Assembly: GCA_018399285.1 (NCBI GenBank)
Contig: JAGYOW010000001.1
Span: 1-64,000 of the forward strand
Direction: 5' to 3'
DNA: 64,000 nt
DNA from: Desulfotignum sp.
GTDB lineage: Bacteria > Desulfobacterota > Desulfobacteria > Desulfobacterales > Desulfobacteraceae
The position numbers and the translations under genes are program-made. This document shows, piece after piece, positions 1 through 64,000 of the stretch. A model generated the notes under the pieces. That model had not been told where the DNA came from and made no database searches. It saw only the letters and a list, made by a program, of their open reading frames with translations. Within the stretch, counting starts at the first letter, position 1; every line of letters starts with the position of its first letter.

Positions 1-161
1 AGCACTTTTTCAATCGTACCATCGCAGGGGGCATATATAATGTTTTCCATTTTCATGGCTTCGATGGCCAGAATTTCCATGTCTTCTTCAACGGATGAAC
101 CGACTTCAATGTCCATTCTGACGATTTTTCCCGGTAATGGGGCCGTTATTTCACTTGCCAT
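1..161 (-). CDS. Biotinyl carrier domain protein of a decarboxylase/carboxylase (partial, runs off the left edge)
   Basis: The 5' end of a minus-strand gene is present; its 3' part lies left of the window. The first 53 residues form a biotinyl/lipoyl domain: a PLPGKIV strand at residues 8-14 and the biotin-attachment motif EAMKMEN at 34-40, so Lys37 should carry biotin. The start ATG at 161 is preceded by a GGAGAAAA ribosome site. It lies 90 bp downstream of oadB on the same strand, so it is probably the mobile carboxybiotin carrier (or the start of a longer alpha subunit) of the Na+-translocating decarboxylase. The substrate (oxaloacetate, methylmalonyl-CoA or another) cannot be told from this fragment. 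Confidence 0.85.
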   Translation of the reverse strand, partial: MASEITAPLPGKIVRMDIEVGSSVEEDMEILAIEAMKMENIIYAPCDGTIEKV

Positions 162-250
162 TTTTTTCTCCTTTTATGTGTTTGTTTGGTTTTTAAAACC
201 AGGGTGGCCAACAAGCCAACCGCTATATTTTTTGTCTGTGTATCAGGGTA

Positions 251-1372
251 TCAGCCGCCGAGCAGGGTAATGAACATCCCTGCAGCGATCACCGTGCCGA
301 TCACGCCGGCCACATTGGGACCCATGGCATACATGAGCAGATAGTTCTTTTTGTCTGCTTCAGTCCCGACTTTGTGTACGACCCGCGCCGCCATGGGCAC
401 GGCCGATACACCGGCGGCCCCCAGCAGGGGATTGATTTTTTCCTTGGACACCAGGTTCATCAGTTTGGCCAGAAGAATTCCTGTGGCCGTGCTCAGGATG
501 AACGCAATGAGACCCAGAATGAAAATAAACAGCACCTTGGGCTGCAAAAAGATGTCTGCGTGCATGGTGGCGCCGATGGGCAGTCCCAGAAAAATGGTGA
601 CAATATTCATCAGTTCATTCTGGGCCGCCCCTTTCAACCGTTCCACCACACCGGATTCCCGGAACAGGTTGCCCAGCATGAGCATGGAGATCAATGGGGC
701 GGAGGCCGGAATCAGCAGGATGATCACAAAAGTGGAAATGATGGGAAACAGCAGTTTTTCTCTTTTGCTTACCGGCCGGGGTTTGGCCATGTGCATGGCG
801 CGTTCCGCTTTGGTGGTCATCAGGCGCATGATCGGGGGCTGGATAATGGGTACCATGGCCATGTAGGAATAGGCTGCCACGGCACAGGCCCCCATGAGCT
901 GGGGCGCCAGTTTGGAGGCAATAAATATGGTCGTGGGACCGTCCGCCCCGCCGATCATGCCGATGGTGGCGGCTTCCATGATATCGTATCCCATGGCATG
1001 GGACACGAAAAAAGTGATATAGACTCCGGCCTGGGCACCGGCCCCCAGAAAAATCAGCCTCGGGTTGGCCATCAGCGGTCCGAAATCCGTGAATGCACCG
1101 ATTCCCAGAAAAATCAGCGGTGGAATAATCTCCCAGTGGATGCCATAGTGATAGAATTTCCACAGCAATCCCACATTTTCATCCATCAAGCCGCTTAACG
1201 GCAGGTTGACCAGAAGAATACCAAAACCGATGGGCAGCAGCAGCAAAGGTTCATATTGTTTTTTAATGGCCAGATAAATGAGCAGCAGGCCGATGATCCA
1301 CATGACGATCATCCCCGGTGTCAGGTGAACAAAACCTGTGGTATTTAATAATCCAACCAGCTTATTTCCCAT
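251..1372 (-). CDS. oadB: Na+-translocating decarboxylase beta subunit (OadB/MmdB/GcdB family)
   Basis: A 373-residue polytopic membrane protein. The family decarboxylates carboxybiotin on the carrier protein and couples this to export of Na+. The conserved signature GGADGPT, at about residues 141-147, carries the aspartate implicated in Na+ binding in Klebsiella OadB. The C-terminal part has the conserved segment SAVPMAARVVHK. The start ATG at 1372 was chosen over an upstream in-frame start at 1459 because it matches the family N-terminus and slightly overlaps the end of oadG. Length is typical of the family. Whether it belongs to an oxaloacetate or methylmalonyl-CoA decarboxylase cannot be decided, because the alpha subunit is outside the window. 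Confidence 0.93.
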   Translation of the reverse strand: MGNKLVGLLNTTGFVHLTPGMIVMWIIGLLLIYLAIKKQYEPLLLLPIGFGILLVNLPLSGLMDENVGLLWKFYHYGIHWEIIPPLIFLGIGAFTDFGPLMANPRLIFLGAGAQAGVYITFFVSHAMGYDIMEAATIGMIGGADGPTTIFIASKLAPQLMGACAVAAYSYMAMVPIIQPPIMRLMTTKAERAMHMAKPRPVSKREKLLFPIISTFVIILLIPASAPLISMLMLGNLFRESGVVERLKGAAQNELMNIVTIFLGLPIGATMHADIFLQPKVLFIFILGLIAFILSTATGILLAKLMNLVSKEKINPLLGAAGVSAVPMAARVVHKVGTEADKKNYLLMYAMGPNVAGVIGTVIAAGMFITLLGG

Positions 1373-1505
1373 CTTTCCCGGCTCCTTTGTTTTTTTTCGC
1401 AAACGAATCAACCGTGAATGCAGTGATTTTAATGGACAGATACAAAAGGGCCATACCAAAAAATACGCTGATTATACCTTGAACAAATATACCTCCGGGT
1501 GACAT
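1362..1505 (-). CDS. oadG: Small membrane gamma subunit of Na+-translocating decarboxylase (OadG-like)
   Basis: A 47-residue protein with one predicted N-terminal membrane helix (about residues 6-27, FVQGIISVFFGMALLYLSI) followed by a short basic tail. This fits short OadG/MmdD-type gamma subunits that hold the complex together. The ATG at 1505 was preferred over an in-frame start at 1607 because the helix then begins at the expected distance from the N-terminus. Its 3' end overlaps the start of oadB by 11 bp, which supports translational coupling. The assignment rests mainly on size, topology and position, since the family is poorly conserved. Confidence 0.72.
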   Translation of the reverse strand: MSPGGIFVQGIISVFFGMALLYLSIKITAFTVDSFAKKNKGAGKDGK

Positions 1506-1578
1506 CTCACAGATCCCCTTTTTCCTTAAGTTTGTCTTAAAAAAAGCCACTATACAGCGGCCGCTGAAATTGCCGACA

Positions 1579-1607
1579 ACCTTAATCCAAACCCGGTGAA
1601 TTGTCAA
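1579..1607 (-). promoter_or_regulatory. Possible promoter for the oadG-oadB operon
   Basis: On the minus strand TTGACA (1607-1602) is followed after 17 nt by TAAGGT (1584-1579). The -35 is perfect, the -10 is weak. It lies about 75 bp upstream of oadG in the only sizeable gap between mrpG and oadG, so it is a reasonable but unproven promoter. Confidence 0.35.
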
Positions 1608-1625
1608 CTGACGATTACAATATAG

Positions 1626-1955
1626 CTACCTATTATTTGGGTCATTTAATTCATCGATCCAGGTGTGTCCGGATAATGGAATCCCGCTTCGATAGGAGGC
1701 CCGTGCAATAAGGTGGGCTGCAACAGGGGCTGTGAGCAGTAAAAGACCGATAATGAACACGGCACGAAGAAAAATACCCGGGGTTTGAAAGAAAACCGCA
1801 TGGGCCAGAATCATCAGGCCGGCGCCCAACGATCCCGCCTTGGTGACGGCATGCATGCGGATCAGGGTGTCCGGAAACCGGAACACACCCAGCGCGGCGA
1901 TCAGGCAGAACAGGCTGCCGATAATCATGAGAATCGCTGTAAAATAATCAGTCAT
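1626..1955 (-). CDS. mrpG: Mrp Na+/H+ antiporter subunit G
   Basis: A 109-residue membrane protein with three predicted helices, matching MrpG/MnhG in length and in the GVFRFPDTLIRMHAVTKAG segment near residue 23. It is the last gene of a seven-gene mrp operon and overlaps mrpF by 4 bp (ATGA-type). MrpG is needed for assembly of the hetero-oligomeric Na+(Li+)/H+ antiporter in the cytoplasmic membrane; it has no known catalytic role on its own. Confidence 0.93.
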   Translation of the reverse strand: MTDYFTAILMIIGSLFCLIAALGVFRFPDTLIRMHAVTKAGSLGAGLMILAHAVFFQTPGIFLRAVFIIGLLLLTAPVAAHLIARASYRSGIPLSGHTWIDELNDPNNR

Positions 1956-2299
1956 GGGTGTTTCTTTTTTGAAGACGGCGGGGTCAATGGATGGCCGGGG
2001 TCGGGTTCATCCGGTTTTCGGCCCCGTGCCCGTTCAATGAACCGGGCCAGGGCAATGGTGCCAAGAAAAGCGATACATGCATAGGCAATGGCCACATCCA
2101 GGTAACTGGTTTCTTTGGTGTGAATGGAAAGAGATACCAGAAACGTGACCACCAGAACCGACAGCAGATCCATGGCAACGACCCGGTCCGCGGCTGTGGG
2201 TCCCTTGACCAGCCGCCACAATACCAGTGCCATGCCGGCGAGCAGGATCACCATGGCGATCTGGGCGGCCCCATACAGAAATGTTTGTGAATTTATCAT
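1952..2299 (-). CDS. mrpF: Mrp Na+/H+ antiporter subunit F
   Basis: A 115-residue protein with three predicted helices. The segment RLVKGPTAADRVVAMDLLS, around residues 29-47, is the hallmark of MrpF/MnhF. The charged C-terminal tail ends in SSKKKHP. It overlaps mrpE by one base and mrpG by four, so the subunits are translated together. MrpF is a structural subunit of the antiporter, reported in some species to influence bile-salt or Na+ efflux. Confidence 0.92.
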   Translation of the reverse strand: MINSQTFLYGAAQIAMVILLAGMALVLWRLVKGPTAADRVVAMDLLSVLVVTFLVSLSIHTKETSYLDVAIAYACIAFLGTIALARFIERARGRKPDEPDPGHPLTPPSSKKKHP

Positions 2300-2775
2300 T
2301 ACCGCATCACCTCCAGAACGCGTTTTTCCAGTCCATTCTTGATTTCCAGCCGGGTTTTGTCCACATCTTCAAGAAACATGACATGGACAAACAGGGTGTG
2401 TCTGTCTTCGGACAAATCCACGCTCAAAGTGCCCGGTGTCAGCGACAGCAGATTGGACACCAGGAAAATCTCCAGGTCGGTGCGGGCCGACAACGGCACT
2501 CCGATAATACCCGGCCGGCTGATATGGGAAGGGGTGATCACATCCCAGGTCACACGGAAAGAGGAGATCACCAGTTCCTTGAAAAAATAAAGGACCAGAT
2601 TGATTGTTTTAGGCAGTTTCTTGAAATACCGGGTATCCGGATACAGCGGGCTGGACACCCATAAGATGATGTATCCGATGAAAAAACCGGCAATGAATGC
2701 ACTGATGCGGGTGCTGCCCAAAAGCAGGGTGAACACGGCGGCAAAAAAGATGTTGAGTATCAGCAGCGGCATCAT
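2299..2775 (-). CDS. mrpE: Mrp Na+/H+ antiporter subunit E
   Basis: A 158-residue protein of the MrpE/MnhE family. The N-terminal half has two or three membrane helices; the C-terminal half is a soluble domain with the typical LLSLTPGTLSVDLSED block (about residues 108-123) followed by a short beta-rich end. In the operon it sits between mrpD and mrpF with ATG/stop overlaps on both sides. It is a peripheral subunit supporting function of the MrpA and MrpD ion-translocating subunits. Confidence 0.92.
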   Translation of the reverse strand: MMPLLILNIFFAAVFTLLLGSTRISAFIAGFFIGYIILWVSSPLYPDTRYFKKLPKTINLVLYFFKELVISSFRVTWDVITPSHISRPGIIGVPLSARTDLEIFLVSNLLSLTPGTLSVDLSEDRHTLFVHVMFLEDVDKTRLEIKNGLEKRVLEVMR

Positions 2776-4262
2776 TTTCCCCCTGTCACTGCCGCCACAT
2801 AGGCCGCAGGTTCAACCAATCGTTCGCCGGCCGTCAGGGCCAGGTGAAAAACCGGTTCAATGAAAATGCCCATGAGTACGATCATCAGGCATAACCCCAG
2901 CACGGGACCCATCATCCAGGGCGACAAGGTGCGGGTTTCAGAAGCGGTCTGATTTTGAGGCGATGGTTTCCAGAATGCTTCCATCCAGATTTTGACCATG
3001 GAGAACAGGGTGAGCAGGCCCACAAATGCGGCCAGGGCCGCGGCACCGTAGTGGCGGCTTTCAAGACAGGCATAGATGATCAGCAGTTTGGCCCAGAACC
3101 CGGATAAAGGCGGGAACCCGGCCAGAGCAAATGCGGGGATGAAAAATCCCACTGACAGCAGGCCATGGGTTTTGAACAGGCTGCCGATCTGTGTCAGGTG
3201 AAATGAACCGCCGGCCCGTTGGATCAGTCCGCCCACCAGAAACAGGGTGGCTTTGGCAATGATGTTGTGCACCATATAAATCAAAGCCGCGGCCAGGGCC
3301 AGGGGTGTGAGCACGGCCAGTCCCAGGATCATATATCCCACCTGGCTGATGATGTGAAAGGACAGGATCCGGCGGATGTCCATCTGGGAGGCGGCGGTCA
3401 CCACACCGGACAGCATGGTGAGCCCGGCCGCAATCATCAGAATCGTGTGGGTGATATGGGGTTGCGTGACAAATACCAGGGTGAACAGGCGGATCAGGGC
3501 ATATACGCCCACCTTGGTGAGCAGGCCGCCGAAAAAAGCGGCCACTCCCGGCGGCAGGGTATGGTATGCCGCGGGCAGCCAGAAAAATAAAGGAAACAGG
3601 GCGGATTTAATACCGAATGCCGTCATCAGAAGCAGAGATGTGCCGGCCAGAAGCCCGTCATTTTCCACCCGCACAATTTTTTCATGCAGATCCGCCAGGT
3701 TCAGGGTGCCGGTCAGCCCGTAGACCAGGCCGATGCCGGTCAAAAGAAACAGGGTGGCGACGATGTTCAGGGTCACATATTTGACGGCATTGGGAAGTCT
3801 GGCTGCGGGATGGTCCATGACCATGATGCCGAAGGAGGCCATGAGCATCACTTCAAACCACACATACAGGTTGAACAGGTCTCCTGTAAGGAACGCACCG
3901 CAAATGGCGGCGGTCAGCATCTGCATGAACGGGTGAAACCCGGACCGGATCTGTTCATGGGTGGTGTCAAAGCGGGTATAGATCACCACGGCCACGTGAA
4001 GGAAGGCTGTGACCAGCACCAGCACGGCGCTCAGCAGATCCGCCACCAGGCAGATGCCGGCGGGGGAAGGCCAGCTGCCCACCCAGAGGACAACCACGCC
4101 CTGGGTTAAGACCACAGACAGCAGCCACCCGGCACTGGCCAGATGAATCAGGGCACCGGCAATGGCGGCACTGCTGCTATGGCTGGGATGGTGTCTGAAA
4201 CACCCGGTGAATACGGCAAAGGCCAGGGGCACCAGGATGGGAAAAATCAGCAGATGGGTCAT
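2772..4262 (-). CDS. mrpD: Mrp Na+/H+ antiporter subunit D (proton-pumping subunit, NuoM/N-like)
   Basis: A 496-residue, roughly 14-helix protein of the proton-conducting membrane transporter family shared with complex I NuoL/M/N. The essential acidic residue is present in NLYVWFEVML (Glu137) and the conserved lysine in FGIKSALFPLFFWLP (Lys219); both align with residues known to be essential in Bacillus MrpD. The protein forms half of the H+-translocating core with MrpA. It overlaps mrpC upstream and mrpE downstream by 4 bp each. Nothing appears truncated. Confidence 0.96.
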   Translation of the reverse strand: MTHLLIFPILVPLAFAVFTGCFRHHPSHSSSAAIAGALIHLASAGWLLSVVLTQGVVVLWVGSWPSPAGICLVADLLSAVLVLVTAFLHVAVVIYTRFDTTHEQIRSGFHPFMQMLTAAICGAFLTGDLFNLYVWFEVMLMASFGIMVMDHPAARLPNAVKYVTLNIVATLFLLTGIGLVYGLTGTLNLADLHEKIVRVENDGLLAGTSLLLMTAFGIKSALFPLFFWLPAAYHTLPPGVAAFFGGLLTKVGVYALIRLFTLVFVTQPHITHTILMIAAGLTMLSGVVTAASQMDIRRILSFHIISQVGYMILGLAVLTPLALAAALIYMVHNIIAKATLFLVGGLIQRAGGSFHLTQIGSLFKTHGLLSVGFFIPAFALAGFPPLSGFWAKLLIIYACLESRHYGAAALAAFVGLLTLFSMVKIWMEAFWKPSPQNQTASETRTLSPWMMGPVLGLCLMIVLMGIFIEPVFHLALTAGERLVEPAAYVAAVTGGK

Positions 4263-4654
4263 GAATGATCCTTTTCCGGCGTATCAGAATCTGAGTCGTC
4301 TCCGGGGGATTCAGACAGAAAATCTGCTTGACGGGTATTCAGGGTCCGGGTTTGGGCGTAGGTGCGGTAGAGCAGGATCAGCAGAAAAAGGGTCATGGCA
4401 AAACTGATGACAATGGCTGTCAGGATCAGGGCCTGGGGCAGGGCGTTGGCCACAGGCGTTGCCGGGACCGTCCCGGTTTTTCCGATCAAAGGCGGGCCCA
4501 CGAAAGACAGCCGGCCGGCCGCGAAGATCAGCAGGTTGACGGCATTGCCCATGAGGACAAATCCGAAAACAAACCGCACCAGTTCGCCGGAAAGCATCAG
4601 AAACAACGCACCGCTGAACAGGATTCCCACGGTCAAAGCCAGAAGATGTTCCAT
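4259..4654 (-). CDS. mrpC: Mrp Na+/H+ antiporter subunit C (NuoK-like)
   Basis: A 131-residue three-helix protein of the NuoK/MrpC family, with the conserved GNAVNLLIFAAG segment in helix 2 (about residues 37-48) and DPLPQ-like ANALPQALILTAIVI at about 69-83. The C-terminal tail is acidic and Ser/Asp-rich, which is longer than in many homologues. It overlaps mrpD by 4 bp and is 2 bp downstream of mrpB. Confidence 0.94.
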   Translation of the reverse strand: MEHLLALTVGILFSGALFLMLSGELVRFVFGFVLMGNAVNLLIFAAGRLSFVGPPLIGKTGTVPATPVANALPQALILTAIVISFAMTLFLLILLYRTYAQTRTLNTRQADFLSESPGDDSDSDTPEKDHS

Positions 4655-4656
4655 TT

Positions 4657-5055
4657 TCAGTTCTCCTCCAGGGCCAGCAGAATGGACAGAATCGCCCCGA
4701 GTACGGCCAGAAAAATCCCTGAATCAAAGAGCAGCGGCGTACCCGCGGCAAAGGTCTCTGTCTGCCACCAGATGCCCGTCAGAAAGGGTTTTCCAAAAAA
4801 AAGTGCCGGCAGTCCGGCACCCGCGGCCAAAGCCAGGCCGGCCAGGGCCATGACGGACGGGCGGATTCGAATGGCTTTGCGGACATGATCGGCCCCATTT
4901 GTGATGGCCAGCAGGGAAAACGCCGTGCCGGCCAGAAGGGCGGCGGAAAATCCCCCGCCGGGTTCATGGTGGCCCCGCAGAAATACATACACGGCAAACA
5001 CCAGCATCAATCCGATCATCAGCCGGGTGGCGGTTTTCAGAATCACGGATTTCAT
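4657..5055 (-). CDS. mrpB: Mrp Na+/H+ antiporter subunit B (MnhB domain)
   Basis: A 132-residue membrane protein with the MnhB domain. The RGHHEPGGGFSAALLAG segment at about residues 27-43 is the family signature. It is encoded as an independent gene rather than fused to mrpA, as in seven-gene (group 1) operons. It overlaps mrpA by 4 bp, and mrpC begins 2 bp after its stop. Confidence 0.95.
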   Translation of the reverse strand: MKSVILKTATRLMIGLMLVFAVYVFLRGHHEPGGGFSAALLAGTAFSLLAITNGADHVRKAIRIRPSVMALAGLALAAGAGLPALFFGKPFLTGIWWQTETFAAGTPLLFDSGIFLAVLGAILSILLALEEN

Positions 5056-7343
5056 GGGGCTTTCCTTTGGCCAAACGGCCGGCGGATCAGGTGGACACCG
5101 GCCCAGGCAGCCAGCACGATCACGCAGATTTCCCCCAAGGTGTCCAGACTGCGGAAGTCCACCAGAATGACGTTGACAATGTTCCGGCCGTGGGCTGAAA
5201 CATAGCTGTGGGTTTCAAAAAACGCGGTCAGACTCCGGTCCAGAGGCGTGCTGACAACCCCTGAAACCAGGGTGAAGACCAGCAGGCCCGCACTTATGGA
5301 TAAAATGGCGTTTCTGAGGGTGCGCGCCTGAAAAGTGGCACCGGGTTTGACGATGGGTTCCATGGGGGGCAGGCGTAACAGAATCAGGGACACAAAAATC
5401 AAGGTCAATGTTTCCACCAGCAGCTGGGTCAGCGCAATATCCGGGGCCCCGAACACCAGAAATATCAGTGCCACGCCCCCGCCCACACCGCCGAGTCCGC
5501 CGATGGCAGCCAGCCGGTGCCGGGCCGTCACCACCACAGCAGCTGCCCCCAGAACAAAAACAAACAGGCCCATGGCAATGTATGGGCCGGTAACAGCAGG
5601 TATGGAGGCAATGTCAGCAACATGGGGCAGCCAGACACTGCCTGTCAAAACTACCAGGGTGAACACAATGACCGACATATAAGTGGTCAAAGATCCGTTC
5701 TGGAGGATCCGGGTCACGGTGGCCGCTGTGGTGAGAAACCGGGTCAGCCCGGACTGGTAAAGCCCCGGCATGGTCACCCACAGATGGTCTGTGAGAAAAC
5801 GGATCCCCCGGCGCAAGCGAATTTTCTGCCGGTAGATCACAGCACCGGATGTCAGGGTGATGATACTTAAAACCAGCGGCAGATTGATGCCGTGGAACAG
5901 AAACAGCCGGATCTCTTCTCTGTCCGGATGAAACGCGAACACGGCCGGCTGGATCAGGTTTTCTGACACCCATTCGGGCATGATCCCGAATACCACCCCT
6001 ATAAGCCCCATGAACGCCGGTCCGATTCGCATGGTCCAGGGGGTTTCGCAGGTGTTTTTCAGGTGCGCCGGCAACGTGCCGGCAAACGGGGTGAGCAAAA
6101 TGATGGCGGCAACAGCGGTCATCAGGGCATTGGCCGACAGGGTGATGCCTGCGGCAAACAAAGGAAACATGTCTTCGGCCAGGGCGCCGGCATACATGAT
6201 TTCCTTGCCGATAAATCCGAAAAACAAAGGGAATCCGGCCATGGACAGGGTGGCCCCGGCCACGGCCAGGGCCGTCAAAGGCATGCGGGTGGCCAGTCCC
6301 CCCAGATCATTCAGATCCCGGGTCCCGGTCTGGTGATCGATACTGCCCACCGCCAGAAACAGAGCCGCCTTGTACAGAGCATGGACCATGAGAAACGTGG
6401 TGGCCGCTGTCAAAGACAGCACGGTCTGCCCGCCCAGAAACAGGGTGAGAATCCCTAAGGCCATGAGTGTGGTGTGGGCCAGGATGCGTTTCAGATCACA
6501 GGGGCCCAGGGCCTGGATCGCCCCCCACAGGGCCGTGGCCCCGCCCACCAGCACCAGGGTGCTCATCCACAAAGGCGTGCCACCCATGACCGGATGCAGC
6601 CGCATGAGCAGGTAAATGCCGGCCTTGACCATGGTGGCGGCATGGAGAAACGCACTGATGGGGGTCGGCGCGCTCATGGCGTTGGGCAGCCAGAAATGAA
6701 ACGGCACCTGCCCGGATTTGGTCATGGCCCCCACCATAAAACAGATGAAAATTGCCGGATACAGGGCATGATTCTGGATCACATCCGCGGATTCGCTTAA
6801 GACACTCAATGTCATGGAAAAGCCGGCGGATTTGAGCAGCAGAATCCCCATCAGCAGGAACAGGCCCCCGGCTCCGGTCACCAGCAGGGCCTGGCGGGCG
6901 TTTTCCCGGGCATCCGATTTTTCGTGGTCAAATCCGATGAGCAGAAACGACAGCATCGTGGTGGCTTCCCAGCAGATGAACATCAGCAGCAGGTTGTCGG
7001 CAAATACAATGCCCAGCATGGCGATCATGAATGCGTGCAGAAATACAAAAAACCGGCCATTTTGAGGATGGCCGGCCATATAACTGGAGGCATAGATGGT
7101 GACGAAAAATCCGGTCATGGTGATGATCAGACCGAACAGCAGGCTCAATCCGTCCAGGCGTAACGCCAGGTTCAGATCCAGGCTGGGCACCCAGGCCCAT
7201 TGAACCGTGAAAACATCGCCATTCACCACCCGGGGCCAGGCCAGGCACAACAGCGCAAAAAGGCCTGCCGGCAGCAGGCAGGAATATAACCCTTTCCGGC
7301 AGCAGTCCGGGACAGCCCCGGTGTCAGGCGGTGTGATCCGCAT
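5052..7343 (-). CDS. mrpA: Mrp Na+/H+ antiporter subunit A
   Basis: A 763-residue polytopic protein and the largest subunit of the complex. The N-terminal NuoL-like region keeps the key residues: Glu126 in FICWEATT, Lys209 in TKSGQVPFHFWLP and the PTPISAFLHAATMVKAG motif (226-242). The C-terminal region (about 600-760) contains the DUF4040/MbhD-like bundle, including FGAPDIALTQLLVETL, and an MbhE-like end. The start ATG at 7343 lies 2 bp after the stop of the upstream universal stress gene, so both are probably cotranscribed. With MrpB-G it should exchange cytoplasmic Na+ for H+. Confidence 0.96.
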   Translation of the reverse strand: MRITPPDTGAVPDCCRKGLYSCLLPAGLFALLCLAWPRVVNGDVFTVQWAWVPSLDLNLALRLDGLSLLFGLIITMTGFFVTIYASSYMAGHPQNGRFFVFLHAFMIAMLGIVFADNLLLMFICWEATTMLSFLLIGFDHEKSDARENARQALLVTGAGGLFLLMGILLLKSAGFSMTLSVLSESADVIQNHALYPAIFICFMVGAMTKSGQVPFHFWLPNAMSAPTPISAFLHAATMVKAGIYLLMRLHPVMGGTPLWMSTLVLVGGATALWGAIQALGPCDLKRILAHTTLMALGILTLFLGGQTVLSLTAATTFLMVHALYKAALFLAVGSIDHQTGTRDLNDLGGLATRMPLTALAVAGATLSMAGFPLFFGFIGKEIMYAGALAEDMFPLFAAGITLSANALMTAVAAIILLTPFAGTLPAHLKNTCETPWTMRIGPAFMGLIGVVFGIMPEWVSENLIQPAVFAFHPDREEIRLFLFHGINLPLVLSIITLTSGAVIYRQKIRLRRGIRFLTDHLWVTMPGLYQSGLTRFLTTAATVTRILQNGSLTTYMSVIVFTLVVLTGSVWLPHVADIASIPAVTGPYIAMGLFVFVLGAAAVVVTARHRLAAIGGLGGVGGGVALIFLVFGAPDIALTQLLVETLTLIFVSLILLRLPPMEPIVKPGATFQARTLRNAILSISAGLLVFTLVSGVVSTPLDRSLTAFFETHSYVSAHGRNIVNVILVDFRSLDTLGEICVIVLAAWAGVHLIRRPFGQRKAP

Positions 7344-7345
7344 GC

Positions 7346-8176
7346 CTACTGGGACAGAAACAAAGGAATATCCGCTGAATGAATGGTTTCCAGAACCGTG
7401 TCGCCCAGCAGACTTCGTTTGATGATGTTCCGGGAACTGTTGCCCATGACGATGAGATCGGCATTGTGTTCATGGGCATAGGCCAGCAGATCGGTTTTGG
7501 GGTTCCCGTCCATCAGGTCGGTATGCACTTCAAATCCGTGAGACTGGCAGTAGTCTGCGGCTTTTTCCAGCAGAAACGGTTCCGGTTTCTTGCGGTGCGT
7601 GAAATGGACCAGCCGGATTTCAGCCCCGGGCCAGGGATTCAACTGCAGATAATCCCTGGTGGCTCTGGCCGATTCCATGGACCCGCTCAACGCAATCACC
7701 ACGGTTTTGACGGGCCGGTATTTTTCCGCCACGGCCAGAATGGGCCGGACCCCGTGGCGAAGCAGCTTGAGGATGGCCTTGTCCGGATCTTCCACAAACC
7801 CGTACTCAAAAATACTGCGCAGGCCGAAAATGGTCAGATCGTTGAACCGGTCTTCATCGATCATGGACTCGAATGTGTCGCCTTCTTCATATTTGATACG
7901 GCGGCACACCACGGCCTGTTTGCCGCAGTGTTCCTTGAAAAGGGCAATGGCTTTTTCCGTGCCTTCTTTGGTCACCTGGACGTTGTTTTCGCGCATGCGC
8001 TGGGCATAGATATCGGCCCCGGCCGGAACAGGCCCCACTTTTTCCAGTTTTTTGGTATTGACGATGGTGACACCGGTCAGCTGGGCCTGGTGCAGGTCGC
8101 CCAGCTCCGTGGCCCACTGGGTGGCGGCTGCGGTGAACGGGGTGCCGCCGAGTCCCACAAGAATTCGTTTGATCAT
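7346..8176 (-). CDS. Tandem universal stress protein (two UspA domains)
   Basis: A 276-residue soluble protein made of two UspA-like domains. The first (about 1-145) starts MIKRILVGLGGTPF. The second (about 150-276) ends with the ATP-binding-type loop GNSSRNIIKRSLLGDT and a final PLFLSQ strand. Usp proteins bind ATP or AMP in many cases and act in stress survival. It is the first gene of the mrp transcription unit, with AAAGGAG upstream and mrpA 2 bp downstream. An Usp leading an mrp operon suggests a regulatory or stress-sensing role for the antiporter, but this is inference. Confidence 0.9.
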   Translation of the reverse strand: MIKRILVGLGGTPFTAAATQWATELGDLHQAQLTGVTIVNTKKLEKVGPVPAGADIYAQRMRENNVQVTKEGTEKAIALFKEHCGKQAVVCRRIKYEEGDTFESMIDEDRFNDLTIFGLRSIFEYGFVEDPDKAILKLLRHGVRPILAVAEKYRPVKTVVIALSGSMESARATRDYLQLNPWPGAEIRLVHFTHRKKPEPFLLEKAADYCQSHGFEVHTDLMDGNPKTDLLAYAHEHNADLIVMGNSSRNIIKRSLLGDTVLETIHSADIPLFLSQ

Positions 8177-8289
8177 CGGTCATGGTCTCCTTTTGTAAAT
8201 TGTTCCTGTGCCCATTTTAAGCCATGGGACAACGGGTTTGTCAAGGAAAACAAGAAGATCAGGACGGGGTTTGCTCGGTTTCGTTCTTT

Positions 8290-9020
8290 TGTCTGCGCTG
8301 ATTTTGGTCCAGTCGATGCGGCTCATGAGCCCCTGAGGATCCGGACATCCCGGGAAGTCAGCCCGGCATCCCCCGAACAGGCGGCGAAAGGTCCGCAGCA
8401 GATGATCCGGGATTCTGGGGATCCAGAAAATCGATGTCCAGCAGGGTTTGGCGCATGTGGGCATACAATGCTTCAATCTCTTCCCGGGGCCGTGTGTTTG
8501 GGGGCAGGGGTCGTGAAAATTGCCGGAAAGATCGGATTTCAGCGACACTTCATACAACAGCACGGCCAGGTGATGGCTCAAGTTCATGGAAGGGTAGGCA
8601 TCATGGGTGGGGATGGTGACAACCGCTGACACAGGTCCAGGTCCCTGGTTTCCAGGCCGGTGTCTTCTTCCCAGCAGCAGGGCGCAGCAGACATCCGGGC
8701 CGGATTCGCTGATCTGCCGGGGCCGCCGTGGCTGGGGTGAGAAAATTTTTGCGGTATTTGCTGAACCTGCGGGTGGTGCCGAAGGTGAGATGGATGTCTG
8801 CTGGGGCGCGGTCTGCAGGTCTGAACACACTGCTGCGTTTTCCAGAATCTCCACCGTGCCAAGCGCCATTTTCCGGGCGTCCAGGGATTTGAATTCCTTG
8901 CGGGGTTTACCAGGCGGAGCCGGTTGAGCCCGAAGTTCATCATCACCCGGCACACGGATCCGGATATTCGGCGGCCCCCTGGGGTTCTTTCAACACAATG
9001 ACAAGATCGGGGGCATTCAT
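8290..9020 (-). pseudogene. RNA methyltransferase of the SpoU/TrmJ type, broken by several frameshifts
   Basis: The reading starts at ATG 9020 with APDLVIVLKEPQGAA and then changes frame repeatedly. Recognisable SPOUT blocks are MMNFGLNRLRLVNP near 8900-8950 and IPTHDAYPSMNLSHHLAVLLYEV-like sequence (8535-8625), the latter matching the cofactor-binding knot of TrmJ, which 2'-O-methylates position 32 of tRNA. A C-terminal helix (LRTFRRLFG) and a GLMSRIDW end follow near 8300-8400. The ATG overlaps the stop of hisJ (ATGA), a typical intact-operon arrangement. The indels are therefore more likely sequence errors than decay. Exact limits are approximate. Confidence 0.7.
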
Positions 9021-9864
9021 TTTATTTCCAGAAGCCGGGGAACCGGCCATCGAATGTCAAATCCCATGTTTTCCCAGCAGGCGGATCCCCGTATCCACAT
9101 GGGCTCCGGCCTGGGCCACCCGTGGGAATCATCTCCGGGCACCATGGGGATCTGCCGGGATCGGATCTTTCCAGAATGGATCGGGTGGGATAGGGTTCTT
9201 GACTTTGGCCAGAGGCCGCAGGTTCAGGTCCATGACAAGATTCAGGTATTTGATCAGATCCAGGTTCCGGTCGATTTTGGCAGCGATCTCCGGGAGCAGC
9301 ACCCGTGCGGCATAATCAGGATCATGGATACGCACCAGGTCGAAATGTCCCACCACAAACGGCCGGACCGCCTGGATCATCTCAAACCGCCGGTCAAAAT
9401 ATGCCAGGTACAGGTCTTTGACCGATCCGCAGGCACGGACCGCAGCTTCATAGGTTTGGGGGAATAATCAAAGCAGATGTTCACACATGGTACGGATCCC
9501 ACCAGATAATCCGGTGAAAACTGCTCGGAATTGCGGTGCCGGATATGGGGCAGATATCCTGGTAAAGGCTTCGGTTTCCATGCCGGCAAAGATCCGGATC
9601 CGGTCCGCCATTTCCGCTTGCACCTGTCGGACGGGTCAGTAAAAATAAGGCAAACCGCTGAACCATCAGGTTCACGGTCAGCCCTTGTTCAATCTCTGGG
9701 GTAATAGAAATTTTGCGTGCACGGGCGGGATATGCTCGGTGATCCCCACTTGTCTGAAACCTATTTGAATATACCGCAATGATGTCGAACAGCCGGTCCT
9801 GCATGGTGGCAGCAGAATTCACCGGAATGTCCGCCGTGAAGGGATATAGGCCCGAAAGTGTCAT
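9017..9864 (-). pseudogene. hisJ: PHP-family histidinol-phosphatase, frameshifted
   Basis: Fragments in different frames align along one HisJ-type PHP phosphatase. They are an N-terminal HGGHSGEFC metal-site-like block near 9830, GITEHIPP-like sequence near 9740, GYLPHIRH and SPDYLVGSV near 9500-9560, and a clean segment at 9180-9380 with RPFVVGHFDLVRIHDPDYA and IDRNLDLIKYLNLVMDLNLR. It ends DIRWPVPRLLEIK with a stop overlapping the trmJ start. The family dephosphorylates L-histidinol phosphate in histidine biosynthesis. At least five indels are needed. Since the encoded similarity is still strong, sequencing error is likelier than pseudogenisation. Confidence 0.7.
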
Positions 9865-10172
9865 GGACCGGGTTGTACCATTAAATGCGGCCAATGAAAA
9901 GAGGTTTCACACCTTCTCACATGCCGGTGAGGGTCAGTGCGATTTCCGGGTCCGTATTCGATGGTGGTCAAAGACCCGGTGTGAACCGATGACAAACAGG
10001 TGCACCACCCCCGTTCACCACTTTGCTGGATTAGCCGTTTTATGCAATACCTAACACTCAACCCTGTTTCTGCCACTTTCTTTCGCTCTGTAAAGCATAC
10101 TATCTGCTTGACTTATGATTTCGCTTTGCTTTCCCGACTAGAATTATTTCTCGGCTAATCCAATACTGGCCG

Positions 10173-11223
10173 TCAAGTAGCTTTCGTGGGCGATTTCTTG
10201 TTTGGCATATTGGGTCTCAATGAGCTTTCAACCAGCTTATTTGCTAAGTCTCTTGCCTGCTCAAGAGCGTGTCGCCCCACACCACGCAAATTCTTCTCCC
10301 TCCATACCTTGCACATATGTCGGCTTGGCCTATTGGCAAATTCCTTTAGCAATTTTCCCACCTTGACCAAGCATTTATCTCCGGATTGATGCCTATAGGT
10401 ATCATTCAACAATTTGAAATGGTCGAGATCTACTATAGCTAAACAAATTGGCTTTGGAGCCTGCAGCACCTTCTCGCTATTCTTCATGGAGGAATTCATC
10501 AAAGGCATCTGTCGGTTTGGAATTCCAGTAAGACCATCTATCCGAGCTAAGTTCTTTACTTTTTCTTCTGCTGTTTCGTTCCGTAATATTTGGTGTGATA
10601 TCACGAAGTAATTAATTCCACTTATTTGAAATGGGGTACGCGCATCATAAACCACCGATTTTCATCTGGACTATGACAGGGGTATTCGAAATAAAATATA
10701 GGTTCACGCTTTTCTATGACACCCTGATCCCGTCTCCAGCCTTTGTTCCAAAATCATCTCCCATAGCTGAAGCTTTGTCACATTCCGCTAAGTAATTCAC
10801 ACACCACTCCAGTCAACAACAACAACGCGAGCATTGTTGTTTCCAAAACCTTGCCCAACTCTTGTTTACAAATTGAATTTTTCCCATTTTATCAATAACG
10901 ACAATATGATCTGTAATTGAATCAAGGACTACTTTAGAAACTTAAACGAATTTTTCATATTCTACTCGCTTGATTGATGAGATATGCATAATTTTATGTG
11001 TTGTCTCTGTTTATCCTGTAGGTTTTGAATGATATTTGACCATATTGAAAACTAAAACCCTCAAAGATCCTTGCCCGAACCTGAATTTTACCAAACCTCA
11101 ACCATCTTGCTATCATTGGATTCCTTTCATATTCAACCATAATTCCCATATCATTGACAGTTATTCCCATGGTACTGAAAAAACTATGTATGTCCGGTAC
11201 CGGGTGTTGGAATCCTGAAACAT
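10173..11223 (-). pseudogene. PAS-GGDEF diguanylate cyclase, frameshifted
   Basis: Read across frames, this is a sensor with one PAS domain (from VVLDSITDHIVVIDKMGKI near 10900 to NRWFMMRVTPFQISG near 10640, ending in a PAC-like SHQ-N-ITER block) followed by a GGDEF domain (LARIDGLTGIPNR near 10540; LAIVDLDHFKLLNDTY near 10420). The GG(D/E)EF signature at about 10300 is split by an indel, and a YGGEEF-like reading needs a frame change. A possible start is ATG 11223 with AAGGAG upstream. The region is clearly more AT-rich than its neighbours, which could point to horizontal acquisition. Intact relatives make cyclic di-GMP; the state of this copy is uncertain. Confidence 0.6.
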
Positions 11224-11303
11224 TCTTTGACTCCTTGTTTGAAAAATGTGAATCCGCCATGGATTTTCAAACTGAACCATGCAGATCTGTCATGTCCTGC
11301 ATG

Positions 11304-12640
11304 TCACATGCCGGCCAGTGTCTTTTGGGTGGCCCCGTCCAGATATGACGTCAACAAACTACAGCCGCTGGATGATGTACAGCCGCTGGGCAGGCGGCTG
11401 GCCGTTTTCAGGCGGTAGAAATCATAGAGCACTTCCCGGGACGGTTTTCCAAATCGAAGGCATGCAGATAAATACCGCCTTTGGGAACGGGGGTGGGAAA
11501 TCCGGCCCTGACCAGGTCCAGCATGGATTGATGTGGGTGGGGGCAGGTGGTCGTCCATGATGAAATTACCCGTCATTTCGATTTTTGGAAAGGTGTGGTT
11601 GATTTCACCCATGCGGTCGAATGCCAGGCTCACTTTTTCTGCCGTGACGGGCTTTCCGATCTGGAACCAGGTGGCCTGGTCATGGGATTCCAGGCCGATG
11701 TTGATGTACGTGTCAAAGGGCAGGCGGTTCAGGCGTTTGAACAAGGTCATCATGTCTGCGTTAAGTAGAGAATCCACGCTGCCGAACAGATACATGCGTG
11801 GGGTCTTCATAAAGCTGTGGGCAAATCCGAACGCGTCATGACTCTGGCTGGCTGCAAACAGGATCAGGTCTGGGGGCGCACAAAGCATCGTGCTCTCCTA
11901 AAAAAAGCGCATTGTAATTGATCAGATCCGGCCCGTACAGCCGTTTCAATGCCTGGGATCTGTTGCTGGATATCGGTCCGGGACCGGGAGAACGGTTTTT
12001 TGTTTTTCACCTTGCAGAACCGGCATTTGTAAAGACACCCGTCAGCAATGGTCAACGGGATCAGGTTATAGTCGGAATGCCGGGCATCCGGGGCAGGACC
12101 GTGCCCTGGCGCCGCTGATGTCAAACAGATGATCTGCTTTTTTTTCCAGGTCCGGTTCATGGATGGATTTGGCTTTTCTGCCAGTCCGCAATCGGGTCCA
12201 AGTATGCCAGGCAATGCATCGGGAATGCTGGCCATCATGTCCTACAGGATGAACACAGGTCTGCGATAACGGGAAATTCAAATGGTTTGCCCCCCAGAAG
12301 GGAATTGAGGCATACATGAAATTGGGAAGATAATATTCGCCGATGTGGCTTCAACGACCCCGGAATAACCGCCGCTGGAATAATAGATCCAGTCGTTTCA
12401 CTTATCCGCTTGAGCCATCTGGATGGTGAAGCCAGTGGCGGGTTTTGGATCTGGCGTGTTTGATTTCATGGTTCAGGTTGAACTCCAGTATCATCTCCCG
12501 GGTTTCCAGGCGGGAAAAAATGCCGTATTTCACGGGGTAACTGACCTTGGCATATTCATTGTTTCCCGGATATTCAGAAAAATGGAAAGGTCATCGGTTT
12601 GATAGGCGGTTTCGGAAGTGTTGTTTTATAAGGATCTCTG
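11304..12640 (-). pseudogene. Radical SAM domain protein of unknown function, frameshifted
   Basis: The pieces read NNEYAKVSYPVKYGIFSRLE near 12530, YASIPFWGANHLNFPL near 12290, then ADGCLYKCRFCKVKN near 12030, whose CxxxCxxC binds the radical SAM [4Fe-4S] cluster. A long clean segment follows (11560-11880) with INIGLESHDQATW and EMTGNFIMDD. The protein would have about 440 residues. I recognise the fold class but not the substrate. The start is not defined because frames are broken. It lies on the minus strand, divergent from the queuosine glycosyltransferase-like gene. Confidence 0.55.
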
Positions 12641-12730
12641 ATCTGAAGCAAAAGAAATTCTGACCTTTTTATGGTTAACTCATTGCACGCCTTTATCACA
12701 AACGCTTCTTTAAATACCATTTAAGTATAC

Positions 12731-12736
12731 TATAAT
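12731..12736 (+). promoter_or_regulatory. Candidate -10 element
   Basis: TATAAT (12731-12736) sits in an AT-rich stretch with TATAC just before it. The best -35 at 17-bp spacing is CTTTAA, a poor match. It would start a transcript near 12743, covering the tmRNA-like segment and the glycosyltransferase gene. Confidence 0.4.
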
Positions 12737-12744
12737 CTTCAAAA

Positions 12745-12858
12745 GCCCCATGGCAATGATTTTTTCGACGGGCCCCCGGGTTCACCAGAGGTTGACCCGC
12801 CTCGTTAAAACAGGTACTAAAAGGCCTGAACCAACCACAGGAACAAAGGCGAACCACA
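12745..12858 (+). other. Segment resembling the 5' part of tmRNA
   Basis: The sequence contains TTCGACGGG at 12764-12772, preceded by TGATTTT, and CCTCGTTAAAA at 12800-12810. Both are conserved landmarks of the 5' half of bacterial tmRNA and occur in the right order, about 10 nt closer than usual. A TATAAT lies about 30 bp upstream. No tag-peptide reading frame, pseudoknots or CCA end can follow, because an intact protein gene starts at 12859. It may be an ssrA remnant, an assembly junction, or chance similarity. Confidence 0.3.
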
Positions 12859-13950
12859 GTGAAGATTCTTTTTCTGGAACCGTTTTTCGGGGGGTCCCAC
12901 CAGGATTTTGCCACGGGATTTTCTATGCATTCCCGGCATGAAATCACTTTGTTGACAATGCCGCCGGTGGCCTGGCGATGGCGGATGCGGACCGCTTCCC
13001 TGCATTTTTTGCAGAAAATCAAACAGGTCAGGGATTACGATCTGGTCTTTGCCACGGATATGATGGATGTGGCGCAATTCAAAGCCCTGGCCGGACCTGA
13101 TTGTCCGCCCCTGGTGTTGTATTTTCATGAAAATCAGATGTCTTATCCGCTTTCAGCCAGGGCACGGCAGCGAAAACCGGATATCGATGCCGGGTTGATC
13201 AATATCAATTCCGCCCTGGCTGCCGATCAAATATGGTTTAATTCACATTTTCATTTAACGGCATTTTTAAAGGAAGTCCGGCAGCTGATTAAACAGATGC
13301 CGGCCCCCCGGCCCAAAAACATGGTGGATCAGATTCAGAAAAAAGCCCGGGTCGTGTATCCCGGGTGCCGGTTCCCGTCCACACCGGACACGTTGGCTTC
13401 CGCTGCCCAGACACCTCCGCTGATTATCTGGAATCATCGCTGGGAGTATGACAAGCAGCCGGACCTGTTTTTCAAGGTGCTGGTGCGGCTCAAAAAAAAA
13501 GGCATCTTGTTTGGACTGGCCGTGCTGGGAGAAAAATATGATCGGTATCCGGCCGTGTTTGATCAGGCCAGAGAACGGCTGGACAATGAAATTCAGGTGT
13601 TCGGGTATGAATCCTCCCGAAAGGCATATGAAAAATGGCTGGCAGCAGGGCAGGTGGTGGTGTCCACGGCCATCCAGGAAAATTTCGGCATTTCCGTGGT
13701 GGAAGCGGTGCGGTTCGGGTGTTTTCCGTTGCTGCCCTGCCGGCTTTCCTATCCGGAACTTATGCCGGAAAAACTACACCCTGATATTTTTTTTGGCACG
13801 GAAAACCAGCTTGTGGAAAAACTGAGTTTTCATTTGCAGCAACCCCGTGCCTGTGAGGACAAGCGAAATGAATTGTCGCGGCATATGCAGGCATTTTCCT
13901 GGGAAATCCGGGCCTTTGAGTTTGATGATCTTCTGGAAACAATCACTTGA
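12859..13950 (+). CDS. GT-B glycosyltransferase with DUF3524 N-terminus (tRNA-queuosine alpha-mannosyltransferase-like)
   Basis: A 363-residue cytoplasmic protein with an N-terminal DUF3524 domain (about 1-170: ILFLEPFFGGSHQDF, PLVLYFHENQMSYP) and a C-terminal group-1-like glycosyltransferase half (about 185-360) with IIWNHRWEYDKQPDLFF and the donor-site block STAIQENFGISVVEAV. This architecture is that of GTDC1/QTMAN, the enzyme shown in animals to mannosylate queuosine in tRNA-Asp. Bacterial members are mostly uncharacterised, so substrate is inferred. It starts with GTG at 12859 with a weak ribosome site. The gene is intact, unlike those immediately upstream. Confidence 0.82.
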   Translation: MKILFLEPFFGGSHQDFATGFSMHSRHEITLLTMPPVAWRWRMRTASLHFLQKIKQVRDYDLVFATDMMDVAQFKALAGPDCPPLVLYFHENQMSYPLSARARQRKPDIDAGLININSALAADQIWFNSHFHLTAFLKEVRQLIKQMPAPRPKNMVDQIQKKARVVYPGCRFPSTPDTLASAAQTPPLIIWNHRWEYDKQPDLFFKVLVRLKKKGILFGLAVLGEKYDRYPAVFDQARERLDNEIQVFGYESSRKAYEKWLAAGQVVVSTAIQENFGISVVEAVRFGCFPLLPCRLSYPELMPEKLHPDIFFGTENQLVEKLSFHLQQPRACEDKRNELSRHMQAFSWEIRAFEFDDLLETIT

Positions 13951-13960
13951 GCAAAATTAT

Positions 13961-14031
13961 TTTGATCATTTGATCATTATTTTCCTTGACGCCGGAATCC
14001 GGCAGTACTATATTATGGTCAAATGATCAAA
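13961..14031 (+). promoter_or_regulatory. Promoter with paired palindromic operator upstream of the DUF134 gene
   Basis: TTGACG (13986-13991) and TATATT (14009-14014) are 17 bp apart. They are flanked by two inverted copies of a 13-mer: TTTGATCATTTGA at 13961-13973 and its exact reverse complement TCAAATGATCAAA at 14019-14031. Each copy contains the palindrome TGATCA. One copy lies upstream of the -35, the other over the likely start site, an arrangement suited to repression, possibly by the HTH protein encoded just downstream. Confidence 0.65.
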
Positions 14032-14043
14032 AAGGAGACGGCC

Positions 14044-14400
14044 ATGCCACGACCCAAACGACCCAGATATATCGATGCGGTTCCCCGGGTGACGGAGTTT
14101 ATCCCCCGGGGAACCGTGCCGGCCGAAGAAGTGATCCTGTCCCTGGAGGAGTTCGAGGCCGTGAGACTGATTGATTATGACGGCCTGGATCAGACACAGG
14201 CGGCCGATATCATGAATGTTTCCCGGCAAACCGTGGGCAGGATCCTTCGCGTCGGGCGATACAAGCTGGCCAAAGCCGTGGTGGCAGGGTGCCGTCTCAC
14301 AGTGTCGGGGGGATGTTATCACATCGATGATAACCGATCCGGCCGCGGAAGGCGTCGCCACAGAGGTGGGGGCCGGTGCGGCCGTTCCGACAGATCATAA
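14044..14400 (+). CDS. DUF134 family HTH DNA-binding protein
   Basis: A 118-residue protein. Residues 1-75 form a DUF134 domain: MPRPKRPRYID, then EEVILSLEEFEAVRLIDYDGL and the sigma-like helix-turn-helix TQAADIMNVSRQTVGRIL. The C-terminus is basic and Gly/Arg-rich with GGGRCGRSDRS. ATG 14044 is chosen because AAAGGAG lies 8 bp upstream; an in-frame ATG at 14023 lies inside the operator and lacks such a site. DUF134 genes often accompany small glycine-rich and NifX/NifB-like genes in anaerobes, and may regulate them. The palindromic operator directly upstream suggests autoregulation. The molecular target is unknown. Confidence 0.85.
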   Translation: MPRPKRPRYIDAVPRVTEFIPRGTVPAEEVILSLEEFEAVRLIDYDGLDQTQAADIMNVSRQTVGRILRVGRYKLAKAVVAGCRLTVSGGCYHIDDNRSGRGRRRHRGGGRCGRSDRS

Positions 14401-14426
14401 CCCAAACACATCAAGGAGGCGATATT

Positions 14427-14717
14427 ATGCCAGGATTGAACAGAAGAGGACCTGAAAATCAGGGTCCCATGACCGGTCGCGGCAGAGGGCTGTGTACTGG
14501 AAATGCCGGTTATGCCGGATACGATGCAGGATTCGGCCGGGGGTTCGGGCCGGGATTCGGCCGGGGCAGAAGATGGGCCCAGGGCGGTTTCGGCGGCAGA
14601 GGAATGGGACCCCGGGCGGTTGCTCCGGTGGTACCGGAATCCCCGGATGAACTGAAACAGCGGGCCGAATGGCTGGAATCCGAACTGGCTGCCATCCGGC
14701 AGCAGCTCAATGAATAA
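14427..14717 (+). CDS. DUF5320-type small glycine/arginine-rich protein
   Basis: A 96-residue protein starting MPGLNRRGPENQGPMTGRG, followed by tandem G-[FR]-G-R/P repeats (residues 22-70) and a predicted coiled coil at the C-terminus (about 72-95: PDELKQRAEWLESELAAIRQQL). The start ATG 14427 follows AAGGAGGCGATATT. It lies 26 bp after the DUF134 gene, in the same transcription unit, which closes with a terminator. Its function is unknown; the family recurs next to DUF134 and dinitrogenase-cofactor-like proteins in anaerobic bacteria and archaea. Confidence 0.8.
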   Translation: MPGLNRRGPENQGPMTGRGRGLCTGNAGYAGYDAGFGRGFGPGFGRGRRWAQGGFGGRGMGPRAVAPVVPESPDELKQRAEWLESELAAIRQQLNE

Positions 14718-14728
14718 CCACTCAACGT

Positions 14729-14768
14729 CGGCCGGGGCAGAAGAACATCTCTGTCTCCGGCCGTTTTT
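14729..14768 (+). terminator. Rho-independent terminator after DUF134-DUF5320
   Basis: A GC-rich stem (CGGCCGGGGCAGA pairing with TCTGTCTCCGGCCG, two interruptions) is followed by seven T residues. It ends the two-gene unit and separates it from the dehydrogenase gene at 14855. Confidence 0.85.
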
Positions 14769-14854
14769 TTCGTTTATTTTCCTTAACTTGTCCGTCCTGC
14801 TGTGGTATAGGATCATCCTGTAATATCAAATACGCGTGCCAGGCAGGAAAAAAT

Positions 14855-15871
14855 ATGACATATACGATTGCAATCAATGGATACGGCCGCATCGGCCGTT
14901 GTGTGGTCCGGGCTTTGTATGAATCCGGGCGTTTTCTGGGTCAATTGACACTTGGGGCCATCAACGAGATCGGCTGTTCCGACACCTTGTTTCATTTGAC
15001 CCGGTATGACTCCACCCATGGCCGGTTCCCCCTGTCTGTGGAAAAAGCAGGAAAAAACATGCGCATCGGGAAAGACGTCATCCATCTGTTTCAGGAAAAA
15101 AATATTGTCAATCTGCCCTGGAAGGATTTGAACATCGATGTGGTGCTGGACTGCACCGGGGTCTACAATGACCGGGAATCCGCTGCTTTGCATCTGCTGT
15201 CCGGGGCGAAAAAGGTGATTTATTCCCATCCGGCCAAAGATGAAGTGGATGCCACCATTGTGTTCGGGGTGAATCACCACACCCTGAAAAAAGAACACAC
15301 CGTGATTTCCAATGCATCATGCACCACCAACTGTCTGATTCCCATTCTGCATGTCCTGGATACCCATCTGGGCATCGAGAGCGGGGTGACCACCACCATT
15401 CATTCAGCCATGCATGATCAGCCGGTGATTGACGCATACAATAAAGACCTGCGCAAAACAAGGTCTGCCTTGCAGTCCATTATCCCGGTGTCCACCTCCC
15501 TGGACAAAGGTATTGCCAGAATTCTGCCGCACATGGCCGGCCGGTTTGAAACCCTGGCCATCCGGGTGCCCACCGTGAATGTGTCCATGATGGACATCAC
15601 GATGACGGTGAATACGAATACCCATGCCCGGCAGGTCAATGATCTGCTTGTGGCGGCCTCTCAAAACGCATTGTCCGGGATTCTCGGGGTCAGTGATGAA
15701 CAACTGGTGTCCTGTGATTTCAACCATGATCCCCGATCCGCTGTGATCGATCTGCCCCAGACCCGGGTGTCCGGCCGCCGTCTGGTCAAGGTTCAGGCCT
15801 GGTTCGACAATGAATGGGCTTATGCCAACCGCATGCTGGACACCACCATTGCCGCGCTTACCACCGCCTGA
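14855..15871 (+). CDS. GAPDH-family dehydrogenase, erythrose-4-phosphate dehydrogenase-like
   Basis: A 338-residue NAD(P)-dependent aldehyde dehydrogenase of the GapA/Epd superfamily. The Rossmann motif is INGYGRIGR (8-16), the catalytic Cys156 lies in ASCTTNC (154-160), and the general base His183 in TTIHSAMHDQP. The stretches SHPAKDEVDATIVFGVN and MHDQPVIDAYN resemble E. coli Epd (vitamin B6 pathway) more than GapA. Epd oxidises erythrose 4-phosphate to 4-phosphoerythronate; GapA oxidises glyceraldehyde 3-phosphate. Substrate cannot be settled from sequence reading alone. Single gene, convergent with cooC. Confidence 0.85.
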   Translation: MTYTIAINGYGRIGRCVVRALYESGRFLGQLTLGAINEIGCSDTLFHLTRYDSTHGRFPLSVEKAGKNMRIGKDVIHLFQEKNIVNLPWKDLNIDVVLDCTGVYNDRESAALHLLSGAKKVIYSHPAKDEVDATIVFGVNHHTLKKEHTVISNASCTTNCLIPILHVLDTHLGIESGVTTTIHSAMHDQPVIDAYNKDLRKTRSALQSIIPVSTSLDKGIARILPHMAGRFETLAIRVPTVNVSMMDITMTVNTNTHARQVNDLLVAASQNALSGILGVSDEQLVSCDFNHDPRSAVIDLPQTRVSGRRLVKVQAWFDNEWAYANRMLDTTIAALTTA

Positions 15872-15946
15872 CAAGGGGGAACCGCATTTTTTCAATGAAA
15901 GTGGCTGCCCCTTTGACAGGGGGGGATAATCGGTTTGATCCGCTTA

Positions 15947-16738
15947 TCAGGCGTTTGATCCGTCCAGAGCCATCAGCTTCCGGGCGATGCGGGCCACTTC
16001 TTCCGGAATATTGTCTGGATTGTCAAAGGGGCGGGTGCCGTCCCGGTCCGCCTGAATTATTTCATCCATTTCCGGCAAAAATCCCAGGATCGGGTAATCA
16101 GGCATGGATTCCCGGATCAGGGTCTTGTCCTGTTCAGAAGCGACCCGGTTGCCTAAGACCACAATGTTTTTGATTCCGATATCCTGTCCCAGTTTCCGGA
16201 TTTTGTCCGCTGCCACCCGGCTGCGTTTCCCCGGATTCACCACCACCACCAGCGCGTCCACGGATCCGGAAGTGGCCCGGCCCAGATGTTCCACTCCGGC
16301 TTCCATATCCATGACCACCACTTCATTGCGGGCCAGAACCAGATGATTCATCAGGGCTTTTAAAATGGTGCTTTCCGGACAGATGCATCCGGAGCCGCCC
16401 TGCTGAACCGTTCCCATGACCAGCAGTTTGACCCCGTCTTTTTCCAAAGAAAACCGGTCCGGAATATCATCCACTTTGGGATTGAGGGTGAAAAAACCGC
16501 CCATGGTGCCGGGTTTGGCACCGGTCCGTTCAGCAATCAGATCGGACAGTTCAGCCACCGGTGTGATGGGCTGGGTTTCATCGATGCCCAGGGCCGCAGC
16601 CAGATTGGCCACGGGGTCCGCGTCAATGGCGATCACAGCGCGTTCTTTGTCCAGCGCGGCAATGGTCCGGGCGATCAGACCGGTGACCGTGGTTTTGCCC
16701 ACCCCGCCTTTGCCGCCGAATGCCAGTTTTAAACTCAT
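15947..16738 (-). CDS. cooC: CO dehydrogenase maturation ATPase (CooC/AcsF family)
   Basis: A 263-residue MinD/ParA-like P-loop ATPase. The deviant Walker A GGKGGVGKTT is at residues 8-17 and the CooC-specific CxC pair is Cys118 and Cys120 (GSGCICPES), which binds a metal at the dimer interface in characterised homologues. The family inserts nickel into the C-cluster of CooS and/or matures acetyl-CoA synthase. It is the last gene of the CODH/ACS region on the minus strand, separated from acsE by mscS and a small gene. The start ATG 16738 gives an N-terminus beginning MSLKLAFG, standard for the family. Confidence 0.93.
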   Translation of the reverse strand: MSLKLAFGGKGGVGKTTVTGLIARTIAALDKERAVIAIDADPVANLAAALGIDETQPITPVAELSDLIAERTGAKPGTMGGFFTLNPKVDDIPDRFSLEKDGVKLLVMGTVQQGGSGCICPESTILKALMNHLVLARNEVVVMDMEAGVEHLGRATSGSVDALVVVVNPGKRSRVAADKIRKLGQDIGIKNIVVLGNRVASEQDKTLIRESMPDYPILGFLPEMDEIIQADRDGTRPFDNPDNIPEEVARIARKLMALDGSNA

Positions 16739-16759
16739 GAAAACAGTGCTCCTGTGGTA

Positions 16760-17056
16760 TTAGTTTAACGGTTTGAGAATCTGTCCGGTTTCATCCAGCA
16801 GAAAAACCTGATATTCGGTTTTTTCAGCAGTCGAAAGCAAATCCTCTTCAATTACGGCATGAATGTCATATTTTTCTTTGAACAAATCCTTGGGCAGTAA
16901 TTGAAAGCATTTCTGGGCATCCTGTTTGGTCTTGAATGCCGGCAAAAACTTTTCATTGGTTTTTTCATCGATGAATCCCAGTAATTTTTCAAATGGCGTA
17001 TCGGGATTCTGAACAATGACGTAATACCAGTTGTCATCAATATTTATACTTTCCAT
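16760..17056 (-). CDS. Hypothetical small acidic protein
   Basis: A 98-residue soluble protein starting MESINIDDNWYYVIVQNPD. It has alternating strand/helix character, an acidic composition and no cysteines, signal peptide or membrane segment. I do not recognise a family. It lies 21 bp upstream of cooC on the same strand, so it is probably cotranscribed with the maturation factor. A link to CODH/ACS assembly is possible only by position. Confidence 0.65.
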   Translation of the reverse strand: MESINIDDNWYYVIVQNPDTPFEKLLGFIDEKTNEKFLPAFKTKQDAQKCFQLLPKDLFKEKYDIHAVIEEDLLSTAEKTEYQVFLLDETGQILKPLN

Positions 17057-17166
17057 GCCAGTCAGTCCATTTTTAAGGGTTGATAGGATTTGAATATAAG
17101 GGTGAATTGCATAAAATAAAGGGAACCCACACAGATATTCCTTAGATTGAGTGCCACAGCCCCGGC

Positions 17167-18456
17167 TTATTCACTCGAAAAAGTTTTTAAGGCTTCCAAA
17201 GATGAAACTGCTGCACGAATGTCATGACCTGTGGGGGTCTGGTGCAGGCGCAGGCCGAACTGCGGTACCACGGCCAGGACATGATCGAAGATGTCGCTTT
17301 GAATCCCTTCATATTCGACCCAGGCCGTGGTGTTGGCAAAGGCATAAATCTGGATCGGCACCCCGTCTGCGCCGGGTTCCAACTGCCGCACCATCATCGT
17401 CATTCCCTGGTGAATTCCAGGGTGATTGCGCAGATACTGATCCAGATAAGCCCGGAAGGTTCCCAGATTGGTCAGGCGGCGGCCGTTGATGGGGCAGGTC
17501 AAGTCCTGGGCCTGTTCAGCATTGTAGCGGTTGATTTCTTCCATCCGGGTATCGATGTATCTGGTCAAAAGAGACGCTTTTCGAAGCCAGGCAATTTGTT
17601 TATCGGAAAGAAAGCAGACGCTGGTCGCATCGATGCGGATATTGCGCATGATCCGCCGGCCTCCGGATTCCTGCATTCCCCGCCAGTTTTTGAACGAATC
17701 GGAAATCAAGGCATAGGTGGGAATGGTGGTGATGGTTTTATCCCAGTTCTGCACCTTGACCGATGTCAATGTGACATCAATGACATCTCCATCCGCTCCG
17801 TATTTCGGCATTTCCAGCCAGTCGCCCACACTGAGCATGCGGTTGGCGGACAACTGGATGCCGCCCACCAGGCCCATGATGGGGTCCTTGAATATCAGCA
17901 TCAGCACAGCGGTCATGGCACCCAGACCGCTGAACAGGATCACGGGGGATTTGCCGATGATGGTGGATATGCCGAACACAATGGCAAGTATGGCGGTAAT
18001 GAGCTTGATGCTTTGAAAAATGCCCCGCAACGGCAGTTCACGGAAAGCGCGGTACATGCGGGATATAACCAGCAGCGCATCCAGCAGTGCATACAGCGTC
18101 AGTAAACTGAACAGAATAATCCACAGCCGGGTGATCAGCGAGATAATGGAAAGTGACAGCGTATCCGGATTCAGCCATAAATCGGCCTGGATCTGGATCA
18201 GAACCGCCTGTATGGTAAAAGCAAACCGTTTGAACAAAGGACCTTCATGGATCACGGTTTGCCATTTTTTCTGTGATTTTCGGGCCGTTCGGTCTAAAAA
18301 CACCCGAAGCCCTTTATGCAGAGTCATGTGGGTAATGACGGCTATGATCAGAATCAATCCCAGGGCAATGCCCATGGAAATCAATGGTGTGGGTTTGACA
18401 TTGAAACTGTGTAAAACCGCTTCCGTTACCCTGGGTAAAAGAAGCGAACCATTCAT
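17167..18456 (-). CDS. MscS-family mechanosensitive ion channel (YbdG-like)
   Basis: About 429 residues from ATG 18456. The N-terminal half has four or five membrane helices. The pore helix and MscS beta domain follow, with GLGAMTAVLMLIFKDPIMGLVGG and VGDWLEMPKYGADGDV. The C-terminal domain is longer than in E. coli MscS and resembles YbdG/MSL types (QLEPGADGVPIQIYAFANTT). It should release osmolytes on hypo-osmotic shock. It sits between acsE and cooC but is preceded by the acs operon terminator, so it probably has its own promoter. An alternative GTG start exists at 18501. Confidence 0.9.
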   Translation of the reverse strand: MNGSLLLPRVTEAVLHSFNVKPTPLISMGIALGLILIIAVITHMTLHKGLRVFLDRTARKSQKKWQTVIHEGPLFKRFAFTIQAVLIQIQADLWLNPDTLSLSIISLITRLWIILFSLLTLYALLDALLVISRMYRAFRELPLRGIFQSIKLITAILAIVFGISTIIGKSPVILFSGLGAMTAVLMLIFKDPIMGLVGGIQLSANRMLSVGDWLEMPKYGADGDVIDVTLTSVKVQNWDKTITTIPTYALISDSFKNWRGMQESGGRRIMRNIRIDATSVCFLSDKQIAWLRKASLLTRYIDTRMEEINRYNAEQAQDLTCPINGRRLTNLGTFRAYLDQYLRNHPGIHQGMTMMVRQLEPGADGVPIQIYAFANTTAWVEYEGIQSDIFDHVLAVVPQFGLRLHQTPTGHDIRAAVSSLEALKTFSSE

Positions 18457-18511
18457 TGAAACTTTTCGGGATTCATAAGTCAAATCAGTCTGACCGGGCA
18501 CACGGTCTGCT

Positions 18512-18553
18512 TAAAAAAGTGAAAGCCCCCTGAACGGCGTTACAGGGGCCTTT
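18512..18553 (-). terminator. Terminator at the end of the acs operon
   Basis: On the minus strand, AAAGGCCCCTG (18553-18543) pairs with CAGGGGGCTTT (18532-18522), followed by CACTTTTTT. The acsE stop codon lies inside the loop. This ends the acsD-cooS-acsB-acsC-acsE transcript before mscS. Confidence 0.8.
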
Positions 18554-19491
18554 GAAACGAATCTGAGCAGATTCCGGCGATTTCAAGCCATGAATCTGAA
18601 TACAGGTCTCCGCCCATGATCACTTTATAGGTTTTGGCATAATCAGCCAATTCCTTGTCAAGACCGGAGATATCCGGCACATTGCCGTCCATCATGCCCC
18701 AGATCAGATCCACGACATCCTGGCGCTGGCCCTTGGCAATGGCGGTGAGCTGTTTGTCCCTAACGGATCGGCAATCACTGCTTTCATGCCGTATTTCCAC
18801 AGCATGACCATATAGGTCTGGTTCAGGATGGGCCGCAGGTGTTCCGGAGGTCCATTGGAAACATTGGACAGACCGCGGTGGTTTGGCGCCCGGAGCGATC
18901 TCATCGATCATCATCTGGAAATTGAGCAGGCTCATGAGCTGCGTGCTGCTGAATGTTCACCGGGGTCACAATGCCGTCTATCCAGATTTTTTCATTGGGA
19001 ATGCCGGCTTCATTGGCAAAATACAGCAGTTCCACAGCCAGAGCGGCCCGTTCGTTTTCATCTCTGGGCAGCCCGTCAGGACCCCACATCAGGGCCACAA
19101 AATCGGCATCATACTGGGCAGCCAGGGGCACCATCTTTTCATACCGTTCCGGTCGGGCCATAATGGAGTTAACAATGTGCGGGGCATCCGCCGGTTTACA
19201 CACCTTGAGTCCGGCTTCAATGGCATCGATGTTGGAAGTATCCAGCAACAGGGGCATACCCGGAACGGCTTCCTGAACCACATTGACCACCCAGGGCATC
19301 AGCTCGGTGCCGAATTTCTTGGCAGGCCCCAGGTTGATGTCGATGTAGTCCATGCCCAGTTCCTTCTGCCGGACCACTTCTGCCTGAATGGGCTCCGGGT
19401 TCCGCTTGGCAGGATCCGGTTCCTTGAACTCTTTTCCGATGACCCGGGAAATGACATTCAGGCTTTCACCAAATAGAATCATGTTTTCCAT
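18540..19491 (-). pseudogene. acsE: Methyltetrahydrofolate:corrinoid/iron-sulfur protein methyltransferase, with internal frameshifts
   Basis: AcsE moves the methyl group between methyl-H4folate and the corrinoid iron-sulfur protein. The N-terminal two thirds (start ATG 19491, MENMILFGESLNVISR) form the pterin-binding TIM barrel with DYIDINLGPA, LLLDTSNIDAIEAGLK and IWIDGIVTP. After residue about 180 the frame changes several times between 18960 and 18750 (LLNFQMMIDEIAPGAK, VSNGPPEHLRPILNQTYMVML). The last 70 residues, including GKGQRQDVVDLIWGMMDG-like sequence, are again clean. Total length, about 315 residues, would be normal. An enzyme central to the pathway is unlikely to be dead here, so sequence errors are suspected. 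Confidence 0.85.
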
Positions 19492-19568
19492 GTTCTCGTC
19501 CTTTGTTGATTTAAGATTGACACTGATACGCCGGGGACAGGCCATAACCCGCCCCGGCGCTGATTTTT

Positions 19569-20912
19569 TTATTTTCTTGATTTAAGGAATGCCGGCAGAT
19601 GGGCTGCTTCTCTGGGACCCACGGTAATGGTCCAGCCGGGCAGTTCTTCTTCCACATCTCCGGCAATGGCAGCGGCATAACCCGGGATGATCAGTTCCTG
19701 ATGTTTGACCTTGTCCATGATCCCGCATTTTTTCACAAACAGGCCGACATCATCCCCGCCGAATTTTCCGGCGGCCCATGCCGTAAGAACGGACAGGCCT
19801 TCGGAATCTTTGACCAGCAGCCATGCCGGCACTTTGCTGGCTTCAATTTCACCGGATACAATAAAGTAGGTCAATGCAAAGTTGGTGGTCACCAGCACGG
19901 GTGAATTTTCATCCGGGTTGTTGATTTCAAAGATGCCTTCGGTCACGGTCATGGGCCGCTGGGGATCGGTAAAGATATTGAGGCGTTCCAGCAGCAGGGG
20001 GAACAGCGATTCCGTGGCAAAATCCGACATGACCACGATACCGCCGTATTTGGCCACAAACATGCTTGCGATCAATGTTTCCATGTCTATATTGGATGCC
20101 ATTTCACACGGGAACACAATGGTGGGGAATCCCAGGGCTTTGTTGCCGGCTTTTAATGCGGCCCGGCGGATGGCGACCTGGTCTTCCAGGGCCTGTTTGA
20201 TTTCCCGGGATCCGGAATCGATGACCAGGTCTTTCAGGCCCATGCCCGTGAGTTTTTCTGTCAGCGGAATCAGTGCTTCCACAGAATCGGCTTTCACAGC
20301 CAGGGGCAGTTCTGCTTCCTTGGCCATGGCACCGAATTCGTCTGCATTGGCTTCAGTGGCGGCATAGAGCAACGGCCGTTTGAACCCGGCTTTGTCAATA
20401 CCGGCCTTCATGACAGCTGCATCTTCGGTCATGAGTACCAGGTTGAATTCCGATTCTTTGGCAATTTTTTCAGCCACTGCGGCAAACGCGTCTGCCCCGT
20501 TGCCCGCATCTTTGACCACCAGCAGTTCCGGGCGCAGGTTCAGGCCCACCCGTTCATACTGGAGTGCGTTATAAATTTTGAGTTTGGTATCCAGGGCTGC
20601 CAGATCCGTGTCCGAGGACACGGTGGCGGCCAGTACCGTGGGATTGAAAAAGGTTTTTTCATGTCTGTAAAGAACGGTTTCACCGCCGGTTGCGGTCTTT
20701 CGGACCCCTTTGCCCAGTGCGACCGGACGAATCGGAGGCGCGGATGCTTCCGCCAGCTGTTCTTTGGCTTCATCCGACACATAGGGGCAACTGTCCAGTT
20801 CCGCTTTCCCCGATGCCAGGTTCATTGCAAATGCAAGGCAGGTGGGAACGCCACACTCCTTGCAGTTGGTCTTGGGCAGGAGTTTGAATATCTGTATACC
20901 GGTTAATGCCAT
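19569..20912 (-). CDS. acsC: Corrinoid/iron-sulfur protein large (gamma) subunit
   Basis: A 447-residue protein. The N-terminal [4Fe-4S] domain has Cys17, Cys20, Cys25 and Cys42 (NCKECGVPTC then SCPY), the ligand pattern of CFeSP. A TIM-barrel domain follows (about 90-320), and a C-terminal corrinoid-binding domain (about 330-447). It carries the methyl group on a cobamide between AcsE and acetyl-CoA synthase. It lies between acsB and acsE in the operon, with AAGGAG before ATG 20912, and has the usual length. Confidence 0.95.
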   Translation of the reverse strand: MALTGIQIFKLLPKTNCKECGVPTCLAFAMNLASGKAELDSCPYVSDEAKEQLAEASAPPIRPVALGKGVRKTATGGETVLYRHEKTFFNPTVLAATVSSDTDLAALDTKLKIYNALQYERVGLNLRPELLVVKDAGNGADAFAAVAEKIAKESEFNLVLMTEDAAVMKAGIDKAGFKRPLLYAATEANADEFGAMAKEAELPLAVKADSVEALIPLTEKLTGMGLKDLVIDSGSREIKQALEDQVAIRRAALKAGNKALGFPTIVFPCEMASNIDMETLIASMFVAKYGGIVVMSDFATESLFPLLLERLNIFTDPQRPMTVTEGIFEINNPDENSPVLVTTNFALTYFIVSGEIEASKVPAWLLVKDSEGLSVLTAWAAGKFGGDDVGLFVKKCGIMDKVKHQELIIPGYAAAIAGDVEEELPGWTITVGPREAAHLPAFLKSRK

Positions 20913-20947
20913 GTTAATCTCCTTAAAAGTTTAAACAACCATATGGT

Positions 20948-20990
20948 AAGTCGGAGCAGATTGATATCTGGTGGAATACTGCCCCGACTT
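20948..20990 (-). other. Intercistronic hairpin between acsB and acsC
   Basis: AAGTCGGAGCAG (20948-20959) and CTGCCCCGACTT (20979-20990) form a 12-bp stem with one mismatch and a 19-nt loop. No T-run follows on the minus strand, so it is more likely an mRNA stability or processing element that sets the acsB:acsC ratio than a terminator. Confidence 0.55.
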
Positions 20991-21003
20991 TTGTGTTAAA
21001 TTC

Positions 21004-23217
21004 CTATCCCACGAGGGATTCCATGTTCAGGGCCGGATGGCCTTTTTCCTGGAGAAAGGGAAGAATCTCCTCTTCCGTGGTGCCCACGGTTTCATCCGCG
21101 ATCATGTCATACAGACCGGGAACGCCCATTTCTTCGCCACGGGCCACGATTCTTTCCTTGAGCTCTTCCTTGAGCATCTTGGGCATCCAGACCATGCGCA
21201 GCAGGCCCCCATCCCCCAGGATGAATTTTTTCTGGGTGATGTTGAACTTGGAGTGGCCCACAAATCCGGGTGAAGATGCCCCACCGCCCATGACACCTGC
21301 CAGGGTGGTGAATTTCATGCCGCAGGGGGTCTCACCGGAATAGTCACGGCCCACGGTCATAACCCCGTTGCAGGAGGGCAGCAATGCGGCGATACATTCA
21401 CAGCACCCGCAGGTGGTCATGGGATCAATCACCAGAGAATAGAAGTTATAGTGGGTGACCGCCCCTCTGGAGGCTTTGTATACGAACTCGTTGACCCCTT
21501 TCCACTGACCCAGCTTGGGATCCAGGCATTCGCCTTTTTCAATGGGCTGGTTGGGACCCGTGGGATTGATCTCGTAGGATGCCTTGCAGTCCATCCAGTT
21601 GTAGGCACCGCACAGACCCGTTCTTTCCGGGGAGACCGTGCACACGTGGGACGGGGCGAATGACTGGCACAGGGTGCAGGAATAAAAGGTTTCCACACCT
21701 TCGTCCGTCATCTTGTCCACCCGTTCGTCTCTTGTTTTGTAGTTTTCCCGGGCCGTGGCCGTCATCTTGTCCACATCTTCCTTTTTGGTATAAAGGGTGA
21801 CCTGAACCTTGTCCACGATCTTGTTGAAATCCTGATGGAATTTGGCATGGAGCACCACGCCGATATCTTTGAGGGTAAACCCTTTTTCAATCGCGGCTTT
21901 GGAAATCCGGACCCAGGAGATGTCTCTCTGGCCGATATGCATGATTCCCTGGATATAGTTGATCAGATGATGGATCTGACGTTCCATGATGGGCTCGAAA
22001 TCATCCTGAAATTCCCGGCCGGCGATCTGAACAAAGATACCCAGCGGAAAGGTATCCCCTTCCTTGAGATCGGTGATGTCCGGACCGACGATTTCAACCT
22101 TGCCGTCCTCGATCTTGTTCATGTCCGCCATTTTCACCAGCTCGGTGCACTGGGTTTTGCCGCCGCCGCACTGGGCGTACAGATCGGCCCCGCGAACCCG
22201 CTCACCTTCGTAAGCCGGACCAAAGGCGCAGGGGATGTCGATTTCAGCCACTTGAACCTTGAGACCTCTGACTTCCACAGATCTCTGGACCATTTCATCA
22301 TGGGCCACCGGTGCCACCACATGTTCGTAGGTACAGATACCCGTGGGCAGAATTTCCGGAATTTCCGTGTCCGCCAGGGTCGGAAAACCCCAGTTGACAC
22401 AACCGGCTGCGGCCACACCCCATTCAGTGCCCACATCCCCCAATGCGTTGACAAAGGCAAAGATCCGGTCTTTGTTGTATTTCAGGATCTTTTTGTAGTC
22501 ACCGGGCTGGACCCCGCCGAATGCCATGGCCGCTCTGTTGGCGAACCCTAAAGCAAACACGGCCGAGGAGATGTCCGGACCGAACGGTACGATACGGGTG
22601 TTCCACCCGATCTGCATACCCGCATCCAGGCACTGCTGGATCAGGGTTTTGCCGTTGTGGTTGGCAGCACAAAAGATGTACAGCGACCGTTTCTGATAGT
22701 CTTCCACGATCATTTTGGCGATCTCTTTGTTGGGGGCTGCGCCCACCATGGCGGCAAACCCGGGGGCGGAACCGTCCACAAACTCCACCCCGCGTTTACG
22801 CAGGATGGTATCGTCGGCCGCACCTACCCAGATTTTCCCGTTTTCCACATCCGGGTCTTCCTGGGGGATATAGAAATCGGGCTCATACAGATACCGCAGG
22901 GCTTCTTTCACCTCATAGGAGATGATACCGGCCATGCCCGCATCCAGGAGGGGTCCCAGATACGGCAGCCAGTTTCTGAGTTTAATATGGGGGGGCAGCA
23001 GGCCCCGGGCAAATTCCATGGGTTTTTTCAGATCTTCCAGGGTTTCGCATTTCAACCCGGTCAAAGAATAGATGACCGGCAGAAAATATGCGGTGTTGGG
23101 AAATCCGATTTTGGTACTGGCATCATAGGACTGAAGGGCTTTTTCCAGCTCACCTTCCACCTGCGCAACTACTTTGTAACCACCCTGAATGGCAGCAAAT
23201 GCAATTAATTTAGACAT
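21004..23217 (-). CDS. acsB: CO-methylating acetyl-CoA synthase
   Basis: A 737-residue subunit that builds acetyl-CoA from CO, a methyl group and CoA, or cleaves it in reverse. The A-cluster ligands are all present: Cys514, Cys517, Cys526 and Cys536 for the [4Fe-4S] cluster (YSCTLCQSFAPSHVC, GLCGAYNW), Cys603-Gly-Cys605 for the distal nickel, within TTCGCCECIA. Their spacing equals that of Moorella AcsB. The full N-terminal CODH-interacting domain (1-310) is present, so this is the bacterial, not the archaeal short form. Start ATG 23217 follows GGAGGAAAG. Confidence 0.97.
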   Translation of the reverse strand: MSKLIAFAAIQGGYKVVAQVEGELEKALQSYDASTKIGFPNTAYFLPVIYSLTGLKCETLEDLKKPMEFARGLLPPHIKLRNWLPYLGPLLDAGMAGIISYEVKEALRYLYEPDFYIPQEDPDVENGKIWVGAADDTILRKRGVEFVDGSAPGFAAMVGAAPNKEIAKMIVEDYQKRSLYIFCAANHNGKTLIQQCLDAGMQIGWNTRIVPFGPDISSAVFALGFANRAAMAFGGVQPGDYKKILKYNKDRIFAFVNALGDVGTEWGVAAAGCVNWGFPTLADTEIPEILPTGICTYEHVVAPVAHDEMVQRSVEVRGLKVQVAEIDIPCAFGPAYEGERVRGADLYAQCGGGKTQCTELVKMADMNKIEDGKVEIVGPDITDLKEGDTFPLGIFVQIAGREFQDDFEPIMERQIHHLINYIQGIMHIGQRDISWVRISKAAIEKGFTLKDIGVVLHAKFHQDFNKIVDKVQVTLYTKKEDVDKMTATARENYKTRDERVDKMTDEGVETFYSCTLCQSFAPSHVCTVSPERTGLCGAYNWMDCKASYEINPTGPNQPIEKGECLDPKLGQWKGVNEFVYKASRGAVTHYNFYSLVIDPMTTCGCCECIAALLPSCNGVMTVGRDYSGETPCGMKFTTLAGVMGGGASSPGFVGHSKFNITQKKFILGDGGLLRMVWMPKMLKEELKERIVARGEEMGVPGLYDMIADETVGTTEEEILPFLQEKGHPALNMESLVG

Positions 23218-23301
23218 ATGTTTTCTTTCCTCCTTCGTTGAGGATTTATTATAATTATTCTGTTTACCGTTGTTGCATCACAATATCCTGACATGTTTTT
23301 A

Positions 23302-25336
23302 TCAGGCTTCCAGTTTCTGCCGATCCGCCATGTCCATCAATACCCGTTCTCTGGCCTTATCGATACCCAGGGCTTTTCTTTTCTTGTCAATGTGGGCAAT
23401 CATAAGGTGGGCGTGCTTGATGGGATCTATTTCAAGATCCCATTTGCCGCCGTAGAGCTTTTCCATTTCTTTGGAGATATAGTCATGGAACACGGGTGCT
23501 CCGGAGGTCGGCAATGTGACACCGAATACGGTATATACGCCGGATGCAACAAAATAGTGGCCAATGGAAATGGCTTTTTCACTCATCCATTCCGGGGCAC
23601 TTCCGGCTGCGGGCAGGTCACAGATGTCGCTACCCAGTCCGCCGGCCTTGACCACTTCAGTGGCGGCAAGCAGGATCCGGGAGTTATCGACACAGGAGCC
23701 TAAGTGAAGGACCGGTGGAATCCCGACGGTTTCGCAGATTTCAGCCAGTCCCGGCCCACAGTGTACGGCTGCGGATTCAGGCGTCAACAGTCCTTCCATG
23801 GCGCAGGCGATGGCATTACAGCCCGTGGTGAGAACGATGACATCGTTTTTGATCAGTTCCTTGACAACCCGGATATGCCCGTCATTGTGTTTGGTTCTGG
23901 CGTTGTTACACCCCACCACACCGGCAATACCGCGAATCCGTCCGTTGATGATATTGTCATTGAGGGTATAGTACGTGCCGCGGAAGCTTCCACCCAGATG
24001 GTATTGAATGGATTCAACACCAAAACCCGCAATCTGCTGGGTTTTGTATTGCGGGATCATGACATCGGCGCTCCGGTTGGCAAAATTGTCGATGGCCAGT
24101 TTCACAATGCGTTTGGCATCTTCCAGGGCATGATGTTCATCAAACTCGATATGGATGACATTGTCCTGTTCCATTTTTGCAATGGGATGGGTGGTGATGA
24201 GTTTGGTATGAAAACATTTGGCCACATTGGCCAGGTTCTGCATGATACACTGGATATCCACCACCATGGCATCGCAGGCCCCGGTGATGATCGCCAGTTC
24301 CTGCTGGAGGAATGTGGCGGCTGTCGGAATCCCGTGTCTCTGGAGCATTTCATTGGCTGTACAGCAGATACCGCCCAGCTGGATGCCGGCCGCGCCTTTT
24401 TCTTTGGCATAGTTGAGCATCTCTTCGGACTGGGCAACGGCAACAATGATTTCAGACAGAATCGGTTCATGCCCGTGGACAATAAGGTTGACATGGTCCT
24501 CTTTCATGATGCCCAGGTTGGCTTCGGACTGAAGGGGATACGGGGTACCGAAAAGTACATCCTGGAGATCGGTGGCCAGCATGGACCCGCCCCAGCCATC
24601 TGCCAGTGCGGCCCGGGTGCCTTGTTTCATCAGGTTCTTGTAATCCTGGTCAACCCCCATGTGGGTCCGGTGCATGATTTCAACAATTTCCCGGTCAATG
24701 TTTCTGGGAAGCACGCCTTGTTTTTTCCATTTTTCATACAACGCTTCCGGGGCCCGTTTCATGTATAACAGTTCCCCTTCCGGTTTGCCCCATTCTCTGA
24801 GGGCCACATCGGCCACTTCCAGAGCAATTTCATCCAGATCCCGGTCTTTGGTTTCCCCGTCCACTTCAACGGTGGTTGCAACACCCAGATAAGGGGCGAT
24901 ACTCAACAGTTTCTGGGTATCTTTGATCTTGTAAGCTTCTGTTTCTTTTCTGGCAGCCGACATAAACACTTCTGCCACGGCACGACCATGATCGGAATGG
25001 GCAGACGCCCCGCCGGCAATCATGCGGATAAAGTTTCTGGCGGCGATGGTATTGGGGGTGGCACCGCAAAGGCCTTTACGGGTATCTTCGCCTTCAATGC
25101 CGCCCTTGGGTAACGGAAGCCGGCAGGGCCCCATGGAGCAGTTCTTGCAGCAAATGCCCTGGATACCGATGGCACAGGGTTTCATGCTGAAGGCTCTGTC
25201 AAAAACCGTATCGATTCCCAATTTCTGGGCACGCGCCTGCATTTCCTGGGTCCCTAAGTCGATGGAGACTTCTTTCGGATCAACCAGTTTGGGTTCTTTT
25301 TGATTTGGCCACACTTGCTTTTTTATTTTCTACCAT
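23302..25336 (-). CDS. cooS: Ni-CO dehydrogenase catalytic subunit of the CODH/ACS complex
   Basis: About 675 residues. It interconverts CO and CO2 at a Ni-Fe-S C-cluster and feeds CO to AcsB. Counting from the in-frame GTG at 25314, the D- and B-cluster ligands are Cys47, Cys55, Cys56, Cys59 and Cys64 (MKPCAIGIQGICCKNCSMGPC). The hybrid-cluster domain shows VHGHEPILSE and GICCTANEML. The better start is ATG 25336, 8 bp after AGGAGGAGG, reading MVENKKASV; it is one base out of frame with the body. This suggests a single indel in an A-rich run between 25336 and 25314. Also known as acsA. Confidence 0.94.
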
Positions 25337-25394
25337 TAGAGGTTCCTCCTCCTGTTGATTTGGTAATTAATTGTTTGAATATTTTTAAGTGCGT

Positions 25395-26955
25395 TTATTC
25401 AGTAACTCTTTTGTGCACTTTGTCCAGGTTTTCTAAAATTCTTTCCAGCTCTGTTTTTGGAATTTTGCTGCGGTCATGGGTACAGATGATTTGGGGGCGG
25501 ACGCTCTGGCAGCCGCCGCTTTTTCTTTTTCAGCGGCCCGTTTTTCTCTGATGGCCTGCTCTTCCGCTTCCCGTTCGGCAGCAGCATCTTTCAACGCTTT
25601 TTTTCTCCGCCTCAACTTTGGCTTTTCTTCCGCTTCCGCCCTGGCTTTGGCTTCGGCATCCGCTTTGGCTTTGGCTTCGGCATCGGCTTTGACTTTGGCT
25701 TCGGCATCGGCTTTGGCCTTTTCTTCGGCATCGGCCTTGGCTTTGGCTTCCGCGGCCGGATCCGGAGCGGCTGCCGCAGGTTCAGGTTTGGCTTCCGCGG
25801 CCGGCGCCGGTTTGGCTTGCAGCCGGGGCGGGTTTGGCGTCTGCTTTGGGGGCGGCTGCCGCAGGTTTGGGCGCTTCTTTTTCTCAGGCGCCGCTTTTTG
25901 GCCGGGGCTTTCTTATCTTCTTCCGCCATGGTCAGGTCCGGTTCCGGAGACAGGGCGGCAAAATCGATTTCCACATCATCGAGCTGTTTGATGACAGGAC
26001 CGATATCCATGGCAGAGCCGTGCCGGCATATGCCAGATCGATGAATGATCTGACCAGTTTGATGGATTCCGGATGGCGCATGATCAGGATGCTGGAGCCG
26101 GACATGAGATAAGATACCGCTCCCACGGCTCCATGAGAATCCCCGCCGCTCGGATCACCCAGTTCCGGTGCTTCATCCACCGGCTGCTTGGCTTCCTTGC
26201 ATTTCCAAACTTCGTTGCCTAAGTTGTTGATCATCGGGTTCTTGAAGCTTGTCATCTCCCTGTCATGGCGGCCTGGGTCAGTCGTTCCATCACGGAGTAA
26301 GAGTATTCCAGGCCATAGCCCAGACCCCCGTGGTGGGATCCACAATACTTTGTCCAGGAAACACCTAAGTTTTCCAGCAGGATGTTCACCTGTTTGGCCA
26401 GGTTGACGTCAATGGGAGAAGAGGAAATAATGGTATGTCCATACCCCATGGGCTGCGGCAACCGATCGTTTTGTGGTTTTTTTCCTCCACCGGTCCCAGA
26501 ACCAGGTTGTGGCCATCGCACACCTCACTGATTTTTAAGGACTTCTGAATCCTTGGCAGGTACGGCAGATCCCCAGACAATCAAAGGGACATTGATGGCC
26601 TCACTGATTTTTTTGACCGTCTGAGCCGCGTCATCCGCACTGGCATCCTTATCATTGGGATCTGTACTCTTGAGCTGAAGCACAACGCCTGGGCGTTGTA
26701 TTCGTCCACGCATTTTGGCCCAGGCCACGGGATCATTTAAGACATCTTTGAAGGGTGCTTTGGCGGCTTCCGGCCAGTCTTCGGGTTCCATGTCCCAGAT
26801 TTCCATGGCAATAATGGGTTTGTTGGGCATATCCCCTCGAACTGATAAAAGGATAGCTGGTTTGGCCGCCGACCGTCAGTGCGCCATCACCTTTCCAATG
26901 GTGATGTTTTTAATGGCGCCGGCATAGGTTTCCTTTGGTTATTTCTGAATCCCAC
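25395..26955 (-). pseudogene. acsD: Corrinoid/iron-sulfur protein small (delta) subunit with a long Ala/Lys-rich C-terminal extension, frameshifted
   Basis: AcsD pairs with AcsC to form the CFeSP. From GTG 26955 (AGGAGG 5 bp upstream) the pieces read GALTVGGQTSYPF-like near 26860, MPNKPIIAMEIWDMEPEDW at 26830, KSTDPNDKDASADDAAQTV, ISEVCDGHNLVLGPVEEKNH, GYGHTIISSSPIDVNLAKQV, PMINNLGNEVWKCKEA and HPESIKLVRSFIDLAYAG. Indels break the frame at least six times. After about 320 residues a low-complexity tail of roughly 190 residues rich in Ala, Lys, Glu and Pro follows, ending in ELERILENLDKVHKRVTE. That extension is not part of the classical small subunit. First gene of the acs operon. Confidence 0.8.
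25634..25752 (-). repeat. 24-bp tandem repeats in the acsD extension
   Basis: Four to five imperfect copies of a 24-bp unit built from GCTTTGGCTTCGGCATCG-type sequence on the plus strand. On the coding strand each encodes about A-D-A-E-A-K-A/V-K. They would form a charged alanine-rich helix similar in composition to TolA linkers. Confidence 0.75.
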
Positions 26956-27707
26956 GTTTACCTCCTAATGTTTAAAGATGGTTATGAGTTGGAAGGAATT
27001 AGGTTGAAACGGTGTGACAATATGTGAAATGGATACAGGAGAATGAAAGTGACAATTTCACTTGACCAGCAGCCTTTTGCATTGTCTTTCCATTCACCAG
27101 ACCCCATGTTACATGGGTTTGTAATTCGGTAACGCATATGATTTATAATTTGTACCCTTTTTGTCAATAGATGAGTGAATTTATTGGGCCGAAGATGGAT
27201 TGTACAAATCAATATTAATTTTAAATAGTTATGATAAACACAGATTCGGTCAAATAAGATTGAATCGCATTTAATTATTAAATAATATTGTAGGAATAGG
27301 GGTAATATTAGATTCGAATATCTTAAAAAATTTAGCATTTCACCATTTCATTAGTATTTAGTGCGTAAAATCAATATTTTTTCAAAAATATTGATTTTAT
27401 CAAGAAATTGAGCGATTGTTAGGTCAAAGTTTCCCGGAAAGCCGGACCGGGAATGCCGGATAAAACCGACATGGACCTGCCGGCCGTCCGGTGAAATAAT
27501 TGCACGGTTTTTTACAGTGGGCTGCCTGTTTTTAAAACGACCGGTATCTCTCGAAAACCTGTTGATTTTTTATGTCGATTTATATAGTTAGTTATACCGA
27601 CAGATATATTAAAATTGCGGGTGGTGTGACAAAAGCATAACGCTTTGTTTTATAAAATTATTTTATCACCGGCTCGATCAGAGTCCAATTCAACAAAGGA
27701 GTATATC
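26956..27707. promoter_or_regulatory. Divergent AT-rich control region between the acs operon and fhs
   Basis: About 750 bp with no supportable gene. It must hold promoters for acsD (leftward) and fhs (rightward). Visible elements are a CCCATGT-T-ACATGGG inverted repeat near 27101-27116, a 34-bp perfect palindrome at 27366-27399, and ATAAAATTATTTTAT close to the fhs start. I could not match a cobalamin riboswitch core or any other known riboswitch. A 118-codon open frame at 26982-27338 (minus) lacks a family match and is probably spurious. Confidence 0.6.
27366..27399. promoter_or_regulatory. 16-bp perfect inverted repeat (operator candidate)
   Basis: TAAAATCAATATTTTT (27366-27381) and AAAAATATTGATTTTA (27384-27399) are exact reverse complements separated by two bases. 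It lies about midway between acsD and fhs, with no T-run beyond the arms that would define a terminator, so a dimeric regulator site acting on both directions is plausible. Confidence 0.6.
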
Positions 27708-29477
27708 ATGGCATTAGATCCAACCAAACATCAAGACTGGGAAATCGCACAGGATGCTGAATCATCCATGCTGACCATTTATGAAATCGGTGAAAAACTC
27801 GGGCTGACCAAAGAAGAGCTGCTGCCTCACGGTCATTATATCGGAAAAATCGATTTCAAGAAAGTGATGGCGCGGCTGAAAGACCAGCCCGATGGAAAAT
27901 ATATCGATGTGACCGCCATTACCCCGACCCCGCTGGGAGAAGGTAAATCCACCTCTTCCATGGGGCTTGTTCAGGGTCTGGGAAAACTGGGCAAAAATGT
28001 ATGCGCTGCCATCCGTCAGCCTTCTGGCGGACCCACCATGAACATCAAAGGATCGGCAGCCGGCGGCGGGCTGGCCCAGTGTATTCCTTTGACCCCGTTT
28101 CTCTGGGGTTCACCGGTGACATCAATGCCATCATGAATGCCCACAACCTGGCCATGGTGGCCCTGACATCCCGGATGCAGCATGAAAGAAACTACACGGA
28201 CGAGCAGCTGGAACGACTGTCCGGCATGAAACGCCTTGACGTCGATCCCACCAACGTGGAAATGGGCTGGGTGATTGATTTCTGCTGCCAGGCCTTGAGA
28301 AACATCATCATCGGCATCGACGGGGTGAACGGAAAAGCAGACGGGTTTATGATGAAATCCAAATTCGGCATTGCCGTGTCATCTGAAGTCATGGCCATTC
28401 TGTCTCTGGCCACGGATCTCAAAGATATGCGGGAAAGAATCAAAATCGTGGTGGCCTACGACAAAAGGCAACCCCGTGACCACGGAAGACCTGCAGAGTA
28501 GCCGGTGCCATGACCGCCTGGATGGTGGATGCCCTCAACCCGTCTCTGATGCAGACCCTGGAAGGCCAGCCTGTTCTGGTCCATGCCGGGCCGTTTGCCA
28601 ACATCGCCATTGGCCAGAGTTCCATCATTGCTGATAAAGTCGGTTTGAAACTGGCGGATTACCATGTGACTGGAATCCGGGTTCGGCGCGGACATCGGAT
28701 TTGAAAAATTCTGGAACCCTCAAATGCCGTTACTCCGGGCTCAAACCGGACTGCGCTGTGGTCGTTGCCACCATCCGGGCTTTGAAATGCCATGGCGGCG
28801 CCCTCTGTGCCGGTACCGGGCAAAGCCATGCCCGAAGAATATTCCACGGAAAATGTGGACTGGGTGGCCAAAGGATGCGACAACCTGATCCATCATATCA
28901 GAAATGTCAGAAAAGCCGGTATCTCTCCGTAGGTCTGCATCAACGCCTTTACACGGACACGGGATGCGGAAATCGCCAAAGTCCGGGAACTGTGTGAGGC
29001 CGAAGGCGCCAGAGTGGCGCTGTCCCGGCACTGGGAACAAGGGGGAGACGGCGCCATTGAGTTTGCAGAAACGGTCATCGAGGCCTGTGAAGAAAAAACC
29101 GAATTCAAATTCTTGTATGAACTGGATATGCCTATTAAAAACGGATCGAACTCATTGCCAAGGAAGTGTACGGTGCCGATGGTGTGGATTATTCTGCGGC
29201 CGCGGAAAATCTCTGGCCAGAACCAGGCAGATCCTGAACTGGCCGGACTGGGCATGCATGGTGAAAACCCATCTGTCCCTGTCTGACAACCCACGCTCAA
29301 AGGGGTGCCCAAAGGATGGCGTCTGGCCATTCGTGAAGTCCTCACCTATGGCGGTGCCGGCTTTATTGTGCCGGTGGCCGGCGCCATCAGCCTGATGCCG
29401 TTGGTACGGGATCCAATCCCGCGTTCAAACGGGTGGATGTGGATGTGGAAACCGGTAAGGTCGAGGGTGTATTCTAA
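27708..29477 (+). pseudogene. fhs: Formate-tetrahydrofolate ligase, frameshifted
   Basis: Fhs makes 10-formyl-H4folate from formate, ATP and H4folate. The first 140 residues from ATG 27708 (AAAGGAG 6 bp upstream) are clean and include the P-loop [13 protein letters not shown] and [18 protein letters not shown]. The frame then shifts near 28110, 28465, 28500, 28680, 28720, 28800, 28930, 29150 and 29210. The blocks [30 protein letters not shown]-like and [17 protein letters not shown] remain in order, ending KVEGVF with TAA at 29477. The length corrected for indels, about 590 residues, is normal. The number of indels in one conserved gene points to base-calling error. Confidence 0.88.
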
Positions 29478-29500
29478 ATCCTTTTTTGTCCAGTCTGAAT

Positions 29501-29540
29501 TCTGCAACCGACCGGGAGAAGTTTCCGGTCCGGTTGCAGA
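29501..29540 (+). other. Intercistronic hairpin between fhs and folD
   Basis: TCTGCAACCGACCGG pairs with CCGGTCCGGTTGCAGA (one bulged base), giving a strong stem and a 9-nt loop. No T-run follows, so it is probably an mRNA processing or stability element, or a weak attenuator, before folD. Confidence 0.6.
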
Positions 29541-29569
29541 CCAACCCCAATGAATTCCAGGAGAAAAAT

Positions 29570-30462
29570 ATGCGACTGCAGAAATTATCAGCGGAACCGA
29601 GATCAGAAAAACAATCCTTGCCGAGATCAAGGAAGAAGTGGACCAGATGAAGGAGAAACATGGCAAGGTGCCGGGTCTTGTCACCATTCTGGTGGGATCG
29701 TCTCCGGCATCGGTGAGCTACGTGACTCTAGGTAAAACCGCTATCAGCTGCGGATTTCACGAGATCCAGGATGATCAGCCCGAAGATATTTCAGAAGCCG
29801 ATCTGGCTGGCTTTGATCGACAAATACAACAATGATCCCGATATCCACGGGATTCTGTACGAGCTGCCGCTGCCCAAGCACATTGACGAAAAAGTGCTCA
29901 ACGCCATCAACCCGGACAAGGATGTGGATGCGTTTCATCCGGTGAATGTGGGCCGGCTGATGATCGGTGGCGATGAAGTGAAGTTTCTGCCCTGCACTCC
30001 GGCCGGTATTCAGGAGATGATCGTGCGTTCCGGCACGGAAACTTCCGGTGCCGAAGTGGTGGTGGTGGGCCGTTCCAATATTGTCGGCAAACCCATTGCC
30101 ATGATGATGGCCCAGGAAAGGGGTAGGCGCAAACGCCACCGTGACATCGTTCACACCCGGACCAAGGATCTGGCGGCCCACTGCAAACGGGCGGATATCC
30201 TGATTGTGGCGGCCGGTGTGCCGGATCTGGTGAAACCGGAGTGGATCAAACCCGGTTCCACGGTCATTGATGTGGGGGTCAACCGGGTGGGCATGAACGA
30301 GAAAACCGGCAAAGCCATTCTCAAAGGGGATGTGGATTTTGATGCAGCCAAGGAGATCGCCGGAAAGATCACCCGGTGCCCGGCGGTGTCGGCCCCATGA
30401 CCATTGCCATGCTCATGAAAAATACCTTGAGATCCGCCAAGCTGAGCCTGGGTATCAACTGA
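29570..30462 (+). pseudogene. folD: Bifunctional methylene-H4folate dehydrogenase/methenyl-H4folate cyclohydrolase, frameshifted
   Basis: FolD interconverts 10-formyl-, methenyl- and methylene-H4folate, the next steps after Fhs. From ATG 29570 (AGGAGAAAAAT upstream) the first codons are out of frame, then AEIISGTEIRKTIL follows. Family motifs are VGSSPASVSYV, with the substrate lysine segment damaged near 29730, YELPLPKHID, KDVDAFHPVNVGRL, VVGRSNIVGKPIA and DVGVNRVG. Indels lie near 29580, 29730, 29810, 30120 and 30380. It ends AKLSLGIN with TGA at 30462. Apparently cotranscribed with fhs. Confidence 0.87.
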
Positions 30463-30580
30463 TCAGTCATACAATTTGAATCAGCAGGACGGGGCCGGGT
30501 CGGGCAATGCAACTATTCCGGCCCGGCTCCGGATTGTTTGGGCTGTCACCCAATCATCACATAATATTTAAGGGGGATTT

Positions 30581-32691
30581 GTGGATAAGCTGGATGCCAT
30601 TTTTGCACCTGAAACCATCGCTGTGGTCGGTGCATCCACCCAGAAAGGGAAGGTGGGGCACGATATTTTTGCCAATATTCTATCCAATGGGTATAAGGGC
30701 ACGCTGTATCCGGTCAATCCCAAGGCCCGGTCCGTGCTCAGTGTGAAATGTTACACCAGTATTACCAATATCCCTGATCCCATTGACCTGGCCATGATTA
30801 TCCTGCCGCCCAAAGCGGCCCTGGCATCGGTTCAGGAATGCATCACCAAAGGGGTCAAAGGCATTGTCATTGTTTCTGCGGGATTCAAGGAAGTGGGAGG
30901 CGAAGGTGCGGAAATTGAAAAACAGATCAAAAAACTGTGCAACAAGGCAGGGGTTCGTCTGGTGGGACCCAACTGCTTAGGTGTGATCAACCCGTCGCCC
31001 AAAGTATCCTTGAATGCCAGTTTTTCGGCCCGCATGCCGGAACCGGGCAATGTGTCGTTTATCTCCCAGAGCGGGGCGTTGTGCACGGCCGTGCTGGATT
31101 ATGCAGCTGACAAGGGATTCGGATTTTCCAAGTTCATTTCCATCGGCAATAAGGCGGATGTGGATGAACTGGATCTGTTGCGGTATTATCATAAAGATCC
31201 GGACACGGACGTGGTCATGATCTACATGGAAGAACTGAGCCGCAGCGCCGAAGAATTCATTACCGAGGTCAGAAAGATGACGTCGGGCACCAACCCCACC
31301 CATGTGATCGCCATCAAGTCCGGATCTTCCGCTGCCGGTGCCCGGGCTGCGGCGTCCCACACAGGCGCTCTGGCCGGTTCGGACGTGATCTATGACGGGC
31401 TGTTTACCATGGCCGGGATCCTGCGGTGCAAGACGGTTAACCAGCTGTTTGACTATGCCCAGGCGTTTGCCGGCAACAAATATCCCACCGGAGATCATGT
31501 GGCCATTGTCACCAATGCCGGCGGACCCGGTATTATGGCCACGGACATGAGTGAACAGTCCGGGTTGAAGCTGGCTCAGTTTTCCGAAGAAACCATCACG
31601 GAACTGAAAAAATACCTGCCGTCCACCGCCAATTTTCACAATCCTGTGGACGTGATCGGGGATGCCGCCAAAGACCGGTATGAAAACACCCTGGCTACGG
31701 TGCTGGCGGACCGGGGCGTGGATGCGGTGCTGATTATTCTGACGCCCCAGTCCATGACCGATGCCATCGGCACGGCCGAATCCATTGTCCGGATTGCCGA
31801 AAACACCATTAAACCGATTCTGTGCGCTTTCATGGGCATCGTGGATGTGTCGGACGGGGTCAAACTGCTCCAGAAACACAAGGTGCCGGTGTACCAGTTT
31901 CCTGAAAGTGCGGCACGGTCTTTGGGCGCATTGCGGGAGGGAATGAAATGGCTGTTTAGAAAAATTCTGCCTCCGTACAATCTGGTATATGACCGGGAAA
32001 AAGCGGGCAGAATCATTGAACACTATCTGTCCCAGGGCCGATTTGTTCTAGGGGAACTGGACGGCAACGAGATTCTTAAATGTTACGGCTTTAACATTCT
32101 TCCCATGGAGCTGGCGAAAACCGCGGATGAAGCCAGGCAGATGGCTGAAAAACTGGGGTATCCCGTGGTGATGAAAATTGTGTCCCCCCGGATTCTGCAC
32201 AAATCAGACGCCGGGGGGGTCAAGGTCCGCCTGGAAAATGGCAAGGCCGTTGAGGCGGCATTTGAGCAGATCATGGAAAACGCAAAAAAATATGATCCGG
32301 ACGCGCATCTGGAAGGGGTGCTGGTGCAGCAGATGGCGCCGGCCGGTAAAGAAGTGATTCTCGGGGTGACCTGGGATCCGGTGTTCGGGCATGCGGTGAT
32401 GTTCGGGCTGGGCGGTATTTTTGTGGAAGTCTACAAGGATGTGGCGTTCCGATTGTCTCCCATGGGACGGAACGTGGCCAGAAGAATGGTGAAAAGTATC
32501 AGAGGATACCCCATTCTTAAAGGATTGCGGGGAGAAGCCCCGTCCGATATTGAAGAGATCGAAAAATATTGTGTCATTGAAGGCCCTGGTGGATGATTAT
32601 CCCGGTCATCCGGGAGCACAGATCAATCCGCTGTTTGTTCGTAAAACGAGGCAAGAAAACAACCGTGGCCGATATCATTATCCGGCTGGAT
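30581..32691 (+). CDS. ADP-forming acetyl/acyl-CoA synthetase, fused alpha-beta type (frameshift near the 3' end)
   Basis: About 700 residues from GTG 30581, with AAGGGGGAT 7 bp upstream. The alpha part has a CoA-binding Rossmann domain (1-130, AVVGASTQKGKVGHDIF) and succinyl-CoA-ligase-like domains with GPNCLGVINP and ASHTGALAGSD, whose His is the phosphorylated residue. The beta part (about 470-700) is an ATP-grasp domain (YPVVMKIVSPRILHKSDAGGV). It converts acyl-CoA, ADP and Pi to acid, CoA and ATP. A +1/-1 shift at about 32585 truncates the open frame; the shifted frame continues ALVDDYP, INPLFVR and VADIIIRL. Placed after folD, it could conserve acetyl-CoA energy as ATP. Confidence 0.88.
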
Positions 32692-33048
32692 GATGGCCAA
32701 AACCTATGTCATGGAGGACCCGCAAATGCCTGAAGAAAGGTTTCTTCATGGAGGCATGAAAAAAAGCGCTGAAGCGATCAAGAAGCTGTCGGGAAAAATG
32801 CACTGCCCAAAGTGGATTTTTCGCTCAAGCCTGTCCCATCTATTCATCCGGTCTGGTTCAGTTGGGAAAAGTGGAAGATCCTTCGTCGGGTGAGATCAAA
32901 AAGATCTGACAATGGCCAAGTACACCATTGACATGATGGCCATGCTTTCGGAAAAAACAAAGGGCAATCTGAACGAGGATGAGAAAATCTGATGCGGGCC
33001 ACTTCTCAGCGAGATCCGGATGTGGCCTATGTGGAGGCAACGGGGTAG
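32690..33048 (+). pseudogene. DUF1844 family protein, frameshifted
   Basis: A small protein of about 115 residues. From ATG 32690/32693 it reads AKTYVMEDPQMPEE, then after indels PKVDFS-like, LVQLGKVEDPSSGEIK, MAKYTIDMMAMLSEKTKGNLNEDE and SEIRMWYVEATG with TAG at 33048. The LIDML/KTKGNL core is diagnostic of DUF1844. These proteins of unknown function are common just upstream of ispE in deltaproteobacteria-like genomes. At least four indels are present. Confidence 0.75.
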
Positions 33049-33930
33049 TCATCATCATTTGCCAAATCAACCTTGTTTTCTACGCATGTCACCGGCAAAC
33101 GGCCGGACGGGTATCATGATCTGTTTTCCTGATGGCAAAAATCACCACTGGCAGATGCGATGACCTTTACGTTTCAGAACGCCGGTGTTGCGGTCTTCTG
33201 CAATCATCCTCTGCGTTTCCTCAAGACGAAACCAATCTGGCGCACCGGGCTGCCACGCTGTTTTCAGGTCCTGCGAAATCACAAAAAAAAATTCCGTGCG
33301 GGCGTGACATTGAAATCCAAAAAAATATTCCCGTGGGCGGCGGGCTTGGTGGCGGGAGCAGCAATGCCGCCGTTCCTGTCCACATTGAATGCCCGGTGTG
33401 ATGATCCCACCCTTTTCTCGAAGCGAACTGATGGAAATGGGAAGGAAACTGGGAGCGGATGTGCCTTTTTTTTTGTATGATTCCACCGCCCTGGCCACCG
33501 GGGTGGGAGAAACACTGAGGCAGGTACCGGAACTGTTTCCCCTTGCATGGGTCAGTGTATGATCCGGGCGTTGCTGTTTCCACGGCCAGCGTGTTTCCAG
33601 AATCATGATTTGTATTTGACATCTTCAAGTAAATATACTATAGAAACGGCTTCAAATATTTTGTCACATAGGACAGGATGTTGATATACGGCCTTATTTG
33701 CACAACGATCTGGAAGCGACCGCTTTCAGCGTATACCCTGAAGTCAGGGATGCCCAGAGATGACTTGATGCAGCTCTTTGGCGACCGGTGTCCATGTCAG
33801 GAAGCGGTGGCTCGCTGTTTGTTCTTTTTCAGATGAAAAAAAAGCAAGACAGGGGGTATGATCGGCTTGTTACGCACTGGGTCGGGGAAAAAGGCGGGTG
33901 TTTCTGACGCACAACAAGGGTGATACACAT
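33049..33930 (+). pseudogene. ispE: 4-diphosphocytidyl-2-C-methyl-D-erythritol kinase, frameshifted
   Basis: IspE phosphorylates CDP-methylerythritol in the non-mevalonate isoprenoid pathway. Recognisable blocks, in three frames, are AKINL-like and VTGKRPDGYHDL near 33080-33120, the GHMP ATP-binding motif IPVGGGLGGGSSNAA near 33330-33370, LMEMGRKLGADVPFFLYD near 33430-33480 and MSGSGGSLFVLFSDEKKA near 33790-33850. Ten or more indels would be needed to restore one frame. As the pathway's kinase is essential, sequence error is a better explanation than decay. Confidence 0.78.
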
Positions 33931-33938
33931 AAGCCATG

Positions 33939-34010
33939 CTGGGGCGTCGTCAGAGTAGCAAGACACGGGGTTTTGATCCCTGCATTCAGAGGAGTTCTGC
34001 CAGTTTGACT
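33939..34010 (+). tRNA. tRNA-Gln (anticodon TTG), with missing bases in the 3' half
   Basis: TGGGGCGTCGTC starts an acceptor and D arm. ACACGGGGTTTTGATCCCTG gives an anticodon arm with TTG. CATTCAGAGGAGTTC leads into the T arm, after which the acceptor 3' strand is incomplete or altered. A tRNA-Gln between ispE and prs is a common arrangement in related bacteria. The defect matches the indel-rich state of the surrounding block. Confidence 0.65.
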
Positions 34011-34049
34011 GATGACAAAATAAGACTATAAAACCTGAAAGAGATTTGT

Positions 34050-34975
34050 TATGAGTGGGCTGTCAATATTTGCGGGAATTCAAACCCACTGTTGAAAAAC
34101 GTGGTTTGCAAAGTATCTTGCCAAAGCCCCTGGGAGAAATTGAAAGTCAAGCCGGTTCAGTGATGGAGAAATTCAGGTTGAAATTCTTGAAAATGTAAAA
34201 ACAGGAAATCCTATGTGCTTCAATCCACCTGCTATCCGAGTGAATGATCATCTGGTGGAACTGCTGCTGTTAATCGATGCCTTTAAACGCTCGTCTACCC
34301 AGCCGGATCACGGCGGTGATTCCCTATTTCGGTTATGCCCGTCCGGTTAAGAAAGTGTCGCCCCAGGTACCCATTTCCGCCAAAATGGTGGCGGACCTCC
34401 TGGAAAATACCGGGGTGGACCGCGTGATCACCATGGATTTGCATACCGGCCAATTCAGGGCTTTTTCAGTGTACCGGTGGACAATCTGTACGCGGCTCCC
34501 CATCATCATCGATGATAATAAGACGTTATCCTGAAAACCTGGTGAGTGGTGTCTCCGGACGCAGGCGGTGTGGGGCAGGCCAGGACTGCGCGGTTGCATT
34601 ACGGCCACAAACTGTTAATGGATAGCTTTTCCGAAGCCCGCTAATCAAGGCCAGGGCCGCTGGCCATCATCGGCGATGTCGAACAAGATTGCCATAGTGA
34701 TCCGATGATATGGTGGATACCGCTAGGTACCCCTTGACCAAACGACCCAGCGTTATCCGTGAGAAAGGGGCTGACAGGTGTGTCACCTGTACGCATCCGG
34801 TTCTGTCCGGACCGGCCGTGAAAAAATCTACTGATCATCATTGAATTCACTGGTTGCCACGGATACCATCCCCTTGTCACCCGGCGCAGGAATGCGAAAA
34901 GATTAAAACGCTTTCCATTGCCAAGCTGGTGGGTGAGCCATTATGCGCAGTTACAGGGCGACTCCGGTGAATTCA
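34050..34975 (+). pseudogene. prs: Ribose-phosphate pyrophosphokinase, frameshifted
   Basis: Prs makes PRPP from ribose 5-phosphate and ATP for nucleotide, His and Trp synthesis. ATG 34050 begins MSGLSIFAGNSNPLL-like sequence. The clean middle (34277-34470) has [40 protein letters not shown], the conserved catalytic region. Later blocks are VSPDAGG and IGDV, then DDMVDTAGTL near 34710, the PRPP-binding loop, and TCTHPVLSGPA near 34790. Frames change roughly every 40-80 bp outside the middle. An essential gene in this state argues for sequencing error. Confidence 0.82.
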
Positions 34976-35075
34976 TTGTTTATTGCGACTTACTGCGTTG
35001 CTGCGCCTTATTAAAGTTTTAACACGCTGTTTTTGTTCATTCGATAAAACAGCGGCTATGGAGAGAGGAAATACA

Positions 35076-35691
35076 TTGGATCTGATTAAATTGAACGCAC
35101 ACGGAAAGAGACACTCGTGGCAAAGGTGCCGCCAGAAGACTGCGCGGCAAAAAAATGATTCCGGGAGTCGTATACGGGCTAAGATGGACCCCGTGATGGT
35201 CAGTGAACACCCGGTAGATTCGACAGATTGTTAAGGTCAAAAAGTGTTTCAGGCTTTTTTTGACTGACGTAAAATCAGGGTTCTTACGGTAAAGTGATGT
35301 CACTCAAAGGAACTGCAGATGGATCCTTTCGGGATTGAATATCAACACAGATTTTCAGCAGATTGATATGGATAGCCAGGTGACGGTATCTGTTCCTGTG
35401 GATGTCTTGGCACGGGCTGAGAGGCGTCGGATGAAAGCGGCATGCTTCAAAGATCATCCATAAGGAGCTTGAAGTGGTCACCGCAAACCGGGCGACACAC
35501 CGGAACGGATTGAAATCGATGTCACCCACGCAAATAAGGATACAATCCATGTGGAAGAAATTGATCTTGGAGAAGATTGTGTTGATTCCCCCATGAATGT
35601 CCATTTCACCGTAGTGAAGCGTTGTTCACCGGATGCAGGCGAAGAGGAAGAAGTGGAAGAAGATGAGCTTCTGGATCAAGAAGAAGTATGA
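35076..35691 (+). pseudogene. rplY: 50S ribosomal protein L25/Ctc, frameshifted
   Basis: The probable start is TTG 35076 after GAGAGG, reading LDLIKLNAH. Then, with indels, RGKKMIPGVVYG-like, KMDPVMVS, SLKELQMDPF, VTVSVPVDVLG-like, RIEIDVTHANKDT, HVEEIDLGEDCVDSPMNVHFTVV and an acidic tail (EEEEVEEDELLDQEEV) with TGA at 35691. This is the two-domain Ctc form (about 205 residues), which binds 5S rRNA. It lies between prs and pth, the classic order. Confidence 0.82.
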
Positions 35692-35734
35692 AAACATCTG
35701 GAGATTACTCACTGCTGAATCAACGGAATAAGCG

Positions 35735-36231
35735 TGTATGGATTATCATCCGCGCTTTAAATTGATAGCGGGTCTGGAAACCGGGCGAAACTTATTCCCG
35801 GACCCGTCATAACATCGGTTTTCCTGGTGGTTCAGGCCATTTCACCAAGAACAAAGCAGATACTGAGTTCAACAAAACCCGGTTTGACGGCAATTACACC
35901 CGGACAACGCTTTACGGCAGATGTTTTGTAAGAGGTCGAGCCCCTTTCCTATATGAATCGGAGCGGGTTCCACCTCCCGAGAACTGTGCTCCGCCTATTT
36001 CAAAATATCAATTAACGATGATATCTAGTGGCTGGCTTCATGATGATATGGATCTGCCTTTTGGGGTGCTTAAAATTGTTCAAAACCGGGGGATCCGGAG
36101 GACACAACGGGATCAAATCCATTGTGGACGCGTTTGGCAGTAAAGCTTTATCCGGGTGGGTGAGCGGTGGACATCCGGCACCCAAACCATTTAATGACCG
36201 GCCATGTCTTAAGGTGGAGTTTCACCCCTGA
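35735..36231 (+). pseudogene. pth: Peptidyl-tRNA hydrolase, frameshifted
   Basis: Pth releases peptides from tRNA. Blocks in order are LIAGLGNPG-like and TRHNIGF near 35765-35825 (active-site His region), NKTRFDGNYTRT, PFLYESE, DDMDLPFGVLKI near 36040, GGSGGHNGIKSIVDAFGSKA (36085-36145) and APKPFNDRP near the end. Stop TGA is at 36231. Several indels separate the blocks, and the start is not clear. Follows rplY directly. Confidence 0.8.
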
Positions 36232-36433
36232 CAGGCCGGCCTGAGACCACCGTGATCCAGATCACCAGTGGACATGCCGGCTCATTCTTTCCGCGGGATT
36301 GTTCATATGTGAATCAGGTGTTCCAGACGATAACCCTTTAAAAAACCGGTATCTGGGTTTTCATTGGTAATCTTGTTAGAATATCTATATATCCAGAATG
36401 ACAAATTGTAATATATCAAGGTGAGGTTATCCA

Positions 36434-36951
36434 ATGGGTGAAAAATCAAAACACAAGGGCTAGGTGAACACATCAATTAAAAGAATTTTAAAGGGGATCT
36501 GTAGTTTATGTCAGCATGGCGTGGGGTGTATCAAGTCCCCAGAAAGCAAGGAAATAAATGGAGATACCATGAACTTTGCATGGTAGTGTGGGAAGCGGCA
36601 TGGTTATCCATGATTCCACCTCCAATGTCGAATCTGTGGGATTGCGGGAAGTGATTCCCGGAAAATGAGATCCCTGAAGTGTACAAAGTAATGCAGGAAA
36701 AGGTTCACAATGGGGACAACCAGACCATGGAACCATATTTTAAGAATCTCAGGACAAAATAAAAGACCAGTTTCCATCTATGATGTGGCTGAAGTTTTCA
36801 GGATCTGTTTAGCTCCAAACTGGAAAAAGACCTGTCATTCGGGAACGCAAACTGCTGGATACAGCACAGAATCTACAGTTCAGGAGTTTGAAAAAGTACA
36901 GCAAAGGACATGGATAAATTTCATGATGAAGAAATCGAAAATCTGGCAATA
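36434..36951 (+). pseudogene. carD: CarD-family transcription factor, frameshifted
   Basis: CarD proteins bind RNA polymerase beta and stabilise open complexes, often at rRNA promoters. ATG 36434 reads MGEKSKHK; then VYPAHGVG-like sequence near 36510, ESKEINGDTMNFA, SNVESVGLREVIPG near 36625, and in other frames SIYDVAEVFR, SFGERKLLDTAQNL and KDMDKFHDEEIENL-like sequence. These match the RNAP-interacting Tudor-like domain (first half) and the helical DNA-binding domain (second half). A terminator follows at 36979. Confidence 0.72.
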
Positions 36952-36978
36952 AGCGGATAATCAATTTGTGAAACTTAG

Positions 36979-37013
36979 AACCGGCGGATGGATTTCACCC
37001 ATCCCGGTTTTTC
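36979..37013 (+). terminator. Rho-independent terminator after carD
   Basis: AACCGGCGGATGG pairs with CCCATCCCGGTT (one bulge) and is followed by TTTTTC. It probably ends the ispE-prs-rplY-pth-carD transcript. Confidence 0.7.
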
Positions 37014-37029
37014 TCTACATCCATGAAAA

Positions 37030-37993
37030 TCGATTTTATCATTTCTTTTTGTCTTATCATGCGGGAGTCGTAGCTGGTTACCTTTAATCTCAAACAAATT
37101 GCACTATGGTGCCAGATCCAGACACCGCCCGCATCAACAACAAGAGTCCGCGTGTCAGGCCAACACAGGCGCGCCGGGGTCTTATCAATTTGAAAAGGGA
37201 CCGTGTCTTTGGCGAGATTCTGACTGGAACAGGGCAGAAAAAATGCTGTTACCGGTTCCCAGCCCCTGGATGTGCTTCATTCGGATCCTCTGCATGATCA
37301 GCGGTAGACAAGCCAAGCCGGCCTGGTGGTCCATCCAGGGGCGATACTGACCAAATAAACACCACTGGTGAACCGACAGTTCGTATTTCAGACCTGGATC
37401 AGGCGGGAACAGATCCGACACGGCCCGGGATCGTCATCCGGCTGGACAAAGATACCGGCAGTTGATCTTGTGGCGCGGAAGCCATCACAGCCTGAATTTC
37501 TGCAAAAAATTTAAATATCATCGGGTGAAGAAAACCTATCTGGCCCTGGTGTCAGGCGCGACCTGGCTGAGCCGGTGAAGTGGATCGTCCTGTCGGGCGC
37601 CATCAGCACAGCGCAAGCGGATGTGTGTGAATGTCATTTGGGCAGAACATGCCGGACCGGATAGCAGGTGCTGGCGGTTCCGATGACACGCGCCTGAAAG
37701 TATCGGTTCAGCTTTGCGCAATTAGAACCATCAGATCCGGGTCCATTTATGATATGGTTCCCGCTTTTGGAGATCATTGCCTATCAGTTTCGCAGGAATC
37801 GGACGGGTCGCCAGGCATATCCCCGGCATATGCTCCATGCCTGGCAGATCGAATTTTGTCATCCGTATTCAGCGAAGTGGAACTGCTGTGGATCCCCAGA
37901 CTTCATCTGTCTTAAAGCGCGTCACTGGCACACAGGGGTTCTGATGATGCACAAAAGGTGTGGGAACAACTGATTTCCGGCTGTCCGGTTTAA
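37030..37993 (+). pseudogene. RluA-family 23S rRNA pseudouridine synthase, frameshifted
   Basis: Blocks across three frames are KPAGLVVHPG-like near 37315-37345, the catalytic motif IVIRLDKDTGS near 37430-37465 (Asp in HRLDKDTSG), KTYLALVSG near 37525, THQIRVHLYDMG-like near 37725-37760, YPLL and RQAYPRHMLHAWQIEFCHP near 37810-37865. This is the RluC/RluD catalytic fold. Which uridines it modifies cannot be told. At least eight indels. Its 3' end is convergent with the SLC13 permease gene. Confidence 0.75.
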
Positions 37994-40324
37994 AACGGCG
38001 GCCACAGCATGGGCAGCAGAATCACGGAGATCACCAGAGAAATAAGGGTAATGGGAACGCCTACCTTGACATAATCCATGAACCGGTATCCCCCCGGACC
38101 CATGACCAGCAGGTGTGCCGGATGGGACAAGGGGCTGGCAAAACTGGATGATGCGGCAATGGCCACGGTCATCATGAGCAGATGCGGAGAAATTCCCAGT
38201 GTGGCAGACGCACTCAGGCCCACAGGGGTCATCAGGACCACCAGGGCTGCCATTCACTAGAATCGTCTGGGTCTGACTTTGAGCAGTGATGAAAAACAGG
38301 GCCCCCACCACCCATCTGGGGCCCATATCCCCGACCGTTGCAATCAAGGCCGATGCCCCCATCTGGGCGGCCCCGGTGTTTTCAATGGCCGCCCCTAAAG
38401 GCAGCATGGCTGCAATCAGAAAGACCACCTTCCATTCAATGGCCCGGTACGCTTCATCCATACTCAGGCATGTTGTAAGGACCATGCAGGTGGCGCCAGC
38501 CAGAGCGGCAATGGAAATGGGCACCAGTCCCAGCATGGCGCTGAGGATGACCGCCATCATGATGATAACGGCAATCCTGGCTTTTTCCAGGCGAGAGACA
38601 CAGGCCTGATTCATCAATGCGAAATCAGGACCCGGGCCGGGCTTCAGATTCAAAACTTTCATCGCTACCAGCAGGGCATCCCCGAACTGAAGCGGCAGGT
38701 CCTGCAGTCCGGTGCGAAAGGCCCTGCCTTTCCGCCAGACCGCCAGGACACTGATGCCGTAACGCTCCCGGAACATCAGGCTTGCCAGGGTTCTTCCGGC
38801 AATGGTGGTGCGGGGGGAGAGCAGCACTTCCGTGGCTCCGATCTGCTGGGATTCCAGCTCTTCAGATAACCGTGCGGACTGTTTAGTGATCTCAAGGTCC
38901 TGCAGTCCCTGCAAAATTGCCAGATCATGAAAAGACCCCTGAAGCAGGAGCAGATCTTCAGGCTGAATCACTTCATGGGGAACCGGCATCCAGATCAGGG
39001 CCGACTCCCGGATAATGCCGGCCACAGTTAATCCGAATGCATTTCCCAGCCGGCTTTCGATGAGATCATACGGCAGAGCCGTATCGGTGAGCACCGGCAG
39101 CAGCGCCATCTGCTTTTCCGCCGGTAACCGGGGGTGATCCGGTGTTATAAAATGCAATTGATCCACCACGTTGTTGTGCGCCAGTGTTTCCAGTGCGGCT
39201 TTTTCTCCTTGTAAAAATAACTGGTCGCCGGGCGCCATGCGATGAAGACGCAGATCCCTGACCGGTGTCTGGTCCGCAGTATACAGGGCTGTAACATGGA
39301 CCCGGTGTTCCCGTCGCAATCCACTGTCCGCCAAAGTAACACCCGACAGCGGCGATGCCGTGTGAACCATGGCATTTGCCATGAACAGATGTTGTGACAC
39401 CAGATCACGGACCTGTTCCGGTGGTTCGATCTTTAAATGCTGGCTGGCATGAATGCGCTGTAAATGCTCCGGACTGCCGTGAACAATTAACGTATCTTCA
39501 GGTTCCAGAACCTGATTTGGCGCCGGGGCCAGCATCATGACCCCTTTTCGCTGGATGGCCAGAACCGTCAGGTAAAGGGCGGATCCCAGGCGGCTTTCTG
39601 AGAGCGTGCGGCCCTGAAGCGGGGAGTTCTCTGGAATGCGGGTGGTAAAAATATGGGTGTCCAGCTGATAAGATGAACCAATGGCTTTGTGATAACCGGT
39701 TTTTGCCTCTCCGGACCGGGTGGGTAAGAGATGCCGCCCGATCAGGACCATAAAAACGATGCCGGCTGCCACAATGGCGCCTGTGATGGGAGTAAAATCA
39801 AAAATGGAGAAAGGTTCCAGTCCGGCGCTGCGCAGGGCATCGGTTGCCAGGATATTGGGCGGGGTGGAGATACTGGTGAAAGGGCCTCCCAGCAGGCACC
39901 CCAATGACAGGGGCATCAACAGCCGGGAGGGCGGATGCCCGCTGCGCCGGGACAGTTCCATGGCAGAGGGAAGCAGAATCGCGGCGACTGTCACAGTGTT
40001 GATGAGAGCGGACAGCAGGCTGGCAAAAAGCATCAGCGCCGCCATGAGTGTGACTTCACTGCCCCGTGCCAGCCCCTGAAGCGGCCGGCCCAGTTGATGC
40101 GCAATACCGGTGCGGGTGAGTCCAGCCGTCAGAATAAACAATGCCCAGACCGTGACCACCGCCGGGCTGCTGAACCCGGCCATTGCTTCCTGGGGCGTGA
40201 CCAGTCCGGTCAATGCCAGTGCCGACAGCACCATCAGCCCCACCAGATCCACCCGGAGCCAGCCGCCGATAAACAGGACAAATGCACAAAGAACAATACC
40301 CAGCAAAACATAGATGTCACCCAT
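37990..40324 (-). CDS. SLC13/DASS-type permease with two RCK_C (TrkA-C) domains, single-base frameshift near the 3' end
   Basis: About 777 residues. An N-terminal half-transporter (1-190: LINTVTVAAILLPSAMELSRR, FTSISTPPNILATDAL) is followed by two cytosolic TrkA-C-like domains (about 215-300 and 395-470, with EDTLIVHGSPEHL and EDLLLLQGSFHDL), then the C-terminal half (from about 565). This is the bacterial CitT/SAC1-like group that moves anions such as sulfate or dicarboxylates with Na+. The frame breaks near 38252 (ILVN then a G insertion); in the other frame it continues AALVVLMTPVGLSAS to MLWPPF and stop 37990. In a sulfate reducer, sulfate or organic-acid uptake are both reasonable guesses. 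Confidence 0.85.
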
Positions 40325-40506
40325 GGTTCATGCACTCCTTATTCCACACAGAATTCTACACAGACAGCAATCCGTAAATGGTACTGAACACGGCTGATTT
40401 TGTAAATCCTGAATGTTTTTTCTTGACAGACCGCCCCTTTTGGTTGACATAGTGACTTCTTTTGACAAACTAAATTGACCAGCAAAAAAAGGCCAGGACC
40501 CCGGAT

Positions 40507-41664
40507 ATGAAACAGGCATTGATTCACAACCCCATGTATATCTATCTGATGGTGCTTACCATCACGGTTTCCGGAGGCCTGCATGTGTGGCAGACCCTGT
40601 TTGACAATTTTGCAGTCAACGTGGTTCATCTGGAAGGCCACCATGTGGGAATGATCCAGTCTGTCCGGGAAATTCCCGGATTTCTGTCTTTGCTGGTGGT
40701 CTATGTGCTGTTGATTCTCAAAGAGCACCGGTTGTCCGCCCTGTCGGTTCTGCTTTTAGGCATCGGGCTGGCCGCCACGGGCATGCTTCCCAGTTTCATG
40801 GGGCTGATTTTGACCACGCTGGTGATGAGTTTCGGGTTCCATTATTATGAAACCACCTACCAGTCATTGGGGTTGCAGTATTTTGACAAATCCGTGGCGC
40901 CGGTGGTATTTGGGAAACTCAGAAGCTATGCCGCGTTAAGCAGCATGGTTACCGGCGGCGTGGTGTTTGTTCTGGTGATATTTTTTACCTTTTCCCAGAT
41001 GTATGTGCTGTTCGGCGCTTTGGTGGCCGGGGTCGGCCTTTGGGCGTTCACAAGGAATCCTGCATCCACGGATATGATACCCCAGCATAAAAAAATGATT
41101 TTTAAAAAGCGCTACTGGCTGTACTATGCCCTGACCTTCATGGCCGGGGCCCGACGACAGATCTTTATGGCGTTTGCCGTATTTCTGCTGGTGAAAAAAT
41201 TTGAATATTCCGTCCAGGGAATTGCCGTTCTTTTTCTTATCAACAACAGCATCAATTATTTTTTAAGCCCGTTTATCGGCAAATGCATTGTCTGGTTCGG
41301 GGAATGCCGGATGTTGAGCCTGGAATATCTGGCCCTGATTTTCATTTTTATCTCCTATGCCCTGGTGAGTTCTCCGGTAGCGGCAGGGGTGCTGTATGTT
41401 CTGGACCATGTGTTTTTCAATTTTGCCATTGCCATCAACACCTTTTTTCAGAAAATTGCCGATCCCAGGGATATTGCGCCCAGCATGGCCATGGGGTTCA
41501 CCATCAATCATATCGCCGCAGTGGTGCTGCCGGCAGTCGGGGGGCTGCTCTGGCTGATCGACTACCGGATCCCGTTTATTGCCGGTGCGGGATTGAGTGT
41601 CATTTCCCTGATGCTGGTGCAGTGCATCACCGGACAGTTAAAAGCCGCATCGGCTGATGCCTGA
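40507..41664 (+). CDS. Major facilitator superfamily transporter, substrate unknown
   Basis: A 385-residue protein with 11-12 predicted helices in two halves, split by a basic cytoplasmic loop near residues 185-205 (PQHKKMIFKKRYW). The conserved loop 2-3 motif of MFS is weak. MAGARRQIFMAFAVFLLVKKF near 215 starts the second half. I cannot assign a substrate. The ribosome site is poor (AGGACCCCGG), and TTGACA elements lie upstream in the gap shared with the divergent permease gene. Confidence 0.75.
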   Translation: MKQALIHNPMYIYLMVLTITVSGGLHVWQTLFDNFAVNVVHLEGHHVGMIQSVREIPGFLSLLVVYVLLILKEHRLSALSVLLLGIGLAATGMLPSFMGLILTTLVMSFGFHYYETTYQSLGLQYFDKSVAPVVFGKLRSYAALSSMVTGGVVFVLVIFFTFSQMYVLFGALVAGVGLWAFTRNPASTDMIPQHKKMIFKKRYWLYYALTFMAGARRQIFMAFAVFLLVKKFEYSVQGIAVLFLINNSINYFLSPFIGKCIVWFGECRMLSLEYLALIFIFISYALVSSPVAAGVLYVLDHVFFNFAIAINTFFQKIADPRDIAPSMAMGFTINHIAAVVLPAVGGLLWLIDYRIPFIAGAGLSVISLMLVQCITGQLKAASADA

Positions 41665-41681
41665 TCCCTGGAAACGAAAAA

Positions 41682-42719
41682 TTATAACTGGCTGTAGGCG
41701 CACCGGATCAATTGCTCAGTGGTCTGCCATGAAATGCATTCATCCGTGATGGACACCCCGTATTTCAGGGCACACCCGTCCCCGGGACAGTTCTGGCGGC
41801 CTTCAAACAGGTTGCTTTCAAGCATCAGGCCCATGATGCCTGAATTTCCTTCAAGGCGCTGATCCAGTGCACTTTTAAACACAAATGCCTGACCCGTGAA
41901 TTTCTGACCGGAATTGTCATGGGAACAGTCAATGATGAGGCGGTCCGGCAGGTGCTGCTGTCTGAGGATGGTCCGGGCCCGTCCCACGGAAACCGGGTCA
42001 TAATTCGGGGTGGCACCGCCCCGCAGAACCAGGTGGCAGAACGGGTTGCCCGTGGTGGACACCACAGAGGAACGGCCATCCGGGTCAATACCCAGAAAAT
42101 GCTGAGGAGAGCCGGCTGCCTGAATGGCGTTGACTGCGGCGGTGATCCGGCCGTCCGTGCTGTTTTTAAATCCCACGGGCATGGACAGACCCGACGCCAT
42201 TTCCCGGTGGGTCTGGGATTCTGTGGTTCTTGCTCCGACAGCCACCCAGGCAAGCAGTCCGGCAATATACTGAGGCGTGATAGGGTCCAGGATTTCCGTG
42301 GCCGTGGGCAGTCCTGTGTCATTGATGTCGATGAGCAGTTTTCTGGCGGTTTCCAGGCCGGCATTGACATTGTATGAGGCATCCAGAAACGGATCATTGA
42401 TCAACCCTTTCCATCCCACGGTGGTGCGGGGTTTTTCAAAATAGACCCGCATGATCAGGTTGATTTTGTCTGATACATCCCGGCGCAGGGCCATCAGTTT
42501 ATGCGCATATTCCAGGGCCGCTTCCGGGTCATGGATGGAACAGGGACCGGCAATGATCAGCAGGCGGTCCTCTTTTCCCGTCAAAATATCCGCCACCTCT
42601 TTTCTGCCGGAAACAACCGTGTGAGCGGCTGCATCCGTCAATGGCAGAACCTGCTTCATTTCCGTGGGGGATATCAGGGGTTTGAACTCTTTTACGTGGA
42701 TGTCAAAGGTTTTTTTCAT
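41682..42719 (-). CDS. 3-deoxy-7-phosphoheptulonate (DAHP) synthase, AroF/G/H type
   Basis: A 345-residue class I DAHP synthase (type I-alpha), the first enzyme of the shikimate pathway; it condenses phosphoenolpyruvate and erythrose 4-phosphate. Motifs are AGPCSIHD (57-64), RVYFEKPRTTVGWKG (about 91-105), VGARTTESQTHRE and the metal/substrate residues in DCSHDNSGQ. Length and N-terminal extension resemble E. coli AroF/AroG, whose N-terminus binds the feedback amino acid. ATG 42719 follows AAAGGAG by 8 bp. Upstream is a Tyr-codon leader and terminator, so expression is probably tyrosine-controlled and this would be the AroF-like, Tyr-sensitive isozyme. Confidence 0.95.
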   Translation of the reverse strand: MKKTFDIHVKEFKPLISPTEMKQVLPLTDAAAHTVVSGRKEVADILTGKEDRLLIIAGPCSIHDPEAALEYAHKLMALRRDVSDKINLIMRVYFEKPRTTVGWKGLINDPFLDASYNVNAGLETARKLLIDINDTGLPTATEILDPITPQYIAGLLAWVAVGARTTESQTHREMASGLSMPVGFKNSTDGRITAAVNAIQAAGSPQHFLGIDPDGRSSVVSTTGNPFCHLVLRGGATPNYDPVSVGRARTILRQQHLPDRLIIDCSHDNSGQKFTGQAFVFKSALDQRLEGNSGIMGLMLESNLFEGRQNCPGDGCALKYGVSITDECISWQTTEQLIRCAYSQL

Positions 42720-42772
42720 GGCGGTCTCCTTTGCCGGTCATCAGAACCCGCCGCCCAAAGCCTTTAAAACGC

Positions 42773-42809
42773 AAAAAGCCGCAGGCGGTGAGAGTGCCTG
42801 CGGCTTTTT
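42773..42809 (-). terminator. Attenuator terminator upstream of the DAHP synthase gene
   Basis: On the minus strand AAAAAGCCGCAGGC (42809-42796) pairs perfectly with GCCTGCGGCTTTTT (42786-42773) around a 9-nt loop, ending in a T-run. It lies 19 bp after the leader-peptide stop and 53 bp before the DAHP synthase start, so it would stop transcription before the gene unless prevented from folding. Confidence 0.92.
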
Positions 42810-42827
42810 GTTTGTTATGGAATCGGT

Positions 42828-42905
42828 TTATGGCAGCCCAGGCAGATGCGTATAATAATACACATAATAATATGCATACGATCTGACTGTGGCATTTAAG
42901 TTCAT
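42828..42905 (-). CDS. Tyrosine-rich leader peptide controlling the DAHP synthase gene
   Basis: A 25-codon ORF starting at ATG 42905, with GGAG 8 nt upstream (42917-42914), and ending in TAA at 42830-42828. Residues 9-20 read SYAYYYVYYYTH: seven Tyr codons, all TAT, in nine positions. The RNA can form three alternative stems. Stem 1:2 is CAGATCGTAT (42885-42876) with ATACG-C-ATCTG (42853-42843), and encloses the Tyr codons. Stem 2:3 is TGCCTGGGC (42844-42836) with GCCGCAGGCA (42804-42795). Stem 3:4 is the terminator. A ribosome stalled at Tyr codons would favour 2:3 and read-through; one reaching the stop codon would cover segment 2 and allow termination. Confidence 0.88.
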   Translation of the reverse strand: MNLNATVRSYAYYYVYYYTHLPGLP

Positions 42906-42966
42906 TTAAAAATCTCCATTGAAGTTTATTCACCTAAACCATATTTTTTGGGTTTGGTCAATGATT

Positions 42967-44682
42967 TTATTTTATAGCGTTCTCATTGATACATATCCGG
43001 CACCGGCGGCAATCAATCATGGGGCAGGCCGGGGATTGTTTTTCTTTTGCAGCCCGGTGCCATTCAGCGGCAAGAAATTTTTTGGAAATGCCTGAATCCA
43101 GAAAATCCCATGGTAAAGACGGCAGTGCCGGGCAGGGATCGGTATCCGCAATTCCGGAAACCGCCGGTATTGGTTTCGGGGTGTAAATGATCCGGCGGCA
43201 GTCATCCTTATGATGCCTGAACGCATAGGCCCATCCATGGTCACAGGCGGTTTCTATCACATCCGCTGTGTTTTGGTCTCCCAAAGACAAAAGCGCGCTG
43301 ATTTTTGCGGTTTTTACCGAAGGCAGGTTCACAATGACATTGGGCGTTTTTTTCAGACCCTGCCCGATGATGCCGATGCGGCGTTTCAGTGTGGCATCAT
43401 CGGTCAAAGCGGCCCATTGAAACGGTGTGGCCGGCTTGGGAATAAAGGCATTGATGCTCAGGGTGATGGTGCCCATGCGTTTCTGTTTTCTGGAAACCGT
43501 TAAAAACCGTTCTTTGATTTCCCGGGTCAGATTGACAATGGCCCGGACATCGTCATCGGTTTCAAAAGGCAGGCCGATCATGAAATACAGCCGAAGGTTT
43601 AAAATGTCTTTTGCCACCAGTTTTTCCACGGCCAGAAAAATATCGGGTTCGGTCATTTTTTTGTTGATAACACGGCGCATGCGTTCAGATCCGGCTTCCG
43701 GCGCAATGGTGGCGGTTTTAACTTTGGATTGGTGCAGCAGATCGATCATGGGGTCATCGAGTTTGTCGGCCCGCAGAGAGGAAAACGACAAAGAAAATCC
43801 ATGGTCCGTGCCATATTCACAGATGTCGGCAATGTCCGGATGATCCAGGATGGCGGAGCTCACCAGGCCGATTTTCCGGGTGTTTCCCGACGCCTTGTCC
43901 ATGGCTTTCAATATGTTTTCTTTGGGATAGATCCGGGGGGGGCGGTAAATGAACCCGGCGGTACAGAACCGGCACCCATGGGGGCAGCCTTTGAGTATTT
44001 CCACCAGAAATTTGTCTTTAAACGCAGTCTGTGATGTCAAAACACAGGTATGGGTCTGGATATGATCCAGGTTTTCCAGAAACCGGACTGAAATTTTTTT
44101 AGAAAATGGCGGATGCCGGGCCGGTACATAGGCCCCGGGCAGATTGGTTTCCAGAATAGCCAGCAGATCGGTGCGATCAGGATATTGATGAAACAGGGAA
44201 AAGAATTCGTTGACCAGACATTCCGCTTCCCCCAGCAGAAAAAAATCCATGAAAGGGGCAATGGGTTCCGGATTGAGAAAACAGGCCACCCCGCCTGCGG
44301 CCACCAGAGGATGGAGGTGGATTCGATCTGATGACCGCAGTGGGATGCCTGCTTGTCTGAGTATGTCTGCCAGATGGATATAATCGTTTTCAAAAGAGAT
44401 GGAAAACAATATAATATCAAACCGTTGTAACGGAAGCCGCGATTCACAGCTGACCACCGCATCTTTTTTTTGCCGGAGGTCCGGCAGAAAAACCCGTTCA
44501 CAGGCAATGCCGGGTTCCTGATTGATCAGGTGATATACCCGCTGAAACCCTAAGTTGGACATGCCGGTTTTGTAGGTGTTGGGATAGACCAGGGCCACCC
44601 GGGCCAATCCCTTTCCCTGCTTGATGATAGCCCCTTTTTCAATCGGGGGCCCGTGAGACGGTCTGGATGACGGTGTCACCAC
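42967..44682 (-). CDS. B12-binding-domain radical SAM protein (TIGR03960-like)
   Basis: A 571-residue protein. An N-terminal cobalamin-binding-like Rossmann domain (about 28-170, ALVYPNTYKTGMSNLGFQ) precedes a radical SAM domain with Cys233, Cys237 and Cys240 in KGCPHGCRFCTAGFIYRP. A TIM-barrel end and a C-terminal Cys-rich tail (CPMIDCRRCRIC) follow, suggesting an additional iron-sulfur site. The family resembles the TIGR03960 group, often near ribosomal or cell-division genes; its reaction is not known. GTG 44682 lies 1 bp after the ftsZ stop, so it is the distal gene of the dcw transcript. Its stop is just upstream of the DAHP leader. Confidence 0.82.
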   Translation of the reverse strand: MVTPSSRPSHGPPIEKGAIIKQGKGLARVALVYPNTYKTGMSNLGFQRVYHLINQEPGIACERVFLPDLRQKKDAVVSCESRLPLQRFDIILFSISFENDYIHLADILRQAGIPLRSSDRIHLHPLVAAGGVACFLNPEPIAPFMDFFLLGEAECLVNEFFSLFHQYPDRTDLLAILETNLPGAYVPARHPPFSKKISVRFLENLDHIQTHTCVLTSQTAFKDKFLVEILKGCPHGCRFCTAGFIYRPPRIYPKENILKAMDKASGNTRKIGLVSSAILDHPDIADICEYGTDHGFSLSFSSLRADKLDDPMIDLLHQSKVKTATIAPEAGSERMRRVINKKMTEPDIFLAVEKLVAKDILNLRLYFMIGLPFETDDDVRAIVNLTREIKERFLTVSRKQKRMGTITLSINAFIPKPATPFQWAALTDDATLKRRIGIIGQGLKKTPNVIVNLPSVKTAKISALLSLGDQNTADVIETACDHGWAYAFRHHKDDCRRIIYTPKPIPAVSGIADTDPCPALPSLPWDFLDSGISKKFLAAEWHRAAKEKQSPACPMIDCRRCRICINENAIK

Positions 44683-44683
44683 A

Positions 44684-45970
44684 TCAGTCGGCTTTTCTTC
44701 TTAAAAAAGTGGGCACTTCCAGATTGTCATTGTCAAAGGCATTGTCCGTGTAGGGTAAGGCAATGTCTTCCCCGCCCACGACCCGTTTGTGGGTGACCCG
44801 GACTTGATCTTCCTTCCAGTTGGCCAGTTCCTCCTGGGTAGGGGTCCGCACCCGGCCCCTGGCAATGGAACCACCGGAATTTTCGAAAGTATTCGGTCGG
44901 GGCTGGGCCGCTGTTTGATTTCGTGCCTGCTGGCCATCATAACCCGACGTCATGGCCGGCATTGCAGGGGGTTCGAACCGATGCATGTTTTCAGCCAGTT
45001 CCCGTTCTTTTTCGCCGATGCCGGTGGCAATGACCGTGATTCGGATTTCATCTCCCAATGTCTCATCAAAGGTCTGTCCCCAGATGATCTCTGCGTCATC
45101 TCCCACTTCCTGGTAGATCCGGTCGGACGCTTCGGTCATTTCATCCAGAGTCAGGTCGGATGACGAAGTGATGTTCATGAGCACGCCTTTGGCTCCGGAA
45201 ATGGAAATGTCTTCCAAAAGCGGATGGGAAATGGCTTTTTCCGCCGCTTCCGTGGCCCGGTTTTCACCGGAGGCAATGCCGATACCCATCAGGGCTTTCC
45301 CGGCTTTCTGCATGGTGGTTTTGACATCGGCAAAGTCCAGGTTCACATGGCCGGGCATCATAATCAAATCGGTAATCCCTTTGACGGAATGGTGAAGAAT
45401 CTCGTCTGCTTTAATGAACATATCCACCATTCTGGCCCCTTTGGGTGCGATTCCCCGAAGCCGGTCATTGGGAATGGTGATGACAGTGTCGGTGATGCCG
45501 TGGAGCTTTTCCAGCCCATCCAGGGCCTGGCGTTCCCGTTTTTTGCCTTCAAAGGAAAAGGGTTTGGAAGCCACGGCAACGGTAAGTATCCCCAAGTCCT
45601 TGCAGATTTCGGCAATCACCGGTGCCGCGCCTGTACCGGTGCCGCCGCCGAATCCGGCTGTGATGAAAACCATGTGACTGTCTTCCAAAGATTCCCGGAT
45701 TTCATCCATGCTTTCCAGGGCCGCTTCTCTGCCGACGTTCGGATCCGCTCCGGCCCCGAGCCCTTCGGTCAGGGATTTCCCCAGCTGGATTTTGATTTCC
45801 GCATTGGATGTTTCAAGGGCCTGGGCATCCGTGTTCGCCACAATAAATTTAACGCCCCGCAGGTTGGCATTGATCATGTTGTTGACTGCGTTTCCGCCGG
45901 CTCCGCCGACACCGATAACCTTGATTTTTGCTGACGCGTTGTTTTCCACAAAAGAAAAATTCATGTCCAC
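44684..45970 (-). CDS. ftsZ: Cell division GTPase FtsZ
   Basis: A 428-residue tubulin homologue that forms the Z-ring. The GTP-binding signature GGGTGTGAAP is at 108-117, the N-terminal VGGAGGNAVNNM block at 21-32, and the T7 loop (NLDFADVKTTM) near 210. After a variable linker (about 320-410) the conserved C-terminal peptide VPTFLRRKAD binds FtsA and others. Last of the canonical dcw genes here, 16 bp after ftsA. Confidence 0.98.
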   Translation of the reverse strand: MDMNFSFVENNASAKIKVIGVGGAGGNAVNNMINANLRGVKFIVANTDAQALETSNAEIKIQLGKSLTEGLGAGADPNVGREAALESMDEIRESLEDSHMVFITAGFGGGTGTGAAPVIAEICKDLGILTVAVASKPFSFEGKKRERQALDGLEKLHGITDTVITIPNDRLRGIAPKGARMVDMFIKADEILHHSVKGITDLIMMPGHVNLDFADVKTTMQKAGKALMGIGIASGENRATEAAEKAISHPLLEDISISGAKGVLMNITSSSDLTLDEMTEASDRIYQEVGDDAEIIWGQTFDETLGDEIRITVIATGIGEKERELAENMHRFEPPAMPAMTSGYDGQQARNQTAAQPRPNTFENSGGSIARGRVRTPTQEELANWKEDQVRVTHKRVVGGEDIALPYTDNAFDNDNLEVPTFLRRKAD

Positions 45971-45986
45971 CTCCCTGGTGAGTTGT

Positions 45987-47213
45987 TTATATAATATCTT
46001 TAAACCATTGTTTCATTCGTGTGACCACAGGCCTAAAGCCGGGTTTGACGGGCTCTGGTGCGGGCAGATCACAGGTGGCTGAGGCCCCGAATATAACCAG
46101 GCCCACGCTGGTGGCATAGGCCGGGTTTCTGACAATGTCTTTCAACCCGCCGATCCGGTCCGGTTCTCCGATTCTTACCGGAACACTGAAGACCGATTCT
46201 GCAATCTCGGTGGTGCCGTCCATCACCACACTGCCTCCGGTGAGAATGAATCCGGCGGGAAACGCATTTTCAAGCCCATTGGAAAACAGTTCTTTTTTGA
46301 GCAGAGAAAATATTTCTTCCACCCGGGGTTCCAGAATTTCAGCCAGAATTCCTTTGGACAGCCGTTTGGGGGACCGTCCGCCTACGGCCGGTACTTCAAT
46401 GGTGGCCCCGTTCCGGATATGTTCCGGCATGCAGGTGCCATGATCGATTTTGATTTTTTCCGCTTCCGGCAACGGGGTTCTCAGACCGATGGAGATATCA
46501 TTGGTGAGGTTGTGGCCGCCCACGGTCAATTCATAAATAAATTTGAGGTTGTTGTCTTTGAAAAGCGCCAGATCCGTGATACCGCCGCCGATGTCCGCCA
46601 CAACACATCCGAGCTCTTTTTCTTCGGCACTGAGGACTGCCTGTCCGGATGCCAGTGAGGACAGCACGATGCCACAGACTTCAAGCCCGGCCTTGTTGCA
46701 GCATTTCACCAGATTTCTGGCGGAAGAGACCGCACCGGTAACAATGTGTATTTTGGCTTCCAGACGGATGGCGGTCATGCCCACTGGATTCTGGATGGAA
46801 GTCATGTCATCCACGACAAATTCCTGGGGAACGACATGGAGTATTTCACGGTCTGCCGGGATGGCCACGGCTTTGGCAGCCTCAATCACCCGTTCTACAT
46901 CATTCTGGGTAATTTCCCGGCCTTTGATGGCAATGATGCCATGGCTGTTGAATGCTTTGACATGATTGCCGGCAATACCGACATAGACCGAAGAAATGTC
47001 GCATCCGGCCATGAGTTCCGCTTCCTGGACCGCTTTTTTGATGGCATCCACCGTGGACTCAATGTTGACCACCGAGCCTTTTCGCAGGCCTGTGGACGGA
47101 TGGGATCCCACACCGATGACATTGATTTCGTCTTCCAGGATTTCTCCCACCACGGCACAGATTTTGGTGGTTCCGATGTCCAGGCCCACAATTATTTTTT
47201 CATTCACCTGCAA
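45987..47213 (-). CDS. ftsA: Cell division protein FtsA
   Basis: An actin-like ATPase of about 408 residues that tethers FtsZ to the membrane. The phosphate-1 motif is IVGLDIGTTKICAVVGE near the N-terminus, the SHS2/1C domain spans about 80-165, and the VVADIGGGITDLALF phosphate-2 motif lies near 205-220. The C-terminal amphipathic helix RMKQWFKDII is intact. The start is taken as TTG 47213, 7 nt after GGGGG and overlapping nothing but the ftsQ stop region (TGA 47218-47216). GTG 47207 is the alternative. Confidence 0.95.
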   Translation of the reverse strand: MQVNEKIIVGLDIGTTKICAVVGEILEDEINVIGVGSHPSTGLRKGSVVNIESTVDAIKKAVQEAELMAGCDISSVYVGIAGNHVKAFNSHGIIAIKGREITQNDVERVIEAAKAVAIPADREILHVVPQEFVVDDMTSIQNPVGMTAIRLEAKIHIVTGAVSSARNLVKCCNKAGLEVCGIVLSSLASGQAVLSAEEKELGCVVADIGGGITDLALFKDNNLKFIYELTVGGHNLTNDISIGLRTPLPEAEKIKIDHGTCMPEHIRNGATIEVPAVGGRSPKRLSKGILAEILEPRVEEIFSLLKKELFSNGLENAFPAGFILTGGSVVMDGTTEIAESVFSVPVRIGEPDRIGGLKDIVRNPAYATSVGLVIFGASATCDLPAPEPVKPGFRPVVTRMKQWFKDII

Positions 47214-47215
47214 AA

Positions 47216-48091
47216 TCAGACCCCCTTTTCTATATTGGCCGGCAAGGTTTCCCTGGGTGCGGTTTGCACAAAAACCGTCTCTGTGTCGAACAGATCCATG
47301 GCACAAAGGGTTTTTCCGGGAATGTTGGCGTGAATGTACTGACTGATCTGACGGGCTTTGTCCAGTTTCCGGTCATAATCATCAAAACCCAGACAGATGG
47401 ATAACTCACGGGTTTTCGGCACCAGAGACGGCTTGAACAGTCCGGTTGCCTGAATGGTGACGCCCACCAGTTCATCCCCGTGAATGGCGCGGATATTGTT
47501 CTGGTATTTGCCCTGAAGAAGATCCAGGACCGCGTTGAACAATGGTCCTTCAAAGTGGTAGAAATTGTCACTGCTGGTCAGATCCAGGCCCGTGATCACG
47601 GGGAGTGCCACATTCTGATCCATTTTCGGTTCATACGCTTTAAACGGCACTCCCTGCCGGTTAATGATCATATCCGGAAAATTTTCAATCCGGACGATGG
47701 CCAGCGGATGCTGCTCTTCAATGGAAATTGTCAGCGTGGAGAACAGGGACCGGTGAACCGTGGCTGCTGCGATCCAGGGATGGGACGCAATGCGTTTTTC
47801 CATGACGGGCAGATTGACCTGGAAAATATTGGCAGGTCCCAGCAGGTCGGCCAGACCCAGAATTTCTTCTTGTTTCACCCGGTGTTCTCCCTGGATGTTG
47901 ATCTGTCGAATGGTGAAAAAAGGGCTTTGCACCACCATGTCATGGGCAAACACAGCAAATACGCTGAAAACGCAGATAAGCAGAACCGGTTTCAGCAAAC
48001 TGGAAAAAAATGATGATTTTTTAGCGGTTTTCTCAGGGGCGGTGGTGTTTGCCGGTTCTTTGTACCGGTTGGGCACATGTTTTTCATTCAT
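47216..48091 (-). CDS. ftsQ: Cell division protein FtsQ/DivIB
   Basis: A 291-residue bitopic protein: a cytoplasmic N-terminus of about 28 residues with KTAKKSS, a single helix (about 29-50, SSLLKPVLLICVFSVFAVFA), then the periplasmic POTRA domain (about 60-130, FFTIRQINIQGEHRVKQEEIL) and the beta domain. It links early and late divisome proteins. Overlaps murB by 8 bp. Confidence 0.95.
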   Translation of the reverse strand: MNEKHVPNRYKEPANTTAPEKTAKKSSFFSSLLKPVLLICVFSVFAVFAHDMVVQSPFFTIRQINIQGEHRVKQEEILGLADLLGPANIFQVNLPVMEKRIASHPWIAAATVHRSLFSTLTISIEEQHPLAIVRIENFPDMIINRQGVPFKAYEPKMDQNVALPVITGLDLTSSDNFYHFEGPLFNAVLDLLQGKYQNNIRAIHGDELVGVTIQATGLFKPSLVPKTRELSICLGFDDYDRKLDKARQISQYIHANIPGKTLCAMDLFDTETVFVQTAPRETLPANIEKGV

Positions 48092-49024
48092 TTTTCATTC
48101 CATCTCCTGTGGTGATGACTTCGGTTTCAAGAACGATATTGTATCGTTTCAGCACCTGTTGTTGAATATGCTGTTTCAGTGCCAGAATATCCTTGCAGGT
48201 GGCATGGCCGAGATTGACAATATAGTTGGCATGGACCAAAGATACCTGGGCATCCTGGATGGTTTTTCCCTTGAGCCCCGATTCTTCGATCAGTTTGCCG
48301 GCCGGCCGGTCCGGACCCGGATTTTTGAAAAAACACCCGGCACTGGGCAGATCCATGGGCTGGGTGTGCTGCTTGCGTATAAGAATGTCTTCATACGTCT
48401 GTTTGATCCGGGCCGGATCACCCGGTGACAGTGCCAGCGTGATACCTAAAATCAGATGATTGTCAAGATGCAGCCGCCGATAGGAAAAGGTCAACGCGTC
48501 TTTTTTCAGGGTTTGAATGCTCAAGGTGTTCAGATTCAGAACCTCCAGGCTGTAGACCCGGTTGCCGATGCCCTGGTCAGCCGTGCCCGCGTTCATGATT
48601 ATTGCCCCCCCGACTGTGCCGGGAATTCCCGCACAAAATTCCAGACCGGCCAGACCCTGGTTTACAGCATATTTGCAGACCGTGGACAGCGGCTGGCCGG
48701 CTTCCATGAAAAGATGCACATGATTGCCGGAGTGCGGCCGAACCTGGATGCCGGATTTAAGGTGCGTGGTCACTCAATTACCAGTCCCCGGATCCCCCGG
48801 ACTGAGACCAGCAGGTTGCACCCGCCCCTACGATGGTTACCGGCACAGACGCGTTTTTAGCGGCAACCAGCAGGGGCTACCAGTTCCTGCCGGGTTCTTG
48901 GGGATGTGCCAGAAGATCTGCCGGTCCTCCGACATTCAGGGCGGGTATGGGCAGCCATCAGAACATCTGTTTTCAGAGATGAAATGCCTGCTGCAGCGAA
49001 CTTTATGCCGGAATGTGATGTCAT
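48084..49024 (-). pseudogene. murB: UDP-N-acetylenolpyruvoylglucosamine reductase, frameshifted in the N-terminal third
   Basis: MurB reduces UDP-GlcNAc-enolpyruvate to UDP-MurNAc. The last 230 residues (48084-48773) are clean and include the FAD-domain block AGIPGTVGGAIIMNAGT, the active-site SAGCFFKNPG and GLKGKTIQDAQVS near the C-terminus. From ATG 49024 the N-terminal region changes frame several times: ECRRTGRSSGTSP-like for NVGGPAD, VTIVGAG and RGLVIE are seen near 48950-48770. The order murC-murB-ftsQ-ftsA-ftsZ is standard, so I regard the indels as sequence errors. Confidence 0.87.
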
Positions 49025-49029
49025 CGGAT

Positions 49030-50397
49030 TTATAAAATCTCCAGCAATTGTCTGCCTAACGTGCGGGATATCGCCCGCGCCCAGGGTGAGCACCAGGTCA
49101 TCGGGTTTGAGTTTGTGGGTGACCATGGACAATGCCTGGGTGAAATCCGTGGGCAAAACGACACATCTTTATGACCATGCGTCTGGATGCCCTGGCATAA
49201 TTGCCGGAATCCACCTGGGGGAATGGGGGTCTCACTGGCCGCATATATGGGAACCAGAATCATCACATCCGACTGGATAAAAAGCCCGGGAAAATTCATT
49301 GAACAGTGCCTGGGTCCTTGTATAGCGGTGGGGCTGAAAATGACCACCAGACGCCGACCCGGAAAACTTTCTCCGCACCGCATTCAACGTGGCGATAATT
49401 TCGGTGGATGATGCCCGTAATCGTCCATGACCAGGATCTGTTTTTTTCTCTCTCCTTTGATCTCCAGCCGGCGTTTAACCCCGGATCTGCTCCAATGCCT
49501 GTTTAATGGTGTCAAAGGGATCTTCAGCTCCAGTCCGGTGGCAATCCTGCCAAAGCGTTTGAAATATTGCGGTGCTGCCCGGCCAGATTGAGAACAATAG
49601 TGCCCAGATCCTGGTTTTGCCGGGTGACCGTGAACCGGCTTTTTGCCGTCTTTGAAGCTGATTTCCGTTGCTCGAAGGTCGGCCTGGGCTGCCATGTGCC
49701 GAAGGTGGTGTGACGTACTGTGACCTGGCAGAATGTTCTGGACATGTTCATTATCCAGGCACAGAATGGCCACCCTGCAAACGGCACGGAATTGATGAAT
49801 TGAACGAATTGGTTTTTAATGTCTTCAATGTCTTTATAAAAATCCAGATGCTCCAGATCGATGTTGGTCACTGCGGCAATGGACGGCGTATTTGAGAAAC
49901 GAGCCGTCGCTCATCGGCTTCAGCCACGATAAATTCCTGCCCGTGAAGGCGCGTTGGTGTCCAGGTCCATGAGCAGGCCACCGATGATCACGGTGGGGTC
50001 CAGTCCGGCTGTGCTGGAGGATCTGGGCAACCATGGCCGTGGTGGAGGTTTTGCCGTGGGCTCCCGGACACGGCAATGGCATAGCTGATGTGCATCAGTT
50101 CCGCCAGCATTTCCGCCTGGGAATGATGGGAATGGCCAGTTCCTTTGCCCGGACCACTTCCGGATTTTCCAGAGATATGGCAGAAGATGTGACAATGACA
50201 TTTGCATCGCCCACCTGTTCTTTGCTGTGTCCCTTGAATATGGTCGCGCCTTTGTCCGTCAACCGCCGGGTGATGGCAGACAGTTTCAGATCGGATCCGG
50301 ATACGGTATATCCCAGGCTGATCAGCAGTTCGGCAATACCGCTCATGCCGATGCCGCCGATGCCCACAAAATGGATATGATAATCAGTCTGATACAC
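49030..50397 (-). pseudogene. murC: UDP-N-acetylmuramate-L-alanine ligase, frameshifted
   Basis: MurC adds L-Ala to UDP-MurNAc. It starts at GTG 50397 (AAAGGAG upstream), with a clean N-terminus [36 protein letters not shown] and [16 protein letters not shown]. From 50110 to 49030 the frame breaks repeatedly. Recognisable are AGAHGKTSTTAMVAQILQ (P-loop, near 50040), GRNLSWLKPMSDGSFLKY-like, NIDLEHLDFY near 49860, MDDYGHHP near 49410 and GAGDIP near 49080. About ten indels. Essential, so sequence error is suspected. Confidence 0.87.
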
Positions 50398-51502
50398 GGG
50401 GTGAGACTCCTTTGTTTTGTAAAATATGGGCTGCAATCTGATCCGCTGCATCCGGTTTTGCCAGCTGTGCCATGGCATTGGCCATCCGGTTCAGTCGGTT
50501 CGGATCGGATTTCAGATCCATGACCGCCTGGTAAAGGGTATCTGAAGCCAATTCCCTGTCTGCCATGACGATAGCGGCGCCGTGGTCGGCCATGGATCTG
50601 GCGTTGTGGGTCTGATGATCATCCGCCGCATACGGGTAGGGGATCAGGATGGCGGGAACCCCTTTGACGGCCAGTTCCGACAGGGTACCGGCCCCGGCCC
50701 GGCAGAGCACCAGATCCGCTTGTGCCAGAAGAGACGGCAAGTCGGAAAAAAAGTCCTGGACCCGGGCCCGGATTCCGGCAGACTGCAATTTTCCCAGGAC
50801 CTCAGCCTCGTGTCCTTTCCCGGTTTGACAGATCATAAAAAAATTTTTGATTCCAGCCATGCGGGGGGCCATGTCCATCACGGCCCGGTTGATGCTGGCC
50901 GCGCCCTGACTCCCGCCGGTGACCAGAAGAACAAAATCTTTTGAATCGATGTCTGCCATCCAGGATGCCGGGGTTTGGACAATGGGACCCTGTTCCCGCA
51001 CCGGGTTTCCGGTTACCCGGGTTTTGGGGTTCTGATCAAATCCACGGGTGTCTTCAAAGGCGGTGAAAATCACAGAGCTGAATCGGGCCAGCATGCGATT
51101 GGTCATGCCGGGAAAGGCATTCTGCTCCTGAATGGCGGTGGGGATTCTTAAGATCCAGGCAGCCAGCACCACGGTAAAAGAGGCGTATCCCCCCACACCC
51201 AGAACAAAATCCGGCTTGAACCGCCGGATAATCCACAGAGACTGGATCAGTGACACCAGGATGGCGGCAAGTCCTTTGAGCTTCTGAAACAGGGACCGGC
51301 CTTTGAGGGGCCGGGAAAAGATCGGGGTGTGATCAAACCCGTACGCATTCAACGTGGTGGTTTCAAACAGAGCACTGGTGCCCACAAACCGAATCCGAAT
51401 CCCTGGATGCCGGCGCTGAAGGGCCTGGGCCACGGCAATACCGGGAAACAGGTGTCCGCCTGTTTTTCCGCCGGCAATGATGACATGAAAGCGGTCCGTC
51501 AT
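50384..51502 (-). CDS. murG: UDP-GlcNAc:undecaprenyl-PP-MurNAc-pentapeptide GlcNAc transferase
   Basis: A 372-residue GT28 glycosyltransferase that makes lipid II at the inner membrane face. The glycine-rich loop [20 protein letters not shown] (residues 9-28) differs from the usual GGTGGH by an inserted Lys. Other blocks are [29 protein letters not shown] and the C-terminal donor-site [21 protein letters not shown]. Overlaps ftsW by 4 bp and murC by 14 bp. Confidence 0.96.
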
Positions 51503-52635
51503 GGCTGACCTTCCTTTTCGGGCGATGTGGAACGGGTGGCCCCGATGTTCATTAAAATGCCCATTACCGCCATGTTGATGATCAAAGAGGTGCCGCCGTA
51601 ACTGATAAAAGGCAGGGTCAGCCCTTTGGTGGGGAACACGCTCAATGACACGCCGATGTTGATAATGATTTGTATGGCCAGATACAGGGTCAGGCCGGTG
51701 GCAGTAATGGCGCCGAACACCGTGTCGGCATTTCTGGCAATGGAACAGCCCCGCACCAGGATGATGGCATACAGGGTCAAGATGGCCAGCACCCCGATCA
51801 AGCCCAGTTCCTCGCCGATAATGGAAAAAATAAAATCCGTATGGGGTTCGGGCAGATAATGCATTTTCTGCATGCCCATGCCGATGCCCTGACCGAAAAG
51901 TCCGCCGGATCCAAAGGCTTTCAATGAATGGGTGATCTGGTATCCGGCATTATAGGGGTCTTCCCAGGGATCCAGAAAGGTCAGAATCCGGGTGAGCCGG
52001 TATTCCACCTTGAAAACCAGAAAATACACCACTGGAATGATGAAAGGCAGCGGGCATAACAGATGCCATATTTTGACCCCGGCCACAAACATCATCCCCC
52101 AGCAGATCAGACCCAAAACCACGATGGTACCGAAATCCGGCTGAAAAATAATTAATGTGGCAAATACGGCAAAGACCATGATATGAGGCATGAATCCAAC
52201 GGAAAACTCCGTGATCATGGGCTGTTTCTTAGCCAGACTGTATCCCAGAAACAGAATCAGGGCCAGCTTGGCAAATTCCGCGGGCTGGAATCGGAACATG
52301 CCCAGATCCAGCCATCGGTGGGCCCCGTTGGCTTCAACCCCCAGCCCCGGGATGAGAACCGCGGTCAGACAGATCAGGGCTGTGATCAAGATCACATAGG
52401 CCAGATGATTGTAGAACCGGTGGGGAAAAGAGGCAGCCACAAACAACACGCCCAGGCTGATGCCGAAAAATATGATCTGGCGCTGGAGATAATAAAAAAG
52501 TGTGAAATGGTGCTGCATGGAAATGGCCGAGGATGCGGAATAGACCATGACAATGCCGATACCGCACAACATCAATGCCGGAAAAAGCAGCAGTCTCTCC
52601 TTGAGAATCGGATGCACGGACCGGACGTTATCCAT
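51499..52635 (-). CDS. ftsW: Peptidoglycan glycosyltransferase FtsW (SEDS family)
   Basis: About 378 residues and ten predicted helices. It polymerises lipid II at the septum with FtsI. Family blocks are the GAHRWLDLGMFRFQPAEFAKLA region (periplasmic loop, catalytic Asp side), FLDPWEDPYNAGYQ and the C-terminal LPFISYGGTSLIINM. The start ATG 52635 is chosen because GGAGG lies 9 bp upstream and it overlaps the murD stop; a longer in-frame start lies inside murD. Confidence 0.95.
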   Translation of the reverse strand: MDNVRSVHPILKERLLLFPALMLCGIGIVMVYSASSAISMQHHFTLFYYLQRQIIFFGISLGVLFVAASFPHRFYNHLAYVILITALICLTAVLIPGLGVEANGAHRWLDLGMFRFQPAEFAKLALILFLGYSLAKKQPMITEFSVGFMPHIMVFAVFATLIIFQPDFGTIVVLGLICWGMMFVAGVKIWHLLCPLPFIIPVVYFLVFKVEYRLTRILTFLDPWEDPYNAGYQITHSLKAFGSGGLFGQGIGMGMQKMHYLPEPHTDFIFSIIGEELGLIGVLAILTLYAIILVRGCSIARNADTVFGAITATGLTLYLAIQIIINIGVSLSVFPTKGLTLPFISYGGTSLIINMAVMGILMNIGATRSTSPEKEGQP

Positions 52636-54016
52636 GGTTTTTTGCCTCCAGATCGTGAACATGATGGGTGAAGGCTTCTCCCCTTGCCGCGTAATTTTCA
52701 AACAGATCAAAACTGGCGCAGGCCGGAGACAGCAGCACGACGTCACCGGGCCGGGCAGCCCTGTGGGCTTCAATTACCGCTGCTTTCATATTCGATACGA
52801 CGTTCACCTGCCGAATGGGAGAGAACACGTCATGAATACGATGGGCAGCTTCACCCATGGCAATGATCTGCCTAACATGGGAAAGGGCCGGTTCCAGCAG
52901 TGTGAAATCCGTGTCCTTTTCCCGGCCCCCCAGAATCAGAACCACCGGTTTTGTAAAGCAGGCCAGGGCACGGATTACCGCATCCGTGTTGGTGGCTTTG
53001 GAATCATTGTAAAATTCAATACCTTCTATTTCAGTGACGAATGTCAAGCGGTGGGGCAGTCCATTAAAAGCATTGACCGCCTGCTGGATCCCCGAAAGAG
53101 TGCCTCCGGCACACAGGGTTGCCAGAGCAGCGGCCGCAATGTTCTCCAGGTTGTGAATGCCGGGAATCCGGACCCGGTTCTCACATTCAATCTGCCTGGG
53201 ATGATCAGATGCTGTTTCCGGCAGAACCAAATGAATGGTCTGATTTTCCACTTTGGCCCCCCGGTGAACCCGGGTGCCCGGGGTGGATGAAAATTCATAT
53301 AACCGGGCGGATATGTTTGGACGGACATGACAGGTATCATCCATGTCTGCATTGATTATGGCGGCATGGTCCGGTGTCTGATTTTTGAAAATCGACCATT
53401 TGGACCGGCAGTAATCCGCCATGCCCTGATATCGATCCAGATGGTCCGGAGAGATATTGAGCAGCACGGCGGTTTCCGGTGCAAAGCGGCGGGCCAGATC
53501 CAGCTGAAAACTGGAAATTTCCGCCACCACCACCCGGGCCGGTGTGTCAGACATGAGATACTCCACCAGTGGGGTGCCGATGTTGCCGCCCGTGAACGTG
53601 GATATGCCCGAAGCTTCCAGCATGTCCCGCACCAGGGTGGTGACCGTGGTTTTGCCGTTGGTGCCCGTAACGGCCACCACCGGGGTGGTATTGTACTGTG
53701 AAAAGATGTCCAGATCCCCGAACAGCGGCACACCGGCGACTTTTGCCTGGACCAGATGCGGGATATTCAGGGGAATACCCGGGCTTACCACAATGGCCCC
53801 GGCCCGGTTAAAGGTGTCTGAATCATGAGATCCGATCCGGGTGTCAATGCCCAGTTCGTTTAGTTCAATTGCATGGACATTTTTGGCGGCATCTGAGTCC
53901 GTGGCCTTGACCGTATATCCTCGGGCAGCCAGAAACCTTGCCATGGCCAGGCCGGATCGGCCCAAACCGCAGATCAGTATGTAGGATGTCCGGGGCAGTT
54001 GCATGATTTTGTTCAC
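52628..54016 (-). CDS. murD: UDP-N-acetylmuramoyl-L-alanine-D-glutamate ligase
   Basis: A 462-residue Mur ligase. The N-terminal UDP-binding Rossmann domain starts with LICGLGRSGLAMARFL. The ATP loop GTNGKTT is at 118-124. The middle domain has NISPDHLDRY and the C-terminal domain NDSKATNTDAVIRAL and GGREKDTDF. Adds D-Glu to UDP-MurNAc-Ala. Overlaps mraY by 4 bp and ftsW by 8 bp. Confidence 0.97.
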   Translation of the reverse strand: MNKIMQLPRTSYILICGLGRSGLAMARFLAARGYTVKATDSDAAKNVHAIELNELGIDTRIGSHDSDTFNRAGAIVVSPGIPLNIPHLVQAKVAGVPLFGDLDIFSQYNTTPVVAVTGTNGKTTVTTLVRDMLEASGISTFTGGNIGTPLVEYLMSDTPARVVVAEISSFQLDLARRFAPETAVLLNISPDHLDRYQGMADYCRSKWSIFKNQTPDHAAIINADMDDTCHVRPNISARLYEFSSTPGTRVHRGAKVENQTIHLVLPETASDHPRQIECENRVRIPGIHNLENIAAAALATLCAGGTLSGIQQAVNAFNGLPHRLTFVTEIEGIEFYNDSKATNTDAVIRALACFTKPVVLILGGREKDTDFTLLEPALSHVRQIIAMGEAAHRIHDVFSPIRQVNVVSNMKAAVIEAHRAARPGDVVLLSPACASFDLFENYAARGEAFTHHVHDLEAKNHG

Positions 54017-55092
54017 CTTATTTTCAACGTGCCTAAAGATAAAATGGCCAGAGTGATGGCAATGATCCAGAACCGGACGATCACTTTGGATTCATGCCAC
54101 CCTTTGAGTTCAAAATGGTGGTGCAAAGGCGCCATTCTGAAGATCCGTTTTCCTTTGGTCAGTTTGAAATACCCCACCTGAATAATCACGGACAGGGCTT
54201 CCATGACAAACAGCCCGCCCACAATGAGCAGCAGTATTTCCTGTTTTACCACCACGGCAATGGCGCCCAGAATCGCCCCTAAAGGCAGAGAACCGGAATC
54301 CCCCATAAAAATCTGGGCCGGGTGGGCGTTGAACCATAAAAATCCCATGCCGGCCCCGGCCAGAATGGCGCAGATCACGGAAATTTCTCCGGCCGAGGTG
54401 ATATGGCGCACATGCAGGTATTCGGCAATCTGAATATGTCCGGCCACATAGGCAAAAAGCATATATGTGACCGATGCCACGATCACCGGGCCGATGGCCA
54501 GTCCATCCAGCCCGTCGGTCAGGTTCACGGCGTTGGACGCACCGACAATGACCAGACAGGCGAATGGAATATACCAGATGCCCAAGTCCGGTGAAAAATT
54601 TTTGAAAAACGGCACGGTCAAGGTGGTGGTAAAGTCCGGGCTCAGAAAAATGAGCAGACTGATCACCAGTCCGCAGGCGATCTGAATAATGAATTTGCCT
54701 TTGGCTGTGAATCCCATGTTCCGTTTTTTAACCTGCATGAGAAAATCATCCACAAATCCGATACCCCCGAACAGCAACAGCGTGAGCAGTAAAATAAAGA
54801 TGTAGTGGTTGGTCAGATTGCCCCAGAAAATAGTGGCCGTGAACACGGAAAACAGAATCAGAATGCCCCCCATGGTGGGAGTACCCTGCTTGCCCAGATG
54901 GGTTTGGGGACCGTCCGTCTGGATTACCTGGCCGATCTGCATGGCTGCCAGCTTCCGGATCACCCAGGGGCCCAGAAAAAAACAGATCAAAAAGGCGCTC
55001 AATCCCCCGTAAATCGTTCGGAACGTGATATACCGGAAAATATTGAGAAAGGATAACTGGTCATGAAGCGGGTATAAGAATTCGTAAAACAT
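54013..55092 (-). CDS. mraY: Phospho-N-acetylmuramoyl-pentapeptide transferase
   Basis: A 359-residue, ten-helix membrane enzyme that makes lipid I. Motifs are GTPTMGGILI with FVDDFLMQVKKRNMGF (metal-binding DDxxK), NAVNLTDGLDGLAIGP and the loop-E ending APLHHHFELKGWHESKVIVRFW (positions 54090-54150). Normal length. Lies 3 bp after murF and overlaps murD. Confidence 0.97.
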   Translation of the reverse strand: MFYEFLYPLHDQLSFLNIFRYITFRTIYGGLSAFLICFFLGPWVIRKLAAMQIGQVIQTDGPQTHLGKQGTPTMGGILILFSVFTATIFWGNLTNHYIFILLLTLLLFGGIGFVDDFLMQVKKRNMGFTAKGKFIIQIACGLVISLLIFLSPDFTTTLTVPFFKNFSPDLGIWYIPFACLVIVGASNAVNLTDGLDGLAIGPVIVASVTYMLFAYVAGHIQIAEYLHVRHITSAGEISVICAILAGAGMGFLWFNAHPAQIFMGDSGSLPLGAILGAIAVVVKQEILLLIVGGLFVMEALSVIIQVGYFKLTKGKRIFRMAPLHHHFELKGWHESKVIVRFWIIAITLAILSLGTLKIR

Positions 55093-55095
55093 GAA

Positions 55096-56587
55096 TCAAT
55101 CCTTTCTCTGTTTTGAAACCGTGTCATGCACACGTGTCTGCATCCGGGCAATGAAAGTTTCCATGGCCATGCCCCGGGAGCCCTTGATCAGGATCCAGTC
55201 ACCTGAACGCACAAATGCCTGAACCCGGTCTTCGATTTCCGGTTTGGTGCCGTGAAACACAGCATCTTTGGCCATGCCTTCGGCCAGAGCCCCTGTCAGA
55301 ATGTGGCTGCTTAACGGGCCATACAGATATAACCGGTTAATTCCCATTTTTGCAGCGGTTTGACCTACAGACCGATGGAGATGTTCGCTGTCAGGACCCA
55401 GCTCCCGCATATCCCCCAAAATCGCCACTGTCCGGCCGGTGCCATAAGTTGCCGGATCTTTAGCCATTTCAGCCAGGGTCATCAATGCCTGGGTCATCGA
55501 AGCGGGATTGGCATTATATGTATCATCGATCAGATGAATACCGCCGGGGAGTGTCTGGATGTTGAGCCGTCCTGAGACCGGGGTGAATGCGGCCAGACCG
55601 GCCTGCATGTCCGGTATGCGAATGCCGGCTGCGGCCGCTGCCGCCAGGGCGGCCAGGGCGTTGAACACCATGAACCGGGCCGGAGACTGCAGATGGAAGC
55701 GGGCGGTTTCTCCCTGAATATGACCCAGAAAACGGGTCATTCCGCCGGAGGAACGGATATCAGTGGCATACACATCCGCTGTGTCATCACTGCCAAATGT
55801 CAGGATTTTTTCAATGGCCGGGGTATTGCGGGCATGATCTTTTAAAATCCGGACTCTGGGGTCGTCGTTGAAAAGAACGGCCACACTGCCGGAAACGGCA
55901 TGATCAAAAATCCGGGCTTTTTCCCGGGCCACATTGTCAGCGGTTTTCAACCCTTCCAGGTGGGCCCCGGTGGTGTTGGTGACAACACAGATATCCGGTC
56001 CGGCAATGCCGGACAAACGGCTCATCTCTCCGGGCTGGTTCATGCCCATTTCCACCACCGCCCATTGGTGGGCACAAGACAATGACAGCAGTGTCCGGGG
56101 AACCCCGATTTCGTTGTTAAAGTTCTTCTGGGTAGCCAGCGTGTCATATGTGGTTTGAAAAATGGCCCGGGCCATGCGGCAAGTGGAGGTTTTCCCGTTG
56201 GAACCGGTTATGGCCAGCACGTTTGCGCCGGATCGGATTCGCTGGAAATGACCCAGCCGGCCTAAAGCGTCAAGGGTGTCCGGCACTTCATACACCACGG
56301 GTTCTGAACCCGGGGCGGTGTTTTTTTCTTTTGAATTGATCCGGGTGCCGGTTTTCACCACAAATCCCCGGATGCCGCGTGTGACCAGATCCGGAATAAA
56401 GCCGTGACCGTCAAACGTATCTCCGGCCAGAGCCAGAAATATTTCATGGGAAAGAATGGTTCTGGAATCAGTACTGATACCTGTGGAACACCAATGCGGT
56501 ATTCCGGGTGTCGGTTGTCGGGGACGTTTCCAGGGCAGCGGCGATGTCATTCCGGGTCCAGGTGATGGGAACAAACTGTTCTGCCAT
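55096..56587 (-). pseudogene. murF: UDP-N-acetylmuramoyl-tripeptide-D-alanyl-D-alanine ligase, frameshifted near the N-terminus
   Basis: MurF adds D-Ala-D-Ala to complete the pentapeptide precursor. From about 56483 to the stop at 55096 the frame is clean: STDSRTILSHEIFLALAGDTFDGH, the ATP loop ITGSNGKTSTCRM, NNEIGVPRTLL, DDTYNANPASM and VLGDMRELG-type sequence. The first about 35 residues (ITWTRNDIAAALE) are read in the frame of murE instead. A one-base change near 56483 therefore breaks the gene, or murE and murF are fused with one indel. ATG 56587 is a possible start but lacks a good ribosome site. Confidence 0.85.
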
Positions 56588-58120
56588 GACTTCGCAGGCA
56601 GCGGCCAGCTGTTCTCTGTCATCGAAATGGATGGTGCCGTTATTGGTGACCTGGTAGGTTTCATGACCCTTGCCTGCTGCCAGAATGATGTCTCCAGGCC
56701 GGGAAATGCGGACGGCGGCATCCAGAGCATAGTTTCGATCGGCATGACAGATCACACCGGAGAAATCCGCATATATCGAGCGTTTGTCTTTGTTGGACAG
56801 GTCAGGCCATGGCGTCACGGACGTACCGGTTTCCCGAATACCAGCCAGGATATCTTCAATGATCTGGTCCGGATTTTCAGTCCTGGGATTATCGGATGTG
56901 ACAATGGTCACGTCACTGTATTGACAGGCAATTTTTCCCATCAACGGCCGTTTGGTGCGGTCCCGGTCCCCGCCGCATCCGAAAACAGTGATCAGACGGC
57001 GGGTGGCCCGCTGTTTCAGGGTTTTGAGAACCGATTCCAGCGCGCCCGGCGTGTGGGCATAATCCACAAACATATACCGGTTCAACGGATTGGCAACCTT
57101 TTCCAGCCGGCCCGGAACACCGGTGCAGGCCGCCAGTCCCTGTTGGATCTCTAGGGGTTTTACCCCTGCGCCATAGGCGGCCCCGGCCGCACACAAGATA
57201 TTTTCCAGATTGAACCGGCCGGTGAGAGAAGAGGAAAACCCCATGGTGTCGCTGTCCAGATGCATACGCCCGAAAATGCCCTGGATCGAGTCCATGATAT
57301 CCTGGACCCGAACTTCCGGTGGCCTGCTGTTTTCAGCAGTTTCAGCACTGACACACATGACCGGAAAATCCAGTTCACCGGCCAGCCGGGCACCCCAGGG
57401 GTCATCCATGTTGATGACGGCTGAAAACCGGGGTGTGTTGACACCCGGCCGGAGAAAATCAGTGAAAAACCGTTTTTTGCAGTGGTAATACGCGGTCATG
57501 TCCGGGTGATAATCCAAATGATCCTGGGTCAGGTTGGTGAAAATTCCCATATCAAAATGACACCCGTCGACCCGGAACTGATCCAGGCCGTGGGAAGACA
57601 CTTCCATGATGACATGGGTGATGCCGGTCTGTTTCATTTGAGCCAGGGTTTTCTGAATTGTCAACGCGTCCGGGGTGGTGGTGGGGGCATCCACATGCCT
57701 GCCGTTGTAACGGATATTGATGGTGCCCATGACCCCGCAGCGGAAACCGGCCGCCAGAAACATCTGTTCCAGCAGATAGGTGATGGTGGTTTTGCCGTTG
57801 GTGCCGGTCACACCCACCAGAAACAGGTCCCGGGACGGGTTTCCAAAGAATCTGGCGGCAATGATTCCGGCGGCCCGGCGGGAATTTTCCACTTGAATGA
57901 CCCGGTTCAGGCGATCGGGGTTTTCCTGGGCCACCACGGCGGCAGCTCCTTTCTCCAGGGCGGTTTTAATGTAATCATGACCGTTGGCGGCATATCCTTT
58001 GATGGCCAGAAACAACTGGCCGGGCTGGATGTTCTGGGCCCGGGTCTGGATGCCGGTGATCTCCACGTCTGTTTGCGGCAATGAAGGAACGATGTCTTGC
58101 AGCAATACGGATAATTTCAT
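56468..58120 (-). CDS. murE: UDP-N-acetylmuramoyl-L-alanyl-D-glutamate-meso-diaminopimelate ligase (reading frame runs into murF)
   Basis: An open frame of 550 codons. The MurE body covers about 1-515: GTNGKTT at 106-112, EVSSHGLDQ, NLTQDHLDYH and the amino-acid-specificity motif DNPRTENP, which indicates meso-diaminopimelate as substrate. The family normally ends near FDDREQLAAACEVM; here the same frame continues with ITWTRNDIAAALE, typical of a MurF N-terminus, and stops at 56468. Either the murE stop was lost to an indel or this is a MurE-MurF fusion broken once. ATG 58120 overlaps ftsI by 4 bp. Confidence 0.93.
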   Translation of the reverse strand: MKLSVLLQDIVPSLPQTDVEITGIQTRAQNIQPGQLFLAIKGYAANGHDYIKTALEKGAAAVVAQENPDRLNRVIQVENSRRAAGIIAARFFGNPSRDLFLVGVTGTNGKTTITYLLEQMFLAAGFRCGVMGTINIRYNGRHVDAPTTTPDALTIQKTLAQMKQTGITHVIMEVSSHGLDQFRVDGCHFDMGIFTNLTQDHLDYHPDMTAYYHCKKRFFTDFLRPGVNTPRFSAVINMDDPWGARLAGELDFPVMCVSAETAENSRPPEVRVQDIMDSIQGIFGRMHLDSDTMGFSSSLTGRFNLENILCAAGAAYGAGVKPLEIQQGLAACTGVPGRLEKVANPLNRYMFVDYAHTPGALESVLKTLKQRATRRLITVFGCGGDRDRTKRPLMGKIACQYSDVTIVTSDNPRTENPDQIIEDILAGIRETGTSVTPWPDLSNKDKRSIYADFSGVICHADRNYALDAAVRISRPGDIILAAGKGHETYQVTNNGTIHFDDREQLAAACEVMAEQFVPITWTRNDIAAALETSPTTDTRNTALVFHRYQY

Positions 58121-59850
58121 AATGTCTCTCCTTGATCCGTCACTGCAGCCACCATGCTCCCGGCAGCCGGGGGAATACTCAGGTAATTAAAAGACTGGGC
58201 CAGAATATTTTTAAAAGCCGGTGCTGCCACATCCCCGCCGTAATATTTGTTCCGGGGTTCATCCACCACCACCAGTACCGCCAGCTGGGGATTCTGAAGC
58301 GGGGCAAATCCGGCAAAAACCGATGTGTATGTGTTTTTGGCATACCCTTTCTGGCCCTGGACCACTTTCTGGGCCGTGCCGGTTTTCCCGCACACATTGT
58401 ATCCTGCCAGCGCCGCCTTGGTGCCGGTTCCGTTTTCCTGGACAGCCAGCGCCATCATATGTTTGACCCGGGCCGCCGTCTGGGGGGAGACGGCCTGACG
58501 CACCGGGGTGGGATGAAACACTTTGAGATCCTCACCCGTGTTGGAAACAATTTTTTTCACCAGCATGGGTTTCATGACCTGGCCGTTGTTGGCAATGGTG
58601 CTGATACCTGAAACCAGCTGGATGGCTGACACGGAAATGCCCTGACCAAAGGAAATGGCACCCGTGTCGATTTTTGTCCATTGTTCGGGCGGCATCAAGG
58701 TTCCCGTGGTTTCTCCCGGGCTGTCTATCTGTGTTGTACTGCCGAAGCCAAATCGGCTTAAATAGTTGTGCAACATCTGTCTGCCCATTTTTTCCCCAAT
58801 CTTGACCGCACCGATATTGCTGGAATAAGCAATGATATGATTGATGGTCAGCCAGTCATGGGGGTGGGTATCTTTGACCGTGTATTTTCCGATGCGGTAC
58901 CGGCCGTTTTCACAAAAAAAGATGGTGCTCGGAGCCATGCCGTTTTCCAGGGCTGCCGCAGCTGTAAAAACTTTCAGGGTGGAGCCGGGTTCAAAAGAGT
59001 CCGTGACGATCCGGTTTCGGAACAGGGCCGGATCAAACTCTTGATAATTGTTGGGGTTGAACCGGGGATAATGAGCCATGGCCAGCAGTTCACCGGTTGC
59101 CGGGCGCATGACCAGAGCCATGCCGGATCTGGCCTGATGTTTCAGGACCGTTTCTTCCAGGGCTGTCTCCGTGAACAACTGAATTTTTTTGTCCAGGGTC
59201 AGCACGATATCGTTTCCCCGCAGCTCCGCCTGTTTTTGTCTGTCAATATCCAGGATTCGACCGGTGCCGTCCCGCCGGACCCGGATGGTGACAGCGTGAC
59301 CTTCCAAAACATCATTGTATTTGAATTCCAGACCTTCCAGCCCCACATCCTTTTTTCCGGTAAACCCCAGGACCTGAGCTGCCAGATCCCGGTTGGGATA
59401 AAACCGCTTAAAGCTTTTCTGGAAATAAATGCCCGGCAGATTCAGGGCTCTCACCTTCAATGCCAGGTCCGGAGAGATGTTTTCCGCGATCAGGGCGTAT
59501 CGGCTTTGTCTGGAAAATTTCTGCACCAGGTCTTCGGCGTCCATCTCCAGCAAAGGCACCAAAGCCCGGGCGGTTTTCACCGGGGCTTCGATGCGTAACG
59601 GGTCTGCGATGACGGTCAACGCATCCAGGGTGGCACCCAGCTTGTTCCAGTGCCGGTCCAGAATCCGGCCCCGCTCCCCTTTGATGGTCAGATGCCGGGA
59701 ATACCCGTTTTCCGCCCGTCTGGCATATTCGTCGGCTTTAAGGATCTGAATGTCAAAGGACTTGATACCCAGTCCTGCTAAAATGAGTATCAGAACCACC
59801 TGGATGAACCGGATCCGATTGACAATTTTCTTTTGACCCGGGTTTGACAT
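58117..59850 (-). CDS. ftsI: Peptidoglycan D,D-transpeptidase FtsI (class B penicillin-binding protein)
   Basis: A 577-residue protein with one N-terminal helix (about 12-32), a pedestal domain, and a transpeptidase domain carrying the active-site S290-T-L-K293 (PGSTLKVF), S343-S-N345 (AYSSNIGAVK) and K489-T-G-T492 (CGKTGTAQK). It crosslinks septal murein with FtsW. No PASTA domain follows, unlike many Spo/FtsI homologues in this lineage. Overlaps ftsL by one base and murE by four. Confidence 0.96.
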   Translation of the reverse strand: MSNPGQKKIVNRIRFIQVVLILILAGLGIKSFDIQILKADEYARRAENGYSRHLTIKGERGRILDRHWNKLGATLDALTVIADPLRIEAPVKTARALVPLLEMDAEDLVQKFSRQSRYALIAENISPDLALKVRALNLPGIYFQKSFKRFYPNRDLAAQVLGFTGKKDVGLEGLEFKYNDVLEGHAVTIRVRRDGTGRILDIDRQKQAELRGNDIVLTLDKKIQLFTETALEETVLKHQARSGMALVMRPATGELLAMAHYPRFNPNNYQEFDPALFRNRIVTDSFEPGSTLKVFTAAAALENGMAPSTIFFCENGRYRIGKYTVKDTHPHDWLTINHIIAYSSNIGAVKIGEKMGRQMLHNYLSRFGFGSTTQIDSPGETTGTLMPPEQWTKIDTGAISFGQGISVSAIQLVSGISTIANNGQVMKPMLVKKIVSNTGEDLKVFHPTPVRQAVSPQTAARVKHMMALAVQENGTGTKAALAGYNVCGKTGTAQKVVQGQKGYAKNTYTSVFAGFAPLQNPQLAVLVVVDEPRNKYYGGDVAAPAFKNILAQSFNYLSIPPAAGSMVAAVTDQGETL

Positions 59851-60128
59851 CAGTCCTCCTCCTTTTCAAGAAAAAGGGTCTGATTGAACACATCTTCGGT
59901 CAGGCCCAGCTGGGAGCGGGCAATACCGATGATGCGGGTGTCGGATTTGAGCCGGTCTCTCTCCAGGGTGAGTTCCCTTTGATAGGATAACAGGTCGGAC
60001 AACCGGGACTGGGCCAAAGATATTTCAAGGGTCACCTGGGTGGCCCCGGTTCTGACCCAGGCATGTAGCAGCAGTTCGCCAAACAGAACAGAGAGAATCA
60101 CCACCCATTTCAAAGCGGAATCATTCAT
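59850..60128 (-). CDS. ftsL: Cell division protein FtsL
   Basis: A 92-residue bitopic protein: an N-terminal helix (about 5-25, ALKWVVILSVLFGELLLHAW) and a periplasmic leucine-zipper-like coiled coil (about 35-75, EISLAQSRLSDLLSYQREL). The ATG 60128 was chosen over an earlier in-frame start because it places the helix near the N-terminus and overlaps the rsmH stop region. It forms the FtsQLB complex. Family sequence similarity is low, so the call rests on size, topology and position. Confidence 0.88.
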   Translation of the reverse strand: MNDSALKWVVILSVLFGELLLHAWVRTGATQVTLEISLAQSRLSDLLSYQRELTLERDRLKSDTRIIGIARSQLGLTEDVFNQTLFLEKEED

Positions 60129-60129
60129 T

Positions 60130-61068
60130 TCATAGCCTTTCCGCCACTCTGAGCCGGGCGCTTCGGGCCATGGGATTGGCAGCAATTTCCTCGGGTGTGG
60201 GGGTGACTATTTTTTTTACAATCGATCTCATGACCGGTTGTTTGTGGCACACGCACCGGGGCAGGGTTTTGGGGCAGGTACACCCGGTTTCATAGGTTTT
60301 TAAATGCTGTTTGACAATGCGGTCCTCCAGAGAGTGAAAACTGATGATACAGATTCGGCCGCCTTGGGTCAGCAGGTCCGGGACCTGTTCCATGAACCGG
60401 GTCAGATGATCCAGTTCCCGGTTCACGGCAATGCGCAATGCCTGAAATACGCGAGTGGCCGGATGTATTTTCGATGCGGCGGCCCGGGCTTTAGGGACGG
60501 TGTCCACAATGATCTGGCTCAATTGCCGGGTGGTTTTCAAAGGATGATCGACCCGTTCCCGGACAATGGCCCCGGCAATGCGGCGGGAAAATTTTTCTTC
60601 CCCAAAGGAAAAGAACAGATCCACCAGGGATTGCTGTGAAAACGTGTTTACAATGATTTCAGCCGTCATGTTCTGTCGGGTATCCATCCGCATGTCTAAA
60701 GGTTCATCCCGGTTGAAACTGAATCCCCGGTGTGCCCGGGTGATCTGGTTGAATGAAAAGCCTAAATCCAGCACAATGGCGTTGACCCGGGGGATATCAT
60801 GCTGATCCAGAATCGCTGAAAGGTGCGAGAAATTGTCATGAACCAGAATGATGTTCTGTTTGAACGGGTGCAGCACGTTTCGGGCGTGGGTGATGGCATC
60901 CAGATCCTGATCGATTCCGATGAACAGGCCGTCCGGAAGAATGGCCTGTATGGTGGCACGGGCGTGTCCAGCCCCTCCCAGGGTCCCGTCCACACAGATA
61001 TCTCCGGGTTTCAGGTTCTGGTACGCAAAGACTTCCGCCGGCATCACGGTCGTGTGATCAAATCCCAT
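60130..61068 (-). CDS. rsmH: 16S rRNA m4C1402 methyltransferase
   Basis: A 312-residue SAM-dependent enzyme (formerly MraW). The SAM motif is CVDGTLGGAGHA (22-33), IGIDQDLDAI follows, then LDLGFSFNQI and GGRICIISFHSLEDRIVK. A CxC...C cluster (GCTCPKTLPRCVC) near the C-terminus is typical. Located between mraZ and ftsL, as in most dcw clusters. Confidence 0.97.
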   Translation of the reverse strand: MGFDHTTVMPAEVFAYQNLKPGDICVDGTLGGAGHARATIQAILPDGLFIGIDQDLDAITHARNVLHPFKQNIILVHDNFSHLSAILDQHDIPRVNAIVLDLGFSFNQITRAHRGFSFNRDEPLDMRMDTRQNMTAEIIVNTFSQQSLVDLFFSFGEEKFSRRIAGAIVRERVDHPLKTTRQLSQIIVDTVPKARAAASKIHPATRVFQALRIAVNRELDHLTRFMEQVPDLLTQGGRICIISFHSLEDRIVKQHLKTYETGCTCPKTLPRCVCHKQPVMRSIVKKIVTPTPEEIAANPMARSARLRVAERL

Positions 61069-61070
61069 GG

Positions 61071-61511
61071 CTACAGCCCCAGGGAAGCAATTTCCTCCCT
61101 TACTTCCTCTTTTTCAAGTTCCTGCTCCATTTTCATATTTTCCTGGTCCCATCTTTCCCGGGCCCATATTTCAAACCGGTCCAAAACCCCCACTAAGACA
61201 ATGTCCTTTTCAATGCCTGCATAAGTGCGCAGGCTGGGGGGAATTAAAATCCGGTCCTGTTTGTCACATTTCAACGGGCAGGCATTACCCAGAAAAAACC
61301 GTTTGAATTTTTCCATGGCCGCGCTTTTGGCGGCCAGAATTTTTTTCTCCAGCTGCTTCCATTCATTGAAAGTGTAGGCATACAGGCATCCATCCTTGAT
61401 GGAAACCACCACCCCGTATTCATCATCAGCCTTGAGCACGTCCCGGAACCGTGCCGGAATGATAATCCTGCCCTTTGGGTCGATGGTATGAAAGGAGCTT
61501 GATCGAAACAT
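61071..61511 (-). CDS. mraZ: Transcriptional regulator MraZ
   Basis: A 146-residue protein with two SpoVT/AbrB-like domains, each with the DxKGR-type signature: TIDPKGRIIIPARFRD (9-24) and the second KQDRILIPPSLR (about 88-99). It represses the dcw operon in several bacteria. The start ATG 61511 is preferred over a far upstream start because it begins MFRSSSFHTID, standard for the family, and because the DNA between holds the operator repeats. First gene of the cluster. Confidence 0.96.
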   Translation of the reverse strand: MFRSSSFHTIDPKGRIIIPARFRDVLKADDEYGVVVSIKDGCLYAYTFNEWKQLEKKILAAKSAAMEKFKRFFLGNACPLKCDKQDRILIPPSLRTYAGIEKDIVLVGVLDRFEIWARERWDQENMKMEQELEKEEVREEIASLGL

Positions 61512-61541
61512 GTCTGTCGCCTGCCTTCCTGGTTTTGGGTA

Positions 61542-61571
61542 AAAGATCCACTTTCCTCCACCATTTAACAC
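61542..61571 (-). promoter_or_regulatory. MraZ-box-like operator repeats upstream of mraZ
   Basis: Reading the minus strand from 61571, GTGT, GTGG and GTGG occur at exactly 10-bp spacing (61571, 61561, 61551), as GTGTTAAATG, GTGGAGGAAA, GTGGATC. Known MraZ sites are direct repeats of this GTGG(A/G) type with 10-bp period. A TTGACT hexamer lies upstream (61600-61595), but no clear -10 follows. It fits autoregulation of the dcw operon. Confidence 0.7.
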
Positions 61572-61746
61572 ACTTTTGCTAAAATTCAGGCATAAGTCAA
61601 GAAAAAAAATCAGGTGTATGTAAAAAAAAAGGGTATCGGTCAAAAAATAATTGAAATTTTTGATGGAATACAGGCAGGCAGGCAGTGGGGAGTAAAGTGG
61701 ATTAACGAGTGGGGCAAAAGGGGGGCAGGTGGAACGGGCCGACAAT

Positions 61747-61792
61747 CAGCCGGTCAAAGATCCGGCAATCAGTCGGTCAGAGGCCCGGCAAT
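61747..61792. repeat. Imperfect 23-bp tandem duplication at the plsC 3' end
   Basis: Copies at 61747-61769 (CAGCCGGTCAAAGATCC then GGCAAT) and 61770-61792 (CAGTCGGTCAGAGGCCC then GGCAAT) match at 19 of 23 positions. The plsC stop codon lies at the junction; a weaker third copy may precede them. Confidence 0.6.
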
Positions 61793-62497
61793 GGTGGCTC
61801 GGACGGCTTCGATGGTGTCTGCCAGCCGCCCGGCATCTCCGGGCAGCACATATACAGGGCGGTGCACGATGATTTCCACCGCCCCGGGGATCAGGTTCAG
61901 GGAGTCCGGGGGCAGCACCTCACGGGAGTGTTTGATAGTGACCGGCAGAACCGGCAGCCCGGTTTCCCTGGCAAATACAAACGCGCCTTTTTTAAAGGGC
62001 TGCACCTGTCCGTCCCGGCTCCGGGTACCTTCGGCGAAAAACAGAACCGATGCTTTGGCAGACATGCGTTTTTTGGCCTGCCGAATGGATTGGATCGCTG
62101 CATCGTGACGGGACCGGTCGATGAAGATACACCCTAAGTAATGGCAGGCCGTGCCGAAAACGGGAATTTTTCTCAGTTCCTGTTTCATCACCCATTTGAT
62201 ATGCAGCCCGATAAATCCGTGGATCACCGGGATATCCACCATGGACTGGTGGTTGGCCACCACCACATAAGCATGCCCTTGATGACAGTTTTTTTTGCCG
62301 GTCAGTTTCACCTTGACGGGCACGATGCCGCAGGCCAGGCGGGACCATATCACGGCCAGTGCATTGGTGGCGTCCCGGGAAAAAAAAGCACCCACAACAA
62401 TACAGATCATTCCTAAAACAAGGGTGATGATCACCATGAACGGCATGACAATCACCCATTTATACGGCTGATATATCCATTTTAAAATTCGGTTCAC
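61769..62497 (-). CDS. plsC: 1-acyl-sn-glycerol-3-phosphate acyltransferase
   Basis: A 242-residue membrane-bound acyltransferase making phosphatidic acid. The HX4D motif is in ANHQSMVD (His83, Asp88) and the substrate motif FAEGTRS is at 154-160. Two N-terminal helices (about 15-40) anchor it. It precedes mraZ in the opposite sense of transcription order (both minus strand, plsC downstream), separated by a 260-bp gap with the MraZ operator. Confidence 0.95.
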   Translation of the reverse strand: MNRILKWIYQPYKWVIVMPFMVIITLVLGMICIVVGAFFSRDATNALAVIWSRLACGIVPVKVKLTGKKNCHQGHAYVVVANHQSMVDIPVIHGFIGLHIKWVMKQELRKIPVFGTACHYLGCIFIDRSRHDAAIQSIRQAKKRMSAKASVLFFAEGTRSRDGQVQPFKKGAFVFARETGLPVLPVTIKHSREVLPPDSLNLIPGAVEIIVHRPVYVLPGDAGRLADTIEAVRATIAGPLTD

Positions 62498-62505
62498 AGG
62501 CTGAT

Positions 62506-63459
62506 TTATTCCTTGGTTTCCTCTTCTTCCGGCGGGGTGAGCCCGGCCAAATCAAGGGCATAGGATGTGATATCTTCAGCAACCTGGGGTTTTAAAAAAA
62601 ATACATAGTCGTTCATGGATGAGGTGGCCGGCATGGATTCATCCCCATCCGGCTCAAACAATGTCAACACCCGGGAAGTACCATTGTCCAGAATCACGGT
62701 CAGACCCGGGGATAAAGCTTTCAGATCGGCTTTGTTTGTGTCCGTTGCAAACCGGTCACAGGTCAGAGCGGATAATGAATACAGCAGATTGGACACGGTT
62801 TTCGGATCCGGTGAGGAACCGTCCGGATAATCAAACACCGGTGTTGAGTCCTGCTCTTTTTCATCTTCCGCCGGTTTTCGGGCGGTCAGCACCACCTGTT
62901 TTTCAGGGGTTTGGAGGGTGATTTTTTCAATGTCTTTTTCCTGAAATGTCAGAACCTTCCGGTCTCTGAATTCATCCACGGATTTGTTGAAATGGGCTCG
63001 AAAACTGTCATTGGCATGATAGATGTTGGCATCGTTTTCCAGCATCACAAACGTGTGATTGAAAGTGGGGGCGGTTTTGCCGATTTTAAAAGACATGACA
63101 GGGGTTCCCCCCTGAAAGGCGGTGACAGTCAAGACCCGGGACGGGTCGAGTTCATACCGGGTCACATCCTGTTTTTCGGAAACCAGGGCAGACAGGGTCA
63201 GCCCGGATATGACATCCAGCATTTTTTTAACAGCGCCGTCATCTGCCGGATAGGCGTGCTTTGTCACCGCCCATCCCGATTCCGTCCGGACAAAATCAAG
63301 GGTTTGATCGGTTTGCGCCACAGTCAGGCGGTCGATTTTTTCTGTATCCACGGATGGGGGTTCCGGCAGGGTATAATGACGGCCGTCTTCTTTTTTCAGG
63401 ACCAGATAGCCGGCCAGTATCGCAATGATCAATATCAGTATCAGATATTCTTTTTTCAT
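62506..63459 (-). CDS. DUF4340 domain membrane-anchored protein
   Basis: A 317-residue protein with an N-terminal anchor (about 4-22, EYLILILIIAILAGYLVL) and an extracytoplasmic DUF4340 domain, made of repeated beta-rich units (residues about 55-220 and 240-300). ATG 63459 is chosen because the hydrophobic anchor follows at once. DUF4340 proteins follow gldG-like genes in many Gram-negative bacteria and may cooperate with that ABC system. Function unknown. Confidence 0.85.
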   Translation of the reverse strand: MKKEYLILILIIAILAGYLVLKKEDGRHYTLPEPPSVDTEKIDRLTVAQTDQTLDFVRTESGWAVTKHAYPADDGAVKKMLDVISGLTLSALVSEKQDVTRYELDPSRVLTVTAFQGGTPVMSFKIGKTAPTFNHTFVMLENDANIYHANDSFRAHFNKSVDEFRDRKVLTFQEKDIEKITLQTPEKQVVLTARKPAEDEKEQDSTPVFDYPDGSSPDPKTVSNLLYSLSALTCDRFATDTNKADLKALSPGLTVILDNGTSRVLTLFEPDGDESMPATSSMNDYVFFLKPQVAEDITSYALDLAGLTPPEEEETKE

Positions 63460-63472
63460 GGCAACATATCCT

Positions 63473-64000
63473 TTATGCGTTGAACTGTTTGGCAATTTTT
63501 TTCCGACGGGCTTTCCCGGCCACCCAGACACCGATTCCGAAAACAAACACCAGCACGGGCAATCCGGCAATGTTCAAGGTCTTGATCACTGTCCGGACAA
63601 AGGGAGTGGTGGTGGCCAATGGATTGAGCATCTGCTGTTTGCTTCGCATGGCTGCAATCTCATCCTTGCCGTTCAGATGATCAATGGTGTTCAGGATGAA
63701 TGTGGCATTGGTGGTGCGGCCTTCCGGGTCCAGCATGTTGTCCATCAGCATCTGGGAACATCCGAGCACAAAGATTTTGGCCGGCCGGGAGGTTTCCAGA
63801 ATCCGGTTTTCTGCCACCACTTCCGGGGTATCGCCCTCTGGTGCCGCTGTGTCGGATTCAACCGCATCCGTTGCTGCCGGATCTGTTGTTTCATCAACGT
63901 CTGCCGGGGGGTCGGATTCCGGAATATTCTCTTCCCCCATGGGTTTTTCAGGAACAGGCTTGTCTTTGAAATAACTGGTAAAAGTACCTTCCAGCAGATA
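63473..64000 (-). CDS. GldG-like ABC-type auxiliary transport protein, C-terminal part (runs off the right edge)
   Basis: The last about 175 residues are present. An acidic, low-complexity linker (GEENIPESDPPADVDETTD) is followed by a small domain with FVLGCSQMLMDNML and DHLNGKDEIAAMRSKQQ, and a C-terminal helix (about 20 residues, IAGLPVLVFVFGIGVWVAG) with a basic end. This matches the end of GldG/DUF7088-type substrate-binding-like subunits encoded next to DUF4340 proteins. The N-terminal part lies outside the window. Confidence 0.75.
   Translation of the reverse strand, partial: YLLEGTFTSYFKDKPVPEKPMGEENIPESDPPADVDETTDPAATDAVESDTAAPEGDTPEVVAENRILETSRPAKIFVLGCSQMLMDNMLDPEGRTTNATFILNTIDHLNGKDEIAAMRSKQQMLNPLATTTPFVRTVIKTLNIAGLPVLVFVFGIGVWVAGKARRKKIAKQFNA

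Follow-up and report, generated by a model that had tools for sequence, protein, structure and literature searches.

The putative leader lies in what we call the window, the whole stretch of 64,000 nt of Desulfotignum sp. DNA that was analyzed. It is a minus-strand element, flanked by a radical-SAM gene of the same strand, ending at 42967, and by a DAHP synthase gene running from 42719 to 41682 (Table 1). The gene after aroF is on the opposite strand, so the transcription unit looks like the leader and aroF alone. The radical-SAM protein (42967-44682, minus strand) has TIGR03960 as its top NCBIfam match, at 345.8 bits, under the cut-off of 462.3. Also on the minus strand is an 800-aa transporter-like ORF (37922-40324) with an apparent frame change near its C-terminal end. 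By eye, a plausible hydrophobic C-terminus for it is found in an overlapping ORF in another frame (37990-38253, minus strand).

The leader ORF begins with an ATG at 42905-42903, ends with a TAA at 42830-42828 and encodes the peptide MNLNATVRSYAYYYVYYYTHLPGLP. Each of its seven Tyr codons is TAT. A preliminary description of this DNA had proposed a 25-codon leader with a good ribosome site and seven Tyr codons at residues 10-18, and the sequence agrees. Across the six frames of the window, nine-residue segments with at least 5 Tyr occur in this leader only (six, overlapping). Throughout the source assembly the leader is also the sole site of TAYTAYTAYN{0,6}TAYTAY, the one codon arrangement searched, with two overlapping matches. 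Two hallmarks of attenuators are found here, a run of end-product codons (7 Tyr in 9 residues) and a short ORF in the 5' leader that, with its ribosome site, appears translatable.

Table 1. Features of the aroF leader region, in order of transcription
Feature	Position	Strand	Basis or remark
Probable -35 box TTGACC	42956..42961	-	TTGAC in 24/24 alignment rows
-10-like hexamer TTTAGG, 17 nt from the -35 box	42933..42938	-	inferred; block similar in most of 24 rows; poor consensus match
Shine-Dalgarno GGAG of leader ORF	42914..42917	-	ends 8 nt 5' of ATG
Putative leader ORF	42828..42905	-	25 codons and stop; Tyr codons 10, 12-14, 16-18
Arm 1 (pairs with arm 2; holds first Tyr codon)	42876..42893	-	inner part conserved, outer not
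Arm 2 (leader codons 18-24; partner of arm 1 or of arm 3)	42836..42853	-	folding and alignment
Arm 3 (antiterminator partner; overlaps terminator 5' half)	42795..42804	-	2:3 duplex -18.0 kcal/mol; swap test, 114 genomes
Terminator hairpin 3:4, 14 bp, then GCGTTTT	42773..42809	-	sequence, folding; 623/627 cells paired in 49 distinct rows
Type I-alpha (aroF-type) DAHP synthase, presumed controlled gene	41682..42719	-	345 aa; TIGR00034 464 bits, PRK12755 493 bits

The RNA offers three mutually exclusive stems. Stem 1:2 pairs CAGATCGTAT with ATACG-C-ATCTG, and the minimum free energy fold lengthens it outward by CAG/CTG and GCC/GGC. Stem 2:3 pairs TGCCTGGGC with GCCGCAGGCA and leaves a single bulged C. 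Stem 3:4, the terminator, pairs AAAAAGCCGCAGGC with GCCTGCGGCTTTTT over 14 bp and is 53 nt from the aroF start codon. Coordinates and folding both match the stems and 14-bp terminator first proposed; the T5 assigned to the terminator's end lies within the stem. A 171-nt RNA folds at -52.5 kcal/mol, against -32.9 +/- 4.0 in dinucleotide shuffles (z -4.87; 0/200 as good). As modeled, the RNA has an intrinsic terminator and an overlapping, mutually exclusive antiterminator, the pair expected of an attenuator. A simple terminator scan left the minus-strand hairpin unflagged, since the T5 counts as part of the stem and GCGTTTT comes next, and listed the plus-strand reading instead. The hairpin at 42771-42811 is also terminator-like on the plus strand and may work in both directions.

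Promoter elements were sought in an alignment of 24 of the 72 leaders then collected. The conserved TTGAC box favors a transcription start upstream of the leader ORF, which we infer. The rival to such a start is a promoter-like site inside the leader (42895-42867), listed by a consensus scan that did not list the TTGACC box at 42956..42961.

Ribosome blocks were simulated with an assumed footprint reaching from 15 nt before to 12 nt after the A-site codon's first base, and with RNA polymerase just before arm 4. Without a ribosome, simulated stem 1:2 forms at 0.92. A block at Tyr10, 12, 13 or 14 leads instead to stem 2:3, at 0.96, 0.96, 0.95 and 0.88, so the antiterminator is freed in the simulation when the RNA is folded with a block at the Tyr codons, a check suggested in the preliminary description. 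Blocks at Tyr16, 17 and 18 give 2:3 at 0.70, 0.96 and 0.38, with those at Tyr16 and Tyr18 weakening it. With a simulated ribosome at the stop codon neither 1:2 nor 2:3 forms. In the full-length RNA, terminator 3:4 prevails in every simulated state, and the switch must therefore be kinetic and decided during transcription. A kinetic decision is usual for attenuators.

The element is very probably a ribosome-mediated transcription attenuator that ties aroF expression to charged tRNA-Tyr. Transcription would start just upstream of the leader ORF. When Tyr-tRNA is plentiful, the ribosome would reach the stop codon and cover arm 2. Arms 3 and 4 would then form the terminator, and RNA polymerase would halt before aroF. 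When Tyr-tRNA is scarce, the ribosome would stall at the first Tyr codons and cover arm 1, freeing arm 2. The freed arm 2 would pair with arm 3 before arm 4 is made, no terminator would form, and aroF would be transcribed.

The terminator/antiterminator logic alone would fit a protein-binding or small-molecule riboswitch (T-box or other) that works without a ribosome. Searching the whole window against Rfam returned 0 families at the gathering score, and a translated codon run would explain the conservation. We regard the riboswitch reading as highly improbable. For the 271-nt stretch all Rfam matches were far below threshold, the best at 23.8 bits against 70. The amino-acid leader families were not reached either (Thr_leader 18.3 against 55 bits, Leu_leader 11.9 against 50).

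Relatives were compared for Tyr codons and stems, whose absence from close relatives would, by the preliminary description, count against the attenuator. An aroFGH-type gene was found in 76 of 116 relatives' genomes and in 117 of 291 genomes of the class, the second set overlapping the first. The first set covers 76 of 79 places, leaving out G059 and the fragments G035:C529 and G067, which lack the gene start; the second match in G227 and the matches in G451 and G475 were also left out. A leader was scored as an ORF with at least 5 aromatic residues in 12, and 120 of 138 upstreams qualify. Four of these were dropped as lacking the family pattern, two of the main type (G112, G184) and two of the second type (G160p, G258p). 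An aromatic leader thus precedes 116 of the 124 main-type aroF genes of the class (118 by score, two implausible ones dropped), and the other 8 have no recognizable leader. Tyr codons are present in all 116 leader cores. A terminator follows in 114 of the 116, 5-72 nt from the stop codon (median 20); G153 and G191 have none after the leader at the threshold used. Together with the simulated blocks, which free the antiterminator, these counts uphold the proposal that attenuation logic precedes this DAHP synthase gene. Shine-Dalgarno-like stretches are visible before most of the listed relatives' leaders (by inspection, uncounted).

The score separates leaders from chance. At thresholds of 5, 6, 7 and 8 aromatics in 12, the first 76 upstreams give 72, 71, 66 and 51 leaders, against 9-19, 2-6, 0-2 and 0-1 of 76 in five dinucleotide-shuffle sets. 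Second-type or low-identity genes of the class, about 48-57% identical to the window's protein, lack a leader in 12 of 14 cases, the other two being dropped matches. In other classes 5 of 6 second-type genes lack one and the sixth has a weak match. Overall, 17 of 20 such homologues are without this ORF and 3 give weak matches.

Outside the class, the phylum search examined 37 of 40 places and found a credible leader in 8 of 31 main-type upstreams. The eight form two families (6 in f104, 2 in f96), and two weak matches are uncounted. Among named genomes, restricted to the best 80 of 584 relatives, family-like leaders occur in 13 of the 14 loci L077-L090, and two Geomonas loci have no leader. 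The titles of these 14 are Desulfo-named, Deltaproteobacteria or Pseudomonadota, and several of the 80 are the same records as genomes already in our sets. Thirteen other scan matches among named genomes were judged unrelated, including a short ORF common to four Chlorobiaceae. Far outside Desulfobacterota, the Latescibacterota locus L109 has a family-like aromatic leader, VKTSAAYRYFYFYFYYAFAERGER, which begins with GTG and lies 76 nt upstream of its DAHP synthase gene.

The 2:3 duplex between leader end and own terminator 5' arm has a mean of -18.9 kcal/mol in 114 genomes and runs from -31.0 to -6.0. Exchanging arms between genomes gives a mean of -17.5, and 0 of 20,000 permutations were as low as the own pairing in this test, which ignores relatedness. 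For the window alone, arms from other genomes give a mean of -19.0, and its own duplex, at -18.0, is no better. When leader ends are recoded synonymously the average is -12.5 kcal/mol, and 65 of 114 natural ends rank in the best 5 of 100 recodings. The wobble base of a conserved Pro codon faces its predicted arm 3 partner as T-A in 62 leaders, T-G in 17, C-G in 15 and G-C in 3, and is unpaired in 7 (104 leaders; 10 of the 114 were skipped, being without that codon). In these predicted duplexes, which lean towards pairing, the Pro-codon wobble base covaries with its arm 3 partner.

Pairing was also counted in an alignment of 50 leaders hand-picked from the window's family (49 distinct), which is part of that family. 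All 294 cells of the 2:3 core are paired, and 3:4 is paired almost as completely (Table 1). Both stems vary little within the family, so these counts say little by themselves, and since the 2:3 core hardly varies there, the covariation comes from between families. For stem 1:2 in the window's form, 576 of 784 cells are paired, and its inner part alone is conserved.

These data bear on a reading in which the product of the ORF is a small aromatic (membrane) peptide with a function of its own, and the hairpin serves simply as the terminator of the upstream gene. That gene is on the same strand and ends at 42967, so the hairpin could terminate its transcript. Against this, synonymous choice in the last codons favors pairing with the terminator arm, RNA arms coincide with the conserved residues TDR and LP, and the terminator sits a median 20 nt past the ORF in 114 of 116 genomes. 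A peptide function of this kind is highly improbable.

The aromatic core contains Tyr in all 116 leaders, Phe in 111 and Trp in 50, with all three in 50. The window's element belongs to a Desulfobacterota leader family whose run is usually Phe and Tyr, often with Trp, and whose Phe and Trp codons are gone in the window's clade. Tyr-only cores number 5 of 116 and come from two genera: the window's genome (G000), G004, G009 and G011, and G276 of another genus. Nearly Tyr-only are G038, G148 and G152, with one or two Phe, and G485 and G522 of another class, with six or five Tyr in a row. Such runs before aroF in another class of the phylum are those of L269 (six consecutive Tyr codons, NSYYYYYYAFGLPAAG) and L266 (five, NSYDYYYYYAFGLPAAG). 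The leader of Desulfotignum S09.Bin188, a genome of the window's genus, has Phe, Tyr and Trp codons. A midpoint-rooted tree of 36 proteins sets the four Desulfotignum proteins apart by a branch with support 92/71 and nests them in a genus whose other eight tree members have Phe, Tyr and Trp codons. The simplest history is therefore that Phe and Trp codons were lost there. The read-out of an aromatic attenuator seems to have narrowed to Tyr in the window's clade, judging from these sequences, and G276 looks like a second case of such narrowing.

An alternative is that the leader is an attenuator responding to aromatic starvation in general. The dominance of Tyr would then be incidental, a slow ribosome anywhere in the run would suffice, and the missing Phe and Trp codons would reflect drift of no regulatory consequence. 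The mixed composition of most leaders in the family fits this. So does the enzyme: the residue aligned to AroF G212 and AroG S211, which we take to set Tyr or Phe sensitivity, is Gly in the window's protein and invariant in all 54 full-length proteins aligned, untied to leader composition. The idea that leader composition tracks the enzyme's effector site was accordingly rejected. On the other side, the nearest solved relative of the window's enzyme is the Tyr-sensitive E. coli AroF at 398.7 bits, a small margin over the Phe-sensitive AroG at 391.7, and the window's enzyme has Gly where AroF has G212. The window's seven aromatic codons are all Tyr, with Phe and Trp absent, as in the three closest genomes and G276, and losing Phe and Trp codons should abolish a Phe or Trp response whatever the cause. 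We consider the general sensor unlikely, and favor an attenuator responding to charged tRNA-Tyr. The original statement that the switch is read out by Tyr stands for the window and its closest relatives and does not extend to the family, where leaders are mostly mixed.

The mechanism itself is classical. The E. coli pheL-pheA and trpL-trp attenuators have a leader ORF, alternative stems and a terminator. The window shares this layout with them, and they differ from it in reading Phe or Trp, as PMC11802643 describes them. E. coli aroF itself is repressor-controlled. Attenuation of E. coli aroF-tyrA was once hypothesized (Camakaris 1980, as cited in PMC8632094 and PMC2659441). The nearest precedent found in the accessible literature is the aroR-aroF attenuator of C. 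glutamicum, which has a Phe-Tyr-Phe leader and a reported Phe response (Neshat 2014; PMC11802643, PMC4046766). There, as in the window, a leader peptide precedes a DAHP synthase gene and stalling would occur at aromatic codons. The C. glutamicum system differs in its phylum and in its reported response to Phe rather than Tyr. The window's leader, with seven Tyr and no Phe codon, is not of the aroR type.

In Acholeplasma, uORFC-13-1 is likewise a uORF with a terminator before aroF, and it differs in having Phe (at least one codon), in being described from Acholeplasma and environmental sequences only, and in being a separate RNA motif (PMC8632094). Attenuators have also been predicted before tyrA operons, including Vibrio aroA(I-alpha, Tyr)-tyrA and Desulfovibrio vulgaris (PMC1173090, Table 7), and before Shewanella aroF (PMC2659441). 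Like the window, these would involve attenuation of a Tyr-type DAHP synthase or of Tyr operons. They are computational lists, compared here by description, and in the accessible text give no leader peptide or codon content. An actinobacterial survey reports that Phe and Tyr operons are not preceded by a conserved RNA structure (PMC1262725). Among the matches listed from open-access full texts, a body that leaves most subscription papers outside, we found no description of DAHP synthase leaders in Desulfobacterota or of a Tyr-only leader with its codons shown. The aroF-leader precedents described in these sources (C. glutamicum aroR, Acholeplasma uORFC-13-1 and the Shewanella prediction) mean that the kind is not new. 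What the family offers is a natural series of leaders, with the same kind of switch and the same gene, in which sense codons range from Phe/Tyr/Trp to Tyr only. The series opens a direct way to study the evolution of attenuator specificity and to see if the order of codons determines the amino acid sensed. The findings also suggest a way for bacteria possibly devoid of TyrR to control entry into aromatic synthesis, and the leader may offer a Tyr-responsive RNA part.

A second DAHP synthase, present in some of these genomes, has a putative leader of its own. A PF00793 search of 15 genomes found nine with a long protein (open frames 627-663 aa), a 622-aa fusion of DAHP synthase with prephenate dehydratase and ACT. 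The fusion occurs in 55 of 147 genomes of the class; searches did not find it in G005, in G004 (~87% complete) or in the assembly of the window (86.5% complete), and the last two, being incomplete, may still carry it. Upstream of the gene, a Phe-rich leader whose end reads FGRFFFFRSVHPV or a variant of it is present in 28 of 30 fusion loci (L170, L173, L174, L175, L178, L180, L306-L335). Of the two loci without it, one has just 117 nt of upstream sequence and the other, L317, has 450 nt. The runs are mostly Phe alone, and a few also have Tyr (e.g., G052, G055). A 37-base pattern of this leader is exact in 6 of 13 same-genus genomes and has 2 mismatches in a seventh. In the fusion leader of G009, the sole one simulated, a terminator is present, and the antiterminator is kept under Phe blocks and disrupted by a ribosome at the stop codon. 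It also forms without a ribosome, so stem 1:2 competes poorly there.

G009 and G011 each combine a Tyr-only aroF leader with a Phe-only fusion leader, and a pair of attenuators may divide pathway entry according to end product. In aroF leaders, the Tyr share of Phe plus Tyr is 0.644 with the fusion and 0.579 without (61 and 55 genomes, p 0.03; partial fusion matches in G025, G040, G069 and G276 scored as present). The difference has p 0.06 at 90% completeness and p 0.11, not significant, for genus means; an earlier partial comparison of 36 with 8 genomes gave p 0.027. As a tentative proposal, with chances a little short of even, the codon content of an old aromatic leader may be an evolvable dial. 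A Phe/Tyr/Trp 'OR' sensor would have been turned to Tyr alone, apparently twice (in the Desulfotignum clade and in G276). The fusion DAHP synthase would have been kept under a Phe-rich leader, and the two attenuators would divide shikimate entry between Phe and Tyr. By eye, two hairpins with T-runs follow the fusion leader in several loci.
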